Virus record (IMG/VR): IMGVR_UViG_3300031237_000257
Span: 1 to 56,567 of that record
Strand: one strand, 5' to 3'
DNA length: 56,567 nucleotides
Source: a virus
The notes beneath the pieces are model-generated. The model saw only the letters and a program-made list of their open reading frames with translations, did not search any database and was not told the DNA's origin. Below are positions 1 to 56,567 of the stretch, one piece after another. Numbering within the stretch: the first letter of the stretch is position 1; the number at the start of each line of letters is the position of its first letter. The position numbers and the translations under genes are program-made.

Positions 1-4
1 AAAA

Positions 5-31
5 GGAAGGCCAGTGCAAGCTGGCCTTTCC
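5..31 (-). terminator. Intrinsic terminator of the 478-residue gene
   Basis: The stem AAGGCCAG / CTGGCCTT with a six-base loop is followed on the minus strand by a run of T. It sits directly after the stop codon of the gene at 45-1481. Confidence 0.75.
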
Positions 32-44
32 AATATGACAATAA

Positions 45-1481
45 TTATAGCGGCCGAAAATCAGGACGTTCATCATCCATAATTACTTTAGCTCTGACCT
101 TGGATAACAGCTGAGAATTTTTTTCATCCTGAGTTTTGTAAAGCGAAGCAAGTCTTTGCTCTAAGCGGGGGCTCAATGGCTGATAACCACCCAAGATATC
201 TAAAGGCCGCCATGTACGAACAGCAATTACTACAGGACGATCTTTTGGAAACACTAACCTCATGGTGGACGAACCCTGATCATGGTTGATTATTACTTCA
301 TCTCTTGAGTAACCACCAGCCAATCCTACGCGAAATGCACCTATCCAGAACCCCACATCCGCCCCAGCATTTATATGATTTTCATATCGATCCAAAGTTT
401 CACTACTACATTCGACAGTTACCTCAACCCCCCGAACAGCAATTACACTACGAGGAATAAGATTCAACTTACCATTAGCACCCCAGAATTCTTCAGCATC
501 GACATCAGACATATAATGCTTCAAAATATTCTCGTCGTACCATGCCCCACGATTAACTATAAACTCTTGAATACCATCAATATGGACTTTTATAGAAGTT
601 GTATCAGCCCGCAGCTTCTCATTAGTTTCAGTTTGACTTGCATCTACCCCGCCACTTCGAAAAACCCCCAAGAAATTTACGCTCCCTCCTAAACTCCAGC
701 GACTTTCCAAAAACTCGGACTCTCGAACAGTCTCATTAATTTCTAGTGTTTCAGATAGCGGTGCTTTAGCCTTGAACTCCAAAACATCTTCCACAAACTC
801 CTGCCTATAGAATTGCTCCCATATTGCTGGATCTTCATTGGCTTGCCGACGCGTTTTAGGAAGCTTAATTTTTTGAGTCGGGTCATCCATTGCCGTTATT
901 TGCTCAGATATCAGAGTTGCTTCGGCATGGCCACTATCAGCTAATGCAACTACATAATCCGCAACCGCGCGCTCTCTATCTGAAACTTTAACTCTGCGAC
1001 GGTCAGCTATGTCTAGATTTTCGCTCTCCCAAACATCTCTTCTCAGGCCAGGATCCGTTTTACTAGCCAAATCCCACTTCTCGTCTATCTCTTTTTCAAA
1101 CTCGCTTAATGCCTTACTTGCACTCTCCATGACCTTTGCAGCAGCGACAATCTGCGCTTTCTGCTCTGGAGTTGCTGTTTTCACCAGAGATGAAGACAAT
1201 GAATACAGAAAAAACCGATATCCTTTCGCCAAGCTCGCCCCCGAAGCTACATACTCCGGGCTAAGATCTGCCACAGCACTCCACTGCGGCACTCTATCTG
1301 AGTACATATTTTCATAATACCGTCCAAGTGCTGCTGATGACTGATCGAAAAGTGCTGGGGATGCAACAGCTAAAGGTTGAATAATATCTCCTCCGCGACC
1401 ATCACTATTTCCTAAACGACTGACAAGTAGTTGATGCCAACGTTTCCAAGCTGGAACTCCATGCCCTGCAAATACGCCCAT
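45..1481 (-). CDS. Unknown 478-residue protein at the prophage left edge
   Basis: I do not recognise a family. The protein has no signal peptide and no clear membrane segment. Residues about 100-200 are charged and helical (AEATLISEQ, EKEIDEKWD). The C-terminal half is richer in beta-type sequence, with a glycine-rich stretch near residues 360-385 (GADVGFWIGAFRVGLAGGYS). The gene is more AT-rich than the phage genes to its right and has its own terminator, so it is a separate transcription unit. It lies beyond the lysis genes, where lambdoid phages often carry lysogenic-conversion genes. It could be phage cargo or the first host gene; the sequence does not decide this. Confidence 0.6.
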   Translation of the reverse strand: MGVFAGHGVPAWKRWHQLLVSRLGNSDGRGGDIIQPLAVASPALFDQSSAALGRYYENMYSDRVPQWSAVADLSPEYVASGASLAKGYRFFLYSLSSSLVKTATPEQKAQIVAAAKVMESASKALSEFEKEIDEKWDLASKTDPGLRRDVWESENLDIADRRRVKVSDRERAVADYVVALADSGHAEATLISEQITAMDDPTQKIKLPKTRRQANEDPAIWEQFYRQEFVEDVLEFKAKAPLSETLEINETVRESEFLESRWSLGGSVNFLGVFRSGGVDASQTETNEKLRADTTSIKVHIDGIQEFIVNRGAWYDENILKHYMSDVDAEEFWGANGKLNLIPRSVIAVRGVEVTVECSSETLDRYENHINAGADVGFWIGAFRVGLAGGYSRDEVIINHDQGSSTMRLVFPKDRPVVIAVRTWRPLDILGGYQPLSPRLEQRLASLYKTQDEKNSQLLSKVRAKVIMDDERPDFRPL

Positions 1482-1868
1482 GACTCATCCCTCAAGTGAA
1501 TAACAGTTAGGTTATGAGTGCATCACCCTCACAAAACCGACTTTCTAGGAAGAGCGCGACACCCAGTAGCCAGTGTCGCTCACAAATCCAAAATGTCAAA
1601 AAACAAACGATATAGCAAATCAGTATGTAATTTATAGTAAGTAGAACTATAAGCAGAACTGTCTCGCATATCTTACACTTGGTTCCCAATCAAATAGCGC
1701 ACTGATTGTTAATCTACGACTGAATTGCCTCTGGCTTTTTAGACACGCTTCAGACTCAGAAAATAGCGTCGGACTCGCTCCCGATTTAAGAGTTGTAAAA
1801 TGCTCTATGCAACTCCGTTGTTGTGACAGTTTGCGGGATTATTTCTACGGGTAGAAGCTTATCCCTCA
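1482..1868. other. Intergenic region, divergent promoters expected
   Basis: About 390 bases lie between two divergent genes. A 60-codon TTG-started frame on the minus strand (1507-1689) has no ribosome binding site and is not called. A perfect dyad TTCTACGGGTAGAA lies at 1843-1856, close to the start of the plus-strand gene, and could be a protein-binding site. I see nothing else. Confidence 0.4.
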
Positions 1869-2327
1869 ATGGCTGTTAAGGGTCGAATGCGGCCGCTTAC
1901 ATCAGCTCAAATCATGCAGCTCGTCGCCCTACCCTCGCCCAATCAGCGCGCCTCAATTACTGTATATCCAAACAGTATTGATATAGGCGTTACCGTGGAC
2001 CCGCACGAAATCGAAGACACCAGCGACTGGTTGGGCTGCCCAACCGAGTTGGAAACCTGCCGCCAGTTCCTGCGCATGTACGAGAATGAAGTCCAGGAAC
2101 TTACCCTGCAAATGCGTAAAGCCCGGGAGGACATCTTCGGCCTGGTGCAAATGCATGCCGACGTATCCAAGGAACGGGACCAGCTTCGGCTCCAATTATC
2201 CCGGCTACACGACGAAAACACCGAATTGTCCGGCCAGGTCCGCAGCTTGCTGATAGTGTCCGATCAGCGTGAGCACCTCTTCAGAGAAAACCAGAGGTTG
2301 CTCAAGGAGAAGAGGGATCGGCAATAG
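1869..2327 (+). CDS. Coiled-coil protein of unknown function with internal LexA box
   Basis: The 152-residue frame has an N-terminal 50 residues of ordinary composition and then a long heptad-rich segment from about residue 60 to the end (RDQLRLQLSRLHDENTELSG), so a dimeric coiled coil is likely. No catalytic motif is visible. The start is uncertain. The ATG at 1869 has a poor binding site, and the ATG at 1887 (MRPLTSAQ) follows AAGGG. A GTG at 1995 lies just after a consensus SOS operator at 1960-1975. If that operator controls this gene, the true start is the GTG and the protein is about 110 residues. It is convergent with Rz/Rz1, overlapping the Rz 3' end by 26 bases. Confidence 0.6.
   Translation: MAVKGRMRPLTSAQIMQLVALPSPNQRASITVYPNSIDIGVTVDPHEIEDTSDWLGCPTELETCRQFLRMYENEVQELTLQMRKAREDIFGLVQMHADVSKERDQLRLQLSRLHDENTELSGQVRSLLIVSDQREHLFRENQRLLKEKRDRQ
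1960..1975. promoter_or_regulatory. LexA (SOS) box inside the coiled-coil frame
   Basis: CTGTATATCCAAACAG matches the gamma-proteobacterial LexA consensus CTGT-N8-ACAG. The flanks (TACTG...CAGTA) are shared with the second box at 42017-42032. It lies within the longest version of the 1869-2327 frame, which suggests a later start for that gene. Confidence 0.6.
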
Positions 2328-2835
2328 CTCGGACGTAAGCCTGGCACGCGGCCAGTGCAATCAATCCTTGATCGCCGGCGTCGGTGATGGCGACAATTCG
2401 TTGAGCATGCGCTGGGTCAAGTCGGGCGCGCGCTCCTCCATGAACCACGCCGACGGCTTCGGTACCGGCTGGCACTGAACAGCCACTGGCTGGATCCGTG
2501 GCGTCGAGAAGGACTGACAACCGCAAATCAGAAGTGGCAAGGCGATCGCGCAGGCGAGCCTGGTTGGTTTGAGCATCGCTCAGTTCCTTGTGGTGGGTTT
2601 GGTCACTGACCGACAGGCGCTGCTCGAGCGCAAGCCGCTTATCTTGATCAGCGCGGACCTGGGCAGCGGCGCCGCTGCTGATGGCCGACAGGTCATCGAC
2701 GTGCAGGCGACTTTGCTCGGCCAACTGCTGACCGTAGCGCCAGCCTTGCACCTTCCATGCTCCCGCCGCACTTCCGCCCATCAACAACACAATCAACACC
2801 AGCAGAGCTATCAGCTTTTGCGCCGGCGTCATCAC
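2302..2835 (-). CDS. Rz: Rz-like i-spanin (inner-membrane spanin subunit)
   Basis: The 177-residue protein has one N-terminal membrane anchor (residues about 8-26, LIALLVLIVLLMGGSAAGAW) followed by a helical periplasmic region rich in Q, A and R with heptads (residues 40-115). This is the architecture of lambda Rz. It acts with the outer-membrane lipoprotein encoded inside it to fuse the inner and outer membranes as the last step of lysis. Its start overlaps the endolysin stop by four bases (ATGA), so the endolysin and spanins are co-translated. Rz sequences diverge strongly, so the call rests on topology, position and the embedded Rz1. Confidence 0.8.
   Translation of the reverse strand: MMTPAQKLIALLVLIVLLMGGSAAGAWKVQGWRYGQQLAEQSRLHVDDLSAISSGAAAQVRADQDKRLALEQRLSVSDQTHHKELSDAQTNQARLRDRLATSDLRLSVLLDATDPASGCSVPAGTEAVGVVHGGARARLDPAHAQRIVAITDAGDQGLIALAACQAYVRAIADPSSP
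2361..2576 (-). CDS. Rz1: Rz1-like o-spanin lipoprotein, embedded in Rz
   Basis: The 71-residue frame lies wholly inside Rz in another register. It has a lipoprotein signal ending in the lipobox LLICGC, which would give a mature outer-membrane lipoprotein of about 52 residues. The mature part is proline-rich (P at eight or more positions, for example PRIQPVAVQCQPVPKPS), as in lambda Rz1. Its partner is the Rz-like anchor. The ATG start is MLKPTRLACA. The nested Rz/Rz1 layout is one of the few clear cases of two genes sharing the same DNA in different frames. Confidence 0.82.
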   Translation of the reverse strand: MLKPTRLACAIALPLLICGCQSFSTPRIQPVAVQCQPVPKPSAWFMEERAPDLTQRMLNELSPSPTPAIKD

Positions 2836-3257
2836 GGCACATCCTTGAAGAAGATGTGGCCACCAATCTTCAACGTTTGCTTGGCGTCCCTCGCCCAGAT
2901 CGGCGCCTTCGGCATCGCAGTGGCGTAGTAATGCGTGGCACCTCCGGTCGGATCTGGCACCTTTCCGTCAATCACCTGGTCAGCGGCGATCCGCGCTTGC
3001 GCAAGTTCGCGGAACGGGATCCGCTTTATGCCGATCAGGAAAGCATAGTTCGGGTCGCTCTTGTTCCAACAACTGAACTGAAATGGCTTCTGGCACACGC
3101 CGGCGTAGCCCTCGCCCCACCAAGATGTAACCTTGCCATCCTCCACACGGTTGCGAACAGTCCAGGCCACGGCGATCTGGCCGGCCGTACTTTCGCCGCG
3201 TGCCTCGCCCCACAACGTGCGGGCGAGAATGTCGCGGTCCTTTTCAATCACAGGCAT
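2832..3257 (-). CDS. SleB-family cell wall hydrolase (endolysin)
   Basis: The 141-residue protein is a stand-alone Hydrolase_2/SleB domain. Early residues LARTLWGEARGES carry the conserved acidic residue of this fold, followed by the typical AVAWTVRNRV and a C-terminal GGATHYYA segment. Family members cleave peptidoglycan glycan strands, and in phages of Pseudomonas they serve as the endolysin. There is no signal peptide, so release depends on a holin. The holin gene is 30 kb away at the other end of the late operon. The ATG at 3257 is preceded by CTGGAG. An intrinsic terminator lies immediately upstream (3273-3298). Confidence 0.88.
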   Translation of the reverse strand: MPVIEKDRDILARTLWGEARGESTAGQIAVAWTVRNRVEDGKVTSWWGEGYAGVCQKPFQFSCWNKSDPNYAFLIGIKRIPFRELAQARIAADQVIDGKVPDPTGGATHYYATAMPKAPIWARDAKQTLKIGGHIFFKDVP

Positions 3258-3272
3258 AACTTTTCTCCAGGC

Positions 3273-3298
3273 AAAAAAATACCCGCTCGATGGCGGGT
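3273..3298 (-). terminator. Intrinsic terminator just upstream of the endolysin
   Basis: On the minus strand ACCCGC-CATCGA-GCGGGT is followed by ATTTTTTT. It lies between the 229-residue gene and the endolysin ribosome binding site. Confidence 0.75.
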
Positions 3299-3333
3299 GG
3301 CAGTGATCCGGATGGTTGGGGTCAAGGCATAAA

Positions 3334-4023
3334 TCAGTAACCGGTGACGTCCAGAATCAGAAAGCTGTAGTTGTAAAACTCATACGATAGAGTTGGCTGA
3401 GTGCCCGGCGTGGATGATGCGTTTATAGTGTCCAGCGTGTACTGCCATGAGCCGCCTGAGCATATCCCCCTGCCACCCTCTACCACCACTGTGACAACTG
3501 GCTGCCCTTGGCTTACGGTTCTCCTCAGCCAAAAGTAAGGCCGCATCTGGACGGCCACAGCGATAGTCTTTCCGCTCACGCTGCCGCTGATAATTTCTCT
3601 GCGGCCGAGGGTGCCAGACCTCCTGTCTAGAATCTTCATGTACCTGCGTTCGGAGCTGTAGGCGATGTTTCCGGTGGCCGGATTACGTACCCGCAACCCT
3701 ATGATTCCGCCCGCGCCGGTACTGGTTGGTTTGGGGGTACCAAAAACGTAATAGTTTATGGGTGGGGATATGCCGCCGGACACGATGGCGTAAACCCTGC
3801 ACACGGTACCGCTGATCATTACTGACCAGCACGAATAAGCACCGGCCAGAGCCACCACGGGGAACAGCTCGCCAGATGGCAACGAGAAGTCCGCGTAGCG
3901 CCCCTCGGTCCCGCCTGAAGTCAAGTAAACGGTCCCTGACGCAACAAGCTCGAAGTTGCTGTAGTTGGAGTCGATTTGCGCCGTCCCTAGCGCCCCTTTT
4001 ACCCTGAATCCTGCATTTGCCAT
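3334..4023 (-). CDS. Distal tail-tip associated protein, function unknown
   Basis: The 229-residue protein is rich in glycine, serine, threonine and aromatic residues and looks mostly beta-structured. It has no signal peptide or membrane span. It follows the J gene and a 98-residue gene in the same direction with only three bases between. That suggests a virion protein at the tail tip or an accessory to receptor binding. I do not recognise a domain. The ATG at 4023 (MANAGFRVKG) is the only good start. Confidence 0.65.
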   Translation of the reverse strand: MANAGFRVKGALGTAQIDSNYSNFELVASGTVYLTSGGTEGRYADFSLPSGELFPVVALAGAYSCWSVMISGTVCRVYAIVSGGISPPINYYVFGTPKPTSTGAGGIIGLRVRNPATGNIAYSSERRYMKILDRRSGTLGRREIISGSVSGKTIAVAVQMRPYFWLRRTVSQGQPVVTVVVEGGRGICSGGSWQYTLDTINASSTPGTQPTLSYEFYNYSFLILDVTGY

Positions 4024-4026
4024 TTA

Positions 4027-4323
4027 CTAAACCCCGTAGGTTATCCAGCAGCCGACCGGTAGATTTCCTGTGCCGGTTCCGGGGAATGACCACGACATGC
4101 CTGACAATGATGTGACGATCAACGGCGCGGGCGTAGGCCTGATGGCGGCTTGCTCAATCACCAGCGGAATAGCCCATCCGGTGCCGTCTGCAAACTCAGG
4201 AACGCTGATGGCTCCCGGACCTGTCCCCGTGTAAACCCGGCCGATGATTCGAGTAATCCTATCGGTGATCTCAAGGGTTACGACGCCCGTAACCCTGTCC
4301 CTGATCCTCAGCCCGACAGTCAA
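4027..4323 (-). CDS. Small protein translated with the J tail-tip gene
   Basis: The 98-residue protein begins MTVGLRIRDRVTGVV, and the opening residues resemble the end of J (DTTTGVVVVELG), so it may share a small beta domain with it. It starts with a rare TTG that overlaps the J stop codon (TTGA), which points to translational coupling. Small genes of this kind are common after J in Pseudomonas lambdoid phages. The function is unknown; a role at the tail tip is inferred from position. Confidence 0.65.
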   Translation of the reverse strand: MTVGLRIRDRVTGVVTLEITDRITRIIGRVYTGTGPGAISVPEFADGTGWAIPLVIEQAAIRPTPAPLIVTSLSGMSWSFPGTGTGNLPVGCWITYGV

Positions 4324-7300
4324 CTCAGCACCCCCAACTCCACCACTACAACGCCAGTTGTCGTATCGGTGAGATAAAAGCCCTGGTTGTTGAGCTTCAA
4401 CCTGTACCCGACACCGGTGCCGTTAAACTTCAATGTGCCACTCTTATCGAGTTGCCAGCCTTTGGTATTTTCCACGTAATCGGTCGATTGAATGACGTTG
4501 CCAATCTTCGCGTTCGTGATGGATCCGTCTTCGATGAACGCCGCTTTGATGTAGGCAGTGTTGTTCTGGACCACGAACGGATAGAAGATCTCGGCGGCGT
4601 TTGGATCGACGATTGCAAATCGGCTGGCTGCGATCAGCACCTGGCTGGTGATGATCCCCTCGTCGTTCTCCACACCTACACCGATTCCAGCCAGGTAAGG
4701 TTTTCCATCAACGGTGAGCTGAGTCTTGATGCTGTACATCGCGGCCAGCTCGCTTTTCATGGCCTCAATCTCAATCGACGCCCCTCCCCCGGAATCGATC
4801 TTCTCCAGAAGGTGCTGGCTCAATTGCGTTTCGGTAATCTGGTCGTTCAGATAGTCCAGAATCGGGCCGGCATCCGCAGAGGACTGACCAAACACCGGAC
4901 CAAAGAACGCCCCGACGTTGCCGATTCGATCCACCAGGCGAGCCCAGAAGAAGAACGTTTTGCCGGAGGCCAAGCCCATGATTGTTAGATCGGTCTGTGG
5001 ATAGGCGTAATCCCCGAACTTGATGGCCTCGGCAATCTGGTTGGTTTCGCTGTACCAGATCTCGGTGCGCTGCAGGTCGGCGGTGCTCAGCTCCTGGGGG
5101 ATCCACCACTTGAGCTTGATGCCGAACACGATCGACTCAGCGGTGAACGATGAAACCACTGGCGGCGGCGTAGTCTTGCCGTTCAGCACCGTCTCCGCGG
5201 AAGTCGCGAACACCGACCCGATGTCGAGCGAGTTGATCGCCCGGACCTTGGCCACGTAGCGACCGGCATAAATCCCGCTCACATCAATCGAGGTGGTGCC
5301 GGTGCGCCCCGCAAAGATCCAATCCCCATCGTTCTTGCGCCAGTAGACCTCGAAGGCGATCGCGCTTGGCGGCCGATCCCATTCGATGGTCATCACGCTG
5401 ATCGCGCTGCCCTGATCGACAAAGTGGTCGTTGCTGACGGTGACTGTCGACGGCGGCCGCTGCACGCTCGGCGGAATGACCGTGATTGGCGGTCGCTCGA
5501 TGCGGGTGCCGTTGTCGATCGCGCCGTATTTGCTGGAGTTGTGACGGACCGCGCTGATCGTGAACTTGATTTCTGAATCGGAGAAGTCCTCCGCAACAGA
5601 CATCACGCGGAACTGCTGAACAGCCAGCGTCGGCGAGTCAATCGCCCACATCGAATGGCGCGGCGGCAGGTCGTCGAGGTCTTCGGTCAGCACCACCTGT
5701 TGCACTTCAGCGGGGAAGCCCGTGGTGTCAAAGGTGACATTGCCGTTATCCCAGGTAATGCCGGTGCTGTCCCATGTCAGCGGATAGCCAGAAGACTTGA
5801 TGATGCGAGATACCGCTTTGCCGTTGGGCATGATCAGCGTAATGGTGTCGCCCGGGTAGGCCGTCACGTCAGCATCGAGGACCAGGGTGTCGAGTGTCGA
5901 CGAACGCAGGCGGCCGCCAATGCGGCGCCCTGCCCGGTCGTTGTCGGCGACGCGAATGATTTGGCCCGGCCTGGCCAAGGTCCCATCCAAGCCGACGGAA
6001 AAACCCACGCTCTCCGTTTCCAAGCGGTTGGTGAGCAACGCCCACTTACCGATTCGATGGGCTTGGGCTTGCGAGCTGCAACCAGTGGCAGTGATCTCTG
6101 TTTGCTGAATACCGTAGCGAGTGATCCCAGCCTGGTCGTCGACGTACTCGACCTTCTGCCGATAGAAATCTGCCGGGTCATTCCAGCTCACCAGTGCGAC
6201 GGTATAGCGGGATTTTTTTGCCGAGCCGGAGTATTTGAACTTGCCATCGATCACGTTGGCGTTCGAGTAAGTGAAGACCGGATCTTCAGGAATGTCGGCG
6301 ATGGCCATGACCGAGCCGGCCGCCCAATAGGCCATGCCGCGGAACGTGGTGGCCAAATCCTGCAGCACCTTCAGCGCATCAGCGCGCACCGACAGATACA
6401 GACTGCAAGTGAACCGCGGTTCACTGCCGCCCTTCCCATCAGGCACGGGCTGATCGCAATACTGGCCGATCCGATACAACTCCCACTTATCGACCTGGCC
6501 GGCGTTCAGCAGATGGCCAAGGCCATAACGGAAGTGGAGCAGCAAGTCGTAGAAGATCCAGGCAGGGTTATCGGTCCAAGCACTCTTGAAGCTGCCGTCC
6601 CAAACTCCGGTGTAGACCCGGGTTTCCGGGTCGTAGTTGTTCGGCACCCTGATGATTCGGCCAAACAAGTCAAACGAGCGCGAAGGAATCGACTGAAACT
6701 GCGAGGCGTCGAATTGCAGGCCAATAAGGGCTGAACCCGGGTAACGCAGTTTCGCGTCGATGACCTCTGTGATGGCTTCGACGTTGATGGTGTCTGCGAT
6801 CGCGCCACTGGTGGAGTTCGGAGTCAGACGAACAACACGCACCGTCCAGCTACTGCTGGCCTCGGGAAGGTCAATGCGGTGAGACCTTTCGTACTTCGTT
6901 GAGGTTTTGCCAGTGAAGGCTGGAGACAGGATGGGAACGAACGGGCCGCCGTCAGTCGACAAGTCAATCCGATAGGCAACGGTGAAGCCGCCAGTGTCGC
7001 CGTTTGAGGTATTGGTCTGAGCCAGGCGCGGGGTGGAAAGCCTGATACGGACTGCCGACAACTGCAGGTTGCTTAGGGACCGTACCCACGGCTGGCTGCT
7101 GGTCAGTTCAACACCAATGGCGGTTTCACTTTCAACAGCAGGAAAGCCGGCGATGTGCGTTTGATCTTGGCTACCAGTGCGAGCGTCGAGCGTCACGCCG
7201 CTGAAGTTAATGCTGCCGTCAGCATTCGCCAGTGTGGTTTCGTCGAGAAAAACCGAGCGCATGCCACTGGCCAATCCGCGGATCTCTCCTTCACTTACCA

Positions 7301-7409
7301 AATCCAAAATACGGGCGTAGGCGATGCTTTGAAGGCTATCCGGAGCCTCAACTGAGGGGCGCGGTTTCGACTCCCCACCTTTGCTGCCGGCGATGGCTAG
7401 ATTGGTCAT
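4320..7409 (-). CDS. J: Tail tip attachment protein J (host specificity)
   Basis: The 1029-residue protein is of lambda gpJ size and order. The N-terminal third (for example LQSIAYARILDLVSEGEIRGLA, here summarised at residues 24-46) is the conserved opening of J proteins. Residues about 640-820 read as fibronectin-type repeats (EVYWRKNDGDWIFAG, TEIWYSETNQIAEA). The region near residues 895-945 (VDGKPYLAGIGVGVENDEG) is the central-fibre module usually called DUF1983. It forms the central tail fibre and contacts the receptor. The start ATG at 7409 follows GAAGGAA. A terminator sits just upstream (7425-7449). Confidence 0.93.
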   Translation of the reverse strand: MTNLAIAGSKGGESKPRPSVEAPDSLQSIAYARILDLVSEGEIRGLASGMRSVFLDETTLANADGSINFSGVTLDARTGSQDQTHIAGFPAVESETAIGVELTSSQPWVRSLSNLQLSAVRIRLSTPRLAQTNTSNGDTGGFTVAYRIDLSTDGGPFVPILSPAFTGKTSTKYERSHRIDLPEASSSWTVRVVRLTPNSTSGAIADTINVEAITEVIDAKLRYPGSALIGLQFDASQFQSIPSRSFDLFGRIIRVPNNYDPETRVYTGVWDGSFKSAWTDNPAWIFYDLLLHFRYGLGHLLNAGQVDKWELYRIGQYCDQPVPDGKGGSEPRFTCSLYLSVRADALKVLQDLATTFRGMAYWAAGSVMAIADIPEDPVFTYSNANVIDGKFKYSGSAKKSRYTVALVSWNDPADFYRQKVEYVDDQAGITRYGIQQTEITATGCSSQAQAHRIGKWALLTNRLETESVGFSVGLDGTLARPGQIIRVADNDRAGRRIGGRLRSSTLDTLVLDADVTAYPGDTITLIMPNGKAVSRIIKSSGYPLTWDSTGITWDNGNVTFDTTGFPAEVQQVVLTEDLDDLPPRHSMWAIDSPTLAVQQFRVMSVAEDFSDSEIKFTISAVRHNSSKYGAIDNGTRIERPPITVIPPSVQRPPSTVTVSNDHFVDQGSAISVMTIEWDRPPSAIAFEVYWRKNDGDWIFAGRTGTTSIDVSGIYAGRYVAKVRAINSLDIGSVFATSAETVLNGKTTPPPVVSSFTAESIVFGIKLKWWIPQELSTADLQRTEIWYSETNQIAEAIKFGDYAYPQTDLTIMGLASGKTFFFWARLVDRIGNVGAFFGPVFGQSSADAGPILDYLNDQITETQLSQHLLEKIDSGGGASIEIEAMKSELAAMYSIKTQLTVDGKPYLAGIGVGVENDEGIITSQVLIAASRFAIVDPNAAEIFYPFVVQNNTAYIKAAFIEDGSITNAKIGNVIQSTDYVENTKGWQLDKSGTLKFNGTGVGYRLKLNNQGFYLTDTTTGVVVVELGVLS

Positions 7410-7424
7410 GGCTTTCCTTCAGGC

Positions 7425-7449
7425 AAAAAAAAGCCCGCTCACGGCGGGC
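7425..7449 (-). terminator. Intrinsic terminator between the KilA-N gene and J
   Basis: Minus strand GCCCGC-CGTGA-GCGGGC is followed by eight T. It ends only a few bases before the J ribosome binding site. Confidence 0.8.
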
Positions 7450-7467
7450 ACTTCGAGATCAGGTTTT

Positions 7468-7983
7468 TCAGGCCGCATCCAACCCCAGTGTCAACTGGAG
7501 CTGATCGCGCCAGTACTCGACCTGGTGAACGAGTCCTGGTTTTTTCCATCTGAACTTAGCGAGTTCTTTACCGCTAAGACTGGCGACGGCTTGAGCCTCA
7601 CCAAGCATCTTGCATGCTCTATCAAACTGCTGTTTTTCGTTCAGCTCACCGCGTAACAAGGCGTCGATGTGCAGGTCGCACCAAACAGAAAACTTCATAT
7701 CCAGCCAGCGAGCGAAAACAACAGCTAGCTTTGGATGAAGCCATGTCCCGGGAGCTTTACCTCCGCGCGAAGTCCTTACCAGACCAAAGTGATCCTGAGT
7801 CACTTTGGTTTCGAGACCTAACGCCTCCGCCATAACAATCATGTAAAGCTTCGTCTCATCTTGCTTGAGCCAGTCTACTGGCCGTTTGCTGAAACGCTTG
7901 GCGACATCAGTCGCGTTGATCCATCCATCGCTATTGAAGCGGACAGCCTGGCCTTCGTAGTGAAATGGGATGACGTTGTTCAT
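7468..7983 (-). CDS. KilA-N domain protein
   Basis: The start chosen is the ATG at 7983 (MNNVIPFHYEGQ), which has the strong binding site GGAAGGAG eight bases upstream. The longer frame to 8016 has none. The 171-residue protein has a KilA-N domain through residues about 15-105 (DGWINATDVAKRFSKRP, TWLHPKLAVVFARWLD), a DNA-binding fold found in phage and viral regulators. A second helical part follows (KELAKFRWKKPG). It is inserted between tail genes I and J, with a structured leader and terminators on both sides, so it is an independent unit. Possible roles are antirepression or modulation of host or competing phage genes; the sequence does not say which. Confidence 0.85.
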   Translation of the reverse strand: MNNVIPFHYEGQAVRFNSDGWINATDVAKRFSKRPVDWLKQDETKLYMIVMAEALGLETKVTQDHFGLVRTSRGGKAPGTWLHPKLAVVFARWLDMKFSVWCDLHIDALLRGELNEKQQFDRACKMLGEAQAVASLSGKELAKFRWKKPGLVHQVEYWRDQLQLTLGLDAA

Positions 7984-8224
7984 GGTGAGCTCCTTCCGCC
8001 TGAGAAAGATGTGCAAGCAGGGGCGTAGGCGGAGCGAAACCGACCCTTTTCGGTAGCGAACCTAGCCTGCACGGGATATCCCTTGCGGGATTCGCGGGCA
8101 CAAAAAAGCCCCAGTGCGCATAACGCATCCGAGGCTCATTTGCTGCCCGGACGACCTTTCGATCATTTCCGGTTATGGGTGTCGGTTTCCCGACAATTTG
8201 GGGCGAAGGCTTTTCAGCAGGCAC
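7984..8224 (-). promoter_or_regulatory. Structured leader upstream of the KilA-N gene
   Basis: On the minus strand this stretch holds a GTCGG-GAAA-CCGAC tetraloop hairpin (8181-8194), an intrinsic-terminator-like stem ending in TTTTTT (about 8102-8137), and two further small hairpins around ATCCCGCAAGGGAT and ACCGAAAAGGGTCGGT. A 97-codon frame (7931-8224) crosses it and has the feel of the short Ash-like frames seen upstream of phage regulators, but it has no clear binding site. I read the region as an attenuated leader RNA for the KilA-N gene. Confidence 0.45.
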
Positions 8225-8247
8225 AAAAAAAGCGCCGTGTGGGCGCC
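8225..8247 (-). terminator. Intrinsic terminator after tail gene I
   Basis: Minus strand GCGCC-CACAC-GGCGC is followed by seven T, about 60 bases past the stop of the I gene and at the upstream edge of the KilA-N leader. Confidence 0.8.
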
Positions 8248-8307
8248 TGCTTACTACTTCGTCAAAGTAGCTGAAAAATACCTGCTGAAGCTCGGGCCGT
8301 CAACAGG

Positions 8308-8895
8308 TCACATCTGATCTTCGGAGTAAATCCCAGCGCTGATCACCGCACTGCCGACGATCATTCGACCGTAGAGAAGCGGTACGCAGCCACCTTGAAC
8401 GCTCGTGTTCACGGCTCCGTTGAAGCTGTAACTGGGGCGATTGTTTGGAGAATCTTGAGTGCCGAGCCCTTTGGCTTGCGGACTGAGCATTTGCACTGCA
8501 CCGCCGATCGCAAGACCAACTCCCAACTGCACTGCCCAGGGTTGCTGGAAAAATGCACCGGCAACAATCAGCACCACACCAACGATGGTTTGTAGAAGGC
8601 CGGTACGCTTAGAGCCAGACAAGACAGGAACGATGCGGATGACATCTCGGCCAGTAGGCTTCTCCAAATCTTCCTCACCGATGTTCTCTTTACCGTTGAA
8701 AATCGCGTATCGAAGTCCCTTACTGGAACTCTCCATCATGTGTTTTTCGAACCCCGGAAACTGCGACTTGAAGTATCCGATAATGTCGCGAAACCCACCC
8801 GAGGTTGTCAGACGGTGCTTACGCCCAAACAAACGAGCGAGTGATCCTGACAACAGAACAATTTGCATTTTTTCTTGAGTAATCATCGACGACAT
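8308..8895 (-). CDS. I: Tail assembly protein I
   Basis: The 195-residue protein has the lambda gpI layout. An N-terminal beta-grasp-like part (IVLLSGSLARLFGRKH, GRDVIRIVPVLSG) is followed by a hydrophobic glycine-rich helix pair (residues about 100-140) and a C-terminal SFNGAVNTSVQGGCVPLLYG, the typical ending. gpI helps build the tail tip with J, L and K and is not itself abundant in the virion. The ATG at 8895 follows CGGAG. Three cargo units separate it from K, whereas K and I are adjacent in lambda. Confidence 0.88.
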   Translation of the reverse strand: MSSMITQEKMQIVLLSGSLARLFGRKHRLTTSGGFRDIIGYFKSQFPGFEKHMMESSSKGLRYAIFNGKENIGEEDLEKPTGRDVIRIVPVLSGSKRTGLLQTIVGVVLIVAGAFFQQPWAVQLGVGLAIGGAVQMLSPQAKGLGTQDSPNNRPSYSFNGAVNTSVQGGCVPLLYGRMIVGSAVISAGIYSEDQM

Positions 8896-8911
8896 ACTTT
8901 TCTCCGGGCAG

Positions 8912-8937
8912 CAAAAAGCCGCCCTAAAAGGCGGCTT
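8912..8937 (-). terminator. Intrinsic terminator just upstream of tail gene I
   Basis: Minus strand AAGCCGCC-TTTTAG-GGCGGCTT is followed by TTT. It lies between the lipoprotein gene and the I ribosome binding site. Confidence 0.75.
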
Positions 8938-8951
8938 CGTGTTGTCTCTTA

Positions 8952-9374
8952 TTACTGGATGCGGGTAAGCCTCAGATTTCCATCTGATGGCAGCAATATT
9001 CGGTAAGCCTCATGGCCGCCTGGTTTCAATTCAGTGTTCTCCGACGTCGCTATGTTTGGGCAAATACCGCCGCCGGTTTCAAGCCGAAAAAAATATGAAC
9101 CTGCGGTCAGAGAAAGACGAATGAACTCGCCTTGCCGTATCGAAAAAACCTTCACATTATTGACGAACATGTCATGGCTACACCCAGAGCCAAACACGCC
9201 CGCATCACGTAAGAACACAACGGTAGCGGCTTCCTGTGCGTTTGCCGATGTGGCTACCATCTCCGGCTGATAGACCCGATCGGCAGGTATCGTCTTCGCT
9301 GTCTGCTCGGTGACTGGGGATGTAGAACACCCCGCCAACAACGCCACCACCAACGCCCCCATCAAAATCCGCAT
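8952..9374 (-). CDS. Predicted outer-membrane lipoprotein (cargo)
   Basis: The 140-residue protein opens with a lipoprotein signal, MRILMGALVVALLAGC, with lipobox LLAGC and Ser after the Cys, which favours the outer membrane. The mature part has conserved-looking segments (AATVVFLRDAGVFGSG, VFSIRQGEFIRLSLTAGSYFFR) like small lipoproteins of the DUF2846 type. It lies 43 bases after the RDD gene in the same direction and probably forms an operon with it. A lipoprotein made from a prophage tail region is a classic place for a superinfection-exclusion or receptor-masking gene such as lambdoid cor. That role is inferred from position. Confidence 0.75.
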   Translation of the reverse strand: MRILMGALVVALLAGCSTSPVTEQTAKTIPADRVYQPEMVATSANAQEAATVVFLRDAGVFGSGCSHDMFVNNVKVFSIRQGEFIRLSLTAGSYFFRLETGGGICPNIATSENTELKPGGHEAYRILLPSDGNLRLTRIQ

Positions 9375-9417
9375 GATTCTTCCTCGTCCTGAAAGGGGAT
9401 GACTGTAGCATTTACCT

Positions 9418-9840
9418 TTACTTGGATCGGATCACAATCGTAGATGCGAGCATGTCGCCTAATCGTTTCCGTGAACCAAAAAAAATGAATATCCAGTCAA
9501 AAATACTTAAGAACGGCGTCGTGATGTTTCGCATGAAAGATTGATAAAGATTACAGCTGAGGTAGCTGCGCTCATCAATCACTGACATGCCCAACAACTT
9601 TTTGCCAAGGCTTTGACCGTTCGGCATTGCATCGGAAAACAGGTAATACGCCACGCCTGAGCCGACGGCGAGCGCGCCGACCACACTAGACGGTAAACCA
9701 ACAAAATCAGCTGATCGCCCCACGAAGAAAAAGAGAAAGACAGTGATTATGGAGTCAATCATTTGTCCTCCCCATCGCCGCCCCAATCCGGCTAGGTTTT
9801 TGGGCTTCTGATACTCGCCTTGGGTATTGTTTACTTCCAT
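9418..9840 (-). CDS. RDD-family membrane protein (cargo)
   Basis: The 140-residue protein matches the RDD family. LGRRWGGQMIDSII gives the opening R and the R/D pair of the first helix, and NGQSLGKKLLGMSVID is the family's hallmark loop. Three or four hydrophobic segments are visible (about residues 28-45, 52-68, 108-122). RDD proteins are inner-membrane proteins, some linked to transport or stress. The start ATG at 9840 follows GGAGCGG. It sits with the downstream lipoprotein gene between tail genes K and I. Confidence 0.82.
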   Translation of the reverse strand: MEVNNTQGEYQKPKNLAGLGRRWGGQMIDSIITVFLFFFVGRSADFVGLPSSVVGALAVGSGVAYYLFSDAMPNGQSLGKKLLGMSVIDERSYLSCNLYQSFMRNITTPFLSIFDWIFIFFGSRKRLGDMLASTIVIRSK

Positions 9841-10224
9841 GCGTTGCCGCTCCGTTGGTATATGGATCAGAGAATATCGGCACCGGCCAAAAAATATTTA
9901 GCTCACCCCAAACCGAAGCTCTGAAAACCCTTGGGCCAAAGCATCAGATCAGCCTGTACGAATCCTCAGTAACGCCCTATTTACCGTCGTAGTAGCCTTC
10001 TGCCCCCAGACAGTCCAAGGAACGGGTCCCTTCCTAGAGAAATGTACAGAGTCGGATAACTTCCAGACCATCATGCACAGGCTTGATGCCAGAAAACCGA
10101 ATGGGCTTCGATTAATGACCGCGTAGTCACCGACATCTGCAGCTCAGATGACTTTAGCGTGAACTAAGTCTGGACCAGGCAAACCGATTTCAAGGCGCCT
10201 GCCCACCACTACAAGGAGTTTCAA
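9841..10224. other. Divergent intergenic region between two cargo units
   Basis: About 380 bases separate the minus-strand RDD gene from the plus-strand two-gene unit. It must hold promoters for both. I could not pick a convincing -35/-10 pair, and I see no gene, repeat or RNA. Confidence 0.4.
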
Positions 10225-10380
10225 ATGCTTGACATACTTTTCAAAATTTTCGGCTCACTGCTCCAGATTTGGTCTTCCCTCTCAGAAGATCAGAAGGACG
10301 GAATCTGCAAAGCTCTCACGGACCTTATGGAAGATCTATTCCGGGGTTTCTACAAAGCGAACTCGGGAGATGCGCAATGA
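10225..10380 (+). CDS. Small 51-residue amphipathic protein, first of a coupled pair
   Basis: The frame begins MLDILFKIFGSLLQIWSSLS and has a strong binding site, AAGGAG, seven bases upstream. The first 20 residues form a hydrophobic or amphipathic helix, followed by an acidic-basic helix (EDQKDGICKALTDLMEDLF). The next gene starts inside its stop codon (ATGA). Nothing in the sequence matches a family I know. The layout of a short membrane-active peptide coupled to a second small soluble protein would fit a toxin-antitoxin or exclusion pair, but that is inference. Confidence 0.65.
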   Translation: MLDILFKIFGSLLQIWSSLSEDQKDGICKALTDLMEDLFRGFYKANSGDAQ

Positions 10381-10664
10381 AGTCGCTAGTCGAAATCATG
10401 AATGCGCACAAAGAATCCAATTCACTTGCAGCAACTACCAAAGCCGGAATAGGACTTGCGACAGCCTCGATCCTAGGGTCCACATTGGGTGCAACGAAAG
10501 CTAAACAGTTTTCGGATGACGCGGCGAGTCTCGTCACGAGTGACGATTTTCTGAATGAGCTCGAATCAGAGCTGGGTCTGCCACAGAACGACGAAACAGA
10601 AGACGAGTTTGTCGCTCGTGCAAAAGCAAGCATGTTCGAAATGCTTAGGGCTAAACTCAAGTAA
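10377..10664 (+). CDS. 95-residue protein, second of the coupled pair
   Basis: The start is the ATG at 10377 (MKSLVEIMNAHKES), which overlaps the previous stop by four bases. A longer in-frame ATG at 10269 would run through the whole upstream gene and is less likely. Residues about 20-42 are small and hydrophobic (AATTKAGIGLATASILGS), possibly one membrane helix or a membrane-associated hairpin. The C-terminal half is acidic and helical (DDFLNELESELGLPQNDETE). The function is unknown. A strong plus-strand terminator follows, so the pair is a self-contained unit inserted against the direction of the tail operon. Confidence 0.65.
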   Translation: MKSLVEIMNAHKESNSLAATTKAGIGLATASILGSTLGATKAKQFSDDAASLVTSDDFLNELESELGLPQNDETEDEFVARAKASMFEMLRAKLK

Positions 10665-10673
10665 CCAAGCCCA

Positions 10674-10695
10674 AGCCCGGCACGCCGGGCTTTTT
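10674..10695 (+). terminator. Intrinsic terminator of the 51/95-residue pair
   Basis: AGCCCGGC-AC-GCCGGGCT is followed by TTTT on the plus strand, ten bases after the stop codon. Confidence 0.85.
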
Positions 10696-10735
10696 GATGC
10701 GAGGCCCCTCGATCCACCCTCCTTCAAGGATGAAT

Positions 10736-11269
10736 ATGAAAAGAGAGTTATTCTCGAAAGATATAGATAAGAAAATAAATCTATTTCATCGGTCTTTTGA
10801 TCGAGATGACAACCTGCTAACGGCGGTGCTACGTGGGCATATGATGATTGAAGAGAGATTGCATGACGTAATCTCTGCTGGCGTGGCGAGCTATTCGAGG
10901 CCACACAACAAAAACGACATATTCACTTTTGGTACAGCCACCGAACTAGCCAAGGCGATTGTGGGCTCCGCAAGCGGAGCTGAGCTGTGGAAAGCCATCA
11001 AAGCCTTGAACAATCTACGTAATGCAGTCGGGCACAGAAACGAACCAGTCCGATTGGATTCGCTATTAGTGAAATTCTTCCAAGACAGCGAGCCTACTGC
11101 GCAGGCAGTCTTTAAAAAGAGCTTTGTCACATATAACCCTCAGGGGGAGGAAGAGGATACTCACGCGATAGTCGTGCGAACTCGTACCATGGCGATTTGG
11201 ACCTTACTCGGGATCCATGCCGACAATCTCGCTCGGGAGTTGGACACTGCTCTTGAGCACCGAAGGTAA
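10736..11269 (+). CDS. HEPN-motif protein, candidate RNase or defence factor
   Basis: The chosen ATG at 10736 (MKRELFSKDIDKK) has AAGGA five bases before it and gives 177 residues; the frame could extend to 10694. The protein is all-helical, with a segment LRGHMMIEERLHDVI and, at about residues 93-101, LRNAVGHRN. The RN-x3-H pattern is the active-site motif of HEPN RNases, and the preceding long helices fit that fold. HEPN proteins act in abortive infection, toxin-antitoxin and RNA processing. There is no nucleotidyltransferase partner next to it. It is one of several plus-strand cargo genes in the K-I gap. The fold call is from motif and helix pattern only. Confidence 0.6.
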   Translation: MKRELFSKDIDKKINLFHRSFDRDDNLLTAVLRGHMMIEERLHDVISAGVASYSRPHNKNDIFTFGTATELAKAIVGSASGAELWKAIKALNNLRNAVGHRNEPVRLDSLLVKFFQDSEPTAQAVFKKSFVTYNPQGEEEDTHAIVVRTRTMAIWTLLGIHADNLARELDTALEHRR

Positions 11270-11366
11270 GTGAAAATCGGCTGCCATTTACCGTATGCAA
11301 TGACCACATTGCTAGCTGAGCGTCAAAGAAGTCCATTTCTCGAAAGTCATTGCGCAAGGGAGCGAT

Positions 11367-11630
11367 ATGTCAGAGCCCACTCACAGCTTCAAATGCCTCG
11401 GCCACACCAAACGAGATGACTGCTTGATTGAGCGCTACCACCTAGAAGTGACCGATACCCAGAGCGGCAATACCGTGACGATCTCTGTCGAGCCAAGACA
11501 CCTTGCGTCAGCCCGGAGCATGAAACGGATCCTTCTAGATCGGTGCATGTTCTATAGGGCAACACGGGCGTCACACGACCAGATGCTACTCGAGATTTTT
11601 GATCCGCAGGCTGAAACAATCAACGAGTAG
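11367..11630 (+). CDS. Unknown 87-residue soluble protein
   Basis: The ATG at 11367 has GGGAG upstream. The protein looks mixed alpha-beta, with VTDTQSGNTVTISVEPRHL followed by a basic helix SARSMKRILLDRCMFYRA. It has no membrane span and no metal site. I do not recognise it. Its stop codon lies in the stem of its own terminator, so it is a compact single-gene unit. Confidence 0.6.
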   Translation: MSEPTHSFKCLGHTKRDDCLIERYHLEVTDTQSGNTVTISVEPRHLASARSMKRILLDRCMFYRATRASHDQMLLEIFDPQAETINE

Positions 11631-11649
11631 TCCGGCCCGCCGGACTTTT
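11629..11649 (+). terminator. Intrinsic terminator of the 87-residue gene
   Basis: AGTCCGGC-CC-GCCGGACT is followed by TTT. The first bases overlap the stop codon. Confidence 0.85.
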
Positions 11650-11687
11650 CACAATCGTATGGCGGACCAGCTAACAAGGAGCGCTGA

Positions 11688-12254
11688 ATGTCGTGGTGGA
11701 GACGTATCTTTTCGCCAAACTCCAAAAGTGAGCCGAAAACAAATCATCAACATCCTCAGGCCTCGAGAGCTGGAACTTACGGCATTCATACGTTACAGCC
11801 TACGGTAGCGCTGCCCAAGCCGCCTGCTGAACCCGTAGCACTAGAGCAGAAAAAGACGCGTACCAAGAAAGCCACTCCCGTCGAGGCAGATCTACCACCA
11901 CTGACCGGCAGGATTACTGGAGGGCATGTGTGTGCGTTCGACGTAGTTGGTGAATCCCATTACCAGGCTGCCCTTCGAAAATTACGAAATAGTCGCCACA
12001 TGGCTACCGACAATGACTTCATTGCAGACATTGTCGCGGAGCCAGAGAACGCCCATGACCAGACTGCATGCGCCGTCTATATTGAAGGGTTCAAGGTAGG
12101 GTACCTACCTCGCGACGCAGCTGCAGACTTTCACCAGCAAATCGCCGACATGGGCGTCACCGGTCTTTGGAGATTCGAGACCAAAGCTAAACTTTCCGGA
12201 GGCTGGGATGATCGGCCAATGATCGGCGTGCTGCTGAGCCTTCCGAAATCCTAG
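11688..12254 (+). CDS. HIRAN-like domain protein
   Basis: The 188-residue protein begins MSWWRRIFSPNSKSE, with a low-complexity basic and proline-rich linker to about residue 70. The C-terminal domain (residues about 75-188) contains AFDVVGESHYQAALRK and IVAEPENAHDQTACAVYIEG, followed by KVGYLPRDAA. This is the pattern of HIRAN domains, which bind single-stranded DNA ends or stalled forks and are often fused to helicases or nucleases. Here the domain stands almost alone. The start ATG at 11688 follows AAGGAG. A role in sensing damaged or foreign DNA is possible but unproven. Confidence 0.65.
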   Translation: MSWWRRIFSPNSKSEPKTNHQHPQASRAGTYGIHTLQPTVALPKPPAEPVALEQKKTRTKKATPVEADLPPLTGRITGGHVCAFDVVGESHYQAALRKLRNSRHMATDNDFIADIVAEPENAHDQTACAVYIEGFKVGYLPRDAAADFHQQIADMGVTGLWRFETKAKLSGGWDDRPMIGVLLSLPKS

Positions 12255-12262
12255 ACAGATGC

Positions 12263-12287
12263 AAAAAGCCCAGCGCGGGGCTGGGCT
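12263..12287 (-). terminator. Intrinsic terminator between convergent cargo genes
   Basis: AGCCCAGC / GCTGGGCT with a five-base loop has a T run on the minus strand, after the acetyltransferase gene. On the plus strand it could also slow transcription from the HIRAN gene. Confidence 0.75.
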
Positions 12288-12291
12288 CTGT

Positions 12292-12714
12292 TCAATTGTG
12301 ACTGGAAAGCGTGATGAAGAACTTTCTATCGCAATGATGCCTTACTGGATAGCCCGTGAAAACGGCTTGCCAGAATGACTCAGCCCCCTCAACGATATCG
12401 ATCATTATCTCATCGACTCCCTCTTGCTGAAGGAGGTTGATGAATTGCTTCATAGCTTTTCGTCCTACACCTTGTCGGCGAAAAGGTGAGAAAATGACTA
12501 GTGGGAATATCTCAGCGGGCACAGCTCGGTACGTACAAAACCCCGCAATCTCACAGTTTGATTTGATTATGAAAACATTCTCACCGAGAGAATCAACGGG
12601 CCCCGATTGACTAGTAACCGAACCGATCGACTTGTCAGGGTCAGCCAGAGCTTTCAGCTGAAGCAACTTAATTTCTTCGGTCGAGGCAAACCCAATGCTT
12701 ACATCTGCTCCCAT
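12292..12714 (-). CDS. GNAT-family N-acetyltransferase
   Basis: The start chosen is the ATG at 12714 (MGADVSIGFASTEE), giving 141 residues. An in-frame ATG at 12816 would add 34 residues with no sign of selection. Motif A of the acetyl-CoA site is clear: IFSPFRRQGVGRKAM carries the R/Q-x-x-G-x-G/A signature. Motif B follows near the end (GAESFWQAVFTGY). The substrate cannot be told. GNAT proteins in mobile elements include toxins, antibiotic-modifying enzymes and protein acetylases. It lies downstream of K, in the same direction as the tail genes but with its own terminator. Confidence 0.75.
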   Translation of the reverse strand: MGADVSIGFASTEEIKLLQLKALADPDKSIGSVTSQSGPVDSLGENVFIIKSNCEIAGFCTYRAVPAEIFPLVIFSPFRRQGVGRKAMKQFINLLQQEGVDEIMIDIVEGAESFWQAVFTGYPVRHHCDRKFFITLSSHN

Positions 12715-13068
12715 CTCGCTACACCTATGAAAAAAGGCCAGTCTAGCAGGTAGCACTTCTCTACCCAGTAGAACCATATCGCGACCAAGCAAGCGCGGAG
12801 CATCGATGCGGTCCACGCCCTAAGCGATGCTTGGGAAGAATGTGTCAGGTCAAAATACCCAGACTATGCCGAATCGATTCTGGCAAACGTGGTATTAGCT
12901 TATCGGACGTTTTCACTCCGTGGAAGCGAGCGGCAATATCTGATAACCGCCTACCATCGCGCGTCGGATGAAGCGATCCATCGTCAGCTTCTGGATTTTT
13001 TTTCATTGTTTCCTGCGTGAGTTTCAAGAGCGTTCCGCATTTGAACCTCCAGAATAATCAATGATTTT
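12715..13068. other. Gap between tail gene K and the acetyltransferase
   Basis: About 350 bases. A TTG-started 60-codon minus-strand frame (12845-13027) and an 18-codon ATG frame behind GGAGG at 13040 overlap here in different registers, which could be the remains of a frameshifted small gene. I do not call either as a gene. Confidence 0.35.
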
Positions 13069-13839
13069 TCAGTTCTGGACATCTCGCTGCCGCCAGTAGC
13101 TGACGGTTACCTCTGCCCAGTAGCCGCCGTACACGTCGCGCTTGCTGTCCCGGTTGTACAAGTGATGCAAGATTGACCCGGGCGCCGGGCAATGCTCCGG
13201 CTCGGACTTCAGCGCGCCGTCAGCCAAGTAGATCGCGGCATGGTTCGGCACTGGTGAGCGGATCTGCATCAGCACCAGGTCCCCATGCTGCAGGTTCGAG
13301 ACCTTCTCGAAGCCAGCGGCGGGCAGGTTTTCCAGATACAGGTTTCCGCCCTTGTCCCACCAGCCATCCTCCCGTTCGTAGTTGCCGAGATCGATGCCCA
13401 TCTCCCGGCGGTAGAAGTCCAGGATGATGCTCAGGCAGTCGTGCACGCCGTGGGCGAACTTGCGGCCAATCAACGGGGCTTCGTAGCCGACGGGGGCAAA
13501 GCTCACCAACTCGCCGGCGCGCACCTGGTCGTCGTCACCTTTCCTGACTTCGAGAATGTGCCAGGGCAGACCGGATGCTTCGCAGGAAACGCGATCGGCT
13601 TTGCTCGGCGCCGCCGGATAGTCCGGATGACTGTGCACGACCGCCAGCACCGGGCCGCGATCCTCGGCGGTGGCATAGTCCTCCGGCGCCAGCCTGAAAT
13701 GCTCGCTGGGCGTCGAGGCGGTGTTTCGGCAAGGGACATAGATTTCCTTCCGCCCATCTCGCACCAGCAGCCCGCAACACTCCTTCGGGTACTCGGCCAG
13801 CGCGTGACGCTCGATCGCAGCGCGATTTGCTTTGTTCAT
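13069..13839 (-). CDS. K: Tail assembly protein K (JAMM plus NlpC/P60)
   Basis: The ATG at 13839 (MNKANRAAIERHAL) is chosen because it overlaps the end of L; the longer frame runs back through L. The 256-residue protein joins two domains, as in lambda gpK. First is a JAMM/MPN metalloprotease-type fold, with Glu in YPKECCGLL and the zinc motif VHSHPDYPAAPSKAD (H-x-H...S-x-x-D, residues about 67-80). Second is an NlpC/P60 cysteine peptidase, with the catalytic Cys in HGVHDCLSII (about residue 138) and His in VPNHAAIYL (about residue 202). It helps form the tail tip and probably opens peptidoglycan during DNA entry. Confidence 0.93.
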   Translation of the reverse strand: MNKANRAAIERHALAEYPKECCGLLVRDGRKEIYVPCRNTASTPSEHFRLAPEDYATAEDRGPVLAVVHSHPDYPAAPSKADRVSCEASGLPWHILEVRKGDDDQVRAGELVSFAPVGYEAPLIGRKFAHGVHDCLSIILDFYRREMGIDLGNYEREDGWWDKGGNLYLENLPAAGFEKVSNLQHGDLVLMQIRSPVPNHAAIYLADGALKSEPEHCPAPGSILHHLYNRDSKRDVYGGYWAEVTVSYWRQRDVQN

Positions 13840-13841
13840 GG

Positions 13842-14525
13842 TCAGTTCCGGATCAGGCCGGCGGCCGGGAATGAGCCGTACGGCAGAGGATTGTTTTCGC
13901 CGAAGCGCAGCTTGCAGCTGGTCAGGCGCCCGCCGCATTTGTCCTTGGCTGCGTCCGTGACAATGATGTCGTTTTCATCAGCCACCGGCGGTCCGTTGTA
14001 GCCGCAGTACGGTCCACGGTATCCGCCGCAGCTCAGCCACCAGCAGACGTTGGCCACGATCTGCCGGCGCGGCAGTTGCACGCCGGCGAAGTCCAGCGCC
14101 GTGGCTAGTTCGAACTGGACCGTTTCGTTGTCCTCCGCAGCCTTGCGCTCGACGTACCAGATATCCGGTGGCAGCTCTTCGTCTGGATCCGCTTCAGGCT
14201 GTCCGTCCAGGTACTTGCCCAGCGTGCGGTGTCGAATCAGCTTCGCGCCCACCAGATCCTCGAAATACAGGACCAGAGCCGTGATGAAGCCGCCGACGTT
14301 GCCCACGGAAAGCGTTGGTGTTGGCTGGGCGCCCTGCCCGGTCATCTCGAAGCCTTCGGCCTTGATCGGCCACGGCGAATACTCCTCGCCCTGCCAGAAG
14401 ATCGACGACTGCTGCGGGTAGCCGTGGAAGCGGTACAGCTCGGCGCCCAGCACCGTGGCATCGAGCTCAAAAAGCTCCACCCACGCGCCAGGCTCCAGGG
14501 TCTGGATATCGGCCGTGATCGGCAT
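13842..14525 (-). CDS. L: Minor tail protein L
   Basis: The 227-residue protein follows the lambda gpL plan. The N-terminal domain (VELFELDATVLGAELYRFHG) is followed by a C-terminal cysteine-bearing region. Cysteines at CWWLSCGGYRGPYCGY and KDKCGGRLTSCKLRFGE are the ligands of the iron-sulfur cluster described for gpL-type proteins. It joins the tail tube to the tip complex. It ends two bases before the K start. In lambda, L follows M directly; here a fibre module lies between them. Confidence 0.92.
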   Translation of the reverse strand: MPITADIQTLEPGAWVELFELDATVLGAELYRFHGYPQQSSIFWQGEEYSPWPIKAEGFEMTGQGAQPTPTLSVGNVGGFITALVLYFEDLVGAKLIRHRTLGKYLDGQPEADPDEELPPDIWYVERKAAEDNETVQFELATALDFAGVQLPRRQIVANVCWWLSCGGYRGPYCGYNGPPVADENDIIVTDAAKDKCGGRLTSCKLRFGENNPLPYGSFPAAGLIRN

Positions 14526-14629
14526 CGTGTTTCCTCAAAAAGAATTTAATCCGCCAAAAGGGGTTGGCAGCTCAGGAGGTTTGACAGTTATGGGATGTGA
14601 GCTACGTTCATCGAACCTCAGGAGATCCT

Positions 14630-14887
14630 ATGAACAACACCGATGAAGTGGAGCTTTGCAAACAGTTAGTGGATGCTTTCGACGCCCACATAAAACCGTC
14701 AAATATTCCGCGGTGGATCAGATGGCGTCATACCGACGGATCGAGTGACGTTGTGAGCGGCATGAACTTAAAGCTCACCGCCGTGGGTCCTTACGTCAAA
14801 ATTGAACAGCCGCCATCGGAAGTCTGGTTGATCCGAGCAATCTATATCGACTCGATCAGCACAAAAGAATTGAAGCCGAAGATTTAG
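14630..14887 (+). CDS. Unknown 85-residue protein, antisense to the tail operon
   Basis: The ATG at 14630 (MNNTDEVELCKQLV) is preceded by CAGGAG. The protein is soluble, with a helix then a beta-rich half (NLKLTAVGPYVKIEQPP). No motif is seen. It lies between L and the fibre assembly gene on the other strand, so it may have come in with the fibre module. Confidence 0.55.
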   Translation: MNNTDEVELCKQLVDAFDAHIKPSNIPRWIRWRHTDGSSDVVSGMNLKLTAVGPYVKIEQPPSEVWLIRAIYIDSISTKELKPKI

Positions 14888-14894
14888 CACAAGA

Positions 14895-15269
14895 TCAGGC
14901 CGGGCGTGGCGGTCGCTTCGTGAGGTCCGGGTAGTCGGGATTGCCATCCTTCCAGTTGCGCAGCGCGATCCAGTACGCCTTCCATTCGGCTTCTGTACCA
15001 GGTAATGCGTCGGGGTCCTCAAATTGGATTGCAGTCACATTATCCTTGGCGATTGGCAACTCAGAGTCGCGCCACACGTCTTCCGCACGTCGAAGCTGGG
15101 AAGGGCTCGCTGTCCATCCAGGAAACAGCCAAACTTGATCAGCATACTCAGGCGGATCTACTGCGATCGCACTATCCGGCGGGTTCTCATTCCACCCGCC
15201 AAGATAAACCCCGTATTCGTCGATGTAGTGAAAAACCGGCGATCCTTCCAAAATATCAAGATCACTCAT
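14895..15269 (-). CDS. Tail fibre assembly chaperone
   Basis: The ATG at 15269 overlaps the fibre stop codon (ATGA), giving 124 residues. The C-terminal part, EAEWKAYWIALRNWKDGNPD, followed by a proline-rich end, is the typical Tfa-like signature. The N-terminal part (YIDEYGVYLGGW) resembles the recognition region for the fibre tip. It should help fold and trimerise the fibre encoded just before it. The pair would be expected to exchange together between phages. Confidence 0.82.
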   Translation of the reverse strand: MSDLDILEGSPVFHYIDEYGVYLGGWNENPPDSAIAVDPPEYADQVWLFPGWTASPSQLRRAEDVWRDSELPIAKDNVTAIQFEDPDALPGTEAEWKAYWIALRNWKDGNPDYPDLTKRPPRPA

Positions 15270-17227
15270 GCCCAAAGCTCCACTATCAAATCCGCTTGCG
15301 CTGGGGTCAATACTGCGAACGCGCCGACAAGGCCGCTTGCTGAGCTGCCAGCTGGAATACCATTGCTAGCTACTTGAATCTCAATTGCAGTTGAAGTCGC
15401 CTTTCTTGCGGCGACACCGAAGTTGCCGGAGCCAGCAATAGACGTAAAATTACTCGAAATTTGCTCTACCTGCCCGACTGCCATGCCATTTATGGCTGCT
15501 TTATAAACCATTTTGAGCACAACGAACGCCGGGATAACCCCCAGTGTATGCGTGATGCTCAGTGTGCCCGCATTTGTCCAGGCAGCCGCCGCACTAACCC
15601 ACTTCTTGGTCAGTACCTGCTTGGCTTCGGCAGCCGTAAGGCGAGCGTCGACCGCCGTCACGTTCGTGGCCAACGCCGTGACATCAACCGTTCCGGGGTT
15701 GCTCACGCCAGTGGCACCGACAGTTACCCAGATAACCGTTACGTTGGTGCCTCGTGTTTCGCTGCCTACTCGCGGTGCTCCATTAGTGCCGTCGCTTACG
15801 GGCGTGGCCCAGTAATCGAGCCCCCCGAGTAGCGAGCTGGAAAAGTAGGAACCCCTGCGCCCCGCGTCCGTTGCGTTTGGAGCCGGGAACTGTCCGTCAT
15901 AGTAGTTCAGGCGGAACGCGCCCCGGCCAAAGCTGTACCCTTGAAACTGGTCAAGTTGGAACAGCCCTGGTGTGGCCGCCGAATTCTTACCGTAGCCACG
16001 TAGTACGGCAGCGGCAGGTGTTAGGCCGTCAGAATATTTACCATTGGTATCAGGCATGCGGAACGTGCTCGCGCCGTTACCTGTGGACGCCTTGCCGCGC
16101 TGCAACGGATCGGCAATCCAGGTTGCATCTGAAACCGCCTGCGAGGAATACAGCGCCCACAGGTCAGGCCAGGTTGCGCGGTCTACAAGTTGCCCGTTGT
16201 CCGGCAAACCACCGCCTGGAATCGAAGCTTCGGAAAGCGGCCAAGCGATCTTCATCCCGACCCACATCCCCCCAGTTGCAGCGCCGCCGTCAGCCGCCAG
16301 CAACTTGCCGGTGCAGCGCCAGTTGCCGCCGCCCAGGGAAGTGAACTGCAGTACATCGCCTACCGTCGTTGTGATGTCCGCGCCTTTTGGAAGAATCAAC
16401 GACGCGGCGTTGTGGGTCAGCGTTACTGCCCCGGCGAACACCAAAGTCCTGACCGCGCCGCTCGCGATGGAGTCGAAGCCGGTGATGCCCGTTGTTCCCG
16501 TGATCGTGATCGTGTTCGCTGCGGCGGCGCCGATGGCGGGCGTCGCAGAGCTGGCCAGGGAAACGATGTCGGCGTTGTTCAGGGCCCCGGTCAGCTTTCC
16601 ACCGGTCTTGTCGAACTTGCCTGAGAGCGTGGATACCGCAGCGCTCACTTGCGCCTGCAATTTGCCAATACCGGAAAGTACGCTGTCGGTAGCAGCCACA
16701 GCTTCGTTGAGCGACGTGCTCAGGCCAGTAAGCGTAGTTGCCCGGACACGCGCGGCAGTGTGGTAGAGATTGAACGACCCTTCCGGCACCTGGTCGGTAG
16801 AGCCTGGGGACGAAGGGATCATCACGTAGGCAGTACCACTCCAACGATACTGCCGGGTTGGGTTGCTCGAGCTTTCACCGTCGTTGATCGCGATGTAGAT
16901 CTTTCCCGTCTCGCCTTCTGCCGGGAAGTCCGCCAAGGCCGGAAACTCCAGCACGTCATCAACGTAGCTCGGCAGCTGAGAAGACGGGACCAACCCCTCT
17001 ACGAGCTGAGCAACAGTCACCCCAACCGCACTACCGGGAAGTGCCGCATCGGCTTTCGCTTGAGCAGCAGCCGCGTCGGCTACGCCCTGCTCCGCCTTGG
17101 ACTGTGCAGCCGTGGCGCGGGTATCAAGCTCCGCGAAGTTGGCGTTGATGATCTGTCCGCCCGACCGCAACGACTGGCCATTACCATCGTTCGCCGCTCC
17201 GCCAATATTGATTGGGACAATGCTCAT
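15266..17227 (-). CDS. Tail fibre protein with collar-type C-terminal part
   Basis: The 653-residue protein has a short N-terminal attachment region and a coiled-coil stretch (residues about 35-65, alanine-rich with AQSKAEQGVADAAAAQAKAD). Beta-rich repeats follow, then a tail-collar-like domain from about residue 320 (WVGMKIAWPLSEASIPGG, then GNGASTFRMPDTNGKYSDG). The distal part (TLSITHTLGVIPAFVVLKMV) is a common fibre tip. It should bind a cell-surface receptor. Its start overlaps the M stop (ATGA). Placement between M and L differs from lambda. Confidence 0.85.
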   Translation of the reverse strand: MSIVPINIGGAANDGNGQSLRSGGQIINANFAELDTRATAAQSKAEQGVADAAAAQAKADAALPGSAVGVTVAQLVEGLVPSSQLPSYVDDVLEFPALADFPAEGETGKIYIAINDGESSSNPTRQYRWSGTAYVMIPSSPGSTDQVPEGSFNLYHTAARVRATTLTGLSTSLNEAVAATDSVLSGIGKLQAQVSAAVSTLSGKFDKTGGKLTGALNNADIVSLASSATPAIGAAAANTITITGTTGITGFDSIASGAVRTLVFAGAVTLTHNAASLILPKGADITTTVGDVLQFTSLGGGNWRCTGKLLAADGGAATGGMWVGMKIAWPLSEASIPGGGLPDNGQLVDRATWPDLWALYSSQAVSDATWIADPLQRGKASTGNGASTFRMPDTNGKYSDGLTPAAAVLRGYGKNSAATPGLFQLDQFQGYSFGRGAFRLNYYDGQFPAPNATDAGRRGSYFSSSLLGGLDYWATPVSDGTNGAPRVGSETRGTNVTVIWVTVGATGVSNPGTVDVTALATNVTAVDARLTAAEAKQVLTKKWVSAAAAWTNAGTLSITHTLGVIPAFVVLKMVYKAAINGMAVGQVEQISSNFTSIAGSGNFGVAARKATSTAIEIQVASNGIPAGSSASGLVGAFAVLTPAQADLIVELWA

Positions 17228-17562
17228 GGGTGGAATGCCTGTTCGAAGGTTGCGGTCAGCATGTAGACGTCACCGCCTGCGTGCCGGGGCTGGTATTCGG
17301 CGCACTTGAAAAGCGCTGTGTCCCCCAGCGGCTCAGTCCAGTAAAAAGGGGTCGCGCCTTTTTGCCTGTCGAGGAAGGCCGCGATCTCCTTGATCCTGGC
17401 CTTTGGACCCGAGAAGGTCAGTGGCCACGACTGTGTTTTGTTGTTGATACCGTCCTCCGCGGTCTGCTCGTAGCCATCGCCAAATTTGGCAGACTTGGTG
17501 CGAAAGGTGACCGTGCCGGCGGGCTCCTTGTTGGGCACCCAGGTAAAAGTTTCCGTTGCCAT
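17224..17562 (-). CDS. M: Minor tail protein M
   Basis: The ATG at 17562 (MATETFTWVPNK) gives 112 residues, the usual size for gpM. The pattern TVTFRTKSAKFGDGYEQ, followed by SWPLTFSG and FYWTEPLG, is typical of the family. It forms part of the junction between the tape measure tip and the baseplate-like tip complex. It follows the tape measure gene, with a UUCG-loop terminator between them. Confidence 0.9.
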   Translation of the reverse strand: MATETFTWVPNKEPAGTVTFRTKSAKFGDGYEQTAEDGINNKTQSWPLTFSGPKARIKEIAAFLDRQKGATPFYWTEPLGDTALFKCAEYQPRHAGGDVYMLTATFEQAFHP

Positions 17563-17575
17563 GATTTTCCCCGGC

Positions 17576-17601
17576 AAAAAATAACCCCGCCGAAGCAGGG
17601 T
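17576..17601 (-). terminator. Intrinsic terminator with UUCG loop upstream of M
   Basis: Minus strand ACCCTGC-TTCG-GCGGGGT (one G-T pair) is followed by TATTTTTT. It lies between the tape measure stop and the M start. Confidence 0.75.
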
Positions 17602-17606
17602 CTGGA

Positions 17607-20600
17607 TTATCCGCGGCCGTTGATGGCCGCCCATATTTGGCCGCCAGGCCGCAAGTCTCTGGCGATCTGCTCTTGTGCGCCCTGTTTGGCGGCACGCGCA
17701 TATGCCTGTGCAACTGCTTGGCCGCCCCCATCGTCAGTGGCAGCCCCCTGACCTTCAGGCACGGCGAACGTCTGCTGGATTACCACCTGGTTGCTGCTTG
17801 AGCCCTGCTCTCCACTGCTGCCGATTGACATGACGCCCAGCTTGCCATTCGCAGTGCGGGTCAGTGGCATGATGGCCTCGTCCCCCGCCTCACCCATCAC
17901 CCCAGTCTTGCCGTTGGCCATGCCGAATGCCGTCGGCTTGCTGACGATGGAATTGGTGAAAGCTCCGCCCTCCGCAAACATCTGCACGCCAGATGACCAG
18001 GCACCACCTTTGGCCTGAATACTGCCGGGAGTGAAACCTGAAAGGTCTCCCGAGTACCCACCCTGGGTCGACCCCGCCGACGATGCTCCGCCACCGAAAT
18101 AGCTGGTTGCAGCACCAAACAAACTGCTGAGAATGGCCGAGCTGGCCTGCCTGGTCGCAATCCGCGCCATATCAGCCAGGATCGACTTCGCAAAATCCGC
18201 GAACGACAGCTTCCCGGTCATGGCGAAGTTGACGACCGCGTCTTCCATCGAGCTGAAGGCGTTGGCAAACAGGCTTTTCGTCTGCCCGGCAACGTCCCTT
18301 GCTGACTCCAGGTAGTTCTGCCACGCCGACGATGCGCCGGCGCTCCAGTCACCCTGAGCCGCCGTCATGTCGTCGTAGTTGGATTGCACTGTGTCGTGCA
18401 AATCCTGTTGCGTGGCTTTAAGCGCTGCCAGCTTCTGGGTGTACTCGTCGAGGCTCATGCCGCGCGATCCATCGCCATACTGGTTGGCCAGTTCAAGGCT
18501 TTGCTGGTTGAAGCGATCGTCGATGCCGTTTTGCTGATCCGTCAGCCCGCGCTGTCGATCACCCTGGCCAAGGCCAGAAGCCGCACGCAACCCCTGCTGA
18601 CGGAGCGTATCGACCTGCTGCTTCAGGGCGCTGGTGTAGGTATTTACGGCCAGGGTCTGCTTACGCAGGCGGCCTTCTTCGTTCGTGGCAATGATCGACA
18701 GTTCACTGTCGCTATCCTGCTGCGCCTTGACCATAGCGCTGCGGGCGTCGGCAATCTTCTGGTCGATCTGAATCAGTTGCGCTGCAGTCGTGCCCTTTTT
18801 TGTCTTGGCGGCTTCCAGCGCATCGATTTCTGACTGGTAGCCGTGGGCAACTTCCTCGGCCTGCTGTTGCAACAAGCTAACGCGCTGTTCGGTATAACTC
18901 GCCTGCGAAATGACGCCGGCACGCTGTGAAGCTTCGAGCTCCTTGTCTGCGTTTTTGTAGTAGGCCAGGGTTTCAGCCAATGCGTTCTTTGCATCATTGA
19001 AGCCGGTCAGGTCGACGCTGCCCGCAGTACCCTTCGGCCCCTTGAACTTGTCGTTGATGTTCGCCAGGTTCTTGTCGATCGCGGACTGATTAAGCCGGGA
19101 GTCGTTCGGGTCGACCTTGCGAATATCGTCGAGCTGTTTCTTGTAATCCTTGATGGCCTCGGCGCGTTTCTGCTCATTGGTCAGCGACGACTTGGTGAGC
19201 GCGTCGATCTTCGACATCGCTGTCACTGCATCGCGCTGTGCCTTGGCCTGCTCACCATCGTATTTGGCGATGTCGGCCGCCGCGGCCTTCTGGTCCTCCA
19301 GCATGTTGAGCTGGTTGCTGTACAGCTCAACCATCTCTTGCTGGTTTTGGAAGGCGCCAATATCTCCAGCCTGAGCTGACGCCAAATTGCGCCGGGCCTT
19401 CTCGATATCCCCGTCAATATCGGGACGACCGATATTCTTCAGGTTGTCCGCAGCACGTGCTACAGCGTTGTAACCCTTTTCCCAGAAACTCAGGTTTTCG
19501 AGAATCTTCGGCGTGCGCTCATTGATTGCGTCCGCATATTCCTCGGTCGCGAGCTTCACCGCGCCAGCATGATCGCCCTGCTCTTCCAGCGCCGCGATTT
19601 GCGAGTACACCGAGGCTGTCAGGTAGTGGTACTGCTCGTTTAGCGCGGCCGATGCTTTGACCGGCTCATCAGCAATTTTCTCGAACTCAGCAACCGTTTC
19701 TTTGATAGCCCTGCCCGTAGCCTCCTGCATGGAGACTGCCGCTTGGGCGATGCCAGAAAAGCTTTCTCCTGCGATCTTGCCATTGCCGGCCAGCAGTGCG
19801 AGCACTTCGGCTGCTTGCCCGGTTGAGCCCACAGTTGCGCCGACTTGCCGAGCCAATACACCCAGCTGCTCTGCGCTCACTCCCGCAGAATTGCCAGTCA
19901 GAATCAGGCCCTTGTTGTACGCGTCTTGCTCCTCGCTGCCCTTGTAATAGGCGTATGCCAATGCGCCCACAGCAGCGGTTGCCAGGGCGATTGGACCGAG
20001 GACGGCAAACAAGCCTGCGGCGGAAGCGCCAGCTCCGGCCCCCAACTGTGCGACCGCCCGAACACCGCTCCCCCAATCCCCTGACGACAGAGCGTTGCCC
20101 AACTGAACAACATTTTCCTGCGCCTGGCGGCTTCCGAGCTTCAGCCTGTCAAAGCCTGTGGCTGTTTTTTCGAGGGCTGCGTAATTGCCGTTCAGCTTAC
20201 CCAGCGCCGAGTTGTACTGATCCTGACTAATGCGGCCGGCATCGAGGTGCTTGCCCAACTGCTCGACCTGGCCGTCTAACTTCGCCATGGCGGCGCGGGC
20301 CGGATCAATCGCACCGAGCAGGCTGTTCAGCGCCTTCTGTTCGTCCAGGGTGGACTTGGCCAGCGACACCTGTTGCTTGTCGAGCTGCGCGGTGATTCTG
20401 GTAAATTCGGCTTCGCCATAGGCGCCGGTCTTTGTGAGCTTCGCCAGACTCTCGCGCTGTTTGGCCAGTTCCTGTGTAGTGGTCGCGCCTTTCGAAAGCG
20501 ACTTTTCCAGCGCTTCCATCTCCTTCATCAGGCCGACGGCGGATTGCTCGGCGCGATCACCAGCCTTGGTCAGCTTGTCGAGATCGGTCGCAGCGTTGGC

Positions 20601-20645
20601 GGCATCAGCCGAATCGACCTTGATGCCGAGTTCTGCAATGTTCAT
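17607..20645 (-). CDS. H: Tail tape measure protein (lambda H type)
   Basis: At 1012 residues it is the longest protein after J. The N-terminal part is coiled coil (NIAELGIKVDSADAAN onward). A hydrophobic segment at about residues 205-238 (LFAVLGPIALATAAVGALAY) is probably the membrane-inserting part. Long helical repeats follow to about residue 800, and the end carries the lambda-type C-terminal domain (SFADFAKSILADMARIATRQ). It sets tail length and may reach the inner membrane at infection. The start ATG at 20645 follows GGTGAG. The gene follows G/GT, as in lambda. Confidence 0.93.
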   Translation of the reverse strand: MNIAELGIKVDSADAANAATDLDKLTKAGDRAEQSAVGLMKEMEALEKSLSKGATTTQELAKQRESLAKLTKTGAYGEAEFTRITAQLDKQQVSLAKSTLDEQKALNSLLGAIDPARAAMAKLDGQVEQLGKHLDAGRISQDQYNSALGKLNGNYAALEKTATGFDRLKLGSRQAQENVVQLGNALSSGDWGSGVRAVAQLGAGAGASAAGLFAVLGPIALATAAVGALAYAYYKGSEEQDAYNKGLILTGNSAGVSAEQLGVLARQVGATVGSTGQAAEVLALLAGNGKIAGESFSGIAQAAVSMQEATGRAIKETVAEFEKIADEPVKASAALNEQYHYLTASVYSQIAALEEQGDHAGAVKLATEEYADAINERTPKILENLSFWEKGYNAVARAADNLKNIGRPDIDGDIEKARRNLASAQAGDIGAFQNQQEMVELYSNQLNMLEDQKAAAADIAKYDGEQAKAQRDAVTAMSKIDALTKSSLTNEQKRAEAIKDYKKQLDDIRKVDPNDSRLNQSAIDKNLANINDKFKGPKGTAGSVDLTGFNDAKNALAETLAYYKNADKELEASQRAGVISQASYTEQRVSLLQQQAEEVAHGYQSEIDALEAAKTKKGTTAAQLIQIDQKIADARSAMVKAQQDSDSELSIIATNEEGRLRKQTLAVNTYTSALKQQVDTLRQQGLRAASGLGQGDRQRGLTDQQNGIDDRFNQQSLELANQYGDGSRGMSLDEYTQKLAALKATQQDLHDTVQSNYDDMTAAQGDWSAGASSAWQNYLESARDVAGQTKSLFANAFSSMEDAVVNFAMTGKLSFADFAKSILADMARIATRQASSAILSSLFGAATSYFGGGASSAGSTQGGYSGDLSGFTPGSIQAKGGAWSSGVQMFAEGGAFTNSIVSKPTAFGMANGKTGVMGEAGDEAIMPLTRTANGKLGVMSIGSSGEQGSSSNQVVIQQTFAVPEGQGAATDDGGGQAVAQAYARAAKQGAQEQIARDLRPGGQIWAAINGRG

Positions 20646-20672
20646 CGACTCACCTTGAATAAGTGCCCGCCA

Positions 20673-21376
20673 TCACGGGCTGTTGTCGCGTGCTTCGGCC
20701 ATGACCGCGATGGCCTCCGATTCCATGACGCGGATGTCCTGGAACACGCGCGGGCGATCCTTGACAGGAACGCCGACGAGTTTCATCACATCTGGCAGTA
20801 CGCCGTAATCGAGGCCGGTCGCGCCGCATGCGCCTGTGCGCCACTGAGTCCACATCGAATCCATGACGAGGAACGACTTCCAGTTGTCCGGCCAGACTTC
20901 GAAAGTTTCGTCGTAGTCCTCGGGCGAGAATCCGAACATCGCCATTTGCTCGGCAGAACTATCGGCCTCATAAAGGGCACGGGCAGCGGCAGTCAGTTTC
21001 CCAAGCGGGCCTTGCCGAATGCTTCGCTGTACGCCTTCACGACAGCGTCCGACACACCGATGCAGCTCTTCACCAGAGCTGTTATTGAGTCATCGTTGAG
21101 CTTGTCGCCAAAGTCCCACGACACGACCAGATCCTTGATCTGATCGACGCCTTGCTCGACTTCTGCCGCAGTAATCTCGGTGAGTGTCGGCTCAGTCCCT
21201 TTGAAGCGTTCGCCGATGACTTCTGCTTTCGCCTTCCAGGAGTCGAATAACTCAGCCAGTTCAGTGCGGTCGCGGTACTTGAACGTGAATGGCACCATTG
21301 CCGGTTTACCGCCGACCTGCGGGATAGCCACATCGACAGTGAACGTCGGCTTTGGCGCGATGGAAAACTTTGCCAT
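20673..21376 (-). CDS. Tail assembly chaperone GT, made by -1 frameshift
   Basis: Reading through the slippery heptamer GGGAAAC at 20996-21002 joins the G-like frame to the T-like frame and gives a protein of 234 residues. The linker starts LTAAARALYEADSSAEQ, and the T part is MAMFGFSPEDYDETFEVW onward. The T domain resembles the short DUF1799-type chaperones. In lambda, G and GT coat the tape measure and recruit tail tube subunits in a fixed ratio set by the frameshift. The T frame has no binding site of its own before its first ATG, in agreement with translation only by frameshift. Confidence 0.85.
20993..21376 (-). CDS. Tail assembly chaperone G (unshifted product)
   Basis: The 127-residue protein (MAKFSIAPKPTFTVDVAIPQ) has the size and position of lambda gpG, between the tail tube gene and the tape measure gene. 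Its last codons are TTG GGA AAC TGA, which include the slippery site. Most ribosomes should stop here. A region EIGERF-like helix and acidic TEITAAEVEQGVDQIKDLV are typical of this chaperone group. Confidence 0.88.
   Translation of the reverse strand: MAKFSIAPKPTFTVDVAIPQVGGKPAMVPFTFKYRDRTELAELFDSWKAKAEVIGERFKGTEPTLTEITAAEVEQGVDQIKDLVVSWDFGDKLNDDSITALVKSCIGVSDAVVKAYSEAFGKARLGN
20996..21002 (-). promoter_or_regulatory. Programmed -1 ribosomal frameshift site
   Basis: The minus-strand heptamer G GGA AAC has the X XXY YYZ form and is in phase with the G frame. The UGA stop follows immediately. The -1 frame is open into the T frame. Lambda uses GGGAAAG at the same place. Confidence 0.85.
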
Positions 21377-21385
21377 GGGAACCCC

Positions 21386-22033
21386 TTAGGCGTTGTAGCG
21401 GGTTGGGCGGGAGGCGAACGACAACGTGATGGTCCGCGTCATGATGTTGTTGCGGCTCAGTGTCGGGGTCGCGGTGATCGACACGTACGCGTAGTAGTAA
21501 ATGCTCGCGCCGCCCGGCAGGTTTGCGCGCACCAGGCGCGGCTCTTTGTCTTCGTCGGCCGCCTCAACGATCGCGACATACGCCTGAGCCGGATCATCAG
21601 CGACTGGCAGCGTCATGCTGCTGGCCGACTTGTTGGTCGGCAGCTGACGGTCGTCGTCGTCTTCAAGGAAGCCGTAAGTAAGGAACTGCTGCTCGCCGCC
21701 GTTGGCTGTGGGCTCAGTGATCTGTGCGATCTGCGTCCAACCAGAAGCCGCACGCACCTTGCCCGCACCGGAGCCAGCCGGGTAGTTCTTGACGCTGGTG
21801 GTGTCCACGCCTTCAGCCGCGAACTCGCCGACTTCCGAAGAGATGACGCGGGCCGGGCGGCCGTTCAGCTTGGCCCAGGCAGAGTCGATGACAATTACCT
21901 CGCCATCAGTGAGACCGTGCGCTGCAGCAGTGAGGACCGCTGGCTTTGCGTTGCTGATAGCGGTGAAAGGTTTTGCAAGGCTCAGCGTTGCCGCGATCTC
22001 GAACGTGGTGCCGTTGGGAATCCTGACGCTCAT
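21386..22033 (-). CDS. Major tail tube protein
   Basis: The 215-residue protein is of the lambda gpV-like tail tube class. It has an N-terminal beta domain (MSVRIPNGTTFEIAATLSLA), an acidic loop (EDDDDRQLPTNKSAS) and a closing TLSRNNIMTRTITLSFASRP, typical of tail tube subunits. It builds the tube through which DNA passes. The ATG at 22033 follows AGAGGAAAA. It directly precedes the G gene. Confidence 0.87.
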   Translation of the reverse strand: MSVRIPNGTTFEIAATLSLAKPFTAISNAKPAVLTAAAHGLTDGEVIVIDSAWAKLNGRPARVISSEVGEFAAEGVDTTSVKNYPAGSGAGKVRAASGWTQIAQITEPTANGGEQQFLTYGFLEDDDDRQLPTNKSASSMTLPVADDPAQAYVAIVEAADEDKEPRLVRANLPGGASIYYYAYVSITATPTLSRNNIMTRTITLSFASRPTRYNA

Positions 22034-22057
22034 GGGTTTTCCTCTTTGTAGAATGAC

Positions 22058-22079
22058 AAAACCCGCTCAATGGCGGGTT
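22058..22079 (-). terminator. Intrinsic terminator upstream of the tail tube gene
   Basis: Minus strand AACCCGC-CATTGA-GCGGGTT is followed by a short T stretch, between the tail terminator gene and the tail tube gene. Confidence 0.6.
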
Positions 22080-22102
22080 CTGGGTTTGCCCAACGGGCTA
22101 AT

Positions 22103-22519
22103 TCAGTTGGTGTCGGCGCGGTAAAGGAACGACACGGGAACCGTGAACGTAGTGTCGTCTGGGATTCCGGGGCCAGGATCGACCGGGCTCATCGTCACTA
22201 CGGTCAGCGCGCCGTTGGTGTTGCGTTCGTATAGCGGGAACAGCGCGGCGATCCGGTCAGCCAGCGCGCCGGCCGCGCCGCGGTACTTGCCGGAAGGCGT
22301 CACGATGCTGACCTGAAACACGCCGGTGTACAGCTTGTGGTCACCGCCGAGAGTGTTGCTTGCGGTATCACCCGGCAGCGTGAAGGCCTTCAGGTACGTG
22401 GTGCCGTTGACCGGCGTATATGCCTCGTTCTCGACCACAACCTTCAGTGGTGTCGGCAAGGCTTTCGCCCAGGCGATCAGCTTGGCCTCGTAGATCGAGG
22501 CGATGATGTTATGGCTCAT
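22103..22519 (-). CDS. Tail terminator protein (DUF4128-like, U position)
   Basis: The 138-residue protein has ASIYEAKLIAWAKALP at the start and the conserved-looking LKAFTLPGDTASNTLGGD, then YTGVFQVSIVTPSGKYRG. These are features of DUF4128 proteins, which hold the place of lambda gpU and cap the tail tube. It overlaps the upstream gene by four bases (ATGA). Function is assigned from family and gene order. Confidence 0.8.
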   Translation of the reverse strand: MSHNIIASIYEAKLIAWAKALPTPLKVVVENEAYTPVNGTTYLKAFTLPGDTASNTLGGDHKLYTGVFQVSIVTPSGKYRGAAGALADRIAALFPLYERNTNGALTVVTMSPVDPGPGIPDDTTFTVPVSFLYRADTN

Positions 22520-23112
22520 GCCTGGTTGTTCCTGATGGCGTCATCAACGATCTGCTGGAAGCGGGCCACGGTGATACGGACCATGCCTCCGGGGGCCTGG
22601 GTCGAGTGCCCGAACTCAAGCGGGATCGCGTACGGCAGGTTGTTTATGAGGTAGGCCGTCTGGCCGGCGGTGAAGTCGCTGACTGCCGAAACAAGGGCGG
22701 CGATCGTCTCTTGGCCGCTCGGGTCGACATCGTCGAACGTTACGTTCTCGACCACATCGATGGATAGGTGCCAGTTCGCCCGGAACCGCCCACCGACGTA
22801 ACCGTCAGGGGCGCGGACGTCCATGCCGTCGTTCAGCTTGCGCCCGGGCTTGAGCCGGCCGGCCTTGGTCAGGTTGGCCGGATCGCTACGCAAGTCGCTG
22901 TTGTGATCGTCCACGGCCTTGTTGTACTGGCTCGCTACCACGTTCTGCGCCCAAATCTCGGGATTCCCCACCGGTGACATGCGGATGACGCTGCTGCCGA
23001 CCTCGATAATGATCTCGCGCAGACTGGCGTCAATGGCTTCCGTGGCTTGGTTGGCAAACTCGGCAAGGCTCAGGGCGAAGCTGCCGGATTGTCCGGAACC
23101 GGCGCGGCTCAT
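22516..23112 (-). CDS. Tail completion protein, HK97 gp10 / lambda Z type
   Basis: The 198-residue protein reads as an HK97-gp10-like tail completion protein. The N-terminal helix AEFANQATEAIDASLREIII is followed by SSVIRMSPVGNPE, then FRANWHLSIDV and a C-terminal LINNLPYAIPLEFGHSTQAP, a hallmark motif. It works at the head-tail joint with the tail terminator. It overlaps both neighbours by four bases, so the three genes are translated together. Confidence 0.86.
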   Translation of the reverse strand: MSRAGSGQSGSFALSLAEFANQATEAIDASLREIIIEVGSSVIRMSPVGNPEIWAQNVVASQYNKAVDDHNSDLRSDPANLTKAGRLKPGRKLNDGMDVRAPDGYVGGRFRANWHLSIDVVENVTFDDVDPSGQETIAALVSAVSDFTAGQTAYLINNLPYAIPLEFGHSTQAPGGMVRITVARFQQIVDDAIRNNQA

Positions 23113-23477
23113 GACCTCACCTGCAGCTCATACAAAATCGGAGTGCCGGCCGGGTTGATCTCTTTCAGCGGCGGGACGATGGACCAGGCACGACCCTGGA
23201 CGATGACCTTGTTCAGCAGCTGCGGCGCCCACGCCAAATCCTGCGCGGCGATCTTCAGCTTCTTGTCGCCCTGCTTGATGAGGCTGTTGTTCTGGAATTC
23301 TTGGCCGGTGAAGTCGAGCAGGATGCCCTGGGCGGTTTGATCGGTGACAGTGTCAGGGGGTGCACTGCCCGTGTCCGGGTCGTACTCGCCAACGGTGATT
23401 GCCCGGATGGTCACGGGCTGGCCGAACTCTGTGATCATCTCAAGGGCCATCACGGCCATTTCGTCGTAGAAGGCCAT
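23109..23477 (-). CDS. Head-tail joining protein
   Basis: The ATG at 23477 (MAFYDEMAVMALEM) follows GAGGTG, giving 122 residues. Position between the connector and gp10-type genes, and the small beta-rich sequence (GQPVTIRAITVGEYDP, QGRAWSIVPP), fit a head completion or joining subunit. I cannot name the exact family. Confidence 0.72.
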   Translation of the reverse strand: MAFYDEMAVMALEMITEFGQPVTIRAITVGEYDPDTGSAPPDTVTDQTAQGILLDFTGQEFQNNSLIKQGDKKLKIAAQDLAWAPQLLNKVIVQGRAWSIVPPLKEINPAGTPILYELQVRS

Positions 23478-23488
23478 GAGCACCTCAT

Positions 23489-23513
23489 AAAAAAGCCCGC
23501 ACAAGGCGGGCTT
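23489..23513 (-). terminator. Intrinsic terminator between the XRE gene and the joining gene
   Basis: Minus strand AAGCCCGC-CTTGT-GCGGGCTT is followed by TTTT. It ends just before the ribosome binding site of the joining gene. Confidence 0.82.
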
Positions 23514-23528
23514 AACGGGACTGAAAAT

Positions 23529-23885
23529 TCATTCGCTGGCCAGGGTAACCTTGGCGAAACCGCGCTTCTTCAGCTCTTCGATAATTTCCTCGACAGATGC
23601 CTCGCCAAGAGCAATCTCAGTGAAATCATCCTGAATAATTGCCTCCAGCTCGCTTTCATTTACTTGAGGGAAAAGGGCTTTATTCAATTTTGCCCAAGTG
23701 CTCATTTCTGGGCTGTGCATGCCACGTTCGTAACGACCAGCCATTACGTTTGAGATATCAGCGGCGATGGATAATTCCGCCTGGGTCATGCCAGCTGCTT
23801 TGCGAGCATTACGAAGAGCTTCAGGAAAATTTTTGTGTTTAGGGTTAGGTAGCATAGGAGGTCTCTCGTTGGTTTGTGCAGGCAT
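23529..23885 (-). CDS. XRE-family helix-turn-helix regulator inside the head module
   Basis: The 118-residue protein has a helix-turn-helix at about residues 22-50 (EALRNARKAAGMTQAELS, then SNVMAGRYERG). The C-terminal part (EEIIEELKKRGFAKVTL) could oligomerise or bind a partner. The start is either the ATG at 23885 or that at 23855 (MLPNPKHKN). It splits two head-tail joining genes and has its own terminator, so it is a moron. Its targets are unknown. Regulators of this shape often control themselves or accompany toxins, but no toxin-like gene is next to it. Confidence 0.8.
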   Translation of the reverse strand: MPAQTNERPPMLPNPKHKNFPEALRNARKAAGMTQAELSIAADISNVMAGRYERGMHSPEMSTWAKLNKALFPQVNESELEAIIQDDFTEIALGEASVEEIIEELKKRGFAKVTLASE

Positions 23886-23945
23886 AATGCATCACCAATG
23901 AGTAGCATTCAAGTATCTTTTATATCGGAATAAGATATTTTTAGA

Positions 23946-24449
23946 TCACGCACGGATAACAAACAACCCACGCCTCTGCAAGTAATCTGCGAATTGTGTA
24001 GCACTCGGCCGGTCCGGCGCTGCCGGCAACAGTCGACCGCTGGTGTTTGGGATCGTGGCGTACTCGCGAGTTACTGCGCCTTCGACACGCTCCAGCGTTA
24101 CAGCACCTTTGCGCTTGTCGATCGGGTCGATGTCGTCCGCGTGGATCTCGGCGGCCAAAGCCATCTGGCCGTACTGGATGCGCGCCGGCAGGTAGTTGTC
24201 GGGCTTGATCTGGCAGTCCAGTTCAACGCCTCGGCGCGGCCAGGCCAACGCCTGATCGCTGTCCGTCTTGCGCCCCTTCCAGGTCTTGCCATCCATCGCC
24301 AAGGCGGCCCGGCGCAGCAACGCTTCTTGCGCAGGCACTTCTGCGGGAATGACCACGCCGAACTTGCCGGCGTACATGACCAGGTCCGCGGCGCTCGCGT
24401 AGCTTTCGGCGTCTGGCTTGCCGGTGCCGTCCTCGATGATGAGTGTCAT
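23946..24449 (-). CDS. Head-tail adaptor (DnaT-like family)
   Basis: The 167-residue protein starts MTLIIEDGTGKPDAESYAS and has the typical KTWKGRKTDSDQALAWPRRG, the signature of the phage family labelled DnaT-like ssDNA-binding. Members sit after the capsid gene and serve as a head-tail connector. The name is historical; no replication role is implied. A hairpin (GGCTACCGG / CCGGTGGCC, one mismatch) lies upstream at 24483-24502. Confidence 0.82.
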   Translation of the reverse strand: MTLIIEDGTGKPDAESYASAADLVMYAGKFGVVIPAEVPAQEALLRRAALAMDGKTWKGRKTDSDQALAWPRRGVELDCQIKPDNYLPARIQYGQMALAAEIHADDIDPIDKRKGAVTLERVEGAVTREYATIPNTSGRLLPAAPDRPSATQFADYLQRRGLFVIRA

Positions 24450-24511
24450 GGATCAACTCGCTGGATTGAGTTTTGAATGATTGGCCACCGGGTTACCGGT
24501 AGCCAGCAGTA

Positions 24512-25084
24512 TCAAGCCTTGGGCAGATCAGCGACGAGTTTTTCCAAGGACTCTTTCGAGGCGTTGGCCCGGTAAGTCACGCCAGCAGCGTCGAGTTTAG
24601 CCTTCAGGACTTCGACTTCCACGCCTTCACCTGCCTTCAGTTCGGCGAGCTCATTGCGCAACGTCTCGTTTTCCGTTGCGAGATCGCCGCGCGCACCGGC
24701 CAACTCGATCATTTGCAGGCGAATGCCGTCGAGCGCATGAAACAGCCGAATTGCGAGTTCACCAGCTTCCGGCTTTTCAATCTCGCCGGCGTCCAGGCCG
24801 TCAATCACAGCGCGGACCGTGTCGCTTTCGATCTGCAGCTTTCCGATCAGGGCTTCCAATTCGACGCGATTGGCACCCGCACCATCGACCGGCACTTGGC
24901 GCGACTCAGCGTCTATCGCCGTCACTTCGACGCCGACATGCTCGTAGGCTTCAACCACCTTCGGCCATGCGCCTACGACCACAACACCGGTCACGCCCGC
25001 TTCTGGGCGATCGAAGTGCTCCGGGTTGCGATAGCGCTTGTCTGGATCAAAGCCGGAGCTTTGAGTGGAATAGATGAGTTCCAT
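24512..25084 (-). CDS. Capsid-associated protein with HeH/LEM-like end
   Basis: The ATG at 25084 (MELIYSTQSSGFDP) has GGAG seven bases upstream, giving 190 residues; an earlier ATG at 25105 has none. The C-terminal 30 residues (VLKAKLDAAGVTYRANASKE) form a HeH/LEM-like small DNA-binding helix pair common in phage head proteins. The middle is coiled coil (ATENETLRNELAELKAG). It probably decorates or completes the head. A perfect hairpin AGCGGCCA-GTAA-TGGCCGCT (25097-25116) precedes it. Confidence 0.68.
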   Translation of the reverse strand: MELIYSTQSSGFDPDKRYRNPEHFDRPEAGVTGVVVVGAWPKVVEAYEHVGVEVTAIDAESRQVPVDGAGANRVELEALIGKLQIESDTVRAVIDGLDAGEIEKPEAGELAIRLFHALDGIRLQMIELAGARGDLATENETLRNELAELKAGEGVEVEVLKAKLDAAGVTYRANASKESLEKLVADLPKA

Positions 25085-25096
25085 GGAAATCTCCGT

Positions 25097-25116
25097 AGCG
25101 GCCATTACTGGCCGCT
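25097..25116 (-). other. Perfect hairpin between the capsid gene and the next gene
   Basis: Minus strand AGCGGCCA-GTAA-TGGCCGCT has a GNRA-type loop and no T run, so it is not a standard terminator. It could be an mRNA processing or stability element adjusting capsid message relative to downstream genes. Confidence 0.55.
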
Positions 25117-25130
25117 GTCGTGGGTGAGCC

Positions 25131-26081
25131 TTAAGGCGTGGTCGTCAGGGTGATCATCACGCCGGCGGTGACTTTGTTGCTGTCGGAGTGTTTGACCCAG
25201 TTGGCCGCCGAACCTACCGCCGCCAAAGTTGGGTTCGCGCCGCCGACCGCGTCCTTCCAGCTGTAACCCAGCACGTCGATGTTAACGGTGCCCTCGGCGC
25301 GGTAGCCGATACCGAGGTTTTCTTCGTCGTCCACGTTGTACGAGCGGAAGCCAGGGGCCTGGGACTCGGTGATCACCACGGCATTCGGCAGCAGGCCGAA
25401 GATCACATCCGCCGGAGCGGTGTCGGTCACCAGTACTGGCTTGCCGAGGGTGCCCGGCAGGCCGCCGTAAATCACGACGCCGGCTTCTTCATAGACCTTG
25501 TTGGCAATTGCCTCGTCAACGATGTCGAAGTAAGCGCTGGAGTGCATGACCCACAGAGCAATGCGGCCGAACTTGTCGCCGAACTTGCGCATACCGCGGG
25601 TCAGCGTCTTCTTGCCGTCGGTTTCGATGTTGGCCGTGACCACCATCCCGGCGTTGGAGCTGATAGCAGCACGCAGCGCTGCGGTGGCGTACTGGATGAA
25701 GCCTTCCAGGGTAGCGTCGGCCACATCGGCGCCGATGATCTGGGAGAACTCATCGACTGGACGACCGCGGCGCTTGAACGCCTCTTCGGTGGTCTGGTAC
25801 GGGCCGTACTTCCACGGAGCCTTGACGCCCACGGCTTCGCCGGCGCCGATCTTCTTGGCGGTTACCTTGCCGACGGAGTTGACGTCGCGGTGCTCAAGCG
25901 AGCCGCCGATCTTGTAGAAAGAGCGCTTGCGGAAGTCGCCTTCGATCAGTTCGTTGTCGAGAACGATCGCCCCGTTGGACGAAGCGTTGAAGACGTCGAG
26001 GTTGTCCTGGACACGCTCCAGGTATGCGGTTTGCGCCTCATCGTTGTAGATGATCAGGTCGCTATTAACGGTTGTAGCCAT
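25131..26081 (-). CDS. Major capsid protein (HK97 fold expected)
   Basis: The 316-residue protein follows the scaffold gene and precedes the connector genes, the fixed position of the coat gene. It has features of this group: DFRKRSFYKIGGSLEHRD, a central LWVMHSSAYFDIVDEAI, and GLPGTLGKPVLVTDTAP in the A-domain. It assembles the icosahedral shell around the scaffold. The separate scaffold and the lack of a protease gene suggest maturation without a capsid protease. Confidence 0.9.
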   Translation of the reverse strand: MATTVNSDLIIYNDEAQTAYLERVQDNLDVFNASSNGAIVLDNELIEGDFRKRSFYKIGGSLEHRDVNSVGKVTAKKIGAGEAVGVKAPWKYGPYQTTEEAFKRRGRPVDEFSQIIGADVADATLEGFIQYATAALRAAISSNAGMVVTANIETDGKKTLTRGMRKFGDKFGRIALWVMHSSAYFDIVDEAIANKVYEEAGVVIYGGLPGTLGKPVLVTDTAPADVIFGLLPNAVVITESQAPGFRSYNVDDEENLGIGYRAEGTVNIDVLGYSWKDAVGGANPTLAAVGSAANWVKHSDSNKVTAGVMITLTTTP

Positions 26082-26093
26082 GGGTTTATCCCC

Positions 26094-26822
26094 TTACTTG
26101 GGCAATGCGAGGTATGCGGTTTGGCCGTGCTTGCGCTGAAAGTCGCGCTTTTGCTCGGAGGTCATTTCGGAGCGTTTGAATGCAGCCTGGCCGCCACCCC
26201 CGCCCGGGGCTTGTGTGCCTGAAGCCCTTGGCCACAGGTGAGGTGCGCTTTCGCGCAGTGATTCCGCCCATTCGAGCGGAGTCAGTGGGGTTTTGCCGTC
26301 TTTGCCGAGGATTGTCTGGCCAGACTCATCGATAGCGACGGCTTCTCCCTCGTCATTCAGTGTGAACACGCCCTTGGCGCGCAGGATGATGTCGTCGGTT
26401 GCTTCAGGTAGAGCACCAGCCTTCAGGGCTGCACCGCGCACCGAGTCGCCCAGGACTTTGCCCTGGAACTTTACGGCGAATGCTTCGGCCTTCTCAGCGC
26501 GGCCGGTGACAGTCTTCAGTTGCTTGTCGTAGTCACCGCGCAGGCGCTCGGTGCGGCGGTTGAATACTTCGTCTACCTTGCCCTCGGTCAGCAGCTTGGT
26601 TTCTTCGTCCTGACCGGCCCGACTGAGTAGGCCTTTGACGGCATCAATGTCGATGCCTTCAAACTGAGTCTCGAACTGAGAGAGCTTGGTGGATGTGTCC
26701 TTCAGCTTGCCCAGCAGCTCAGTGTTCTTAGTTTTCAAGCCCGAGACGGACGCTTCAACAGCAGTCGCGATAGCGGCCTTGATTGCCGGGTTTTCCAGGT
26801 CGATTTCGTTTTCTTCTGCCAC
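26094..26822 (-). CDS. Capsid scaffolding protein
   Basis: The frame starts at a GTG at 26822 behind AAGGGGTG and encodes 242 residues. The N-terminal half is acidic coiled coil (LKTKNTELLGKLKDTSTKLS), and the C-terminal end is basic (FKRSEMTSEQKRDFQRKHGQ), the usual arrangement by which scaffolds bind coat subunits. It lies just upstream of the capsid gene. It should guide shell assembly and leave before or during packaging. Confidence 0.87.
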   Translation of the reverse strand: MAEENEIDLENPAIKAAIATAVEASVSGLKTKNTELLGKLKDTSTKLSQFETQFEGIDIDAVKGLLSRAGQDEETKLLTEGKVDEVFNRRTERLRGDYDKQLKTVTGRAEKAEAFAVKFQGKVLGDSVRGAALKAGALPEATDDIILRAKGVFTLNDEGEAVAIDESGQTILGKDGKTPLTPLEWAESLRESAPHLWPRASGTQAPGGGGGQAAFKRSEMTSEQKRDFQRKHGQTAYLALPK

Positions 26823-26865
26823 GTTGATGCACCCCTTGGGTTTGGTCTGCCCGCTTTGCAGGCAT

Positions 26866-26887
26866 AAAAAAACCGCCCGGAGGCGGT
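26866..26887 (-). terminator. Intrinsic terminator upstream of the scaffold gene
   Basis: Minus strand ACCGCC-TCCG-GGCGGT is followed by TTTTTTT. It separates the 249-residue cargo gene from the scaffold gene. Confidence 0.82.
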
Positions 26888-26940
26888 GTATTCATAAAAG
26901 ATCTGGAAATTAATCGAGTGAGTTTGGACTTAGTAAAAAA

Positions 26941-27690
26941 TTAATCCTTGGATACGTTTTTTCGAAGTTCGGCAAAAAACGCTCCGTCGCGCTCTTTCTT
27001 TTCTCGTGCGTCTTTCTCCGCATCCGCCCTTTGTTTAGCTATCACACTGGAAAAAAAATCAGCTATCAGAGTCGGAGCCAGCTCATGAGAAATATCGTCG
27101 TGAGCCAACCTGATAACCAGCTTAGCTTTTCCGATCCGATAAGACTCTAGAGCAGCGAAGTACTCTTCGTTTACTCCATAATCATAGTCACGTGGGCCAA
27201 CGCCTTGATCCTGCAGGGAGGCAACAATGGGGGATACCAATCCCTTTGCAAACTCTTCGAAGTTGTCATCATCAACCTCAATCAACTGCTGTACGTCTCC
27301 ACGCTCCAGCCGCTGAGGAAATCGCACGTTGAGTCGTTCAGTTACCGAGAGAGGGAGCTTGTACCTAAGCTCCTTCAGATGAATCTCAGCTCCCAATACT
27401 GTGACAGGTATTAATCCCTCGGAAACGATACGTAGCGACCATGAACGCTGCGCGCTCTTATCGATGATTAAAGTCCTGATTCGATCTTTCTGAGACTGAG
27501 TAAACGATTGCCACAACGCGACACCGACAGCAAAAAAAGCACCAGTTCCCGCAACCCAATCACCCAAGCTCCCCCAGTTCAGCACATACCTTGTAGTCGA
27601 ACTCGGGTTCATATTTATGCCCACGGTCATACCTAGAAGACCGCTTATTACGCTGGTTACGAGCAATCCAAGCCCAATGAAATATCTCAT
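26941..27690 (-). CDS. Membrane-anchored cargo protein of unknown function
   Basis: The 249-residue protein has two N-terminal hydrophobic segments (residues about 4-25 and 44-62, GDWVAGTGAFFAVGVALWQS) and a soluble C-terminal part ending in a charged helix (KQRADAEKDAREKKERDG). It is inserted between the gp7-type gene and the scaffold gene, has GGAGG before its ATG, a terminator behind it and a higher AT content than its neighbours. The membrane segment resembles the N-terminus of the putative abortive-infection protein at 52165-53085. A superinfection-exclusion role is possible; no domain confirms it. Confidence 0.7.
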   Translation of the reverse strand: MRYFIGLGLLVTSVISGLLGMTVGINMNPSSTTRYVLNWGSLGDWVAGTGAFFAVGVALWQSFTQSQKDRIRTLIIDKSAQRSWSLRIVSEGLIPVTVLGAEIHLKELRYKLPLSVTERLNVRFPQRLERGDVQQLIEVDDDNFEEFAKGLVSPIVASLQDQGVGPRDYDYGVNEEYFAALESYRIGKAKLVIRLAHDDISHELAPTLIADFFSSVIAKQRADAEKDAREKKERDGAFFAELRKNVSKD

Positions 27691-27714
27691 ACTGCCTCCG
27701 TTTGAAAGGAGGCG

Positions 27715-28803
27715 TTATACCAATCCTGCACGCTCGAACGCCAGCGGCTCTAGCCCCTTCATCTGCGTCAGGGTCAGCGGAGTGAAGTTGCGGTCAAGCT
27801 GCAGCTCCGCGAAACGCTGAACGTTCAGACCACCTTCACGAAACAACTTCGCCCGCACGGGACCGATCGCCACATCCTGAAACGTCGCGGGCTGCTGCTG
27901 AAGCCAGTGGTAATAGTCGAGGCTCGCGCTGACCTGGCCCGCGCCATCTGCCCCTACTGAGGCCCGCGTGGCGCCCTTGACGAACAGCTCGCTGAGCTTG
28001 GTCAGCAGAATGAATGTGGTGCGGCAGTTCGGGTGAAACGGCGGTCGAGGGCCAGAGGTAACTGGGAAGCGCCGCTTGTCCATCGAGCGACATTGCTGGC
28101 TGGTCTTGCTATCCAGCGTGGCGACCATTTCGATTTCGGAAACGATATCCGTATTGGCCTTGGCCACTTCCATGCGCGCCTGTGATGACACATGCTGAAT
28201 CGCGGTGTGCACGACCGTGCTGGCATTTCGATTGGTCGTTGCCAGGACGCCGTCCTTGTACCCCGCCGCCTTGGTGCCGCGAATAATGCGGATGACCTGG
28301 AAGTTCGTCTGCCCTTCAAAGAAACCCTGCCGGATCGTGCCCGTGACACGCTCCCGCTCGGCAGTGGCCCAACCTTTGATGAACGACTTCAGCAGCTTCC
28401 CGCCGCCGGTACCGCGCACGCTGAGTGGATTCGTCAGCACCGCCGCTCTGATAGCTGCAGCCGTCGGCGCCGTAACATCAAACGACACGCCGACTGGCGC
28501 AGACCTGGCCAGGCTCGTAGCCTCAAACTCAGCTTCGTAGTTGGCAATGTCGATCAGATCGAGATTCAGCTGCACGCTGTAGCGGTCGAAGATGCCCAGC
28601 AGTAGGCTATCAACTTCCTTCAGCAGTGCTTCCAGGCGCGTCGTGTTGTACTCGGTCAGGTCCGACTGGGTGAGCCGTCCGCGGATCGAGCGATCAATCT
28701 CCTTGAGGAAAGGTGCGAACTTGCCGGCCTCCCCCGCCTTCAGCTTTTCGAGGAAGACCGCATGCCGGATCGTGGCGTCAAGGATTGCTTGGTTTGCCGC
28801 CAT
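27715..28803 (-). CDS. Minor head protein, SPP1 gp7 / Mu F type
   Basis: The 362-residue protein has the C-terminal MuF-type motif SQQCRSMDKRRFPVTSG followed by PPFHPNCRTTFI, seen at about residues 235-265. The N-terminal part is helical. Such proteins bind the portal and may enter the cell with DNA. The start ATG at 28803 overlaps the portal gene end by 26 bases and follows GAGGA. Confidence 0.88.
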   Translation of the reverse strand: MAANQAILDATIRHAVFLEKLKAGEAGKFAPFLKEIDRSIRGRLTQSDLTEYNTTRLEALLKEVDSLLLGIFDRYSVQLNLDLIDIANYEAEFEATSLARSAPVGVSFDVTAPTAAAIRAAVLTNPLSVRGTGGGKLLKSFIKGWATAERERVTGTIRQGFFEGQTNFQVIRIIRGTKAAGYKDGVLATTNRNASTVVHTAIQHVSSQARMEVAKANTDIVSEIEMVATLDSKTSQQCRSMDKRRFPVTSGPRPPFHPNCRTTFILLTKLSELFVKGATRASVGADGAGQVSASLDYYHWLQQQPATFQDVAIGPVRAKLFREGGLNVQRFAELQLDRNFTPLTLTQMKGLEPLAFERAGLV

Positions 28804-30193
28804 TCAATATGTCCTCGTCGTCCAAGCCCAGGCCGTCGCTCTGCTCTTGCAGCTCGCCATCGATCTGCTGGTCTGTGCGCTCCGGGGCAATCAAGCCCAG
28901 TTTGCGCAGGTAAGACCGCAGATCCGCCTTCGCGAATCCGCCGTTTTGCCACAAGCCAACCAAGGCCGTGATCATCTGTGGATCAGCCGTCAGCTCGACG
29001 AATTCCTGATTGACCTGGTACGCAACCTTGTCGGTGATGCCCATGTAAAGGCCGCACCACATGATCGCCCGGGTGTATGCCTCGCTGACGTTTGCCACGC
29101 AGCCGGCGAGCACCGATGTCGACGCAGATTGATCGCCACGTGACTCGGTAGCCGTTTTGGCAGCCAGAGAAGCGACGACCATGCGAGCGCCCAGTTCGAT
29201 CATCATCTGGTTCTTGTCGGCCATAGCCTCTTTCACCAGCGTGTTCGGTAACGGCTGCGCGTAGCCGAACGCGCCACCGACCGGTAGCAACATTGGCGCC
29301 CGGGAGCCGACGTAGACGCCCTTCTCCTCTAGCAGCTTCACCCACTGCTCGGTCAGCCCGGAAATCCAAGGCTGAGCCTGTCCACACCAGAAGACGCTGT
29401 CTTCGTAGTCCGCACTGTTGCGGTAGTGCCCAAGGTTGATCATCGCGATGTCGTATAGGGGCGACTCGTCGATAGTCGGATCGTTGTTTTGTGCGCCGAT
29501 GAAGGTGAACGGGATTTCCTTGAGGCGTCCGGTAATACCTTCAGGCGTGAATGTATCCGTAACCTCAAGTGGGCCGCCGCCTCTTGGGCCAGAACGGCGC
29601 CAAACCCGACAGACAAACCCTTCCACCTCAAGCGCAAGCTCGCGGAACTGTTCGACGGCTTTGAAGCCGAAGCCGTCCTCAACTTCTATCATTTCGCGCA
29701 GCACAACCAGGGTTAGCACGTTATGGCCGTTCACCATGCCGGTACGCCAGTTGATGATGTCCTCGGCGCAGTAAGACAGAATCACCGAGTGACCTCCCGC
29801 ACCATCATCTTGGTGGTAATCGACGTACAGGCCGTGACGACCCGCCTCAAGAACCTTTTCCAAGGTGCCTTGCGAGTGCTGGTAGATGCTCACCCCGGAC
29901 CCGTTGGCGTTGTCCTGCAAGTACTCCAGCTTTTTCGGCACGGTGAGCGTCGGGTCTTTGTGGAAGGCCAGGCCCAACAAGCCGTTGCGCGTGTGGCCAG
30001 TAGCATTCTTGAACACTGCTCGCTCACGGTAAGCCTTGTTTCGATCGGCGTTCTCCGGCGACTTGTCGTGCGCGTTGATGTACGGCAGGCGAGAAACCAC
30101 CCGGTGCTGGCCGGCGCAGACATCACGCACGGTTGCCCAGCGGTCCAGCACTTCGATGTAGTCCGCCCGTTTGAAGGAAACGTCGTTGCTCAT
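28778..30193 (-). CDS. Portal protein (DUF4055 type)
   Basis: The ATG at 30193 (MSNDVSFKRADYIEVLDRW) overlaps the terminase stop (ATGA) and gives 471 residues; the longer frame to 30373 lies inside the terminase gene. The opening ADYIEVLDRWATVRDVCAGQ and the following ARGLLGLAFHKDPTL-like stretch (here GHTRNGLLGLAFHKDPTL) are typical of the DUF4055 portal family. The dodecameric portal forms the DNA gate and binds the terminase. Confidence 0.9.
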   Translation of the reverse strand: MSNDVSFKRADYIEVLDRWATVRDVCAGQHRVVSRLPYINAHDKSPENADRNKAYRERAVFKNATGHTRNGLLGLAFHKDPTLTVPKKLEYLQDNANGSGVSIYQHSQGTLEKVLEAGRHGLYVDYHQDDGAGGHSVILSYCAEDIINWRTGMVNGHNVLTLVVLREMIEVEDGFGFKAVEQFRELALEVEGFVCRVWRRSGPRGGGPLEVTDTFTPEGITGRLKEIPFTFIGAQNNDPTIDESPLYDIAMINLGHYRNSADYEDSVFWCGQAQPWISGLTEQWVKLLEEKGVYVGSRAPMLLPVGGAFGYAQPLPNTLVKEAMADKNQMMIELGARMVVASLAAKTATESRGDQSASTSVLAGCVANVSEAYTRAIMWCGLYMGITDKVAYQVNQEFVELTADPQMITALVGLWQNGGFAKADLRSYLRKLGLIAPERTDQQIDGELQEQSDGLGLDDEDILNGGKPSNP

Positions 30194-31677
30194 CGGGCGT
30201 ATCCCATTTTTATAGAGGTGGCCGGCTTCCTGGCGCTCTTCGCCACAGCGAAGTACCGGAATCCGTCGGAGCCGTGAGAGGTCCAGTCGTGAAGCGGTTT
30301 GTCTTTCCAGCAACCACGCTTGTCGTCCCACTCCTTGCGATAGTTCTCCAGACAGGCGATGCCCTTCTCGCATTTCGACTCATCGAAAACGCAAAGTGGG
30401 AGGATCTCCCGGACCTGCTCAATGCCGTCATTGATGCCAATCTTCGGGACCACCTGGAACGTCATGCAGTACTTCTGCCCGTCGATCTCGTATCCCTCGC
30501 GGGCCAGCTCCCGGCGGGTCTTAGCATCGCTGCCGAACTCACGGTTATCGATGTCATGCGGCCCCCAGTGCTCGGAATAGGTGTAACCCTTGTCCTTGAG
30601 TACCTTCATGTAATGCCGCAGGCCTTCGCCGCTGTTCTCGTAGTAGTCGATGACATGGAATTCTTCGCCGACCTGACGCACGAACCAGATGGCAGTGGAG
30701 TCGCCAACGCCGATATCCCAGAAGGTCATCACCGGTAGGTGACTGTTGTTCGGTATCGCGCCGATGCGCTGCTGGGCGTAAAGCTTGGTCAGCTGCTGGG
30801 CGTAATAGGCGCCTTCAACCGACTGCTGGAAGGCTTCGACAGGTATCGACGGGTATTCCCGCTTCATGTCGTCGCCGAGCGTCTTCTCCTTGGCCGAGTA
30901 CCAGGCGCGCTGGCCGTCGTTCGTGACTATGCCGTGCTTGGCGTGCAGCTCGTTGAAGTAGTCGGTCAAGCGCTGCGGGATGACCACATCAGTGGGGTCA
31001 AGCCGATAGGCTTTGTTCTTCCACCAACTGAAGAAGAAGAATTTCCAGTCCAGCAAGCCCAAGGGCACGCCAGCCAGTTGCTGGCGCTCAGCACTCTGCG
31101 AATAATCGAAAAAGTAGCCGGCCCGGCCTTCCGCCGTCGATTCAATCGTGACGAAGCAGTCGGTGGCCACAGCCTCGAAGGCGCCGGTGACAATCTCACG
31201 GGCCTTGTGAGGGAACTTGGCGCAGATCTTCCCGAACTCGGACACGTGCAGATAACGCAGCGTGCCGCCCCGGAACGACGTGGAAACGTAAATCGAGCCG
31301 CCTTTGCTGAACACCAGCTCGCCAGCCGCATCGTTGCTCGCCGGGTTGGCAGCGCGGATTTCAGCAGGCAGGTTGTCGTAAGCGTACTTCACCTTCTCCC
31401 GGAACAGTCGCTTGGCGTCGTTCAGGGTGTGCGCGATGAGTGCGCACTTGGCCGACTCGAACAGCGCCGCGTCCAATTGGATGATGCAGCACTCAGTGGT
31501 AAAGCCGAGTTGCCGAGCCTTCAGGATAATGTTCCGGGTGTGCATCCCATCGAAGTACTCGATCTGCTCGTCCGTCATCCGGAAGCGGACCTTCTTGCCC
31601 GCCTTGTCCGTGATGAAGTAGAGATTGTTCAGGCGCCAACGCTTGTCCCGGAGCAGCTTCAAGTGCTCGGGCTTCAT
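30190..31677 (-). CDS. terL: Terminase large subunit
   Basis: The 495-residue protein has a Walker A-like ATPase motif LKARQLGFTT at residues 52-61 and a Walker B-like stretch LRYLHVSEFG at 140-149, with Glu147 as the likely catalytic carboxylate (SE in place of the common DE). The C-terminal nuclease domain starts near TFWDIGVGDSTAIWFV with its first Asp. It cuts concatemeric DNA and drives it into the head through the portal. The ATG follows AAGGAA. Confidence 0.95.
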   Translation of the reverse strand: MKPEHLKLLRDKRWRLNNLYFITDKAGKKVRFRMTDEQIEYFDGMHTRNIILKARQLGFTTECCIIQLDAALFESAKCALIAHTLNDAKRLFREKVKYAYDNLPAEIRAANPASNDAAGELVFSKGGSIYVSTSFRGGTLRYLHVSEFGKICAKFPHKAREIVTGAFEAVATDCFVTIESTAEGRAGYFFDYSQSAERQQLAGVPLGLLDWKFFFFSWWKNKAYRLDPTDVVIPQRLTDYFNELHAKHGIVTNDGQRAWYSAKEKTLGDDMKREYPSIPVEAFQQSVEGAYYAQQLTKLYAQQRIGAIPNNSHLPVMTFWDIGVGDSTAIWFVRQVGEEFHVIDYYENSGEGLRHYMKVLKDKGYTYSEHWGPHDIDNREFGSDAKTRRELAREGYEIDGQKYCMTFQVVPKIGINDGIEQVREILPLCVFDESKCEKGIACLENYRKEWDDKRGCWKDKPLHDWTSHGSDGFRYFAVAKSARKPATSIKMGYAR

Positions 31678-31678
31678 G

Positions 31679-32278
31679 TCAGGCTTCCTTCGATAGCTCG
31701 TCCATCAGGGTAGAGAGTTCATCGGCATCAGCGGATTTCTCTTTTTCGTCCAGGCCGAACGCTTGGCGTTCCAGAACTTGGAGGTTCTTCATCGCCGAGG
31801 AAAGCTGGAACAGGGTTTTTGAGTTGCTTGGTAGCGCTACGGCGGCAAGCATTGAGGCGCGGCGCATGCCGTTGTTGTCCTCGTCCGTCTCATCGATGAT
31901 CGCGTCTTCGATCTCTTCGCGGCGCTGGATGGTGTTGAGCAAATCATCCATAAGCAGGTTCGCGAGATTCGTAGCCTTGCGAATGTCTCTGCGATGGCTG
32001 CGAACCACCCGAGCGCCCTCTTCTGCTGCCTCTTCGATGATCTCGGCATCAAGTTCGCAGTTCGCGCCTTGGTCGTTGCGAACCTCGCCGCGAACTAGCT
32101 TGCTGCGAACCTCTTTCCGCACCTGGTCAGAAAGGTCTCTCTCCCATCCGTGAGCCTTCGCTCTCTTCCGGATTGCGGTGTCACTTACACCCTGACGCTC
32201 TGCGATGGTTCTGATGGAGAGCGACCCAGCCCGGTAGGCGCGCTCGATTGCCTCCCAGTCGGGTTGCTTGGTGCTCAT
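31679..32278 (-). CDS. terS: Terminase small subunit
   Basis: The 199-residue protein has an N-terminal helix-turn-helix (AIERAYRAGSLSIRTIAERQ then SDTAIRKRAKAHGWERDL), the DNA-recognition part of small terminases. A long helical oligomerisation region follows (residues about 75-165). It binds the packaging site, which in many phages lies in or near this gene. It ends one base before the large subunit start. Confidence 0.9.
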   Translation of the reverse strand: MSTKQPDWEAIERAYRAGSLSIRTIAERQGVSDTAIRKRAKAHGWERDLSDQVRKEVRSKLVRGEVRNDQGANCELDAEIIEEAAEEGARVVRSHRRDIRKATNLANLLMDDLLNTIQRREEIEDAIIDETDEDNNGMRRASMLAAVALPSNSKTLFQLSSAMKNLQVLERQAFGLDEKEKSADADELSTLMDELSKEA

Positions 32279-32349
32279 AGATCTATCTCTTGCGCTTGAA
32301 ATAGTGGCTGTTTGCCGGTATTGGTGCTTTTTTATCTAGGAATATTTGC

Positions 32350-32883
32350 ATGGCGCTTTCAATACCTGCAGCCGCTCGATCCTTCATTCGTATCTCAGTT
32401 CAAGGAGCCGGGGTCGCAGCGCTCATCACCATTGCTTACACGATGTGGAACGACTCAAAAGTGGAGTCATCTGCTAACGGGGAGACCAAAGCGCTACTTA
32501 CTATCACTACTAAACAGCTTGAAGAGAGCAAGGCTGAGAACCTGAAGCTACAAGATGAGAAAAAACAGGCGCAGTCAACGGCGGATAATCTCTATCAGCA
32601 GTTACTCAATGAGCAGGTCGATAACAAATACACCAAGAAGCTCTTGGGGGAGGCGAACACAAAGATCAGAACCCAAGAACTCCAACTTGAGCAATTAGCC
32701 AGGCTAGCGAAGTCAACTGACCCTTGTGCCGAAGTAAAACTTCAGATCTCAGAAATAGAGAAGCTGCTTCGACGCCCGAGCTACGATGCGTTTGCTCCAC
32801 AAGGCGAACAACGAGACCAGCTGGCTGTGACTCTTCACGAAAAAAACAATACATTGAATATCTGCTTGGGCGCTCGCGGATGA
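32350..32883 (+). CDS. Membrane-anchored coiled-coil protein, antisense cargo
   Basis: The 177-residue protein has one membrane span near residues 15-31 (VQGAGVAALITIAYTMW) and then coiled coil (residues about 40-125, KQLEESKAENLKLQDEKKQA). It lies on the opposite strand between the holin and terminase genes and is AT-rich. AGGA precedes the ATG by nine bases. It resembles the i-spanin layout, but the real spanin pair is at the other end of the operon. Function unknown. Confidence 0.65.
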   Translation: MALSIPAAARSFIRISVQGAGVAALITIAYTMWNDSKVESSANGETKALLTITTKQLEESKAENLKLQDEKKQAQSTADNLYQQLLNEQVDNKYTKKLLGEANTKIRTQELQLEQLARLAKSTDPCAEVKLQISEIEKLLRRPSYDAFAPQGEQRDQLAVTLHEKNNTLNICLGARG

Positions 32884-32931
32884 TCATAGATGGCGCGACA
32901 CGATTTGATGATTCGCGAAACGTGTCGCTGA

Positions 32932-33264
32932 CTACTCAGGCTTGCGGCTCGGCAACTTGAAGTCAGTCACCCGGTCAGCGATGTCGCGGATCTTTTCCAC
33001 ACCCAGGAAGCCAACCCAGCCACCGGCAAAGGTGGCCATGCTCTGGGGTAGACCGAAGAAATCCAGACCACTGATGATCGTCAGGGTCAGGCCTCCGCAG
33101 ATCGCACCCTCCACCAGCATCTGACGCCGAGTGCCACCACCGTATGTGATTCGAAACACAGCCATGGCACAGGACAGTCCAGCGGCGAAGAGAATCGGCG
33201 AATGCTGGCTCAACCACGCAAGCGCAATCGCCCAGGTATCTGGTTTGTCTGGCATGTTTGGCAT
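32932..33264 (-). CDS. Holin (lambda-family)
   Basis: The 110-residue protein has three hydrophobic segments (about residues 22-38, 50-66 and 72-88) and ends with VEKIRDIADRVTDFKLPSRK, a charged tail. The sequence GGLTLTIISGLDFFGLPQSM and GGWVGFLGVEKIRDI match the phage holin, lambda family pattern. It forms the inner-membrane lesion that frees the endolysin. Two in-frame starts, Met1 and Met4 (MPNMPDKPDTW), lie behind GGGGAGGAA, and a hairpin overlaps that binding site. It is placed before the terminase genes, far from the endolysin. Confidence 0.87.
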   Translation of the reverse strand: MPNMPDKPDTWAIALAWLSQHSPILFAAGLSCAMAVFRITYGGGTRRQMLVEGAICGGLTLTIISGLDFFGLPQSMATFAGGWVGFLGVEKIRDIADRVTDFKLPSRKPE

Positions 33265-33272
33265 CTCGGTTC

Positions 33273-33287
33273 CTCCCCGTCAGGGAG
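33273..33287 (-). promoter_or_regulatory. Hairpin sequestering the holin ribosome binding site
   Basis: Minus strand CTCCC-TGACG-GGGAG has its 3' arm inside the GGGGAGGAA binding site in front of the holin ATG. It recalls the sdi stem-loop before lambda S. Confidence 0.5.
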
Positions 33288-33380
33288 CGGTGATCTGTTG
33301 GCAGGCGATTGCCTGCGGATTTGAATCAGCTCCAACAGCACTCCCAGCTCAGAGCGATGGGTGTGGTGGAGCCGAAAACG

Positions 33381-33407
33381 AAAAAGCCCCTGCAGATGCA
33401 GAGGCTT
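33381..33407 (-). terminator. Intrinsic terminator in the late leader
   Basis: Minus strand AAGCCTCTGC-ATCT-GCAGGGGCTT (two G-T pairs) is followed by TTT. It lies before the holin, where an antitermination-controlled late operon would have its tR-type terminator. Confidence 0.75.
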
Positions 33408-33688
33408 GAATGAGGCGCTCTCTGAGGGGGTCGATTGCAGACTTAAGGCCGTTGGAAAAATTTGCATCGGGGAAAGCGATATCCAAGCTTATCTAGCAGA
33501 CGATATAGAAATTCCATGTGGGATTCCGGTTGAGCAAAAAAGCTCGCCGCGATGAGCCTGAAGCATTTCCCGCGCAGCTACACCGCCAAGTGGTTCAGAG
33601 AATAATGGAAATACGACAGCTTGCTGCTACCGTCAAATCGGCAGAGTAGTTCGTCTGCGAAATTAATACCTAGATCAAGGGGACTGCA

Positions 33689-34171
33689 ATGAAGCCAGAC
33701 CTGCTAGATTCAGAAATCCGCGCCGTAATGTTGGCGATTGATCAAGAACAACTGTATATCCATGCGTCTTGGTGCTTCTGGCATGAGGGAGTGAGACTTT
33801 TCGACGATTCTTATCCTGGTAACTTCCAACCGACAAATGGGAAGTATGGACTTAGAGCAGTATGCGCAGATAAGCAGTCGCACAACGGCTATGCCCAAAG
33901 CCTTATCAATAACTCATCCAACAACGAACTCCAAGGGGCGTTTTTCCGTACATCACAAAGAGTTGAAAGCGATCATCAGCTTTCAACACACTTTCGCTGG
34001 GTTGCTTACCACGAGAGCATGAGGCGCAGTTTTTTAGATTTGGCCGCACAGATGAACTTTTCCCAAATTAGAAGCGACTACCACGATTACCAAGCTCACA
34101 ACTCTAACGCTAAAAACTTGCTTTCGTGTATAAGCAATTATCAGCTAAACCTAATGATTGATGCCCTTTAA
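33689..34171 (+). CDS. Unknown 160-residue plus-strand cargo protein
   Basis: The ATG at 33689 follows AAGGGGA. The protein is soluble, with many aromatic and histidine residues (IHASWCFWHEGVRLFDDSYP), and shows no metal-site spacing I can name. It has its own strong terminator, is AT-rich, and lies against the direction of the lysis and replication genes, which marks it as a cargo gene. I do not recognise a family. Confidence 0.6.
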   Translation: MKPDLLDSEIRAVMLAIDQEQLYIHASWCFWHEGVRLFDDSYPGNFQPTNGKYGLRAVCADKQSHNGYAQSLINNSSNNELQGAFFRTSQRVESDHQLSTHFRWVAYHESMRRSFLDLAAQMNFSQIRSDYHDYQAHNSNAKNLLSCISNYQLNLMIDAL

Positions 34172-34176
34172 AAAAT

Positions 34177-34200
34177 AGCCCGGCACAGTGGCCGGGCTCT
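34177..34200 (+). terminator. Bidirectional intrinsic terminator
   Basis: AGCCCGGC-ACAGTG-GCCGGGCT has T-rich sequence on both outer sides, so it can end both the 160-residue plus-strand gene and the 65-residue minus-strand gene. Confidence 0.8.
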
Positions 34201-34216
34201 TAATTAGAAGTAATCA

Positions 34217-34414
34217 TCAGGGTTTAGGATGCTTGCTTACTACCGAGTTGGCGGCATCCACATCTGCCATCTCTTCGTCGATAAGTGCATCGTCATCCGC
34301 AGGAAACGGAACCTCGGCCTGATTACTTTTAGGTTCACTGCCTATTTCGTTGTGCGTGCTGCTCGTTACGCCCTTCTGAGAAATGTTGCCCGGCGCATTT
34401 TCATCAATGTCCAT
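34217..34414 (-). CDS. Small acidic protein of unknown function
   Basis: The ATG at 34414 (MDIDENAPGNISQKG) follows CGGAG and gives 65 residues, strongly acidic (DDDALIDEEMADVDA) and probably disordered. It follows the secreted small protein gene in the same direction. Small acidic phage proteins can mimic DNA and block host nucleases, but nothing here shows that this one does. Confidence 0.5.
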   Translation of the reverse strand: MDIDENAPGNISQKGVTSSTHNEIGSEPKSNQAEVPFPADDDALIDEEMADVDAANSVVSKHPKP

Positions 34415-34509
34415 GCTCGCTCTCCGTTCTGACGCGCGGAATGCCCGTGCTTGAACTTGAGAGGTGGCAGAGCATTGCAAGTGCCGAGCTTTGGACCAAC
34501 GGCGGACAC

Positions 34510-34537
34510 AAAAAAGCCCAGCGGTTGAGCCAGGCTT
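34510..34537 (-). terminator. Intrinsic terminator of the 87-residue secreted protein gene
   Basis: A minus-strand stem AAGCCTGG...CTGGGCTT (imperfect) is followed by TTTTTT, 20 bases after the stop codon of the gene at 34557-34820. Confidence 0.65.
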
Positions 34538-34556
34538 CAAAATCCATTATGCGATT

Positions 34557-34820
34557 TCACGTCGATCTAGCGAAAGAGTTCCACTCTTCAATAGCGTCGT
34601 CTGCCGCAGACTTATGCTTTCGGATCGCATTTTGCTGCTCGTCAACAAAGTCGCTGATGCAGGTTTTGTACTCTTCGGTATCAGCAACGAACTGGTCGCG
34701 CTGATACTGATCTTCAAATTCGTACGGAACATCTGGTTGGTCACAGTCATGAGATGGCGGGTATGAGTCCGCGTATGCGAGGGGCGAGAGCAGTGTTCCA
34801 ATCAATAGGAGGGTTCGCAT
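34557..34820 (-). CDS. Small secreted (periplasmic) phage protein
   Basis: The 87-residue protein has a signal peptide, MRTLLLIGTLLSPLAYADS, with a likely cleavage after AYA. The mature part has two cysteines (DCDQPDVPYEF, KTCISDF) that could form a disulfide, and an acidic helical end (DAIEEWNSFA). Similar small exported proteins recur in Pseudomonas and enteric prophages between the late regulator and lysis genes. The role is unknown. Confidence 0.72.
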   Translation of the reverse strand: MRTLLLIGTLLSPLAYADSYPPSHDCDQPDVPYEFEDQYQRDQFVADTEEYKTCISDFVDEQQNAIRKHKSAADDAIEEWNSFARST

Positions 34821-34840
34821 CTTCCATGCCTCACATAAAG

Positions 34841-34863
34841 AAGCCCGACTTCGTGCCGGGCTT
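34841..34863 (-). terminator. Intrinsic terminator after the Q-position gene
   Basis: Minus strand AAGCCCG-GCACGAAGT-CGGGCTT is followed by CTTT. It marks the end of the early left operon about 80 bases past its last gene. Confidence 0.7.
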
Positions 34864-34943
34864 TACTGTGCAACCTCAACGCGCAAGATCGACAGGATGG
34901 GTAAATATTCTCTCACTTTCTCACTCATTGCAATGGCTATTTG

Positions 34944-35489
34944 CTACGCCGCGCAACTTTCGATCAAGCCCTCTGTATCCAGCAGTTCTTGAGCCGCTGT
35001 GAGCGCTTCATTTACCTGGTCGTCCAGCGCCTTGCGGATGTTCGAGCGCCACCGATAACGGGTCGATTCCGGCTTGCCGTCGTTGTCCCAATTGGTGATG
35101 TCGTACCACGCCGCAGGTAAGACTGCGACGGAACGCTTGCCCTCTGCGCCAGCCACTTGCGGGATTGCCCAGGTCAGCACCGCGCATTCACGGAAGCGCT
35201 TTGGTGCAGGCGACTGGGCCGTCTTGATCAGCTCAAGAATCGCCCCATGCTTGCGCTCGTCATGCGTTGAATACTTCGCGACCAGTGCCCGCCAGTGCAC
35301 TGCCGACAGCGACTTGTGCAGCCGGCCGAACACCCAGCAGTCGGTAAGGAATGCAGCCTCTTTACCGACGATCTCACCCTTCTGTTTGGTGCACTGCACC
35401 TTGGGCTCAAAGTCGCAGCCGCCGGCGGAGTTGATGGTTTCGGCGGCGAGCGCCCGGACAACTGCGGATACCACATTGCGATAGGTCAT
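34944..35489 (-). CDS. Protein in the Q (late antiterminator) position
   Basis: The 181-residue protein is the last gene of the early left operon, overlapping NinG by four bases. It reads as helical (SAVHWRALVAKYSTHDERKH) with a C-terminal RYRWRSNIRKALDDQVNEAL. In lambdoid phages the gene after nin is Q or an equivalent late activator, and terminators inside the late operon here call for one. I think it is the late regulator, but I see no zinc finger or clear match to lambda Q. Confidence 0.55.
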   Translation of the reverse strand: MTYRNVVSAVVRALAAETINSAGGCDFEPKVQCTKQKGEIVGKEAAFLTDCWVFGRLHKSLSAVHWRALVAKYSTHDERKHGAILELIKTAQSPAPKRFRECAVLTWAIPQVAGAEGKRSVAVLPAAWYDITNWDNDGKPESTRYRWRSNIRKALDDQVNEALTAAQELLDTEGLIESCAA

Positions 35490-36067
35490 GCTGCTCTCCC
35501 CTTCAGCTCTCTTGTCTTTGCCCGATACTCGGCGGTCATCGCCTTCAGTTCTTCGACGGTGTACTTCTTCGGCTCATGCGGGCCTTCCAGCCACTCGACC
35601 TGCTCGGCGCCGATCCGCTTAACCAGTGCGATGCGGTAATTAACGATGTTTCCGGACAGCTGGGTGTTGCACGGCGAGCACTGGCGGTGGCAGTTCAGCG
35701 GCTCGAAGCGCAATGCAGGGTTGCTGCCCACGGTGCGGTAATGCCCCGCGTCGTATTTGCCCTGGTGGTGGCGACCGCAACTGATGCACGGCAACTCGGC
35801 GTCTCGCTCGCGGACCCAGGCATTGAAGGCAATCTGCGTGTCCTTGAGGTGCTCGGCCCGACTCTTCAGCTTCTCCTTGCGAACCTTGATCTCTTTGCGC
35901 TCGATCTGGGCCAGCGACTTGCGTGCCTTCTCCTGATTCACATCCTTGATCGCCAGGCCGCACTTTGGGCTACACACCGCCTGACCCAGGCGTTGGGGCG
36001 AGAAGCTGACGCCGCACGCCGGGTTCTTGCACTTCTTCGGGCGGGGAGGTTTTGGATTGATGCTCAT
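35486..36067 (-). CDS. ninG: NinG (Rap-type recombination protein)
   Basis: The 193-residue protein begins with a zinc-binding cluster (KKCKNPACGVSFSP, VCSPKCG) and a central basic coiled coil, then CISCGRHHQGKYDAGHYR and NCHRQCSPCNTQLSGN, the two further Cys/His groups typical of NinG. Lambda NinG/Rap is a structure-specific endonuclease acting on recombination intermediates. Overlap by four bases with both neighbours shows a tight operon. Confidence 0.93.
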   Translation of the reverse strand: MSINPKPPRPKKCKNPACGVSFSPQRLGQAVCSPKCGLAIKDVNQEKARKSLAQIERKEIKVRKEKLKSRAEHLKDTQIAFNAWVRERDAELPCISCGRHHQGKYDAGHYRTVGSNPALRFEPLNCHRQCSPCNTQLSGNIVNYRIALVKRIGAEQVEWLEGPHEPKKYTVEELKAMTAEYRAKTRELKGRAA

Positions 36068-36651
36068 GCGTAACTCCCCAACTGATCAGCGGCAGACAGC
36101 GCGTCAGCTTCATTCTCGAAGTGTGCGGACAACACCAACCGCCAGCAGGCGTTGAAGACGTCGCGGTAAAGTGGTTCGAAAGCGGTATCGTCCATGTTTG
36201 CCCAACTGATCGACTTCGCCTCTTTGCGGATTCCTTCAGGCGTGTGCACCAAGTGGAAGTGGCCGGCCTCGATCGTCACCCACTCACGGAAAGCTTCGCG
36301 GGACTTGTCCACGGCCGGAAAACGCTCGGCACGAGCCGACTCAAGGCCCGCGACGTATGCCGCGACAGCGTCCGACAGTTGCCCGGGCTTGCCGCTTTGC
36401 GCTTCGAAGAACTTGGCCAGTCCTCGAATGCCCCGCATCTCTTGGCGCGGAATCAGTCCGCCCACCGGCTCCCAGTACTCCCAAGCCAGGTCGAGCATCG
36501 AGAAGAACTTGCCGTGGAACTTGCCGTTGCGCATGCGGGTGAACTTGCCGTGAATGATCTGTCCAGCCTTCCACCTCTGGACTGTTTCGCGATCGGCTTC
36601 CGTGGCCGGCACCAACCCCTGGGCTGTGCGGATCAATGCGAGTTCAGCCAT
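36064..36651 (-). CDS. DUF1367 phage protein
   Basis: The 195-residue protein (MAELALIRTAQGLVPATEAD) has the DUF1367 pattern: KAGQIIHGKFTRMRNGKFHG and a helical C-terminal half. The family is common in the nin-like region of lambdoid phages, before NinG. Its biochemical role is not known; the position suggests recombination or replication support. GGAGG precedes the ATG. Confidence 0.82.
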   Translation of the reverse strand: MAELALIRTAQGLVPATEADRETVQRWKAGQIIHGKFTRMRNGKFHGKFFSMLDLAWEYWEPVGGLIPRQEMRGIRGLAKFFEAQSGKPGQLSDAVAAYVAGLESARAERFPAVDKSREAFREWVTIEAGHFHLVHTPEGIRKEAKSISWANMDDTAFEPLYRDVFNACWRLVLSAHFENEADALSAADQLGSYA

Positions 36652-37432
36652 GGGATGCCTCCTTGCGTTGTGCTGCTGCGAGGGCTACTCGAAATCTACG
36701 TTTACGCAGGTATGTGTCGACTCGATCTGCTTGGGACTTCTTGAGTCGCTCGCGCTTCTGTTGGGCCTTCGCCGCATCGACGATCTGGCGCACTTCAGCG
36801 AGCTTCTCGCGCAGGTGCGGTGACGCCTTTGCTTCGGAACCGGTCAGCAGCCCGGCGATAGCTTGGCCATCGTTCGTGATGGGCGCGATGCGCAGTTCAG
36901 CCAGGTACTGGGTGCCAGCCTGTTGAGTGATCAGTTGCATACGGACCGCCGACTCGATCGCAGTTACCCGGCGGGCGGGATCAAGCCCGAGGGAAACACT
37001 CCAAGTGGTCGGTTTGGCTTCAGCCCTAGCCGCGGACACCAGTCGCTCGTATGCACTGTTGAACGCCATCCGTGCACCAACTACGTCTCGACGACTCAAG
37101 ATCGGCTGCGCAGCAACCATCGCTTGGCGTATCTCAGCGGTCATCACCACTGTTTCTGATTCGTCCCCAGCGGTAAGCGCAATAGACCACGCCTCGTCTT
37201 TACCCGGACGGCCATCGACGGCCTGTACCCGATGCAACACCGCAGCCAGTGTCAGCTTGCCTGTCAGTTCTCGGCGGCACGCCTGAAGCGCTTTGCGGAT
37301 GTCAGTCGGAGCGAACACGGCGAGATCTTCAGCCATCAACTCCGCAGCCGTGGCACTGATGGTCTGGCCTAAGGTCTCGGCGGTGGCGCAGATTGCGCCG
37401 GCAAGTTGTGCGCGGTCGTCAGAGGAAAGCAT
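36644..37432 (-). CDS. P-like replication accessory protein
   Basis: The ATG at 37432 (MLSSDDRAQLAGAI) follows GGGAGG and gives 262 residues; it overlaps the O-like gene end by 14 bases. A segment DIRKALQACRRELTGKLTLA followed by HRVQAVDGRPGKDEAW resembles a region of lambda P-type helicase loaders and related phage replication proteins. The C-terminal part is basic and helical (KKSQADRVDTYLRKRRFRVA). Together with the upstream origin-binding gene it should bring the host helicase to the origin. Confidence in the exact role is moderate. Confidence 0.6.
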   Translation of the reverse strand: MLSSDDRAQLAGAICATAETLGQTISATAAELMAEDLAVFAPTDIRKALQACRRELTGKLTLAAVLHRVQAVDGRPGKDEAWSIALTAGDESETVVMTAEIRQAMVAAQPILSRRDVVGARMAFNSAYERLVSAARAEAKPTTWSVSLGLDPARRVTAIESAVRMQLITQQAGTQYLAELRIAPITNDGQAIAGLLTGSEAKASPHLREKLAEVRQIVDAAKAQQKRERLKKSQADRVDTYLRKRRFRVALAAAQRKEASHG

Positions 37433-38390
37433 TGCGCGGCCCTCCCTCACGAATGTTGCGCGCAGCTTCCTGTGCGGCGTTGATGTTGGCCTGGGTGTCT
37501 TCCAGTTGGCGGGCGGTGCGGCCGTTAATCTGAGTTTGGGTCACCCACTGGGTGTGGTAGCTCTCGGCGTTGGCCAACAGCTCGCTGACGCTGTGGCACT
37601 TGCGGATTAGTTGGGCGTCGTTGATGCCGAGGTAATACGCAGCCACGCTGTGAGAAACGTCGATGCCCAAACGGCCGATCAACGAACCTATCTGCCCTCC
37701 CACCTTGGCGTTCCACACTGGCCAGGCCTTGTACCGCTTGCGGTAGGACATGGCGTAGTTGGCCCAGGTCTTGAACGTCTTGCAGGTCTGGTCCTTGGGT
37801 CCGGGCATGTCGGCTGGGATCTCAACTCGGGGCGCCTCGGTGCGATCAACAACCAGCACCAGCCCGCCGGATCGGTTCGGCTTGTCCGAGCCGTCCTGCA
37901 AATCCTGATTACTGGTTACCTGATTGGTACCCTGATTATTGGTACCCTGATTTGTCGGAGATTTTTCCGACCCTGCATCGGATTTTTTTCCGACCTTGCT
38001 CGGAGATTTATCCGAGGTAGATCGGATTTTTTTCCGACCATCGAGCGCATCAGAGGTCGGATATTTTTCCGACCCATCCAACTTGCGATTCCACTCTTTC
38101 GCCTTCTCAGTGAGGCGGATCAAGGTGATGCTGGAAGTGCTGGAAAGCTCGATTAAACCGGCATCCCTCAGGGCTTTAAGAAGTCGGTAAGCGGTGTCCG
38201 CCTTGTCAGTGAGCAGCGGCAGTTCTTCGACGATTTTGCTCTTGCTCAGCGCGAAGTAGATCCCGGTGTCCGTCTTGATTGGGTTGGCCCAACTCGGGCT
38301 CTCGTAGACGAAGGCGAATAGCAGGGCCTGCTGAGAATTCAGCCCCCACTCCAGCGCCTTCACCTGGTTGATCGTGACGGTGTATTGCAT
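37419..38390 (-). CDS. O-like replication initiator containing the origin
   Basis: The 323-residue protein has an N-terminal winged-helix part (QALLFAFVYESPSWAN to LRDAGLIELSSTSSIT) and a middle linker of low complexity (residues about 105-165, S/K/N/Q/T-rich). The C-terminal domain (KTFKTWANYAMSYRKRYKAW) has no ATPase motif. The linker is encoded by a run of five iterons, as in lambda O, where the origin lies inside the gene. It should bind the iterons by its N-terminal domain and load the replisome through its C-terminal domain. Confidence 0.8.
   Translation of the reverse strand: MQYTVTINQVKALEWGLNSQQALLFAFVYESPSWANPIKTDTGIYFALSKSKIVEELPLLTDKADTAYRLLKALRDAGLIELSSTSSITLIRLTEKAKEWNRKLDGSEKYPTSDALDGRKKIRSTSDKSPSKVGKKSDAGSEKSPTNQGTNNQGTNQVTSNQDLQDGSDKPNRSGGLVLVVDRTEAPRVEIPADMPGPKDQTCKTFKTWANYAMSYRKRYKAWPVWNAKVGGQIGSLIGRLGIDVSHSVAAYYLGINDAQLIRKCHSVSELLANAESYHTQWVTQTQINGRTARQLEDTQANINAAQEAARNIREGGPRNAFL
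37955..38072. repeat. Five iterons, probable replication origin
   Basis: Five copies of a 16-base dyad TCGGA-N6-TCCGA (consensus TCGGATTTTTTTCCGA) start at 37955, 37978, 38000, 38022 and 38057. The first four are 22-23 bases apart, about two helical turns. They are inside the O-like gene. A short AT-richer run of direct repeats (ACCCTGATT type, 37912-37953) lies beside them, as expected for a melting region. Confidence 0.8.
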
Positions 38391-38391
38391 G

Positions 38392-39198
38392 TCAGGCCTT
38401 CCCGACCAGTTTGGCCAGTTCGAGGAAGCGATCCACGTACCAGTGAGGTTGCGTCTCGCGAGGAGATTGAGGATTGGTCAAATTCTTGCCGAAACGAAGG
38501 CCCTGCTCAGTCACAGACCAGAAGTCGACCATTTCCTGCTTGGAGTTTTTGCGCTGGAGCTGCTTGAGGAAGCCCTTGGCAGCTAGTGCGCGATTGAACG
38601 CTGCCGGCGCGTAGCGGATGTCGTTGTCCTTCAGCAAGGCCGTGGCCGACTTGGTAGGCATCGAAGAACCGCCAGCAGCATCTGGCGCGGCGTCGACGGC
38701 GTAGCCTGGGAGAAACTTCGGGTCCAAGCCGTTGTTCTGGGCGATCTTCGTGAGCATGGCCATCTGGCAAGATGGCGCGGGCTTCAGTAGGCGCGTGAAG
38801 CACTCCATGATGGCGATCTCGCCGACGACCTTGGTGCCATTGAGCAGAACCTGCTCGCGGGCGCCCTGCTGCTGTTCCAGCTCGCGCCACCGGCGAATCA
38901 CCTTCATGCGCAGCGGCGCGCTGTAGCCGGTGAGCAGGCAGTCGGTGTGCTCGCGATCCAGCATGTACTCGACTTGCTCGCGGTTCTGGCCATCCAGATA
39001 GATGTGCTCAAAACTGAGTACATCTAAATTCAGTTCTTTTAGCATCGCCGTGATGTCGCGCTTCACGTTGGCGTGCCGCTTACCGGTGACGTTGGCGATC
39101 TCACGGGAAGACATCGTGGTACGCGACACGTTTTCCGAATTAACAAAACGTGTCGCGACATTGAAAGGGGGATTGCTTGAATTAGGTTGGCTCTGCAT
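38392..39198 (-). CDS. Rha-family regulatory protein
   Basis: The ATG at 39198 (MQSQPNSSNPPFNV) follows TGAGG, giving 268 residues. The N-terminal domain (MSSREIANVTGKRHANVKRD then FEHIYLDGQNREQVEYMLDR) is the Phage_pRha pattern, with the classic GYSAPLRMKVIRRWRELE. A C-terminal DNA-binding-like part follows. Rha proteins control lysis-lysogeny behaviour in several phages. Here it follows the CII-like gene and precedes replication. Confidence 0.88.
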   Translation of the reverse strand: MQSQPNSSNPPFNVATRFVNSENVSRTTMSSREIANVTGKRHANVKRDITAMLKELNLDVLSFEHIYLDGQNREQVEYMLDREHTDCLLTGYSAPLRMKVIRRWRELEQQQGAREQVLLNGTKVVGEIAIMECFTRLLKPAPSCQMAMLTKIAQNNGLDPKFLPGYAVDAAPDAAGGSSMPTKSATALLKDNDIRYAPAAFNRALAAKGFLKQLQRKNSKQEMVDFWSVTEQGLRFGKNLTNPQSPRETQPHWYVDRFLELAKLVGKA

Positions 39199-39226
39199 AA
39201 TCGGCCTCATTGAGTGGTGTCGAATT

Positions 39227-39252
39227 AGCCGGGGCGCAATCCCGGCTTTTTT
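39227..39252 (+). terminator. Plus-strand terminator between CII-like and Rha genes
   Basis: AGCCGGG-GCGCAAT-CCCGGCT is followed by TTTTT on the plus strand, although no plus-strand gene ends here. On the minus strand the T run is missing, so it should not stop the early left transcript. Confidence 0.65.
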
Positions 39253-39263
39253 GTGCCTGGGTT

Positions 39264-39686
39264 TCAGGCAGCCTTCACCGATGCATCCATCACGTCCAGG
39301 CTCTGCCGGACATGGTTGATCTCTTGGCGAATCAAAGATTTTTCGAACGTGCTGACGTGGTCATCGCCGAGCGCTTCGTGCACGGCGATAGTCAGATCAG
39401 CCACTTCCTTGCCGACATTGATCAGCGAATTGGTCAGCGCTTGAGGCTGGGGGGCAGACTTGGCGATCAGGTCGAAACCGAATTCATTTGCGAGCGCTGC
39501 CAGAGGGCGCATGTCGCCGGTGTGCAGCAAGATCCCAAACAGGTGCTCCACGGTCAGGTGGTGAGCATCGTTGTCGGGGTTGGCGCGCTGGAGCAGGCCA
39601 ACGTGTGGCACCCCCATCTTCGCCGCCAATGCTTTGGCCTCGTTATCCAGAACAGCGCTTTGGCAGGCCCGCAGAAAATCTTCCAT
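39264..39686 (-). CDS. CII-like regulator (CP76 family)
   Basis: The 140-residue protein reads as the phage regulatory protein CII/CP76 family: MEDFLRACQSAVLDNEAKAL, LLQRANPDNDAHHLTVEHL and TNSLINVGKEVADLTIAVHE. It probably steers the choice of lysogeny, acting on early promoters. It is the second gene of the left operon after Cro, the place of cII in lambda. GAGG lies upstream of the ATG. Confidence 0.82.
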   Translation of the reverse strand: MEDFLRACQSAVLDNEAKALAAKMGVPHVGLLQRANPDNDAHHLTVEHLFGILLHTGDMRPLAALANEFGFDLIAKSAPQPQALTNSLINVGKEVADLTIAVHEALGDDHVSTFEKSLIRQEINHVRQSLDVMDASVKAA

Positions 39687-39769
39687 TCGTAAAACCTCAA
39701 ATTTGTTTCCGTGGTGGCGTTACGCCAACAAAGCGATGATCTGGTCATCAACTGATCAGGGACTCATCC

Positions 39770-39985
39770 ATGACCACTCATTCCGAATTACAGGGCGAGA
39801 TAGCCGCCCTTTGCTGCTTGGTGGTTGCCTTGGCGTCCACCCTTCCCTTGTCATCACAACTCAGGCTGTGGCGAGCGTTTGAGCGAGCTGCCGGACCATT
39901 CCGGGAAGTGCTTGGTTGCGAAGAGTTGCGCGGTTTTGAGCGCGCAACCGTCTTGCTCGCGTCGAGGCGAGCAAAGTTGAGTTAG
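39770..39985 (+). CDS. Small protein antisense to the cro-CII gap
   Basis: The 71-residue frame MTTHSELQGEIAALCCLVVA has AGGGA eight bases before the ATG and fills the 295-base space between cro and the CII-like gene on the other strand, overlapping the last codon of cro. The first half is hydrophobic-helical and the second amphipathic and basic. I believe similar small genes recur at this place in Pseudomonas prophages, but I cannot give a function. Confidence 0.5.
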   Translation: MTTHSELQGEIAALCCLVVALASTLPLSSQLRLWRAFERAAGPFREVLGCEELRGFERATVLLASRRAKLS

Positions 39986-40161
39986 GCGGCCTGCTCTTTT
40001 TTAATCGCTTTGAACTTTCCCCTGGAGAGGACTTGAATTTGGTACTGGCGGGATTCGGGAATAGTTTCCCCCCACATAGTCACTGCACTCGGACGGATGC
40101 CCAGCGCCAGTGCCAGCTTTGTTTTGTTGCCGAAGAATTCGGCCACTTCATGCGTATTCAT
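39982..40161 (-). CDS. cro: Cro repressor
   Basis: This 59-residue gene begins MNTHEVAEFFGNKTKLALAL. The helix-turn-helix continues GIRPSAVTMWGETIPESRQY, and the end is basic (SRGKFKAIKKEQAA). The pattern of a short N-terminal helix, then SAVxxWG and IPESRxYQIQ, is that of Cro proteins of Pseudomonas and enteric phages. It should bind the six operators and turn down CI and early transcription. The promoter is at 40189-40217. Confidence 0.9.
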   Translation of the reverse strand: MNTHEVAEFFGNKTKLALALGIRPSAVTMWGETIPESRQYQIQVLSRGKFKAIKKEQAA

Positions 40162-40187
40162 TGCGCATCCTCGTTCGAGCCTTATGC

Positions 40188-40263
40188 AATTTCAGCATGC
40201 TTAATTTAATGAGTCAACGAGCTTTTCCGACTACTGCATGCTTAAATTCAGTTAACTTAATAT
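40188..40263. promoter_or_regulatory. Operator triplet between cro and cI
   Basis: Three 20-base sites share AATTTCAG-CATG-CTTAAATT-type dyad symmetry. They are 40188-40207 (AATTTCAGCATGCTTAATTT), 40229-40248 (GACTACTGCATGCTTAAATT) and 40244-40263 (AAATTCAGTTAACTTAATAT), the last two overlapping by five bases. This is the layout of lambda OR. Confidence 0.85.
40189..40217 (-). promoter_or_regulatory. Cro (early left) promoter
   Basis: Minus strand -35 TTGACT (40212-40217) and -10 TGAAAT (40189-40194) are 17 bases apart. The -10 and spacer lie inside the first operator, so repressor binding there would shut it off. Confidence 0.7.
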
Positions 40264-40270
40264 TGGGTCC
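40258..40270 (+). promoter_or_regulatory. cI maintenance promoter -10, leaderless start
   Basis: TAATAT at 40258-40263 lies eight bases before the cI ATG at 40271, which would place the transcript start at or next to the A of the ATG. There is no ribosome binding site before the start codon. Lambda PRM also makes a leaderless cI message. Confidence 0.5.
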
Positions 40271-40924
40271 ATGGAAAGACACGAACGTATTGCCCGAGCC
40301 ATCAAGCTCAGCGGGAAAAAGAAAGGCGAAATCGCTGCGCTTTGTGGCGTCGCAAATTCGGCCGTCACTCAATGGATTTCGGGGGAAAGCAAAAGTCTTC
40401 GGCCCGAGAACCTTTACGCACTGGCAAAAGCGACCGGGTTCAGGCCTGAGTGGCTTGCGATCGGTGAGGGAGGTGAGCGTGAGTTGGCGGACTCAAATGT
40501 CGGCGAAGCCCGGCAGCCCGTAGAATCCTTCCGCTACCCGGTTATCAGTTGGGTCGCCGCCGGTGCTTGGGCCGAAGCAGTCGAGCCCTACCCTACTGGC
40601 TTCTCAGACCGCTATGAGTTCTCCGAGTACGATTCCAAGGGTCCGGCCTTCTGGCTGGAGGTTCGAGGAGACTCGATGACCTCGCCGGTTGGCCAGAGCA
40701 TCACGGAAGGAACGCTGATCCTGGTCGACACTGAGGCCGATGCGACTCCAGGCAAACTGGTGATCGCCAAGCTTCCAGAAAGCAACGAGGCCACATTCAA
40801 GAAGCTGGTGAATGACGGCGGTCGGCTGTACCTCAAGCCGCTGAACCCTAGTTACCCGATCGAAGTTTTCGACGAGCGCTGCCGGATCGTTGGGGTGGTG
40901 GTGCGAGCGCTTCAGAAGTTTTAG
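40271..40924 (+). CDS. cI: CI repressor (S24 self-cleaving)
   Basis: The 217-residue protein has an N-terminal helix-turn-helix (residues about 17-38, KKGEIAALCGVANSAVTQW) and a C-terminal S24 peptidase. The self-cleavage site is Ala97-Gly98 in SWVAAGAWAEA. The nucleophile is Ser135 in GDSMTSP, and the general base is probably Lys177 in ATFKKLV, 42 residues on, as in lambda CI and LexA. RecA filaments should trigger cleavage, so the prophage is expected to be induced by DNA damage. It should bind the two operator triplets and repress both early operons. Confidence 0.94.
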   Translation: MERHERIARAIKLSGKKKGEIAALCGVANSAVTQWISGESKSLRPENLYALAKATGFRPEWLAIGEGGERELADSNVGEARQPVESFRYPVISWVAAGAWAEAVEPYPTGFSDRYEFSEYDSKGPAFWLEVRGDSMTSPVGQSITEGTLILVDTEADATPGKLVIAKLPESNEATFKKLVNDGGRLYLKPLNPSYPIEVFDERCRIVGVVVRALQKF

Positions 40925-40985
40925 TTGGGCGGAAGGCTTAGTAGGAGCGTGGATCTCCGAGTTGGAGAGTCATCAGGAGTGCGGC

Positions 40986-41294
40986 ATGGCAGATCAAGAA
41001 AATCCCGAGGCGATAACCGAAGCGGATGTTACGTTCACGGTTCACGAATTTATGCAGTACCTGGCGAACGTTGGGCGATCCGACAAATGCCCTGTCTGCC
41101 CCCACCAAGGAGAGTGGGTGTTTCACACGACCCTTGAAAATGAGGAAGTGCTCATCGTCCACCTCATCCAAAAAGCAAGCAACAGCCAGGAATACACTCC
41201 TGTAGCGACAATGGAATGTCCCAGGTGCGGATTTATCTCCCAAACGAGCCTGATCGCAGTGAAAGATCATTTTGTCACGGTGAGGGCGCGATAA
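40986..41294 (+). CDS. Zinc-ribbon protein behind cI
   Basis: The ATG at 40986 (MADQENPEAITEAD) follows AGGAG and gives 102 residues. Two Cys pairs, DKCPVCPHQGEW and MECPRCGFIS, are spaced as a zinc ribbon. It lies 61 bases after cI in the same direction and is joined stop to start with the next gene, so it may be expressed from the prophage. A zinc-ribbon protein expressed in lysogens could be a transcription or RNA-polymerase-binding factor, or an immunity accessory; this is inference. Confidence 0.65.
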   Translation: MADQENPEAITEADVTFTVHEFMQYLANVGRSDKCPVCPHQGEWVFHTTLENEEVLIVHLIQKASNSQEYTPVATMECPRCGFISQTSLIAVKDHFVTVRAR

Positions 41295-41903
41295 ATGACT
41301 GAGCTGAAGCTTGTATCTGATCGCACCAAGTCGGGAAGCTGGACCTCTACAGCGACGACGTCCAGCTACGCTCAGTTTTCATCCATTGGGCCCGAGGACG
41401 CAGCGATGCTCAGGAAGTTCTTAGCTGAGAACGAGGCGCCTAACGTTTTTCCTGAGCCAACTGATCAGATCAGCGAAGACGTGGACACCTTATCCGGTCA
41501 GAGCCATAATCAGCCGATGACAGACATCACCGATTACCGTAACGAACTCAAGTTCAGAGATGAATCTCTTCGCCGGGAGCTAGACTTGCGCCAGGAGTCT
41601 TTTCGGTCTGAGCAAGCTATCCGCGACAAGGCGCTTGATGAAAAATTTGCCGGTTTTCTAGCTGTTCAGGCAGAGCGCGATAAGCGCCTGGATGGCTCAC
41701 TTACAGCAATTCATGATGACATTTCTCGGCTTGGCAGTCTGAAATTGAGCATCTGGGGTGCGATGTTTACAGGCCTTGCAATCACTCTTACGGTTATTGG
41801 GCTTGGAATTACTTCTTACCAAGCAGGACAGACAGACAGGCGTCCTCCTGTGGATGCTCCCCGCGCAGAGGCAAGTCAAGCGCCCCCAGTAACACCAAAA
41901 TGA
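41295..41903 (+). CDS. Coiled-coil protein with C-terminal membrane span
   Basis: The 202-residue protein starts immediately after the previous stop codon. Residues about 75-140 form a charged coiled coil (DESLRRELDLRQESFRSEQA), followed by one membrane helix near 150-174 (LSIWGAMFTGLAITLTVIGL) and a proline-rich tail. The layout of a cytoplasmic coiled coil plus a short outward tail is shared by several exclusion proteins, but the sequence shows no named domain. It is likely expressed in the lysogen with cI. Confidence 0.65.
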   Translation: MTELKLVSDRTKSGSWTSTATTSSYAQFSSIGPEDAAMLRKFLAENEAPNVFPEPTDQISEDVDTLSGQSHNQPMTDITDYRNELKFRDESLRRELDLRQESFRSEQAIRDKALDEKFAGFLAVQAERDKRLDGSLTAIHDDISRLGSLKLSIWGAMFTGLAITLTVIGLGITSYQAGQTDRRPPVDAPRAEASQAPPVTPK

Positions 41904-41905
41904 AG

Positions 41906-41930
41906 AAGCCCGCCGAGTGCGGGCTTTTTT
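41906..41930 (+). terminator. Terminator of the cI operon
   Basis: AAGCCCGC-CGAGT-GCGGGCTT is followed by TTTT on the plus strand, just after the stop codon of the coiled-coil gene. Confidence 0.85.
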
Positions 41931-42016
41931 ACGTCTGCAGAAAAGACGTGTGCGTTTTGTTTACATATTTCTAGCGACTGCCCTTCGACTATTGCGCAAT
42001 TCTACCTAGCCAAATA

Positions 42017-42032
42017 CTGTATATACATACAG
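42017..42032 (+). promoter_or_regulatory. LexA (SOS) box of the DUF1654 gene
   Basis: CTGTATATACATACAG is a consensus LexA operator located 20 bases before the gene start, in position to overlap its promoter. The flanks TACTG...CAGTA match the site at 1960-1975. Confidence 0.85.
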
Positions 42033-42051
42033 TAACAGCAAGGAGCTTTGC

Positions 42052-42303
42052 ATGCCTCAACCCACTCCCCGCACAACAATAAAAACATCGTCCTATGAGC
42101 TGGCCGGACGTCGTATTCAAAAACTCATCGCCGCACCAGGTGTGCAGAAGGCTCAGGCCATCACAGTATCCAGGCTTGAGCATGAGTCCGCCGAGGATTG
42201 GCAACGCCTCATCGATGAGATCAGCGAGACGGCGGGCGTAATGGTTGAGGCGTTAGACGGCGGCGAAGTCAGGATCGGATGGCGACAATACTGCGAAGCG
42301 TGA
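42052..42303 (+). CDS. DUF1654 protein under LexA control
   Basis: The 83-residue protein (SSYELAGRRIQKLIAAPGVQ, HESAEDWQRLIDEISETAGV, VRIGWRQY) has the DUF1654 pattern, a family nearly confined to Pseudomonas and its phages. AAGGAG precedes the ATG, and a LexA box lies upstream, so the gene should be switched on by DNA damage independently of CI. It has its own promoter and terminator. Possible roles are DNA repair support or nuclease control during induction; the mechanism is unknown. Confidence 0.85.
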   Translation: MPQPTPRTTIKTSSYELAGRRIQKLIAAPGVQKAQAITVSRLEHESAEDWQRLIDEISETAGVMVEALDGGEVRIGWRQYCEA

Positions 42304-42307
42304 GAAG

Positions 42308-42335
42308 AGCCCGCCCGCCAGTGAGCGGGCTTTTT
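42308..42335 (+). terminator. Terminator of the DUF1654 gene
   Basis: AGCCCGC / GCGGGCT with a ten-base loop is followed by TTTT, just after the stop codon. Confidence 0.85.
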
Positions 42336-42345
42336 ATCGATCATA

Positions 42346-42410
42346 AATTTCAGCATTCTGAATTTATTTATTCAGCATACTTGACACAATAATTTCAGCT
42401 TGCTTAAATT
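42346..42410. promoter_or_regulatory. Operator triplet before the early right operon
   Basis: Three 20-base sites, 42346-42365 (AATTTCAGCATTCTGAATTT), 42368-42387 (TTATTCAGCATACTTGACAC) and 42391-42410 (AATTTCAGCTTGCTTAAATT), match the cro-cI operators at most positions. This is the second CI/Cro target, as OL in lambda. Confidence 0.85.
42381..42409 (+). promoter_or_regulatory. Early right promoter
   Basis: A consensus -35 TTGACA (42381-42386) and a -10 TTAAAT (42404-42409) are 17 bases apart. The -35 lies in the second operator and the -10 in the third, so CI binding would block it. Confidence 0.8.
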
Positions 42411-42775
42411 TGTCTCAAGCCAACGCATCACCGGCCCAGCAGCGAAAGCTGCGCCGCTCTTTAACAGTCAGAAATCTTCGCGGATCGATCCCCGGCAACG
42501 GGAAGCCCTTAAGGCATCGCTGGCAACAGCGAACAGCGCGAAACACAAATTTCGATCTCCATGCAGGCTCTGGAACCTGCCGGACTCCCCTCATGGGAGG
42601 ACGCCAAACCATGCAAGCCAGCCGGCGAATAACACCGAACACGAAATGTGTGACGCCGGCCAGGTGGGGAAACCGCGGCGACGCGTATGGGGCGGATAGC
42701 AACACGGAATTTTTCACTGATGCACCCAGCTGCAGTTCGGTCGGGTGCATTGGGAAAACAACCGGAGGCAGAAAG
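42411..42775 (+). ncRNA. Structured leader of the early right operon
   Basis: About 365 bases with no convincing gene, holding a GCAGC-GAAA-GCTGC tetraloop hairpin (42439-42452), a boxA (42455-42466) and further hairpins at 42563-42580 (GCAGG/CCTGC), 42585-42599 (CTCCC/GGGAG) and 42720-42750 (ATGCACCC/GGGTGCAT). An in-frame ATG at 42611 behind GGAGG could start a longer version of the next gene. I read it mainly as a regulatory leader. Confidence 0.6.
42439..42466 (+). promoter_or_regulatory. rrn-like antitermination element (hairpin plus boxA)
   Basis: CGCTCTTTAACA (42455-42466) matches the bacterial boxA sequence of ribosomal RNA leaders. A stem with a GAAA loop (42439-42452) precedes it, in the boxB-boxA order of rrn leaders and not the boxA-boxB order of lambda nut sites. 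It lies just downstream of the early right promoter. Confidence 0.7.
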
Positions 42776-43006
42776 ATGGCCTGCAAGATTTGCGATTCAG
42801 GTAACACAGTCTCACTGGGAATGCGTACCCCGCACATTTACTGCCGGTCGTGCGGCGCCCACGAATATGAGGGGCAGGTGATCGACAAGAACGCCTGGAA
42901 CTCATGGATCAATGGCGACACAAAACGACCAATAGGAGATTCGCATGCTCCACATAATCTTGATCGGCGCAGCGCTCAGCCATGCGCGGCCAGAACCTCC
43001 ACCTGA
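42776..43006 (+). CDS. Small zinc-finger-like phage protein
   Basis: The ATG at 42776 follows CGGAGG. The 76-residue protein begins MACKICDSGNTVSLGMR and continues YCRSCGAHEYEGQ, two C-x2-C pairs that would bind one zinc ion, then AWNSWINGD. The final 29 residues overlap the next frame and are proline- and arginine-rich, unlike the compact first part, so the reading frame may have been changed near its end. The first product of the early right operon. Confidence 0.65.
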   Translation: MACKICDSGNTVSLGMRTPHIYCRSCGAHEYEGQVIDKNAWNSWINGDTKRPIGDSHAPHNLDRRSAQPCAARTST

Positions 43007-43088
43007 TGACGGCCTGCCAACCGATCCACTGCGCTCCCATCGTGAGCACTGGCGATGTACGAGCGGGGTCGCGGCGTTCTGGCGCTGA
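42945..43088 (+). CDS. Possible 47-residue phage protein
   Basis: The ATG at 42945 (MLHIILIGAALSHA) has AGGAG seven bases upstream. The protein has a hydrophobic start, then PEPPPDDGLPTDPLRSHREH. It overlaps the previous gene by 62 bases, which is unusual but seen for small phage genes. I do not recognise it. Confidence 0.4.
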   Translation: MLHIILIGAALSHARPEPPPDDGLPTDPLRSHREHWRCTSGVAAFWR

Positions 43089-43333
43089 CCTCCCCGCCCA
43101 TAAACCCCGTGTGGCGCAGCAAGCCTGAAGGCTGTGCCCAACACCCATACAGGCAGCGGACAGTAGGTCGTCGATGTAACCGCGCATCGGCCGGGTTTCC
43201 GGTAGGCCACCCCATCGCGCCAGGACAACTTGATGCTGCAAACCCAGGCCGTCGCCAGTAGCGGGCCTGGGCAACATTCCCGACCAAACCCGCATGCACT
43301 CCCCTCCGTGCCCAACGGCAACCAGAGGAACGG

Positions 43334-43636
43334 ATGAGCGCAGCCGAGTTTTGTTGGATCAGCACCGCCGCTCTTGGAGGCGACACGATGGCAACCACCT
43401 ATGCAGACAGTGCGCAGGCCCGAGAGTGGGACAGGCGCTACGACGCTTGGGGGCGAGAGAAGAAATCTCAGCCTGAAGAATTCCACGACTACGAAGCTGC
43501 CGAGCAGACGCGCACTCAGGCGCTGGCTGATCGTGCCGCTCGTGCAATTGAAGAGCGTAAAAGCCTGAAGCGCCGCATTGGCCTGGCAATGGCGCAGATG
43601 GAATTGGTTTGTCCGCCAAAAGGAGGCGCAGCGTGA
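43334..43636 (+). CDS. Unknown helical protein of the early right operon
   Basis: The frame has two good starts: the ATG at 43334 behind AGAGGA (100 residues) and the ATG at 43388 behind GGAGG (82 residues, MATTYADSAQAREW). The protein is charged and helical (DYEAAEQTRTQALADRAARA) and has no motif I recognise. Its stop overlaps the next start (GTGA). Confidence 0.6.
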   Translation: MSAAEFCWISTAALGGDTMATTYADSAQAREWDRRYDAWGREKKSQPEEFHDYEAAEQTRTQALADRAARAIEERKSLKRRIGLAMAQMELVCPPKGGAA

Positions 43637-43866
43637 ACGTTGAAGAGCGCGACCACGAGACAGCGGTCACCTGGATCGAAGGCGAGATCAATAACATGAT
43701 CCGCGACCTCGGCAAACCAAACGCCAGCTCGGCAGCGACATCAGTCATCACGTTGGCCTACCTGCTGCGCGTCATCGACGACGCAGAGCAGCGCCACTAC
43801 CGGGCTCGCATCGACCAGATATACGCCTCCTACAACAACTCAACCAAGCAGGGAGCCGCAGCATGA
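43633..43866 (+). CDS. Small helical protein, GTG start
   Basis: A GTG at 43633 behind AGGAGG overlaps the previous stop codon and gives 77 residues (MNVEERDHETAVTWIEGEIN). The sequence is helical throughout. It is part of a chain of four-base overlapping genes, a sign of coupled translation. Function unknown. Confidence 0.65.
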   Translation: MNVEERDHETAVTWIEGEINNMIRDLGKPNASSAATSVITLAYLLRVIDDAEQRHYRARIDQIYASYNNSTKQGAAA

Positions 43867-44057
43867 CCACACCGCCAGTTAAATCACTGATCGACGATCA
43901 GCTCGACGAGATCGAATCGAAGTTGATCATGCTCGGCTTCGGCCTTCCGTTTAATGAAGTCATCGGCCAGCCGCGCGAGCGCGCAGTGGCCAGCCTGCCG
44001 CAACGCTTGGCGGCCACCATGAAGGGTGGGCGAATCGCGGTTAGGGTTCGGCCATGA
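43863..44057 (+). CDS. Small protein of the overlapping gene chain
   Basis: The 64-residue protein (MTTPPVKSLIDDQLDEIESK) starts in the previous stop codon (ATGA), behind GGGAG. It is helical with a basic end (KGGRIAVRVRP). It has no recognised domain. Confidence 0.6.
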   Translation: MTTPPVKSLIDDQLDEIESKLIMLGFGLPFNEVIGQPRERAVASLPQRLAATMKGGRIAVRVRP

Positions 44058-44170
44058 CCTCCTACCAGCGCGCGAAGCGCTATTGGTTCTGGCGCGGCTC
44101 TGCCGTCACCCTGCTCTTCTTCACTGCCTGGATTCTGGCAAGCGCTTACTCCGGCCAGATCACTCAATAA
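44054..44170 (+). CDS. 38-residue membrane peptide
   Basis: The ATG at 44054 overlaps the previous stop (ATGA). The peptide has a basic N-terminus (MTSYQRAKRYWFWR) and one membrane helix (VTLLFFTAWILASAY). It belongs to the chain of coupled small genes. Function unknown. Confidence 0.6.
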   Translation: MTSYQRAKRYWFWRGSAVTLLFFTAWILASAYSGQITQ

Positions 44171-44214
44171 ACCTCTCACCTTCAAGGCTGCGCACCGCGC
44201 GGCAAGGAACTGTC

Positions 44215-45375
44215 ATGTCCGCAAATACCAAACAAGCACCCGCGCAAGACTCGCTGGAAGTGGGCGACACCGACGACGCGAAAAAAACTGTAGCCCCTGC
44301 AGTTGCCGTCACCGACATCGCCGAATACCGGCCGCATGAGGAACAGATCGTTCGTCTGGAAACCACCTACGCAAAGTTGGTCGTTGACTGCTCGACCAGC
44401 GAAGGGTTGGCCAATGCGAAGGAAGTTCGCGTCGATATCCGCGATGTGCGTTACGCCTTGGCGAACACCACCAAGACGGCGCTCGTGCCTTATCAGCAGG
44501 CGGTTAAAGACGCCCAGGCGCGCGTCAATCAGGTGAAGGAGTTCGGCGAGTCATTGAAGGATCGCGTGCTGGCAATCGAAGCGCCCGTTGATGAAGCAAT
44601 CAAGGCCGAGGAAAAACGCGTAGCTGACGCCAAGGCCGAGCGCGAGCGTGTCGAGGCTGAACGCGTCGAAGCCATCCGGGCAAAGATTACCCGTTTCAGC
44701 TCTGTCGCTGCCGCATATGCAAGCCGTAGCGCTGCCGATATCGCCGACATCCTGCAAGGCGTCAAGGTGTCGGTAATCCTGCCGGAAGAATATGCCGAGT
44801 TCGAAGCTGAAGGCACCATCGCTCGCGACAACGCTATTGAGCAGTTGGAAACACTGCACAAGTCTGCCGTTGAACGAGAAGAAGCTGCGGCCAAGCTGCT
44901 GGCCCAGCAGAAAGAACTCGACGAACTGCGCGAGAAGCAGCGCGTTGCCGACGCTGAAGCTGAGGAGCTGCGCAAGCAACGCGCCGAGGAAGACCGCCTG
45001 CGATTGAAGAAGCAGCAGGACGATTTGGACCAGCAGCGCCGCGACATGGAAGCACAGCAACGCCAACAGCGTGAGCAGCAGGAAGAGCAACAGCGCCAGC
45101 AGCGCGAACGCGAAGCTCAGTACCAACGTGACCAGGAAGAACTGGCCCGTCTGCGTGCCCAGGCTGCCGCACCGGCCCCGGTCATTGCCGCGGCCGCGCC
45201 ACTGATCGAAGAGCAGGCCGAAGTCGCCCCCGTCAGCGCCAACGCGATCACCACTGAATCCGACGACGTGACCACGACCGCGCCGTCGGTTGACGACATC
45301 GTCGAGGTTGTAGCTCTGGGCTTCGACGTGGACCTTGACACTGCTCGCGCCTGGCTTCGCGCCATCCGCTTCTAA
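44215..45375 (+). CDS. Coiled-coil protein upstream of RecT (DUF1351-like)
   Basis: The ATG at 44215 (MSANTKQAPAQDSLEV) follows AAGGAA and gives 386 residues. Residues about 55-140 (ALANTTKTALVPYQQAVKDA and KDRVLAIEAPVDEAIKAEEK) resemble DUF1351-type phage proteins found beside RecT. Residues 215-320 are a long glutamine-, arginine- and glutamate-rich coiled coil. The end (FDVDLDTARAWLRAIRF) is a small helical domain. The position points to a partner in phage recombination or DNA end protection. Confidence 0.75.
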   Translation: MSANTKQAPAQDSLEVGDTDDAKKTVAPAVAVTDIAEYRPHEEQIVRLETTYAKLVVDCSTSEGLANAKEVRVDIRDVRYALANTTKTALVPYQQAVKDAQARVNQVKEFGESLKDRVLAIEAPVDEAIKAEEKRVADAKAERERVEAERVEAIRAKITRFSSVAAAYASRSAADIADILQGVKVSVILPEEYAEFEAEGTIARDNAIEQLETLHKSAVEREEAAAKLLAQQKELDELREKQRVADAEAEELRKQRAEEDRLRLKKQQDDLDQQRRDMEAQQRQQREQQEEQQRQQREREAQYQRDQEELARLRAQAAAPAPVIAAAAPLIEEQAEVAPVSANAITTESDDVTTTAPSVDDIVEVVALGFDVDLDTARAWLRAIRF

Positions 45376-45428
45376 CTCCCCTTTCCATCTTAAGGCCGAC
45401 CGACTCCTTGCCGGCCACGGAGAGCGTA

Positions 45429-46418
45429 ATGAACGACTCAGACACTCAAGCACCAACTGGGATCGCCACCTACCACGACCCATCGCACAACGCTGCAGCG
45501 CTCATTCTCGACCCGGGCACCATGAAGTCGATGAGCGACCTCGCGTTGATGATGTCGAAAGGCGTGACAACGGTTCCCAAGCATTTGAAAGGCAATCAGG
45601 CTGACTGCATGGCGGTAGTGCTGCAAGCAATGCAGTGGCAGATGAACCCTTTCGCGGTTGCGCAGAAGACGTTCATCGTCAACGGCGGAGCATTGAGCTA
45701 CGAGGCGCAGCTTGTCAACGCAGTGATCACCGCGAAGGCACCAGTCAAAGGTCGCTTGAACTTCGAGTGGTTCGGTGCCTGGGAAAACGTCATCGGCAAG
45801 ATGCGCGAAGTCACCAGCAAAACCAAGAAGGACGAGGACACCGGTGAGTTCAAAAAGTACCGCGTTCCGGCTTGGAGCTTTGACGACGAAAAAGGTCTCG
45901 GGATCAAGGTCTGGGCAACTTTCAAAGGTGAAGACGAGCCGCGCACTCTAGAGCTTCTGCTTACCCAGGTGCGCACGCGGAACTCTACGCTTTGGGCTGA
46001 AGACCCGAAGCAGCAGATCGCCTACTTAGTGACGAAGAAATGGGCGCGACTCTTCTGCCCTGACGTCATCCTCGGCGTCTATACACCCGATGAATTCGAA
46101 GACTCGTACGGTGGAGAAATCGACATCACCCCTGTGAAGCAAGCTGCGAACACTGCGGCCGCGTCCAGCGTTTCCTTCGGCCCGAAATCCCCATCGCCGG
46201 AAATCGACGGGGTATTCGTAGACCTTTTGGCCGTGGCGAAGCAGCAGGACATTGAAGCCTATGCCACTGCTTGGGCAGGTCTCAAGCCGAAGCAGCGCGC
46301 GGCGATCGGCCTAGAGTGCCATGAAGCGCTCAAGGCCATGGCGGCAACTGTTGATGGCGACTTCACCGAAATCACTGGCAACCACGAAGGCCTGTCTCAG
46401 GCCGAGGAAGCGGCGTAG
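45429..46418 (+). CDS. RecT-family single-strand annealing protein
   Basis: The ATG at 45429 (MNDSDTQAPTGIATYH) follows GGAGA and gives 329 residues. The core, ADCMAVVLQAMQWQMNPFAV, and QKTFIVNGGALSYEAQLVNA, with a C-terminal QQIAYLVTKKWARLFCPDVI, is the RecT pattern. It should anneal DNA ends resected by the exonuclease encoded next, forming the phage recombination pair. The last base of its stop codon is shared with the exonuclease start. Confidence 0.92.
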   Translation: MNDSDTQAPTGIATYHDPSHNAAALILDPGTMKSMSDLALMMSKGVTTVPKHLKGNQADCMAVVLQAMQWQMNPFAVAQKTFIVNGGALSYEAQLVNAVITAKAPVKGRLNFEWFGAWENVIGKMREVTSKTKKDEDTGEFKKYRVPAWSFDDEKGLGIKVWATFKGEDEPRTLELLLTQVRTRNSTLWAEDPKQQIAYLVTKKWARLFCPDVILGVYTPDEFEDSYGGEIDITPVKQAANTAAASSVSFGPKSPSPEIDGVFVDLLAVAKQQDIEAYATAWAGLKPKQRAAIGLECHEALKAMAATVDGDFTEITGNHEGLSQAEEAA

Positions 46419-47080
46419 TGAGAACGGAACTTCAGGGCACTGAAAAGTGGCATGCGGACCGATCTGGCCGAGTGACAGCCAGCCGGTTTAAAGATGTGAT
46501 CGCCTGGGGGAAGCCTGACAAAAATGGGAAGCGCGAGCCGATGGGGGCTCGCACCTCATACATGCGCGAGCTTTGCTTCGAGCGACTGGCGAAGAAGTCC
46601 AAGCACAACGTCAGCAGCGCATCCCTGAAATGGGGTCACACAGAGGAGCAGAAGGCTCAGGATGCCTACGAGATGTTGACGGGCAACATCGTCGTGCCGT
46701 CAGAGTTCATCGTCCACCCGAAGTACGACTGGCTCGGTTGCTCACCAGACGGCCTTATCAACGATGACGGAGGCACCGAGTCGAAGTGCCCATTCAATGA
46801 AGCGATTCACGTCAGGACATGGCTCGAAGGCATGCCTGAGGAACACATGCCTCAGGTTCAGGGCTGCATGTTCGTTACGGGCCGGAAATGGTGGGACTTC
46901 CTGTCGTTCGATTCTCGCCAAGATGAAGAGTGTCAGCTCTACATCGAGACGATTTACCGCGACGAAGATTACATCGCCAACCTGCACAGAGAGTTGGTCC
47001 AGTTCAACCTGGAATTGAATCGCATGGTTGATGAGGTAGCGGACAAAGCCAGGGCGCAGGCCCACCGTTTAGGAGCTTGA
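46418..47080 (+). CDS. YqaJ/lambda-exonuclease-type nuclease
   Basis: The frame starts at a GTG overlapping the RecT stop by one base and encodes 220 residues. YqaJ signatures are present: TASRFKDVIAWG, the active-site GCSPDGLIND and ESKCPFNEAIHVRTW (E-x-K), and MPQVQGCMFVTGRKWWDF. It should digest the 5' strand of double-stranded ends and hand 3' tails to RecT. Confidence 0.92.
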   Translation: MRTELQGTEKWHADRSGRVTASRFKDVIAWGKPDKNGKREPMGARTSYMRELCFERLAKKSKHNVSSASLKWGHTEEQKAQDAYEMLTGNIVVPSEFIVHPKYDWLGCSPDGLINDDGGTESKCPFNEAIHVRTWLEGMPEEHMPQVQGCMFVTGRKWWDFLSFDSRQDEECQLYIETIYRDEDYIANLHRELVQFNLELNRMVDEVADKARAQAHRLGA

Positions 47081-47082
47081 GC

Positions 47083-47325
47083 ATGATCAGTAACCACACC
47101 AATCTAGTCGAACAGCACCGGCCACAGGCCGAAGCGATATCGGACAAGATTGCGCAGTACCTCGCCGCCGGCGGGCGAATCGATGAACTCAAAAGCCCGC
47201 CACGCAATCCGCTGCCACCTCCCCGCTCGGAAAAAATAGACCCTGAAACGGTCCTCAGGCGGCGCCCAAAACCGATATCGGCTGCTGACCGCAAGGCGCT
47301 GCGCAAAATGGCGGACTCACTATGA
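47083..47325 (+). CDS. Small basic phage protein
   Basis: The ATG at 47083 (MISNHTNLVEQHRPQA) lies behind AGGAG and gives 80 residues. The protein is basic and proline-rich in the second half (RNPLPPPRSEKIDPETVLR). It overlaps the next gene by four bases. Function unknown. Confidence 0.6.
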   Translation: MISNHTNLVEQHRPQAEAISDKIAQYLAAGGRIDELKSPPRNPLPPPRSEKIDPETVLRRRPKPISAADRKALRKMADSL

Positions 47326-47783
47326 GCAAGCGGAAGCCTAACAATGGATTCGCCCGCGCCGAACGCAGCTGCCGGGCACTCCTTCGGACCAATCACGTCG
47401 CGGTTGTGAACATCGACCCGAGCGGCGCACAGATCATGGCGAACTGGAAAAGCTGCCGGCAGATTCGGAGCTTGGCGATCGCCAATGCCTTGTTCGACTT
47501 CGCCTACCACTGGACGATCTACCTCAGCGCCATGTGTCGAGACGAGCGCGGCGTTGAGTACGTCAAGTCGGTAGAGATATCGCCCGAAGGCATCTACAAG
47601 GTCGAGCGCCTCACGGATGCTATCGAGCATTACTACCTGGAGCTGCGAAACAGCTGCAACCCGAACCATATGGTCGCGTCAGGCTGGATCGCCGTCCCAG
47701 CGGAGGTATCGCTTGATGAGGCGCAGGCCGCGAAGCTGTTCTACGCCGCCGGCGCTTGGCATCAAGTGAAGGTCGCCGCATGA
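47322..47783 (+). CDS. Conserved-looking phage protein of unknown function
   Basis: The 153-residue protein overlaps both neighbours by four bases. It has an N-terminal basic start (MSKRKPNNGFARAERSCRAL), a central FDFAYHWTIYLSAMCRDERG and a C-terminal AKLFYAAGAWHQVKVAA. No motif is recognised. It is a standard member of the early right operon. Confidence 0.65.
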   Translation: MSKRKPNNGFARAERSCRALLRTNHVAVVNIDPSGAQIMANWKSCRQIRSLAIANALFDFAYHWTIYLSAMCRDERGVEYVKSVEISPEGIYKVERLTDAIEHYYLELRNSCNPNHMVASGWIAVPAEVSLDEAQAAKLFYAAGAWHQVKVAA

Positions 47784-47977
47784 GACGAATCAACCACCAG
47801 GTGCGCCAGCGCCGACGACAGACATGGCTGGATATACCGGCCCACGGAATTGAAGAGGCAGGCCATGGCCAAGAGCAACGCGGACGTTCAGAAGGACAAG
47901 CGAGCCAGGGAGAAGGCGCTGCTCGACAAGATCGGCGCCGAGAAGCGCACGCTGATTGTGTCGAAGGCGCTTGCTGA
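47780..47977 (+). CDS. Possible arginine-rich 65-residue protein
   Basis: An ATG at 47780 overlaps the previous stop codon, MRRINHQVRQRRRQTWLDIP. The first 30 residues look like coding sequence; the later part is low complexity (G, Q, R, A) and overlaps the following gene by 113 bases, so it may be read only in part or not at all. Confidence 0.35.
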   Translation: MRRINHQVRQRRRQTWLDIPAHGIEEAGHGQEQRGRSEGQASQGEGAARQDRRREAHADCVEGAC

Positions 47978-48209
47978 TGCGCTTCAAGTGCTGGGCGATC
48001 GCCATGACTTCGAGGAATGGCAAGAGACGGTGTCGACTTTCCTGCTCAACCTCGCCGCCGCGCCAGCCGAAGTTTCTGCCCGCTTCGCCACTATGTCGCG
48101 ACCTGAAATCGTGATCACGAGAAACCAGTCGCGACAGCTTGAAGAGTTCGCGAAGACCGGTATTGAAGCGCAACCGGTCCCGGTAACGAGCGTTTGTTCT
48201 TGCAGGTGA
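47865..48209 (+). CDS. Unknown small basic helical protein
   Basis: The ATG at 47865 (MAKSNADVQKDKRARE) follows AGGCAGG, giving 114 residues. The N-terminal half is strongly charged (KALLDKIGAEKRTLIVSKAL), like ribbon-helix-helix or other small DNA-binding proteins. A domain call is not possible. It is the last gene before an AT-rich antisense insertion. Confidence 0.55.
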   Translation: MAKSNADVQKDKRAREKALLDKIGAEKRTLIVSKALADALQVLGDRHDFEEWQETVSTFLLNLAAAPAEVSARFATMSRPEIVITRNQSRQLEEFAKTGIEAQPVPVTSVCSCR

Positions 48210-48227
48210 GCAAGGCGCTCAACCCGA

Positions 48228-49115
48228 TTAATCTATGACTTTTGGTGAAAATACCGCTTTACCGAACATGTCAAGGTCATGTTGAAATGCAGCCAGCGTT
48301 CCTGAGGAGGCTGCACGATCTGGATTTTTGGCTAAAGCTTTTTCAATCACAGCCTGCTGGCTTGAACTGATTTCCTTATACATTTCTGAAATCTCTCTCG
48401 CCTTACCGAACATGTACTGTGCAAATCCTTTTGGCCAATAATAACTTCGCGGGGAAATCTTCCCTCCATTTAAAGCCACCCTACTAGATCTCATTTGCCT
48501 CGATTCGGAGTGTCCTGAAAGCCCCAATATTATAAATCTTGGGAGTTTTGTATAAACCATTATCTGGCCATTTCCGATCAAGACGTCCATGTGCATGTTT
48601 CTAAGAAAATAGCGGTTAATATTCTCTGGCGCATCCGCATTAGTGCTACTAATTGGCTCCAGCGGATATAAATGTTGCTCATAAACACCAAGGGTCTTCG
48701 TCTTTCCGAGAAGGAATGATGCTAGACCTTCTAGTGTTTTCAGCTCCTTCTCATCAAGGGCACTATCTGATCTGGAGCTCTGTGAGCGAATGTAGCTCAG
48801 AGTACGCCAACTGAGCGACGCGCAAAATTTTGCGAGCCAATCGCCGTAATACGCCGTGGCGGCTTCATCATTTACAAACGGATAGAATATTTTATTCGCA
48901 AACTCCCTCTCCCAACCTGAAAATAACTGTTCGCAGTTGCCGCAAAGCCAGTAATCTTTAGCAATGTCCTGCGCTCTTTTATTTATATTCTGATTGAGTC
49001 GAATATAGCCGGTAGCAGAAGAGTCCTTTACCCACTTCCCTACAAACTTTGGAATGAAGTGGCTGAGTTTTAGCTCACCGAGTGAACCACATAATTTACA
49101 TTCTCCTTCCACCAT
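48228..49115 (-). CDS. Cysteine-motif accessory protein, HNH-like N-terminus
   Basis: The 295-residue protein is clearly more AT-rich than its neighbours and antisense to the early operon. The N-terminus has CKLCGSLGELKLSHFIPKFV and, about 50 residues on, WLCGNCEQLFSGWEREFANK: two C-x2-C pairs enclosing a His, as in HNH/zinc-finger-like accessory proteins in defence islands. The remainder is helical and mixed (residues 80-295) with no recognised domain. The catalytic His pair of a true HNH nuclease is not evident. It is likely a defence or exclusion cargo gene. Confidence 0.7.
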   Translation of the reverse strand: MVEGECKLCGSLGELKLSHFIPKFVGKWVKDSSATGYIRLNQNINKRAQDIAKDYWLCGNCEQLFSGWEREFANKIFYPFVNDEAATAYYGDWLAKFCASLSWRTLSYIRSQSSRSDSALDEKELKTLEGLASFLLGKTKTLGVYEQHLYPLEPISSTNADAPENINRYFLRNMHMDVLIGNGQIMVYTKLPRFIILGLSGHSESRQMRSSRVALNGGKISPRSYYWPKGFAQYMFGKAREISEMYKEISSSQQAVIEKALAKNPDRAASSGTLAAFQHDLDMFGKAVFSPKVID

Positions 49116-49181
49116 AAACCCACCCGCTAGCTAGTCGTCCAGACATCTAATACCCCACTTCAACGAATCACGCCAGCCAAG

Positions 49182-49502
49182 TCAGAACCCTGAAGTCCTG
49201 CCCCTACCCTGAAGGCTCCATTTGTCCGGTTCGTTACCGACAGAAAGATGAATCCGGTCGTCGTAACTGCACACGAAACGAACCCGATCCTCTGTCAGGT
49301 TGTTGTGGCTGGCAATCGCCCTGGTAGTGCGATACCTCTCTTTGCCTGCCTCCGACTCTTCCTTCATCCATTTATGGACTCGGCAAGCATCACGTTTAAC
49401 GCCGATCCAGCCGAACAAAGTCTGCATTCCATAAAGCGCTAATCCCGCGGCTGCGCCTCCGAACGACGTCGAGATGATGTCGTTTATCAGTTCCTGATCC
49501 AT
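49182..49502 (-). CDS. Small membrane-anchored winged-helix-like protein
   Basis: The 106-residue protein has a hydrophobic N-terminal segment (FGGAAAGLALYGMQTLFGWI) and a C-terminal HNNLTEDRVRFVCSYDDRIH that resembles a small winged-helix of phage and integrative element proteins. It is antisense to the early operon. It may tether a DNA-binding domain to the membrane. Function is not known. Confidence 0.65.
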   Translation of the reverse strand: MDQELINDIISTSFGGAAAGLALYGMQTLFGWIGVKRDACRVHKWMKEESEAGKERYRTTRAIASHNNLTEDRVRFVCSYDDRIHLSVGNEPDKWSLQGRGRTSGF

Positions 49503-49552
49503 CGGAAACCCTCACAAATTAATCCGCTGTATATACCCGGCGAGGATCCCCT

Positions 49553-50503
49553 ATGCCTACTCACAACATCGTCAGCATAAGCGGCGGTAAAGACAGCACG
49601 GCTACGTTGCTGGTCGCCCGCGAGCTGGAGGTGCCGAACCTCAGCGCTGTAGTGGCTGACACCGGGCATGAGCATCCAGAGACGTACGACTACATCCACT
49701 ACCTGGCTGAAGCTACCGGTGTTCCCATCCGGTGGGTGAAGGCGGACTTCTCCAGACAGATCGCCGGAAAACGCAAATTCATCGAGACGAAATGGCGCGA
49801 AAAGGGTGTGGCGGAATCCGTGGTGCTGGGTGCTTTGGAAGTTCTGCACCCTACAGGCAACCCGTTCCTGGACTTGTGCCTGTGGAAAGGCCGATTCCCC
49901 AGCACCAAGGCGCGCTTCTGCACCGACGAACTCAAGCGCAACCCAATCATCGAGCAGGTCTACCTGCCACTCATGGACGGCGAGAACATGCTGCTGTCTT
50001 GGCAAGGTGTGCGGGCTGATGAGTCGCCGGCCCGGAAGTACCTACCAGAGTGCGATGAGGTTGGAGGCGGTCTATTCAACTACCGGCCGATTCTGAAATG
50101 GACTGTCGATTCGGTGTTCGAAGCTCACCGGGCGGCAGGCATCAAGCCTAACCCCCTGTACTTAAAAGGCTGCAATCGAGTGGGGTGCATGCCATGCATC
50201 ATGTGTGCAAAAGATGAACTCAGGCAGATAGCCGCCAGGTGGCCAGACGAAGTTGACCGGGTGCGTGAGTGGGAGCGACTGGTGAGCATCGCCAGCAAGC
50301 GCGGAGCGGCTACGTTCTTCGCCACCGTCACCGACCCCACCGTCCGGTCAGATGACAAGGTCAGCGCCGTCACGCACGGAATTGACCGGATAGTCGATTG
50401 GAGCAACACCGCTCGCGGTGGCCGCCAGTTCGACATGGTCGACCTGATTGCGCGCACCGACAGTCAGAACAGTTGTTCTTCGGCCTACGGGCTTTGCGAG
50501 TGA
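49553..50503 (+). CDS. PAPS-reductase-family PP-loop protein
   Basis: The 316-residue protein has a PP-loop, SISGGKDSTATLL (residues 8-20), and FSRQIAGKRKFIETKWREKG. It also carries a four-cysteine cluster (GCNRVGCMPCIMCAKDE, about residues 205-221) that could hold an iron-sulfur cluster. PP-loop enzymes of this group activate a substrate by adenylation for sulfur transfer. In phages such genes often sit next to DNA modification genes, as here with the methyltransferase. It could thiolate nucleic acid or help sulfate metabolism; which is not shown. Confidence 0.82.
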   Translation: MPTHNIVSISGGKDSTATLLVARELEVPNLSAVVADTGHEHPETYDYIHYLAEATGVPIRWVKADFSRQIAGKRKFIETKWREKGVAESVVLGALEVLHPTGNPFLDLCLWKGRFPSTKARFCTDELKRNPIIEQVYLPLMDGENMLLSWQGVRADESPARKYLPECDEVGGGLFNYRPILKWTVDSVFEAHRAAGIKPNPLYLKGCNRVGCMPCIMCAKDELRQIAARWPDEVDRVREWERLVSIASKRGAATFFATVTDPTVRSDDKVSAVTHGIDRIVDWSNTARGGRQFDMVDLIARTDSQNSCSSAYGLCE

Positions 50504-50504
50504 C

Positions 50505-51158
50505 CTAGTTAATGAGCTTAGGCCTCAGATAGGCCTCGACAGTGGCCAAAGCAGCGTCAAGCTCCGACTTGAAGACGTCATCACCGTCAAGCGGTGACTC
50601 GTACAGTACGTCTCGACGTTTCGCCAAGATGTCCACATAAGCCTGAGCCATATCATCCTTCTCGTCCGGGTTGATCGTAATCAAATAGCTGCGAACGTTC
50701 ATCAACAGTTCATGCTGAAGCTTAAAAATAGGGGTGAAGCGTGATTTCACTTCCCCATCCCACACCGCCTCGCTTTCTAACAGCGATGTGTTCAACCGTG
50801 CGCGCACTTCATCAACCAGAGAGAACCGTTTTTCATACGCCCGAACCGTGCTTCTGTAATTGCTTTGTAAGAAGTTGAGATTCTGGCCCTGCTCCTCTGC
50901 ACCTCCCTCGCTACCCAGCATTACTGGATTTCTCACATTACCAATGCCATCTCGAAGCCTGTACAGATCCATAAGCAACCTGCGGGAAAGGTCGTGATCT
51001 GACGTGCCCTTGTTCTGTCTGCGCCATGTCGCCAGACCGGAAAACCCAACCCAGGCGGCCAGCCCCACACCGATCCCGCTAATGATTGTGCCAATAACGC
51101 TGAACACATCCTTCGTAAGCGCCCAGTCCGCATCCGTGATCGCGAAGCAAATTGACAT
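50505..51158 (-). CDS. Membrane-anchored accessory protein of unknown function
   Basis: The start chosen is the ATG at 51158 (MSICFAITDADWAL), six bases after GAGGGG; longer starts to 51251 overlap the methyltransferase and have no binding site. The 217-residue protein has a membrane helix near residues 21-40 (VIGTIISGIGVGLAAWVGFS) and then helical soluble parts. It sits between the PP-loop gene and the methyltransferase on the other strand. Its layout resembles the membrane-anchored genes at 26941-27690 and 52165-53085. Confidence 0.62.
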   Translation of the reverse strand: MSICFAITDADWALTKDVFSVIGTIISGIGVGLAAWVGFSGLATWRRQNKGTSDHDLSRRLLMDLYRLRDGIGNVRNPVMLGSEGGAEEQGQNLNFLQSNYRSTVRAYEKRFSLVDEVRARLNTSLLESEAVWDGEVKSRFTPIFKLQHELLMNVRSYLITINPDEKDDMAQAYVDILAKRRDVLYESPLDGDDVFKSELDAALATVEAYLRPKLIN

Positions 51159-51205
51159 CATCATCCCCTCAAAAATTGGCTGAACTATAGCCGCGAGGTT
51201 TCCCC

Positions 51206-52129
51206 ATGCCCACAGCAATCGATTTATTCGCCGGTCTCGGCGGATGGTCAACCGGTGCCCGCAATGCCGGCATCGATGTTATCTGGGCGGCCAACCACTG
51301 GCCGGTCGCCGTCGAATGGCACAGCGCCAACCACCCGCAAGCGATACATATCTGCCAGGACCTGCACCAGGCTGATTGGTCGAAAGTGCCGGCCCACGAC
51401 ATCATGCTGGCATCGCCGTGCTGCCAAGGTCATTCGAAGGCCCGCGGCAAGAAGTCAGGCAATGCGCAGCACGATGCATCCCGCTCGACAGCATGGGCCG
51501 TGGTTTCTGCTGCTGAGTACCACAAGCCGGAAGTAGTGCTGGTCGAGAACGTCGAAGAATTCACTGATTGGGCGCTGTACCCGGCCTGGTCGCAGGCCAT
51601 GGCGGCGCTTGGCTACATGATTGCGCCGCACGTAGTTGACTGCGCAGACCTCGGCGTTCCCCAGCACCGCGTGCGGCTATTCCTGGTCTGTACCCGCAGT
51701 AAGTCGCCGCTGATGCTCGAGCTGCACCGTCGCCAGCACGTTCCGGCCGCCAGCTTCCTTCAGTTCGATGCGGGGCGCTGGTCTGCGATAGAGAAACCCG
51801 GCCGGGCGCAAGCAACCCTCGACAGGGTACGCAACGGCCGAGAGCGCTTCGCCGATCAATTCATCATGCCCTACTACGGCAAAGGCTCAGGGCTGACCGG
51901 CCGCGATATCAACCGCCCGATCGGCACCATCACCACGCTTGACCGATGGGCGCTGGTCCGAGGCGACGAGATGCGAATGCTGTCGGCGAATGAGGCATTG
52001 GCCGCAATGTCATTCCCGGCCGACACGAAGCGCCCGGACAATCACCGGCTGACCATGCACATGGCCGGCAATGCAGTGCCACCGCTGGCCGGACAGCGGA
52101 TTATTGAGGCACTGAAGGCTGCTGCTTAG
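51206..52129 (+). CDS. DNA cytosine-C5 methyltransferase
   Basis: The 307-residue protein has the C5 motifs in order: I DLFAGLGGWS (residues 6-15), IV ASPCCQGHS with the catalytic Cys72 after Pro71, VI ENVEEF (114-119), VIII QHRVRLF (153-159) and X GNAVPP (288-293). There is no matching restriction gene nearby. In phages such enzymes protect their DNA from host restriction. The short region between motifs VIII and IX holds a small target recognition domain whose specificity I cannot predict. GAGG precedes the ATG. Confidence 0.95.
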   Translation: MPTAIDLFAGLGGWSTGARNAGIDVIWAANHWPVAVEWHSANHPQAIHICQDLHQADWSKVPAHDIMLASPCCQGHSKARGKKSGNAQHDASRSTAWAVVSAAEYHKPEVVLVENVEEFTDWALYPAWSQAMAALGYMIAPHVVDCADLGVPQHRVRLFLVCTRSKSPLMLELHRRQHVPAASFLQFDAGRWSAIEKPGRAQATLDRVRNGRERFADQFIMPYYGKGSGLTGRDINRPIGTITTLDRWALVRGDEMRMLSANEALAAMSFPADTKRPDNHRLTMHMAGNAVPPLAGQRIIEALKAAA

Positions 52130-52164
52130 TCTGATCCAGGCTCACGCCTAGGTGAATGAGAAAG

Positions 52165-53085
52165 TTATCCGAATGCTGACGATTCAAATAAAGCTTTAGC
52201 AAACTTTTGATTCTGTCGATCCGGGAGGTGCTTCAGAAGTCCATATTTCTCGCAAAGACTTTTTAAGTCTTTGCCTTCTGGAGTCAAACAATACAGCATT
52301 ATGCATTCTGATTCATACACACTAAAGGTCGCTGCAACGATTCCGGCATATGTTTTTTTGGTAATGGAGTCTGGCGTTTCAAATCCTTTAATCAAAACTG
52401 GATTAACATAAAGAGGACTGCGACGCTGTGGAACCCCGTAATTATCTATATATAAAAGAAACTCAAATAGCGTTCTAAAATACCGCCCCAATGCCTCCCG
52501 AGACTTCTCATGAAATGATTGGGCTCTATCCATAATATATTTAGCAGGGATATCAGCGGATCCAATTGTAACCGCCACGGTGTCAACATTGTATTTTTTG
52601 GAATAGGATTCAAACGCATCGGCCCCAATAACAGCTGTGGCCATGTGAAAGAATTTCGCTGTTTCGGAATTTTTAGTGTGGAGATCTAAAAGTCCGAAGA
52701 ACACCGTCTCGAAACTTTGACGCTCGATTAATTTACTTTGTTCTTTAAAAATTTTTGTCTGTTGAGCCTGAGTAATTTGAGATGCTTTAGCCTCCGCTCT
52801 TGCCGCTTTTAGCTCAGACGCCTGAGATCTTAGGCTTAACACTACTGCAAGCAAAGCTATAAAGCTCAGAATCGGATTTAGAACTCCTCCAACAAAATCT
52901 CCAATTTGGCCCCAATAAGTAGCAGACGCCGGATTAACCACTTTTAAAAACGGGATGTCAACACCAAACTGAAAATGAGAAATCAAAAGTAAAGAAATGC
53001 AGGCGATAGATATAAGTGCCAGTAAAACAAGCCACGTGCCATTTAAACTTGATCCGCTTTCTTCAACAGCTTTTTCATCGTCCAT
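52165..53085 (-). CDS. Putative abortive-infection membrane protein (putAbiC-like)
   Basis: The ATG at 53085 (MDDEKAVEESGSSL) follows AGGAA; a longer frame to 53247 would overlap the next gene and is not used. The 306-residue protein has two membrane helices (residues about 16-38, WLVLLALISIACISLLLISH, and 62-88, GQIGDFVGGVLNPILSFIAL). A coiled coil follows (SQASELKAARAEAKASQITQ), and then a helical C-terminal domain with QSFETVFFGLLDLH. This is the pattern of the family named putative phage abortive infection protein. It is AT-rich and antisense, a typical cargo gene. Confidence 0.78.
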   Translation of the reverse strand: MDDEKAVEESGSSLNGTWLVLLALISIACISLLLISHFQFGVDIPFLKVVNPASATYWGQIGDFVGGVLNPILSFIALLAVVLSLRSQASELKAARAEAKASQITQAQQTKIFKEQSKLIERQSFETVFFGLLDLHTKNSETAKFFHMATAVIGADAFESYSKKYNVDTVAVTIGSADIPAKYIMDRAQSFHEKSREALGRYFRTLFEFLLYIDNYGVPQRRSPLYVNPVLIKGFETPDSITKKTYAGIVAATFSVYESECIMLYCLTPEGKDLKSLCEKYGLLKHLPDRQNQKFAKALFESSAFG

Positions 53086-53176
53086 GTAACATTCCTGTTT
53101 GTTTTTTTCGACAATCAAATCGTACCAAAAACTTCGAACTTTAGCCGCCCGGGCATGACCCGGCATAGGACGCCCC

Positions 53177-53608
53177 ATGCCCACAGAAAACAAACTCGCT
53201 CTGAAGCGCCAGCGTGCCGAGCACGTCAACCAGGCTATCCGGGTCATCGCCGACCACGGACGCCGGTTCTTCTACTGCCAGGCCGTTAATCGCTACGCCA
53301 GCATGGAAGTCGATCACCGCGGCAAGGTCTGGCTCATCGATGACTACAGCGGGAAGCGCGTCTTCACGCATGCAACGGTCTGTGGTGGCCGGTGGCGCGG
53401 GTTCAGTCACGGCGGCACGCTGAAGGATATGGTCAAAGCCTTCCGGGACTACATCTGCACCGGCGAACCGCTGCACCCTGGCTATCTCGGCCCTGAGCGT
53501 TTAGACGACAGCAACATCTGGGGTTACGACGAGGCCGGCATGAAGGCTGTGCGCGAGCAAGCCGGCGCCCTTCCCGTGTTCCGCCAGCCAGACGCGGAGG
53601 CCGCATGA
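53177..53608 (+). CDS. Phage protein of the excision region, unknown function
   Basis: The 143-residue protein (MPTENKLALKRQRAEHVNQA) has a binding site AGGA, and the sequence RFFYCQAVNRYASMEVDHRG and FRDYICTGEPLHPGYLG look well conserved. It belongs to the set of small genes between RecT and integrase. I cannot assign a domain. Confidence 0.65.
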   Translation: MPTENKLALKRQRAEHVNQAIRVIADHGRRFFYCQAVNRYASMEVDHRGKVWLIDDYSGKRVFTHATVCGGRWRGFSHGGTLKDMVKAFRDYICTGEPLHPGYLGPERLDDSNIWGYDEAGMKAVREQAGALPVFRQPDAEAA

Positions 53609-53670
53609 AGCGCATCTACCACAGCGGCCCCTGTCCGACCTGCCCGGCCCCAGAATCCCTGCTCAGCGAA
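53605..53670 (+). pseudogene. Truncated small gene, cut by an antisense insertion
   Basis: An ATG overlapping the previous stop (ATGA) starts MKRIYHSGPCPTCPAPESLL. The first 22 codons look like normal phage coding sequence, but the frame then runs into AT-richer sequence antisense to the gene at 53688-53948 with a changed composition. I read it as the left part of an original gene interrupted by that cassette. The exact break point (given here as about 53670) is a guess. Confidence 0.35.
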
Positions 53671-53687
53671 GTAGTCGGATTAAGAAA

Positions 53688-53948
53688 TTACTCAGTTGGG
53701 CGTTTACCCTCAAAAAAAACGTTCACTATTCGACCTTCATCATTCAGAAGAAGCGTCACTCGTCCCTCCTCGTTACCTGTCGGCGCCTCATCACCAATAC
53801 TGATCACGCGAACCTTTCTTTCGAGTAGCTCCTTGATTGCCGTGGGACTACCTGGCCGGGACATCGGCCACGGAGTCCAATCGTCCCCTGCTACCTCAGC
53901 CCAGGGCCAAGGAACATCACCTCCACCGTTTCCACCTTTTTTGCCCAT
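53688..53948 (-). CDS. Small protein with an I78-inhibitor-like end
   Basis: The ATG at 53948 (MGKKGGNGGGDVPWPW) gives 86 residues; the longer frame to 54002 is less likely. The second half, VRVISIGDEAPTGNEEGRVT followed by LNDEGRIVNVFFEG, resembles the I78 peptidase inhibitor fold, but lacks its cysteines and is short. It could be an antitoxin-like or anti-host small protein. It interrupts the excision gene region antisense to it. Confidence 0.45.
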   Translation of the reverse strand: MGKKGGNGGGDVPWPWAEVAGDDWTPWPMSRPGSPTAIKELLERKVRVISIGDEAPTGNEEGRVTLLLNDEGRIVNVFFEGKRPTE

Positions 53949-54067
53949 GTGCCACTCCCGAATCCGGCCCCATGCCGGTTTGTAACGAATAGTCCACTTC
54001 AAACAATCACGCCACTTTCTCGGCCCCCCCTTTCAAAGTCAGCCGCTATAGCGGCAAAGGAACAGTC

Positions 54068-54778
54068 ATGCCTGAAATCAAGGAACGGCCGATCTTGTTC
54101 TCGGCCCCGATGGTGCGCGCCATCCTGGAAGGCCGGAAGACGGTCACGCGGCGACCGGTAAAAGGTGGGCAGATTCCTACCGAGGACACCTCCATTCCCG
54201 TCGGTGATCGCCAGCGCTGGAGCGCAATCGGCCAGCGCGACCCCCGCTATGGTTTCTGCGTATTCGGAGCTACCGAAGCAGAATGCGCCAAGGAGTTGGA
54301 GGAGTACGCACCTTGCCCGCATGGACGGCGCGGCGACCGGCTGTGGGTGCGCGAAACTCATGCCGATATCGGCTGCCGACTGACTTACCGCGCCGACACC
54401 GACGACGGCGCCCACTGCCAGGTGAAGAAGTGGACGCCAGCCATTCACATGTTCCGCCGGCACAGTCGCATCTTGCTGGAGATCACCGAGGTTAGGGTCG
54501 AGCGGCTGCAGGACATCAGCGATGAGCACGCACGGGCCGAAGGAATAATTTCGGTACCAAAAACCACGGAAGACTCACATCAGTTCTGGCGCAACTACCA
54601 CCTGAGTGGCGACGGCACGTTCTGCGTGCGCACTCCCAAGGAGTCGTTCAAGTCGCTCTGGTGTCACGTCGCCGGCGGGTCTTTCCCAAAGGGCGAGGCT
54701 GCGTACAAGGCGTCACCACATAGCTGGGATGCCAACCCGTGGGTTTGGGTCGTCGAGTTCAAGCAGGTGACGCCATGA
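54068..54778 (+). CDS. ASCH-like phage protein
   Basis: The 236-residue protein opens with KERPILFSAPMVRAILEGRK and TVTRRPVKG, the pattern of phage ASCH/EVE-type proteins that bind RNA or modified nucleic acid. The C-terminal half contains RLQDISDEHARAEGI and NPWVWVVEFKQV, typical endings of that family. AAAGGAA precedes the ATG. A role in RNA recognition is suggested by the family but not shown. Confidence 0.75.
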   Translation: MPEIKERPILFSAPMVRAILEGRKTVTRRPVKGGQIPTEDTSIPVGDRQRWSAIGQRDPRYGFCVFGATEAECAKELEEYAPCPHGRRGDRLWVRETHADIGCRLTYRADTDDGAHCQVKKWTPAIHMFRRHSRILLEITEVRVERLQDISDEHARAEGIISVPKTTEDSHQFWRNYHLSGDGTFCVRTPKESFKSLWCHVAGGSFPKGEAAYKASPHSWDANPWVWVVEFKQVTP

Positions 54779-54840
54779 TCATCCCACTCTCTGCCCTCGC
54801 CTACATGGCCTGGCTCATCTACAAGGGGTCACGGCGATAA
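54775..54840 (+). CDS. 21-residue membrane peptide
   Basis: An ATG overlapping the previous stop (ATGA) encodes MIIPLSALAYMAWLIYKGSR and one more residue: a single membrane helix with a basic end. Its coupling to the previous gene supports translation. Function unknown. Confidence 0.5.
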   Translation: MIIPLSALAYMAWLIYKGSRR

Positions 54841-54918
54841 TTCACTTCCAAAGCAAATAGTCGGGAAACCGACAGTTGCTTCGAGCAAGGCTGGAAACCT
54901 CTAAACAGGAGGTTCTCC

Positions 54919-55062
54919 ATGAAGCAAATTTTGATCAACTTAATCGTCGGCATTTTCTTACATCTGCTTTTCCCTTCGGCTAACTCGTGCCCATGCGCGA
55001 TCCATGAGCCGCCCGCGTATCCAAGCCATCCGGTTTTAAGCGTTACGACGAAATCCCAATAA
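54919..55062 (+). CDS. 47-residue peptide with signal-like start
   Basis: The ATG at 54919 has AGGAGG at a good distance. The peptide begins MKQILINLIVGIFLHLLFPS, which could be a signal or membrane helix, and continues with two cysteines (NSCPCAIHEPP). It is probably exported or membrane-bound. I know no family. Confidence 0.55.
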   Translation: MKQILINLIVGIFLHLLFPSANSCPCAIHEPPAYPSHPVLSVTTKSQ

Positions 55063-55098
55063 CCACCCTTCTGCCGCCACGCGCGGCATGGAGCACTT

Positions 55099-55518
55099 AT
55101 GTCTGCAGAACTGGCGCAGGCGCCCTCCCGGCCCCGGCGCGAAAACATCCTTCCCCGATTCATCCGCGCCGGTGCCGCGCCTATCTACTTGGGCATGTGC
55201 CGCGCCGAGTTCGACAAAACAGTCCGCCCTTATGTCAGCGAGTTCCCGATCGGCGAGCGCGGTGTTGGCTTTGACCGGGAAGAGCTCGACGACTGGGCCA
55301 CGGCCTACGTCGCAGCGAAGGCAATTGATAAACATGGCGCTTCGGAGCAACAATCGCCCCGCAGCGAGCGCCAGAAAGGAGATAAATCATGGCGCGAAAA
55401 TCGATCACAGGCCTCTCCGAGAGGAAAGGTATCTGGCATATCGACAAGAAAATCAACGGAGAACGACTTTACGAAAGCACTGGAACTGGTGACCGGGAAG
55501 AAGCGGAGCGCTACCTGA
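55099..55518 (+). CDS. Excisionase-like DNA-binding protein
   Basis: The ATG at 55099 follows GGAG. The 139-residue protein contains LPRFIRAGAAPIYLGMCRAE, then FDREELDDWATAYVAAK, the pattern of AlpA/Xis-like winged helix proteins. The end is basic and low-complexity (ERQKGDKSWRENRSQASPRG). Its last 130 bases overlap the integrase start. It should set the direction of recombination by bending DNA at the attachment site. Confidence 0.75.
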   Translation: MSAELAQAPSRPRRENILPRFIRAGAAPIYLGMCRAEFDKTVRPYVSEFPIGERGVGFDREELDDWATAYVAAKAIDKHGASEQQSPRSERQKGDKSWRENRSQASPRGKVSGISTRKSTENDFTKALELVTGKKRSAT

Positions 55519-56567
55519 TCTACCGGCTGGAGCAGATCCGGCAACAGAAGGTGTACGGCGTAAAGAAGGTCAGGATCTGGCGGGAGGCGGCAACTCGCTT
55601 CCTGCTGGAGTTCAAGGATCAGCCTTCAATCAAGCTTTCGGCGCACCACCTTTCCCAGCTGGACCCGTTCATAGGCGACATGCCGCTGACCCACATTGAT
55701 GACCAGGCCCTCGTGCCGTTCATCAAGGACAGGTTGGCCACCAAGAAGCTTGATGGCGGCAAGGTGAAGAAAGGCGTCAGCAACAGGACGGTGAATATCT
55801 CGATCGAGCGTGTGGTTCGGGTGTTGTCGTTGTGTGCCAGAAAGTGGCGAGATGATGAGCGCAGGCCGTGGCTAGAAAGCGTGCCGATGCTCACGAAACT
55901 GGAAGAGAAGAAGTCGAGCCGCAAACCGTACCCGATGTCATGGCCAGAGCAGTCGATTCTATTTGCGGAATTGCCGGCTCACCTGCAAACGATGGCACTG
56001 TTCAAGGTGAACACCGGCACGCGAGAGCAGGAAGTCTGCAAGCTGAGATGGGAATGGGAGATTTCAGTGCCAGAGCTCGGGACTAGCGTTTTTCTGATCC
56101 CGGCGGACTTTGGCGGCAGACACGAACGGTCTGGAGTGAAGAACGGTGATGAGCGACTGGTCGTGCTCAACAGCGTGGCCAAATCGATCATCGAGCAGCA
56201 GCGCGGCCTGAGCAAGGATTGGGTTTTTCCTTACAACGGCAACGCAATGCACCGGATGAACGACTCAGCCTGGAAGAAGGCGCGGGTGAGAGCGGCGAAA
56301 CTCTGGCAGGAGGAAAACCTTCGCCCCGCTCACCCAGGTTATGCATCCATTAGGATCCATGACCTCAAACACACATTTGGCCGCCGGCTGCGCGCAGCAG
56401 GCGTAACCGAAGAAGACCGCAAGGCGCTTCTGGGCCACAAGAACGGCAGCATCACCAGTCATTACTCCGGCGCTGAGCTCGGGCATCTGATTGAAGCTGC
56501 GAACATGGTATCAGCAACCGATTCGCGTGGACCGGTCCTGACAATCTTGAAGAGGAAGCAGGCGTGA
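55389..56567 (+). CDS. int: Tyrosine integrase
   Basis: The 392-residue protein has an N-terminal arm/SAM-like domain (residues 1-160) and a catalytic domain with Arg212 (TGTREQEVCKLR), the HxxR position as H324-D-L-K327 (Lys in place of the second Arg), His350 in LLGHKN and the nucleophile Tyr359 in SHYSG. It follows GGAG before the ATG. The stop is the last base of the window, so the adjoining attachment site is not seen. It should integrate and, with the excisionase, excise the prophage. Confidence 0.92.
   Translation: MARKSITGLSERKGIWHIDKKINGERLYESTGTGDREEAERYLIYRLEQIRQQKVYGVKKVRIWREAATRFLLEFKDQPSIKLSAHHLSQLDPFIGDMPLTHIDDQALVPFIKDRLATKKLDGGKVKKGVSNRTVNISIERVVRVLSLCARKWRDDERRPWLESVPMLTKLEEKKSSRKPYPMSWPEQSILFAELPAHLQTMALFKVNTGTREQEVCKLRWEWEISVPELGTSVFLIPADFGGRHERSGVKNGDERLVVLNSVAKSIIEQQRGLSKDWVFPYNGNAMHRMNDSAWKKARVRAAKLWQEENLRPAHPGYASIRIHDLKHTFGRRLRAAGVTEEDRKALLGHKNGSITSHYSGAELGHLIEAANMVSATDSRGPVLTILKRKQA

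What the first reader, a model, noticed from the sequence alone, without database searches (positions are those of the whole stretch)
40188..42410. Six 20-bp operators in two triplets, a complete OR/OL-like immunity switch
The sites at 40188, 40229, 40244, 42346, 42368 and 42391 share a dyad built on AATTTCAG-CATG-CTTAAATT. Three sit between cro and cI and three cover the early right promoter. The cro promoter and the right promoter each have promoter elements inside operators. A self-consistent CI/Cro circuit can thus be read from sequence alone, with a DUF1654/SOS gene and a cI-linked two-gene cassette lying between the clusters.
Basis: partly seen in the sequence, partly recalled or inferred. 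Interest (0 to 1): 0.78.

Follow-up and report, generated by a model that had tools for sequence, protein, structure and literature searches.

The report
Lambda-type immunity switch, Pseudomonas prophage
The repeats are the repressor-binding sites of a lambda/D3-style on-off switch in a Pseudomonas prophage, conserved in dozens of relatives with the repressor that reads them, and between them sits an uncharacterised two-gene unit where lambda keeps its phage-exclusion genes.

Summary
The sites are real. All lie in two clusters: 40188-40263 between cro and cI, and 42346-42410 over an early promoter. Four are strong (40188, 42346, 42368, 42391) and are the four best motif matches in the 56.6-kb contig. 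40229 and 40244 rank only 10th and 6th by score and overlap by 5 bp, but their halves are kept in about 60 of 61 relatives.

Comparison of 80 viral-contig relatives supports a CI/Cro switch. All 64 non-redundant relatives with this repressor head carry the OR site; 49 have an OL triplet, mostly 22/23 bp apart, over TTGACN/TTAAAT. Relatives with other CI/Cro recognition helices on a similar CI tail carry other operators at both clusters; one such class matches phage D3.

Corrections: the 'right' promoter corresponds to lambda pL (recT, YqaJ exonuclease downstream), and OR is not an evenly spaced triplet.

Constant parts: a LexA box before a DUF1654 gene (48/49), a terminator and usually a boxA. 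The cI-DUF1654 interval is a cargo hotspot that includes RexA and other defence-like genes. This contig's cargo, a four-cysteine protein plus a coiled-coil/membrane protein, recurs behind unrelated phage repressors and matches no model of known function.

The switch is a new member of a known kind; the cassette is the least-known part.

The parts
38392..39210 (-). Rha/Ant-type phage regulator gene, two genes downstream of cro
   Evidence: Pfam Phage_pRha 4.1e-14; PHROG anti-repressor Ant 1.5e-20
39264..39686 (-). CII-like regulator gene (Phage_CP76)
   Evidence: Pfam PF06892 1.2e-25
39982..40161 (-). cro, 59 aa, recognition helix PSAVTMW
   Evidence: Pfam P22_Cro 2.1e-18
40188..40207 (.). Strong OR site (core 40191-40204), covers the pR -10
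   Evidence: 0 mismatches to core; best matrix score in contig; kept in 64/64 relatives
40189..40217 (-). pR (cro promoter): TTGACT-N17-TGAAAT
   Evidence: Read from sequence; the consensus scanner did not list it
40229..40248 (.). Weak OR site (core 40232-40245), one good half; left half may instead be part of the pRM -35
   Evidence: Rank 10 by score; right half kept in 60/61 relatives
40244..40263 (.). Weak OR site (core 40247-40260), overlaps the pRM -10
   Evidence: Rank 6 by score; kept in 60/61, with symmetric change TTCAGTTAACTTAA to TTCAGCTAGCTTAA in some
40258..40263 (+). Putative pRM -10 (TAATAT); start would fall at or next to the cI ATG, i.e. near-leaderless cI mRNA
   Evidence: Read from sequence, inference
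40271..40924 (+). cI, 217 aa, HTH plus S24 self-cleavage domain
   Evidence: Pfam Peptidase_S24 6e-27 and HTH_3; nearest solved chain is lambda CI, with Ser, Lys and Ala-Gly site aligned
40986..41294 (+). Cassette gene 1: 102 aa, two CxxC pairs (zinc-ribbon-like)
   Evidence: Four Cys and one Trp invariant in six relatives
41295..41903 (+). Cassette gene 2: 202 aa, charged coiled-coil-like region plus a hydrophobic segment near the C end
   Evidence: Family of ten aligned
41906..41931 (+). Terminator-like hairpin after the cassette
   Evidence: Sequence; scanner lists the same stem on the other strand
42017..42032 (.). LexA box CTGTATATACATACAG
   Evidence: Present at this position in 48/49 relatives with OL
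42052..42303 (+). DUF1654 gene, 83 aa
   Evidence: Pfam PF07867 3.3e-21; same position in relatives
42313..42335 (+). Terminator between DUF1654 and OL
   Evidence: pattern kept in 48/49
42346..42365 (.). OL3 (core 42349-42362)
42368..42387 (.). OL2 (core 42371-42384), overlaps the pL -35
42391..42410 (.). OL1 (core 42394-42407), holds the pL -10
42381..42409 (+). pL: TTGACA-N17-TTAAAT
   Evidence: TTGACN and TTAAAT at these places in 49/49 relatives; a variant spacing found by scanner
42439..42466 (+). Leader hairpin GCAGC-GAAA-GCTGC followed by boxA-like GCTCTTTAACA
   Evidence: boxA pattern in 42/49 relatives
45408..47080 (+). recT and YqaJ exonuclease genes, downstream of pL
   Evidence: Pfam RecT 6.4e-38, YqaJ 1.1e-24

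Best explanation
This is the immunity region of a temperate Pseudomonas phage, built like lambda's and like that of Pseudomonas phage D3. CI dimers hold the strong OR site (40188) to shut pR (cro, cII-like gene, replication) and hold OL1-OL3 to shut pL (recT, exonuclease). The two weak OR sites over pRM most likely let CI and Cro limit cI transcription. Cro, whose recognition helix resembles CI's, binds the same operators in the lytic phase. DNA damage acts twice: RecA-stimulated self-cleavage of CI, and loss of LexA from the DUF1654 gene. The two genes behind cI are probably transcribed with it in the lysogen, as lambda rexAB are. Shown here: the sites, their conservation, their co-variation with CI/Cro, the gene order, the LexA box. 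Inferred: binding, regulation, co-transcription, the role of DUF1654.
For: Matching operators in both clusters, specific to them contig-wide. 64/64 non-redundant relatives keep the OR site; 49 have OL triplets, spacing 22/23 in 43, TTGACN and TTAAAT in all 49. Exact-block searches of IMG/VR return only this setting. Natural test of specificity: on a similar CI C-terminal domain, heads with CI helix EQPVISQL and Cro SQAAVSYW go with ATAAG-N4-CTTAT at OR (23/24-bp spacing) and OL (25 bp); heads with TQTSISDL and DQSTVSGW go with TATGGG-N4-CCCATA at both; D3 has helices of that last class and annotated 14-bp operators ATGGGAATACTCAT. CI is nearest lambda CI among solved structures, with catalytic residues and cleavage site aligned. 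Pseudomonas genomes carry close relatives.
Against: No binding or transcription data. OR in this group is irregular (centres 41 and 15 bp apart) against 23/24 in sister groups. The register of the middle site is unresolved: many relatives have a better match six or seven bases upstream, overlapping it. No site sits where lambda OR2 contacts polymerase at pRM, so positive autoregulation is doubtful. OL counts are conditional on a motif search; 15 of 64 relatives had no OL found, several because the held sequence ends first.
Confidence: 0.9

Rival explanations
1. The OR cluster is really a two-operator region: one strong site (40188) plus one composite element (40229-40263) that is mainly the pRM promoter with a single weak operator; the 40229 site is not bound as a dimer site.
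For: 40229 and 40244 overlap by 5 bp; 40229 scores low; its conserved left half CTGCA can be read as part of the pRM -35, since TTGCAA lies at the comparable place in the sister classes; OL in two sister classes and in D3 shows only two sites.
Against: The right half TGCTTAA is kept in 60/61 relatives although a promoter need alone would not demand that half-site; some relatives have a good dyad shifted six or seven bases.
Confidence: 0.45
2. CI binds these operators but Cro mainly uses others or only a subset, so the circuit is not a lambda-like CI/Cro competition.
For: Single-operator Cro binding is reported for the telomere phage PY54 (title and abstract of PMC4488713); Cro binding is not testable here.
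Against: CI and Cro recognition helices resemble each other and change together across the operator classes.
Confidence: 0.15
3. The dyads belong to a host regulator or are chance AT-rich repeats.
For: A few one-mismatch matches occur elsewhere in host chromosomes.
Against: The perfect core lies at immunity loci in the genomes searched; exact longer blocks occur only at cI and after DUF1654; the sites change with CI/Cro class.
Confidence: 0.02

Closest known systems
Pseudomonas aeruginosa phage D3 immunity region (NC_002484)
   Same: Divergent cI and cro-type gene with 14-bp operators between them (annotated in the record), second operator group over a TTGACA promoter beyond cI, terminator before it and boxA after it; recombination genes on that side.
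   Different: Different operator sequence and CI/Cro recognition helices; D3 OR sites are 24 bp apart and its OL has two sites found; no DUF1654 gene and no cargo gene annotated between cI and OL.
Phage lambda OR/OL switch with rexAB
   Same: Order cro - OR - cI - two genes - OL - early recombination operon; CI C-terminal domain is nearest lambda CI among solved chains.
   Different: Cro is of the P22_Cro family; DUF1654 with a LexA box stands between cargo and OL; OR spacing irregular; the two cargo genes match no RexA/RexB model.
Pseudomonas phage BUCT566 and kin (NC_074664)
   Same: Same CI head class (APSAVTQW) and Cro (RPSAVTQW), near-identical operators, OL triplet 22-23 bp apart.
   Different: OL follows cI directly, with no DUF1654 gene and no cargo; operators carry small base changes.
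Pseudomonas phage PS-1 (NC_029066)
   Same: cI - four-cysteine protein - coiled-coil/membrane protein - LexA-box-like site - DUF1654 - early operon with boxA-like site.
   Different: Unrelated repressor head, different Cro (YdaS-type), other operators.
RexAB of P. putida prophage P1 (PMC12894663)
   Same: Two-gene unit near a prophage CI-like repressor, one soluble protein and one membrane protein, shown to give phage defence.
   Different: No detectable sequence relation of our pair to a RexA model; function of our pair untested.

Membership tests
Lambda/D3-type OR-OL immunity switch | Divergent cro and S24-type cI with operators between them | tested here: met
Lambda/D3-type OR-OL immunity switch | Same operator class at a second early promoter beyond cI, driving recombination genes | tested here: met
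Lambda/D3-type OR-OL immunity switch | Early promoter elements lie inside operators | tested here: met
   pL both elements, 49/49 relatives; pR only the -10
Lambda/D3-type OR-OL immunity switch | Operator specificity follows the CI and Cro DNA-binding heads | tested here: met
   Three classes plus D3 and BUCT566
Lambda/D3-type OR-OL immunity switch | OR made of three evenly spaced operators | tested here: not met
   Centres 41 and 15 bp apart; even in sister classes. I treat even spacing as typical of the family rather than defining; if it is held to be defining, the claim is 'works like', not 'is'.
Lambda/D3-type OR-OL immunity switch | CI and Cro bind the sites; CI cleaved on SOS induction | not testable with these tools
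   Catalytic Ser, Lys and Ala-Gly site aligned with lambda CI
Lambda/D3-type OR-OL immunity switch | Nut-type leader with boxA after pL | tested here: met
   boxA GCTCTTTAACA at 42456; pattern in 42/49 relatives; an N-like protein was not identified
RexAB exclusion system (the two cargo genes) | RexA homology | tested here: not met
   No RexA match for gene 1 or gene 2; a relative has a true RexA gene in the same interval
RexAB exclusion system (the two cargo genes) | Soluble plus membrane protein directly behind the prophage repressor | tested here: met
   membrane character judged from hydrophobicity only
RexAB exclusion system (the two cargo genes) | Excludes superinfecting phages | not testable with these tools
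   Needs plaque assays

The most novel reading that the evidence does not exclude
The two genes behind cI (40986-41903) are an undescribed phage-exclusion system that works like RexAB but is not homologous to it: a small four-cysteine sensor paired with a coiled-coil membrane effector, kept on lysogen transcripts by riding behind many unrelated phage repressors. In 300 Pseudomonas genomes, 17 of 18 hits to gene 1 are followed at once by a coiled-coil/membrane protein of one of two kinds, and 8 have an S24 repressor within the 1.5 kb held upstream; five viral relatives of gene 2 with other repressors all follow an S24 repressor.
Probability: 0.45. Interest if true: 0.7.

Novelty: new member of a known kind. 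Interest (0 to 1): 0.45.

Why it matters
The Pseudomonas relatives form a natural experiment: similar CI C-terminal domains joined to at least three DNA-binding heads, each with its own Cro helix and its own operator in both clusters. That gives a testable recognition code and predicts which prophages share immunity. The interval between cI and DUF1654 is a marked place to look for prophage-encoded defence genes, and the four-cysteine/coiled-coil pair found there matches no model of known function. A LexA box before DUF1654 kept in 48 of 49 relatives suggests a second, RecA/LexA-driven arm of prophage induction whose product has no known role.

Tried and rejected
DUF1654 fold: AlphaFold2 model of moderate confidence (pLDDT 76), no significant match in the PDB (best E 0.26), so no function can be read from it.

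A canonical OR2 midway between 40188 and 40244 (core at 40213): no match (score -15).

The idea that cassette gene 2 is always prophage-linked: rejected for the wider family. Most distant hits in 300 genomes lie in chromosomal settings without an S24 repressor found in the held flank; the link holds for close viral relatives and for the pair with gene 1.

Invariance of OR columns in 'close' relatives was partly circular, because that group was chosen by the motif; it was redone on 61 unselected relatives.

Searching viral contigs with the gene 1 alignment failed: no conserved stretch. Full text of the original D3 immunity-region paper was not in the library; D3 was compared from its annotated record instead.

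Full report
What was checked. The six 20-mers are at the stated positions. The common element is a 14-bp core, TTMAGCATGCTKAA, with half-site TTMAGCA. In the 56,567-bp contig the only five 14-mers within two mismatches of it lie in the two clusters. With the 20-bp consensus, four sites have at most four mismatches, all in the clusters, and none appeared at that level in 30 Markov-simulated contigs. A half-site matrix trained on relatives ranks 40191, 42394, 42349 and 42371 as the top four positions; the cores inside the sites called 40244 and 40229 rank 6th and 10th. Those two cannot be claimed from this contig alone.

Relatives. A CI search of IMG/VR returned 325 relatives, of which the best 80 were kept. 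They fall into heads of three classes on a similar C-terminal domain. Class A, the contig's own, has CI helix ANSAVTQW and Cro helix PSAVTMW. Among 64 non-redundant class A loci all 64 keep the site 80 bp before cI. In 49 an OL triplet was found, with spacing 22/23 bp in 43, a -35 of TTGACN and a -10 of TTAAAT in all 49, a LexA box in 48, a terminator in 48, DUF1654 in 45 by clustering, and a boxA pattern in 42. The OL count depends on a motif search, so two reverse searches were run. The exact OR block occurs in 49 stretches of viral contigs, all 6-7 nt before a class A cI. The OL2-OL1 block occurs in 36; 35 directly follow DUF1654 and the other is cut by its contig end. Close relatives of the CI in bacterial genomes are in Pseudomonas.

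Specificity. Class B loci (CI EQPVISQL, Cro SQAAVSYW) carry ATAAG-N4-CTTAT at OR (three sites, 23 and 24 bp apart) and at OL (two sites, 25 bp). Class C loci (TQTSISDL, DQSTVSGW) carry TATGGG-N4-CCCATA at both. Phage D3, whose record annotates three 14-bp operators, belongs with class C by helix (DQTSISN, DQSTVSGW), by operator (ATGGGAATACTCAT) and by position (-74, -50, -26; a pair at +1013 and +1038). BUCT566 is a slight variant of class A with an OL triplet directly after cI. So the operator at both clusters changes with the CI and Cro heads. This is the main evidence that the dyads are CI/Cro operators; binding itself was not measured.

Where this OR differs. In the sister classes and in D3 the OR sites are evenly spaced. 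About half of the unselected relatives have a loose match (three mismatches allowed) in a register six or seven bases upstream of the middle site, a few of them nearly perfect; in this contig that version is poor. The conserved CTGCA of the middle site may instead serve the pRM -35. The third site is supported by symmetric paired changes, TTCAGTTAACTTAA to TTCAGCTAGCTTAA. No site sits where lambda OR2 activates pRM, so I infer that CI mainly limits its own promoter. The pRM -10 (TAATAT, 40258-40263) would start cI mRNA at or next to its ATG, as in lambda; this is inference.

Orientation. cro and the CII-like and replication genes run left; recT and YqaJ genes run right from the 42346-42410 promoter. 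The right-hand promoter is therefore the counterpart of lambda pL, not pR. Its leader has a hairpin followed by GCTCTTTAACA. CI has an S24 domain nearest lambda CI among solved chains, with the catalytic residues and the Ala-Gly cleavage site aligned.

SOS arm. DUF1654 ends 39-48 bp before OL3 in the relatives where it was located, and a CTG-N10-CAG box lies at one fixed distance before it in nearly all. DUF1654 goes with all three head classes, so if it acts on CI the likely target is the shared C-terminal domain; this is a proposal. Chromosomal DUF1654 paralogues in Pseudomonas also have LexA boxes. The predicted fold has no significant match in the PDB.

Cargo. The distance from cI to OL3 runs from 1.1 to 5.4 kb. 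The short form holds only DUF1654; the long forms hold different genes, 104 of 159 protein clusters being seen in one locus only (mechanical ORFs, some spurious). They include RexA, AriA-like and PD-Lambda-5-like ATPases, RmrA-like proteins and a cytosine methyltransferase. A P. putida prophage RexAB near a CI-like repressor has been shown to protect against phages (PMC12894663). In this contig the cargo is a 102-aa protein with two CxxC pairs and a 202-aa charged, coiled-coil-like protein with a hydrophobic segment. No Pfam model reached its cut-off and no PADLOC or NCBIfam model matched either of them; gene 1 has weak PHROG hits only, the best to a family of unknown function. Close relatives of the second protein found without reference to the repressor all follow an S24 repressor of another kind (5 of 5). 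In 300 Pseudomonas genomes the first protein is followed by a coiled-coil/membrane protein in 17 of 18 hits (two of the 18 are identical copies in one genome) and has an S24 repressor within the 1.5 kb held upstream in 8. Phage PS-1 shows the same order with an unrelated repressor. The wider gene 2 family also has chromosomal members without such a repressor nearby. I judge a phage-exclusion role about as likely as not.

Verdict. The switch is a sound new member of the lambda/D3 kind with its own operator class.

Noticed in passing
L104-L109 (P. syringae-group chromosomes), e.g. L105:7001-8610: A class A cI without cro, with DUF1654 (intact in five of the six checked) and OL-type operators directly before a holin-like gene, at a shared chromosomal site. 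cI is under strong purifying selection (dN/dS about 0.01-0.07, several dS values above 1), which suggests a domesticated, SOS-controllable holin unit. At 91% identity or more the cI was in 4 of 120 Pseudomonas genomes.
   Followed up: partly
Interval cI-DUF1654 in L006-L085: Cargo hotspot with RexA, AriA-like and PD-Lambda-5-like ATPases, RmrA-like proteins, cytosine methyltransferase and many unknown genes.
   Followed up: partly
L166-L169 (Pseudomonas chromosomes): Host DUF1654 paralogues with LexA boxes upstream, so DUF1654 may be a general Pseudomonas SOS family.
   Followed up: partly
window 42439-42466: Hairpin with GAAA loop followed by boxA GCTCTTTAACA after pL, kept in many relatives with a C-G to T-A pair change in some. 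No N-like antiterminator gene was identified.
   Followed up: partly
window 38392-39210: Rha/Ant-type regulator gene behind the CII-like gene; possible antirepressor.
   Followed up: no
window 49553-50503 and 51206-52129: PAPS-reductase-like and DNA methyltransferase genes on the right side of the prophage.
   Followed up: no
window 55389-56567: Integrase gene at the very right end of the contig, in line with a temperate phage.
   Followed up: no
L026, L089: The coiled-coil/membrane gene has a different partner of about 110 aa here instead of the four-cysteine protein, so the pair seems modular.
   Followed up: partly
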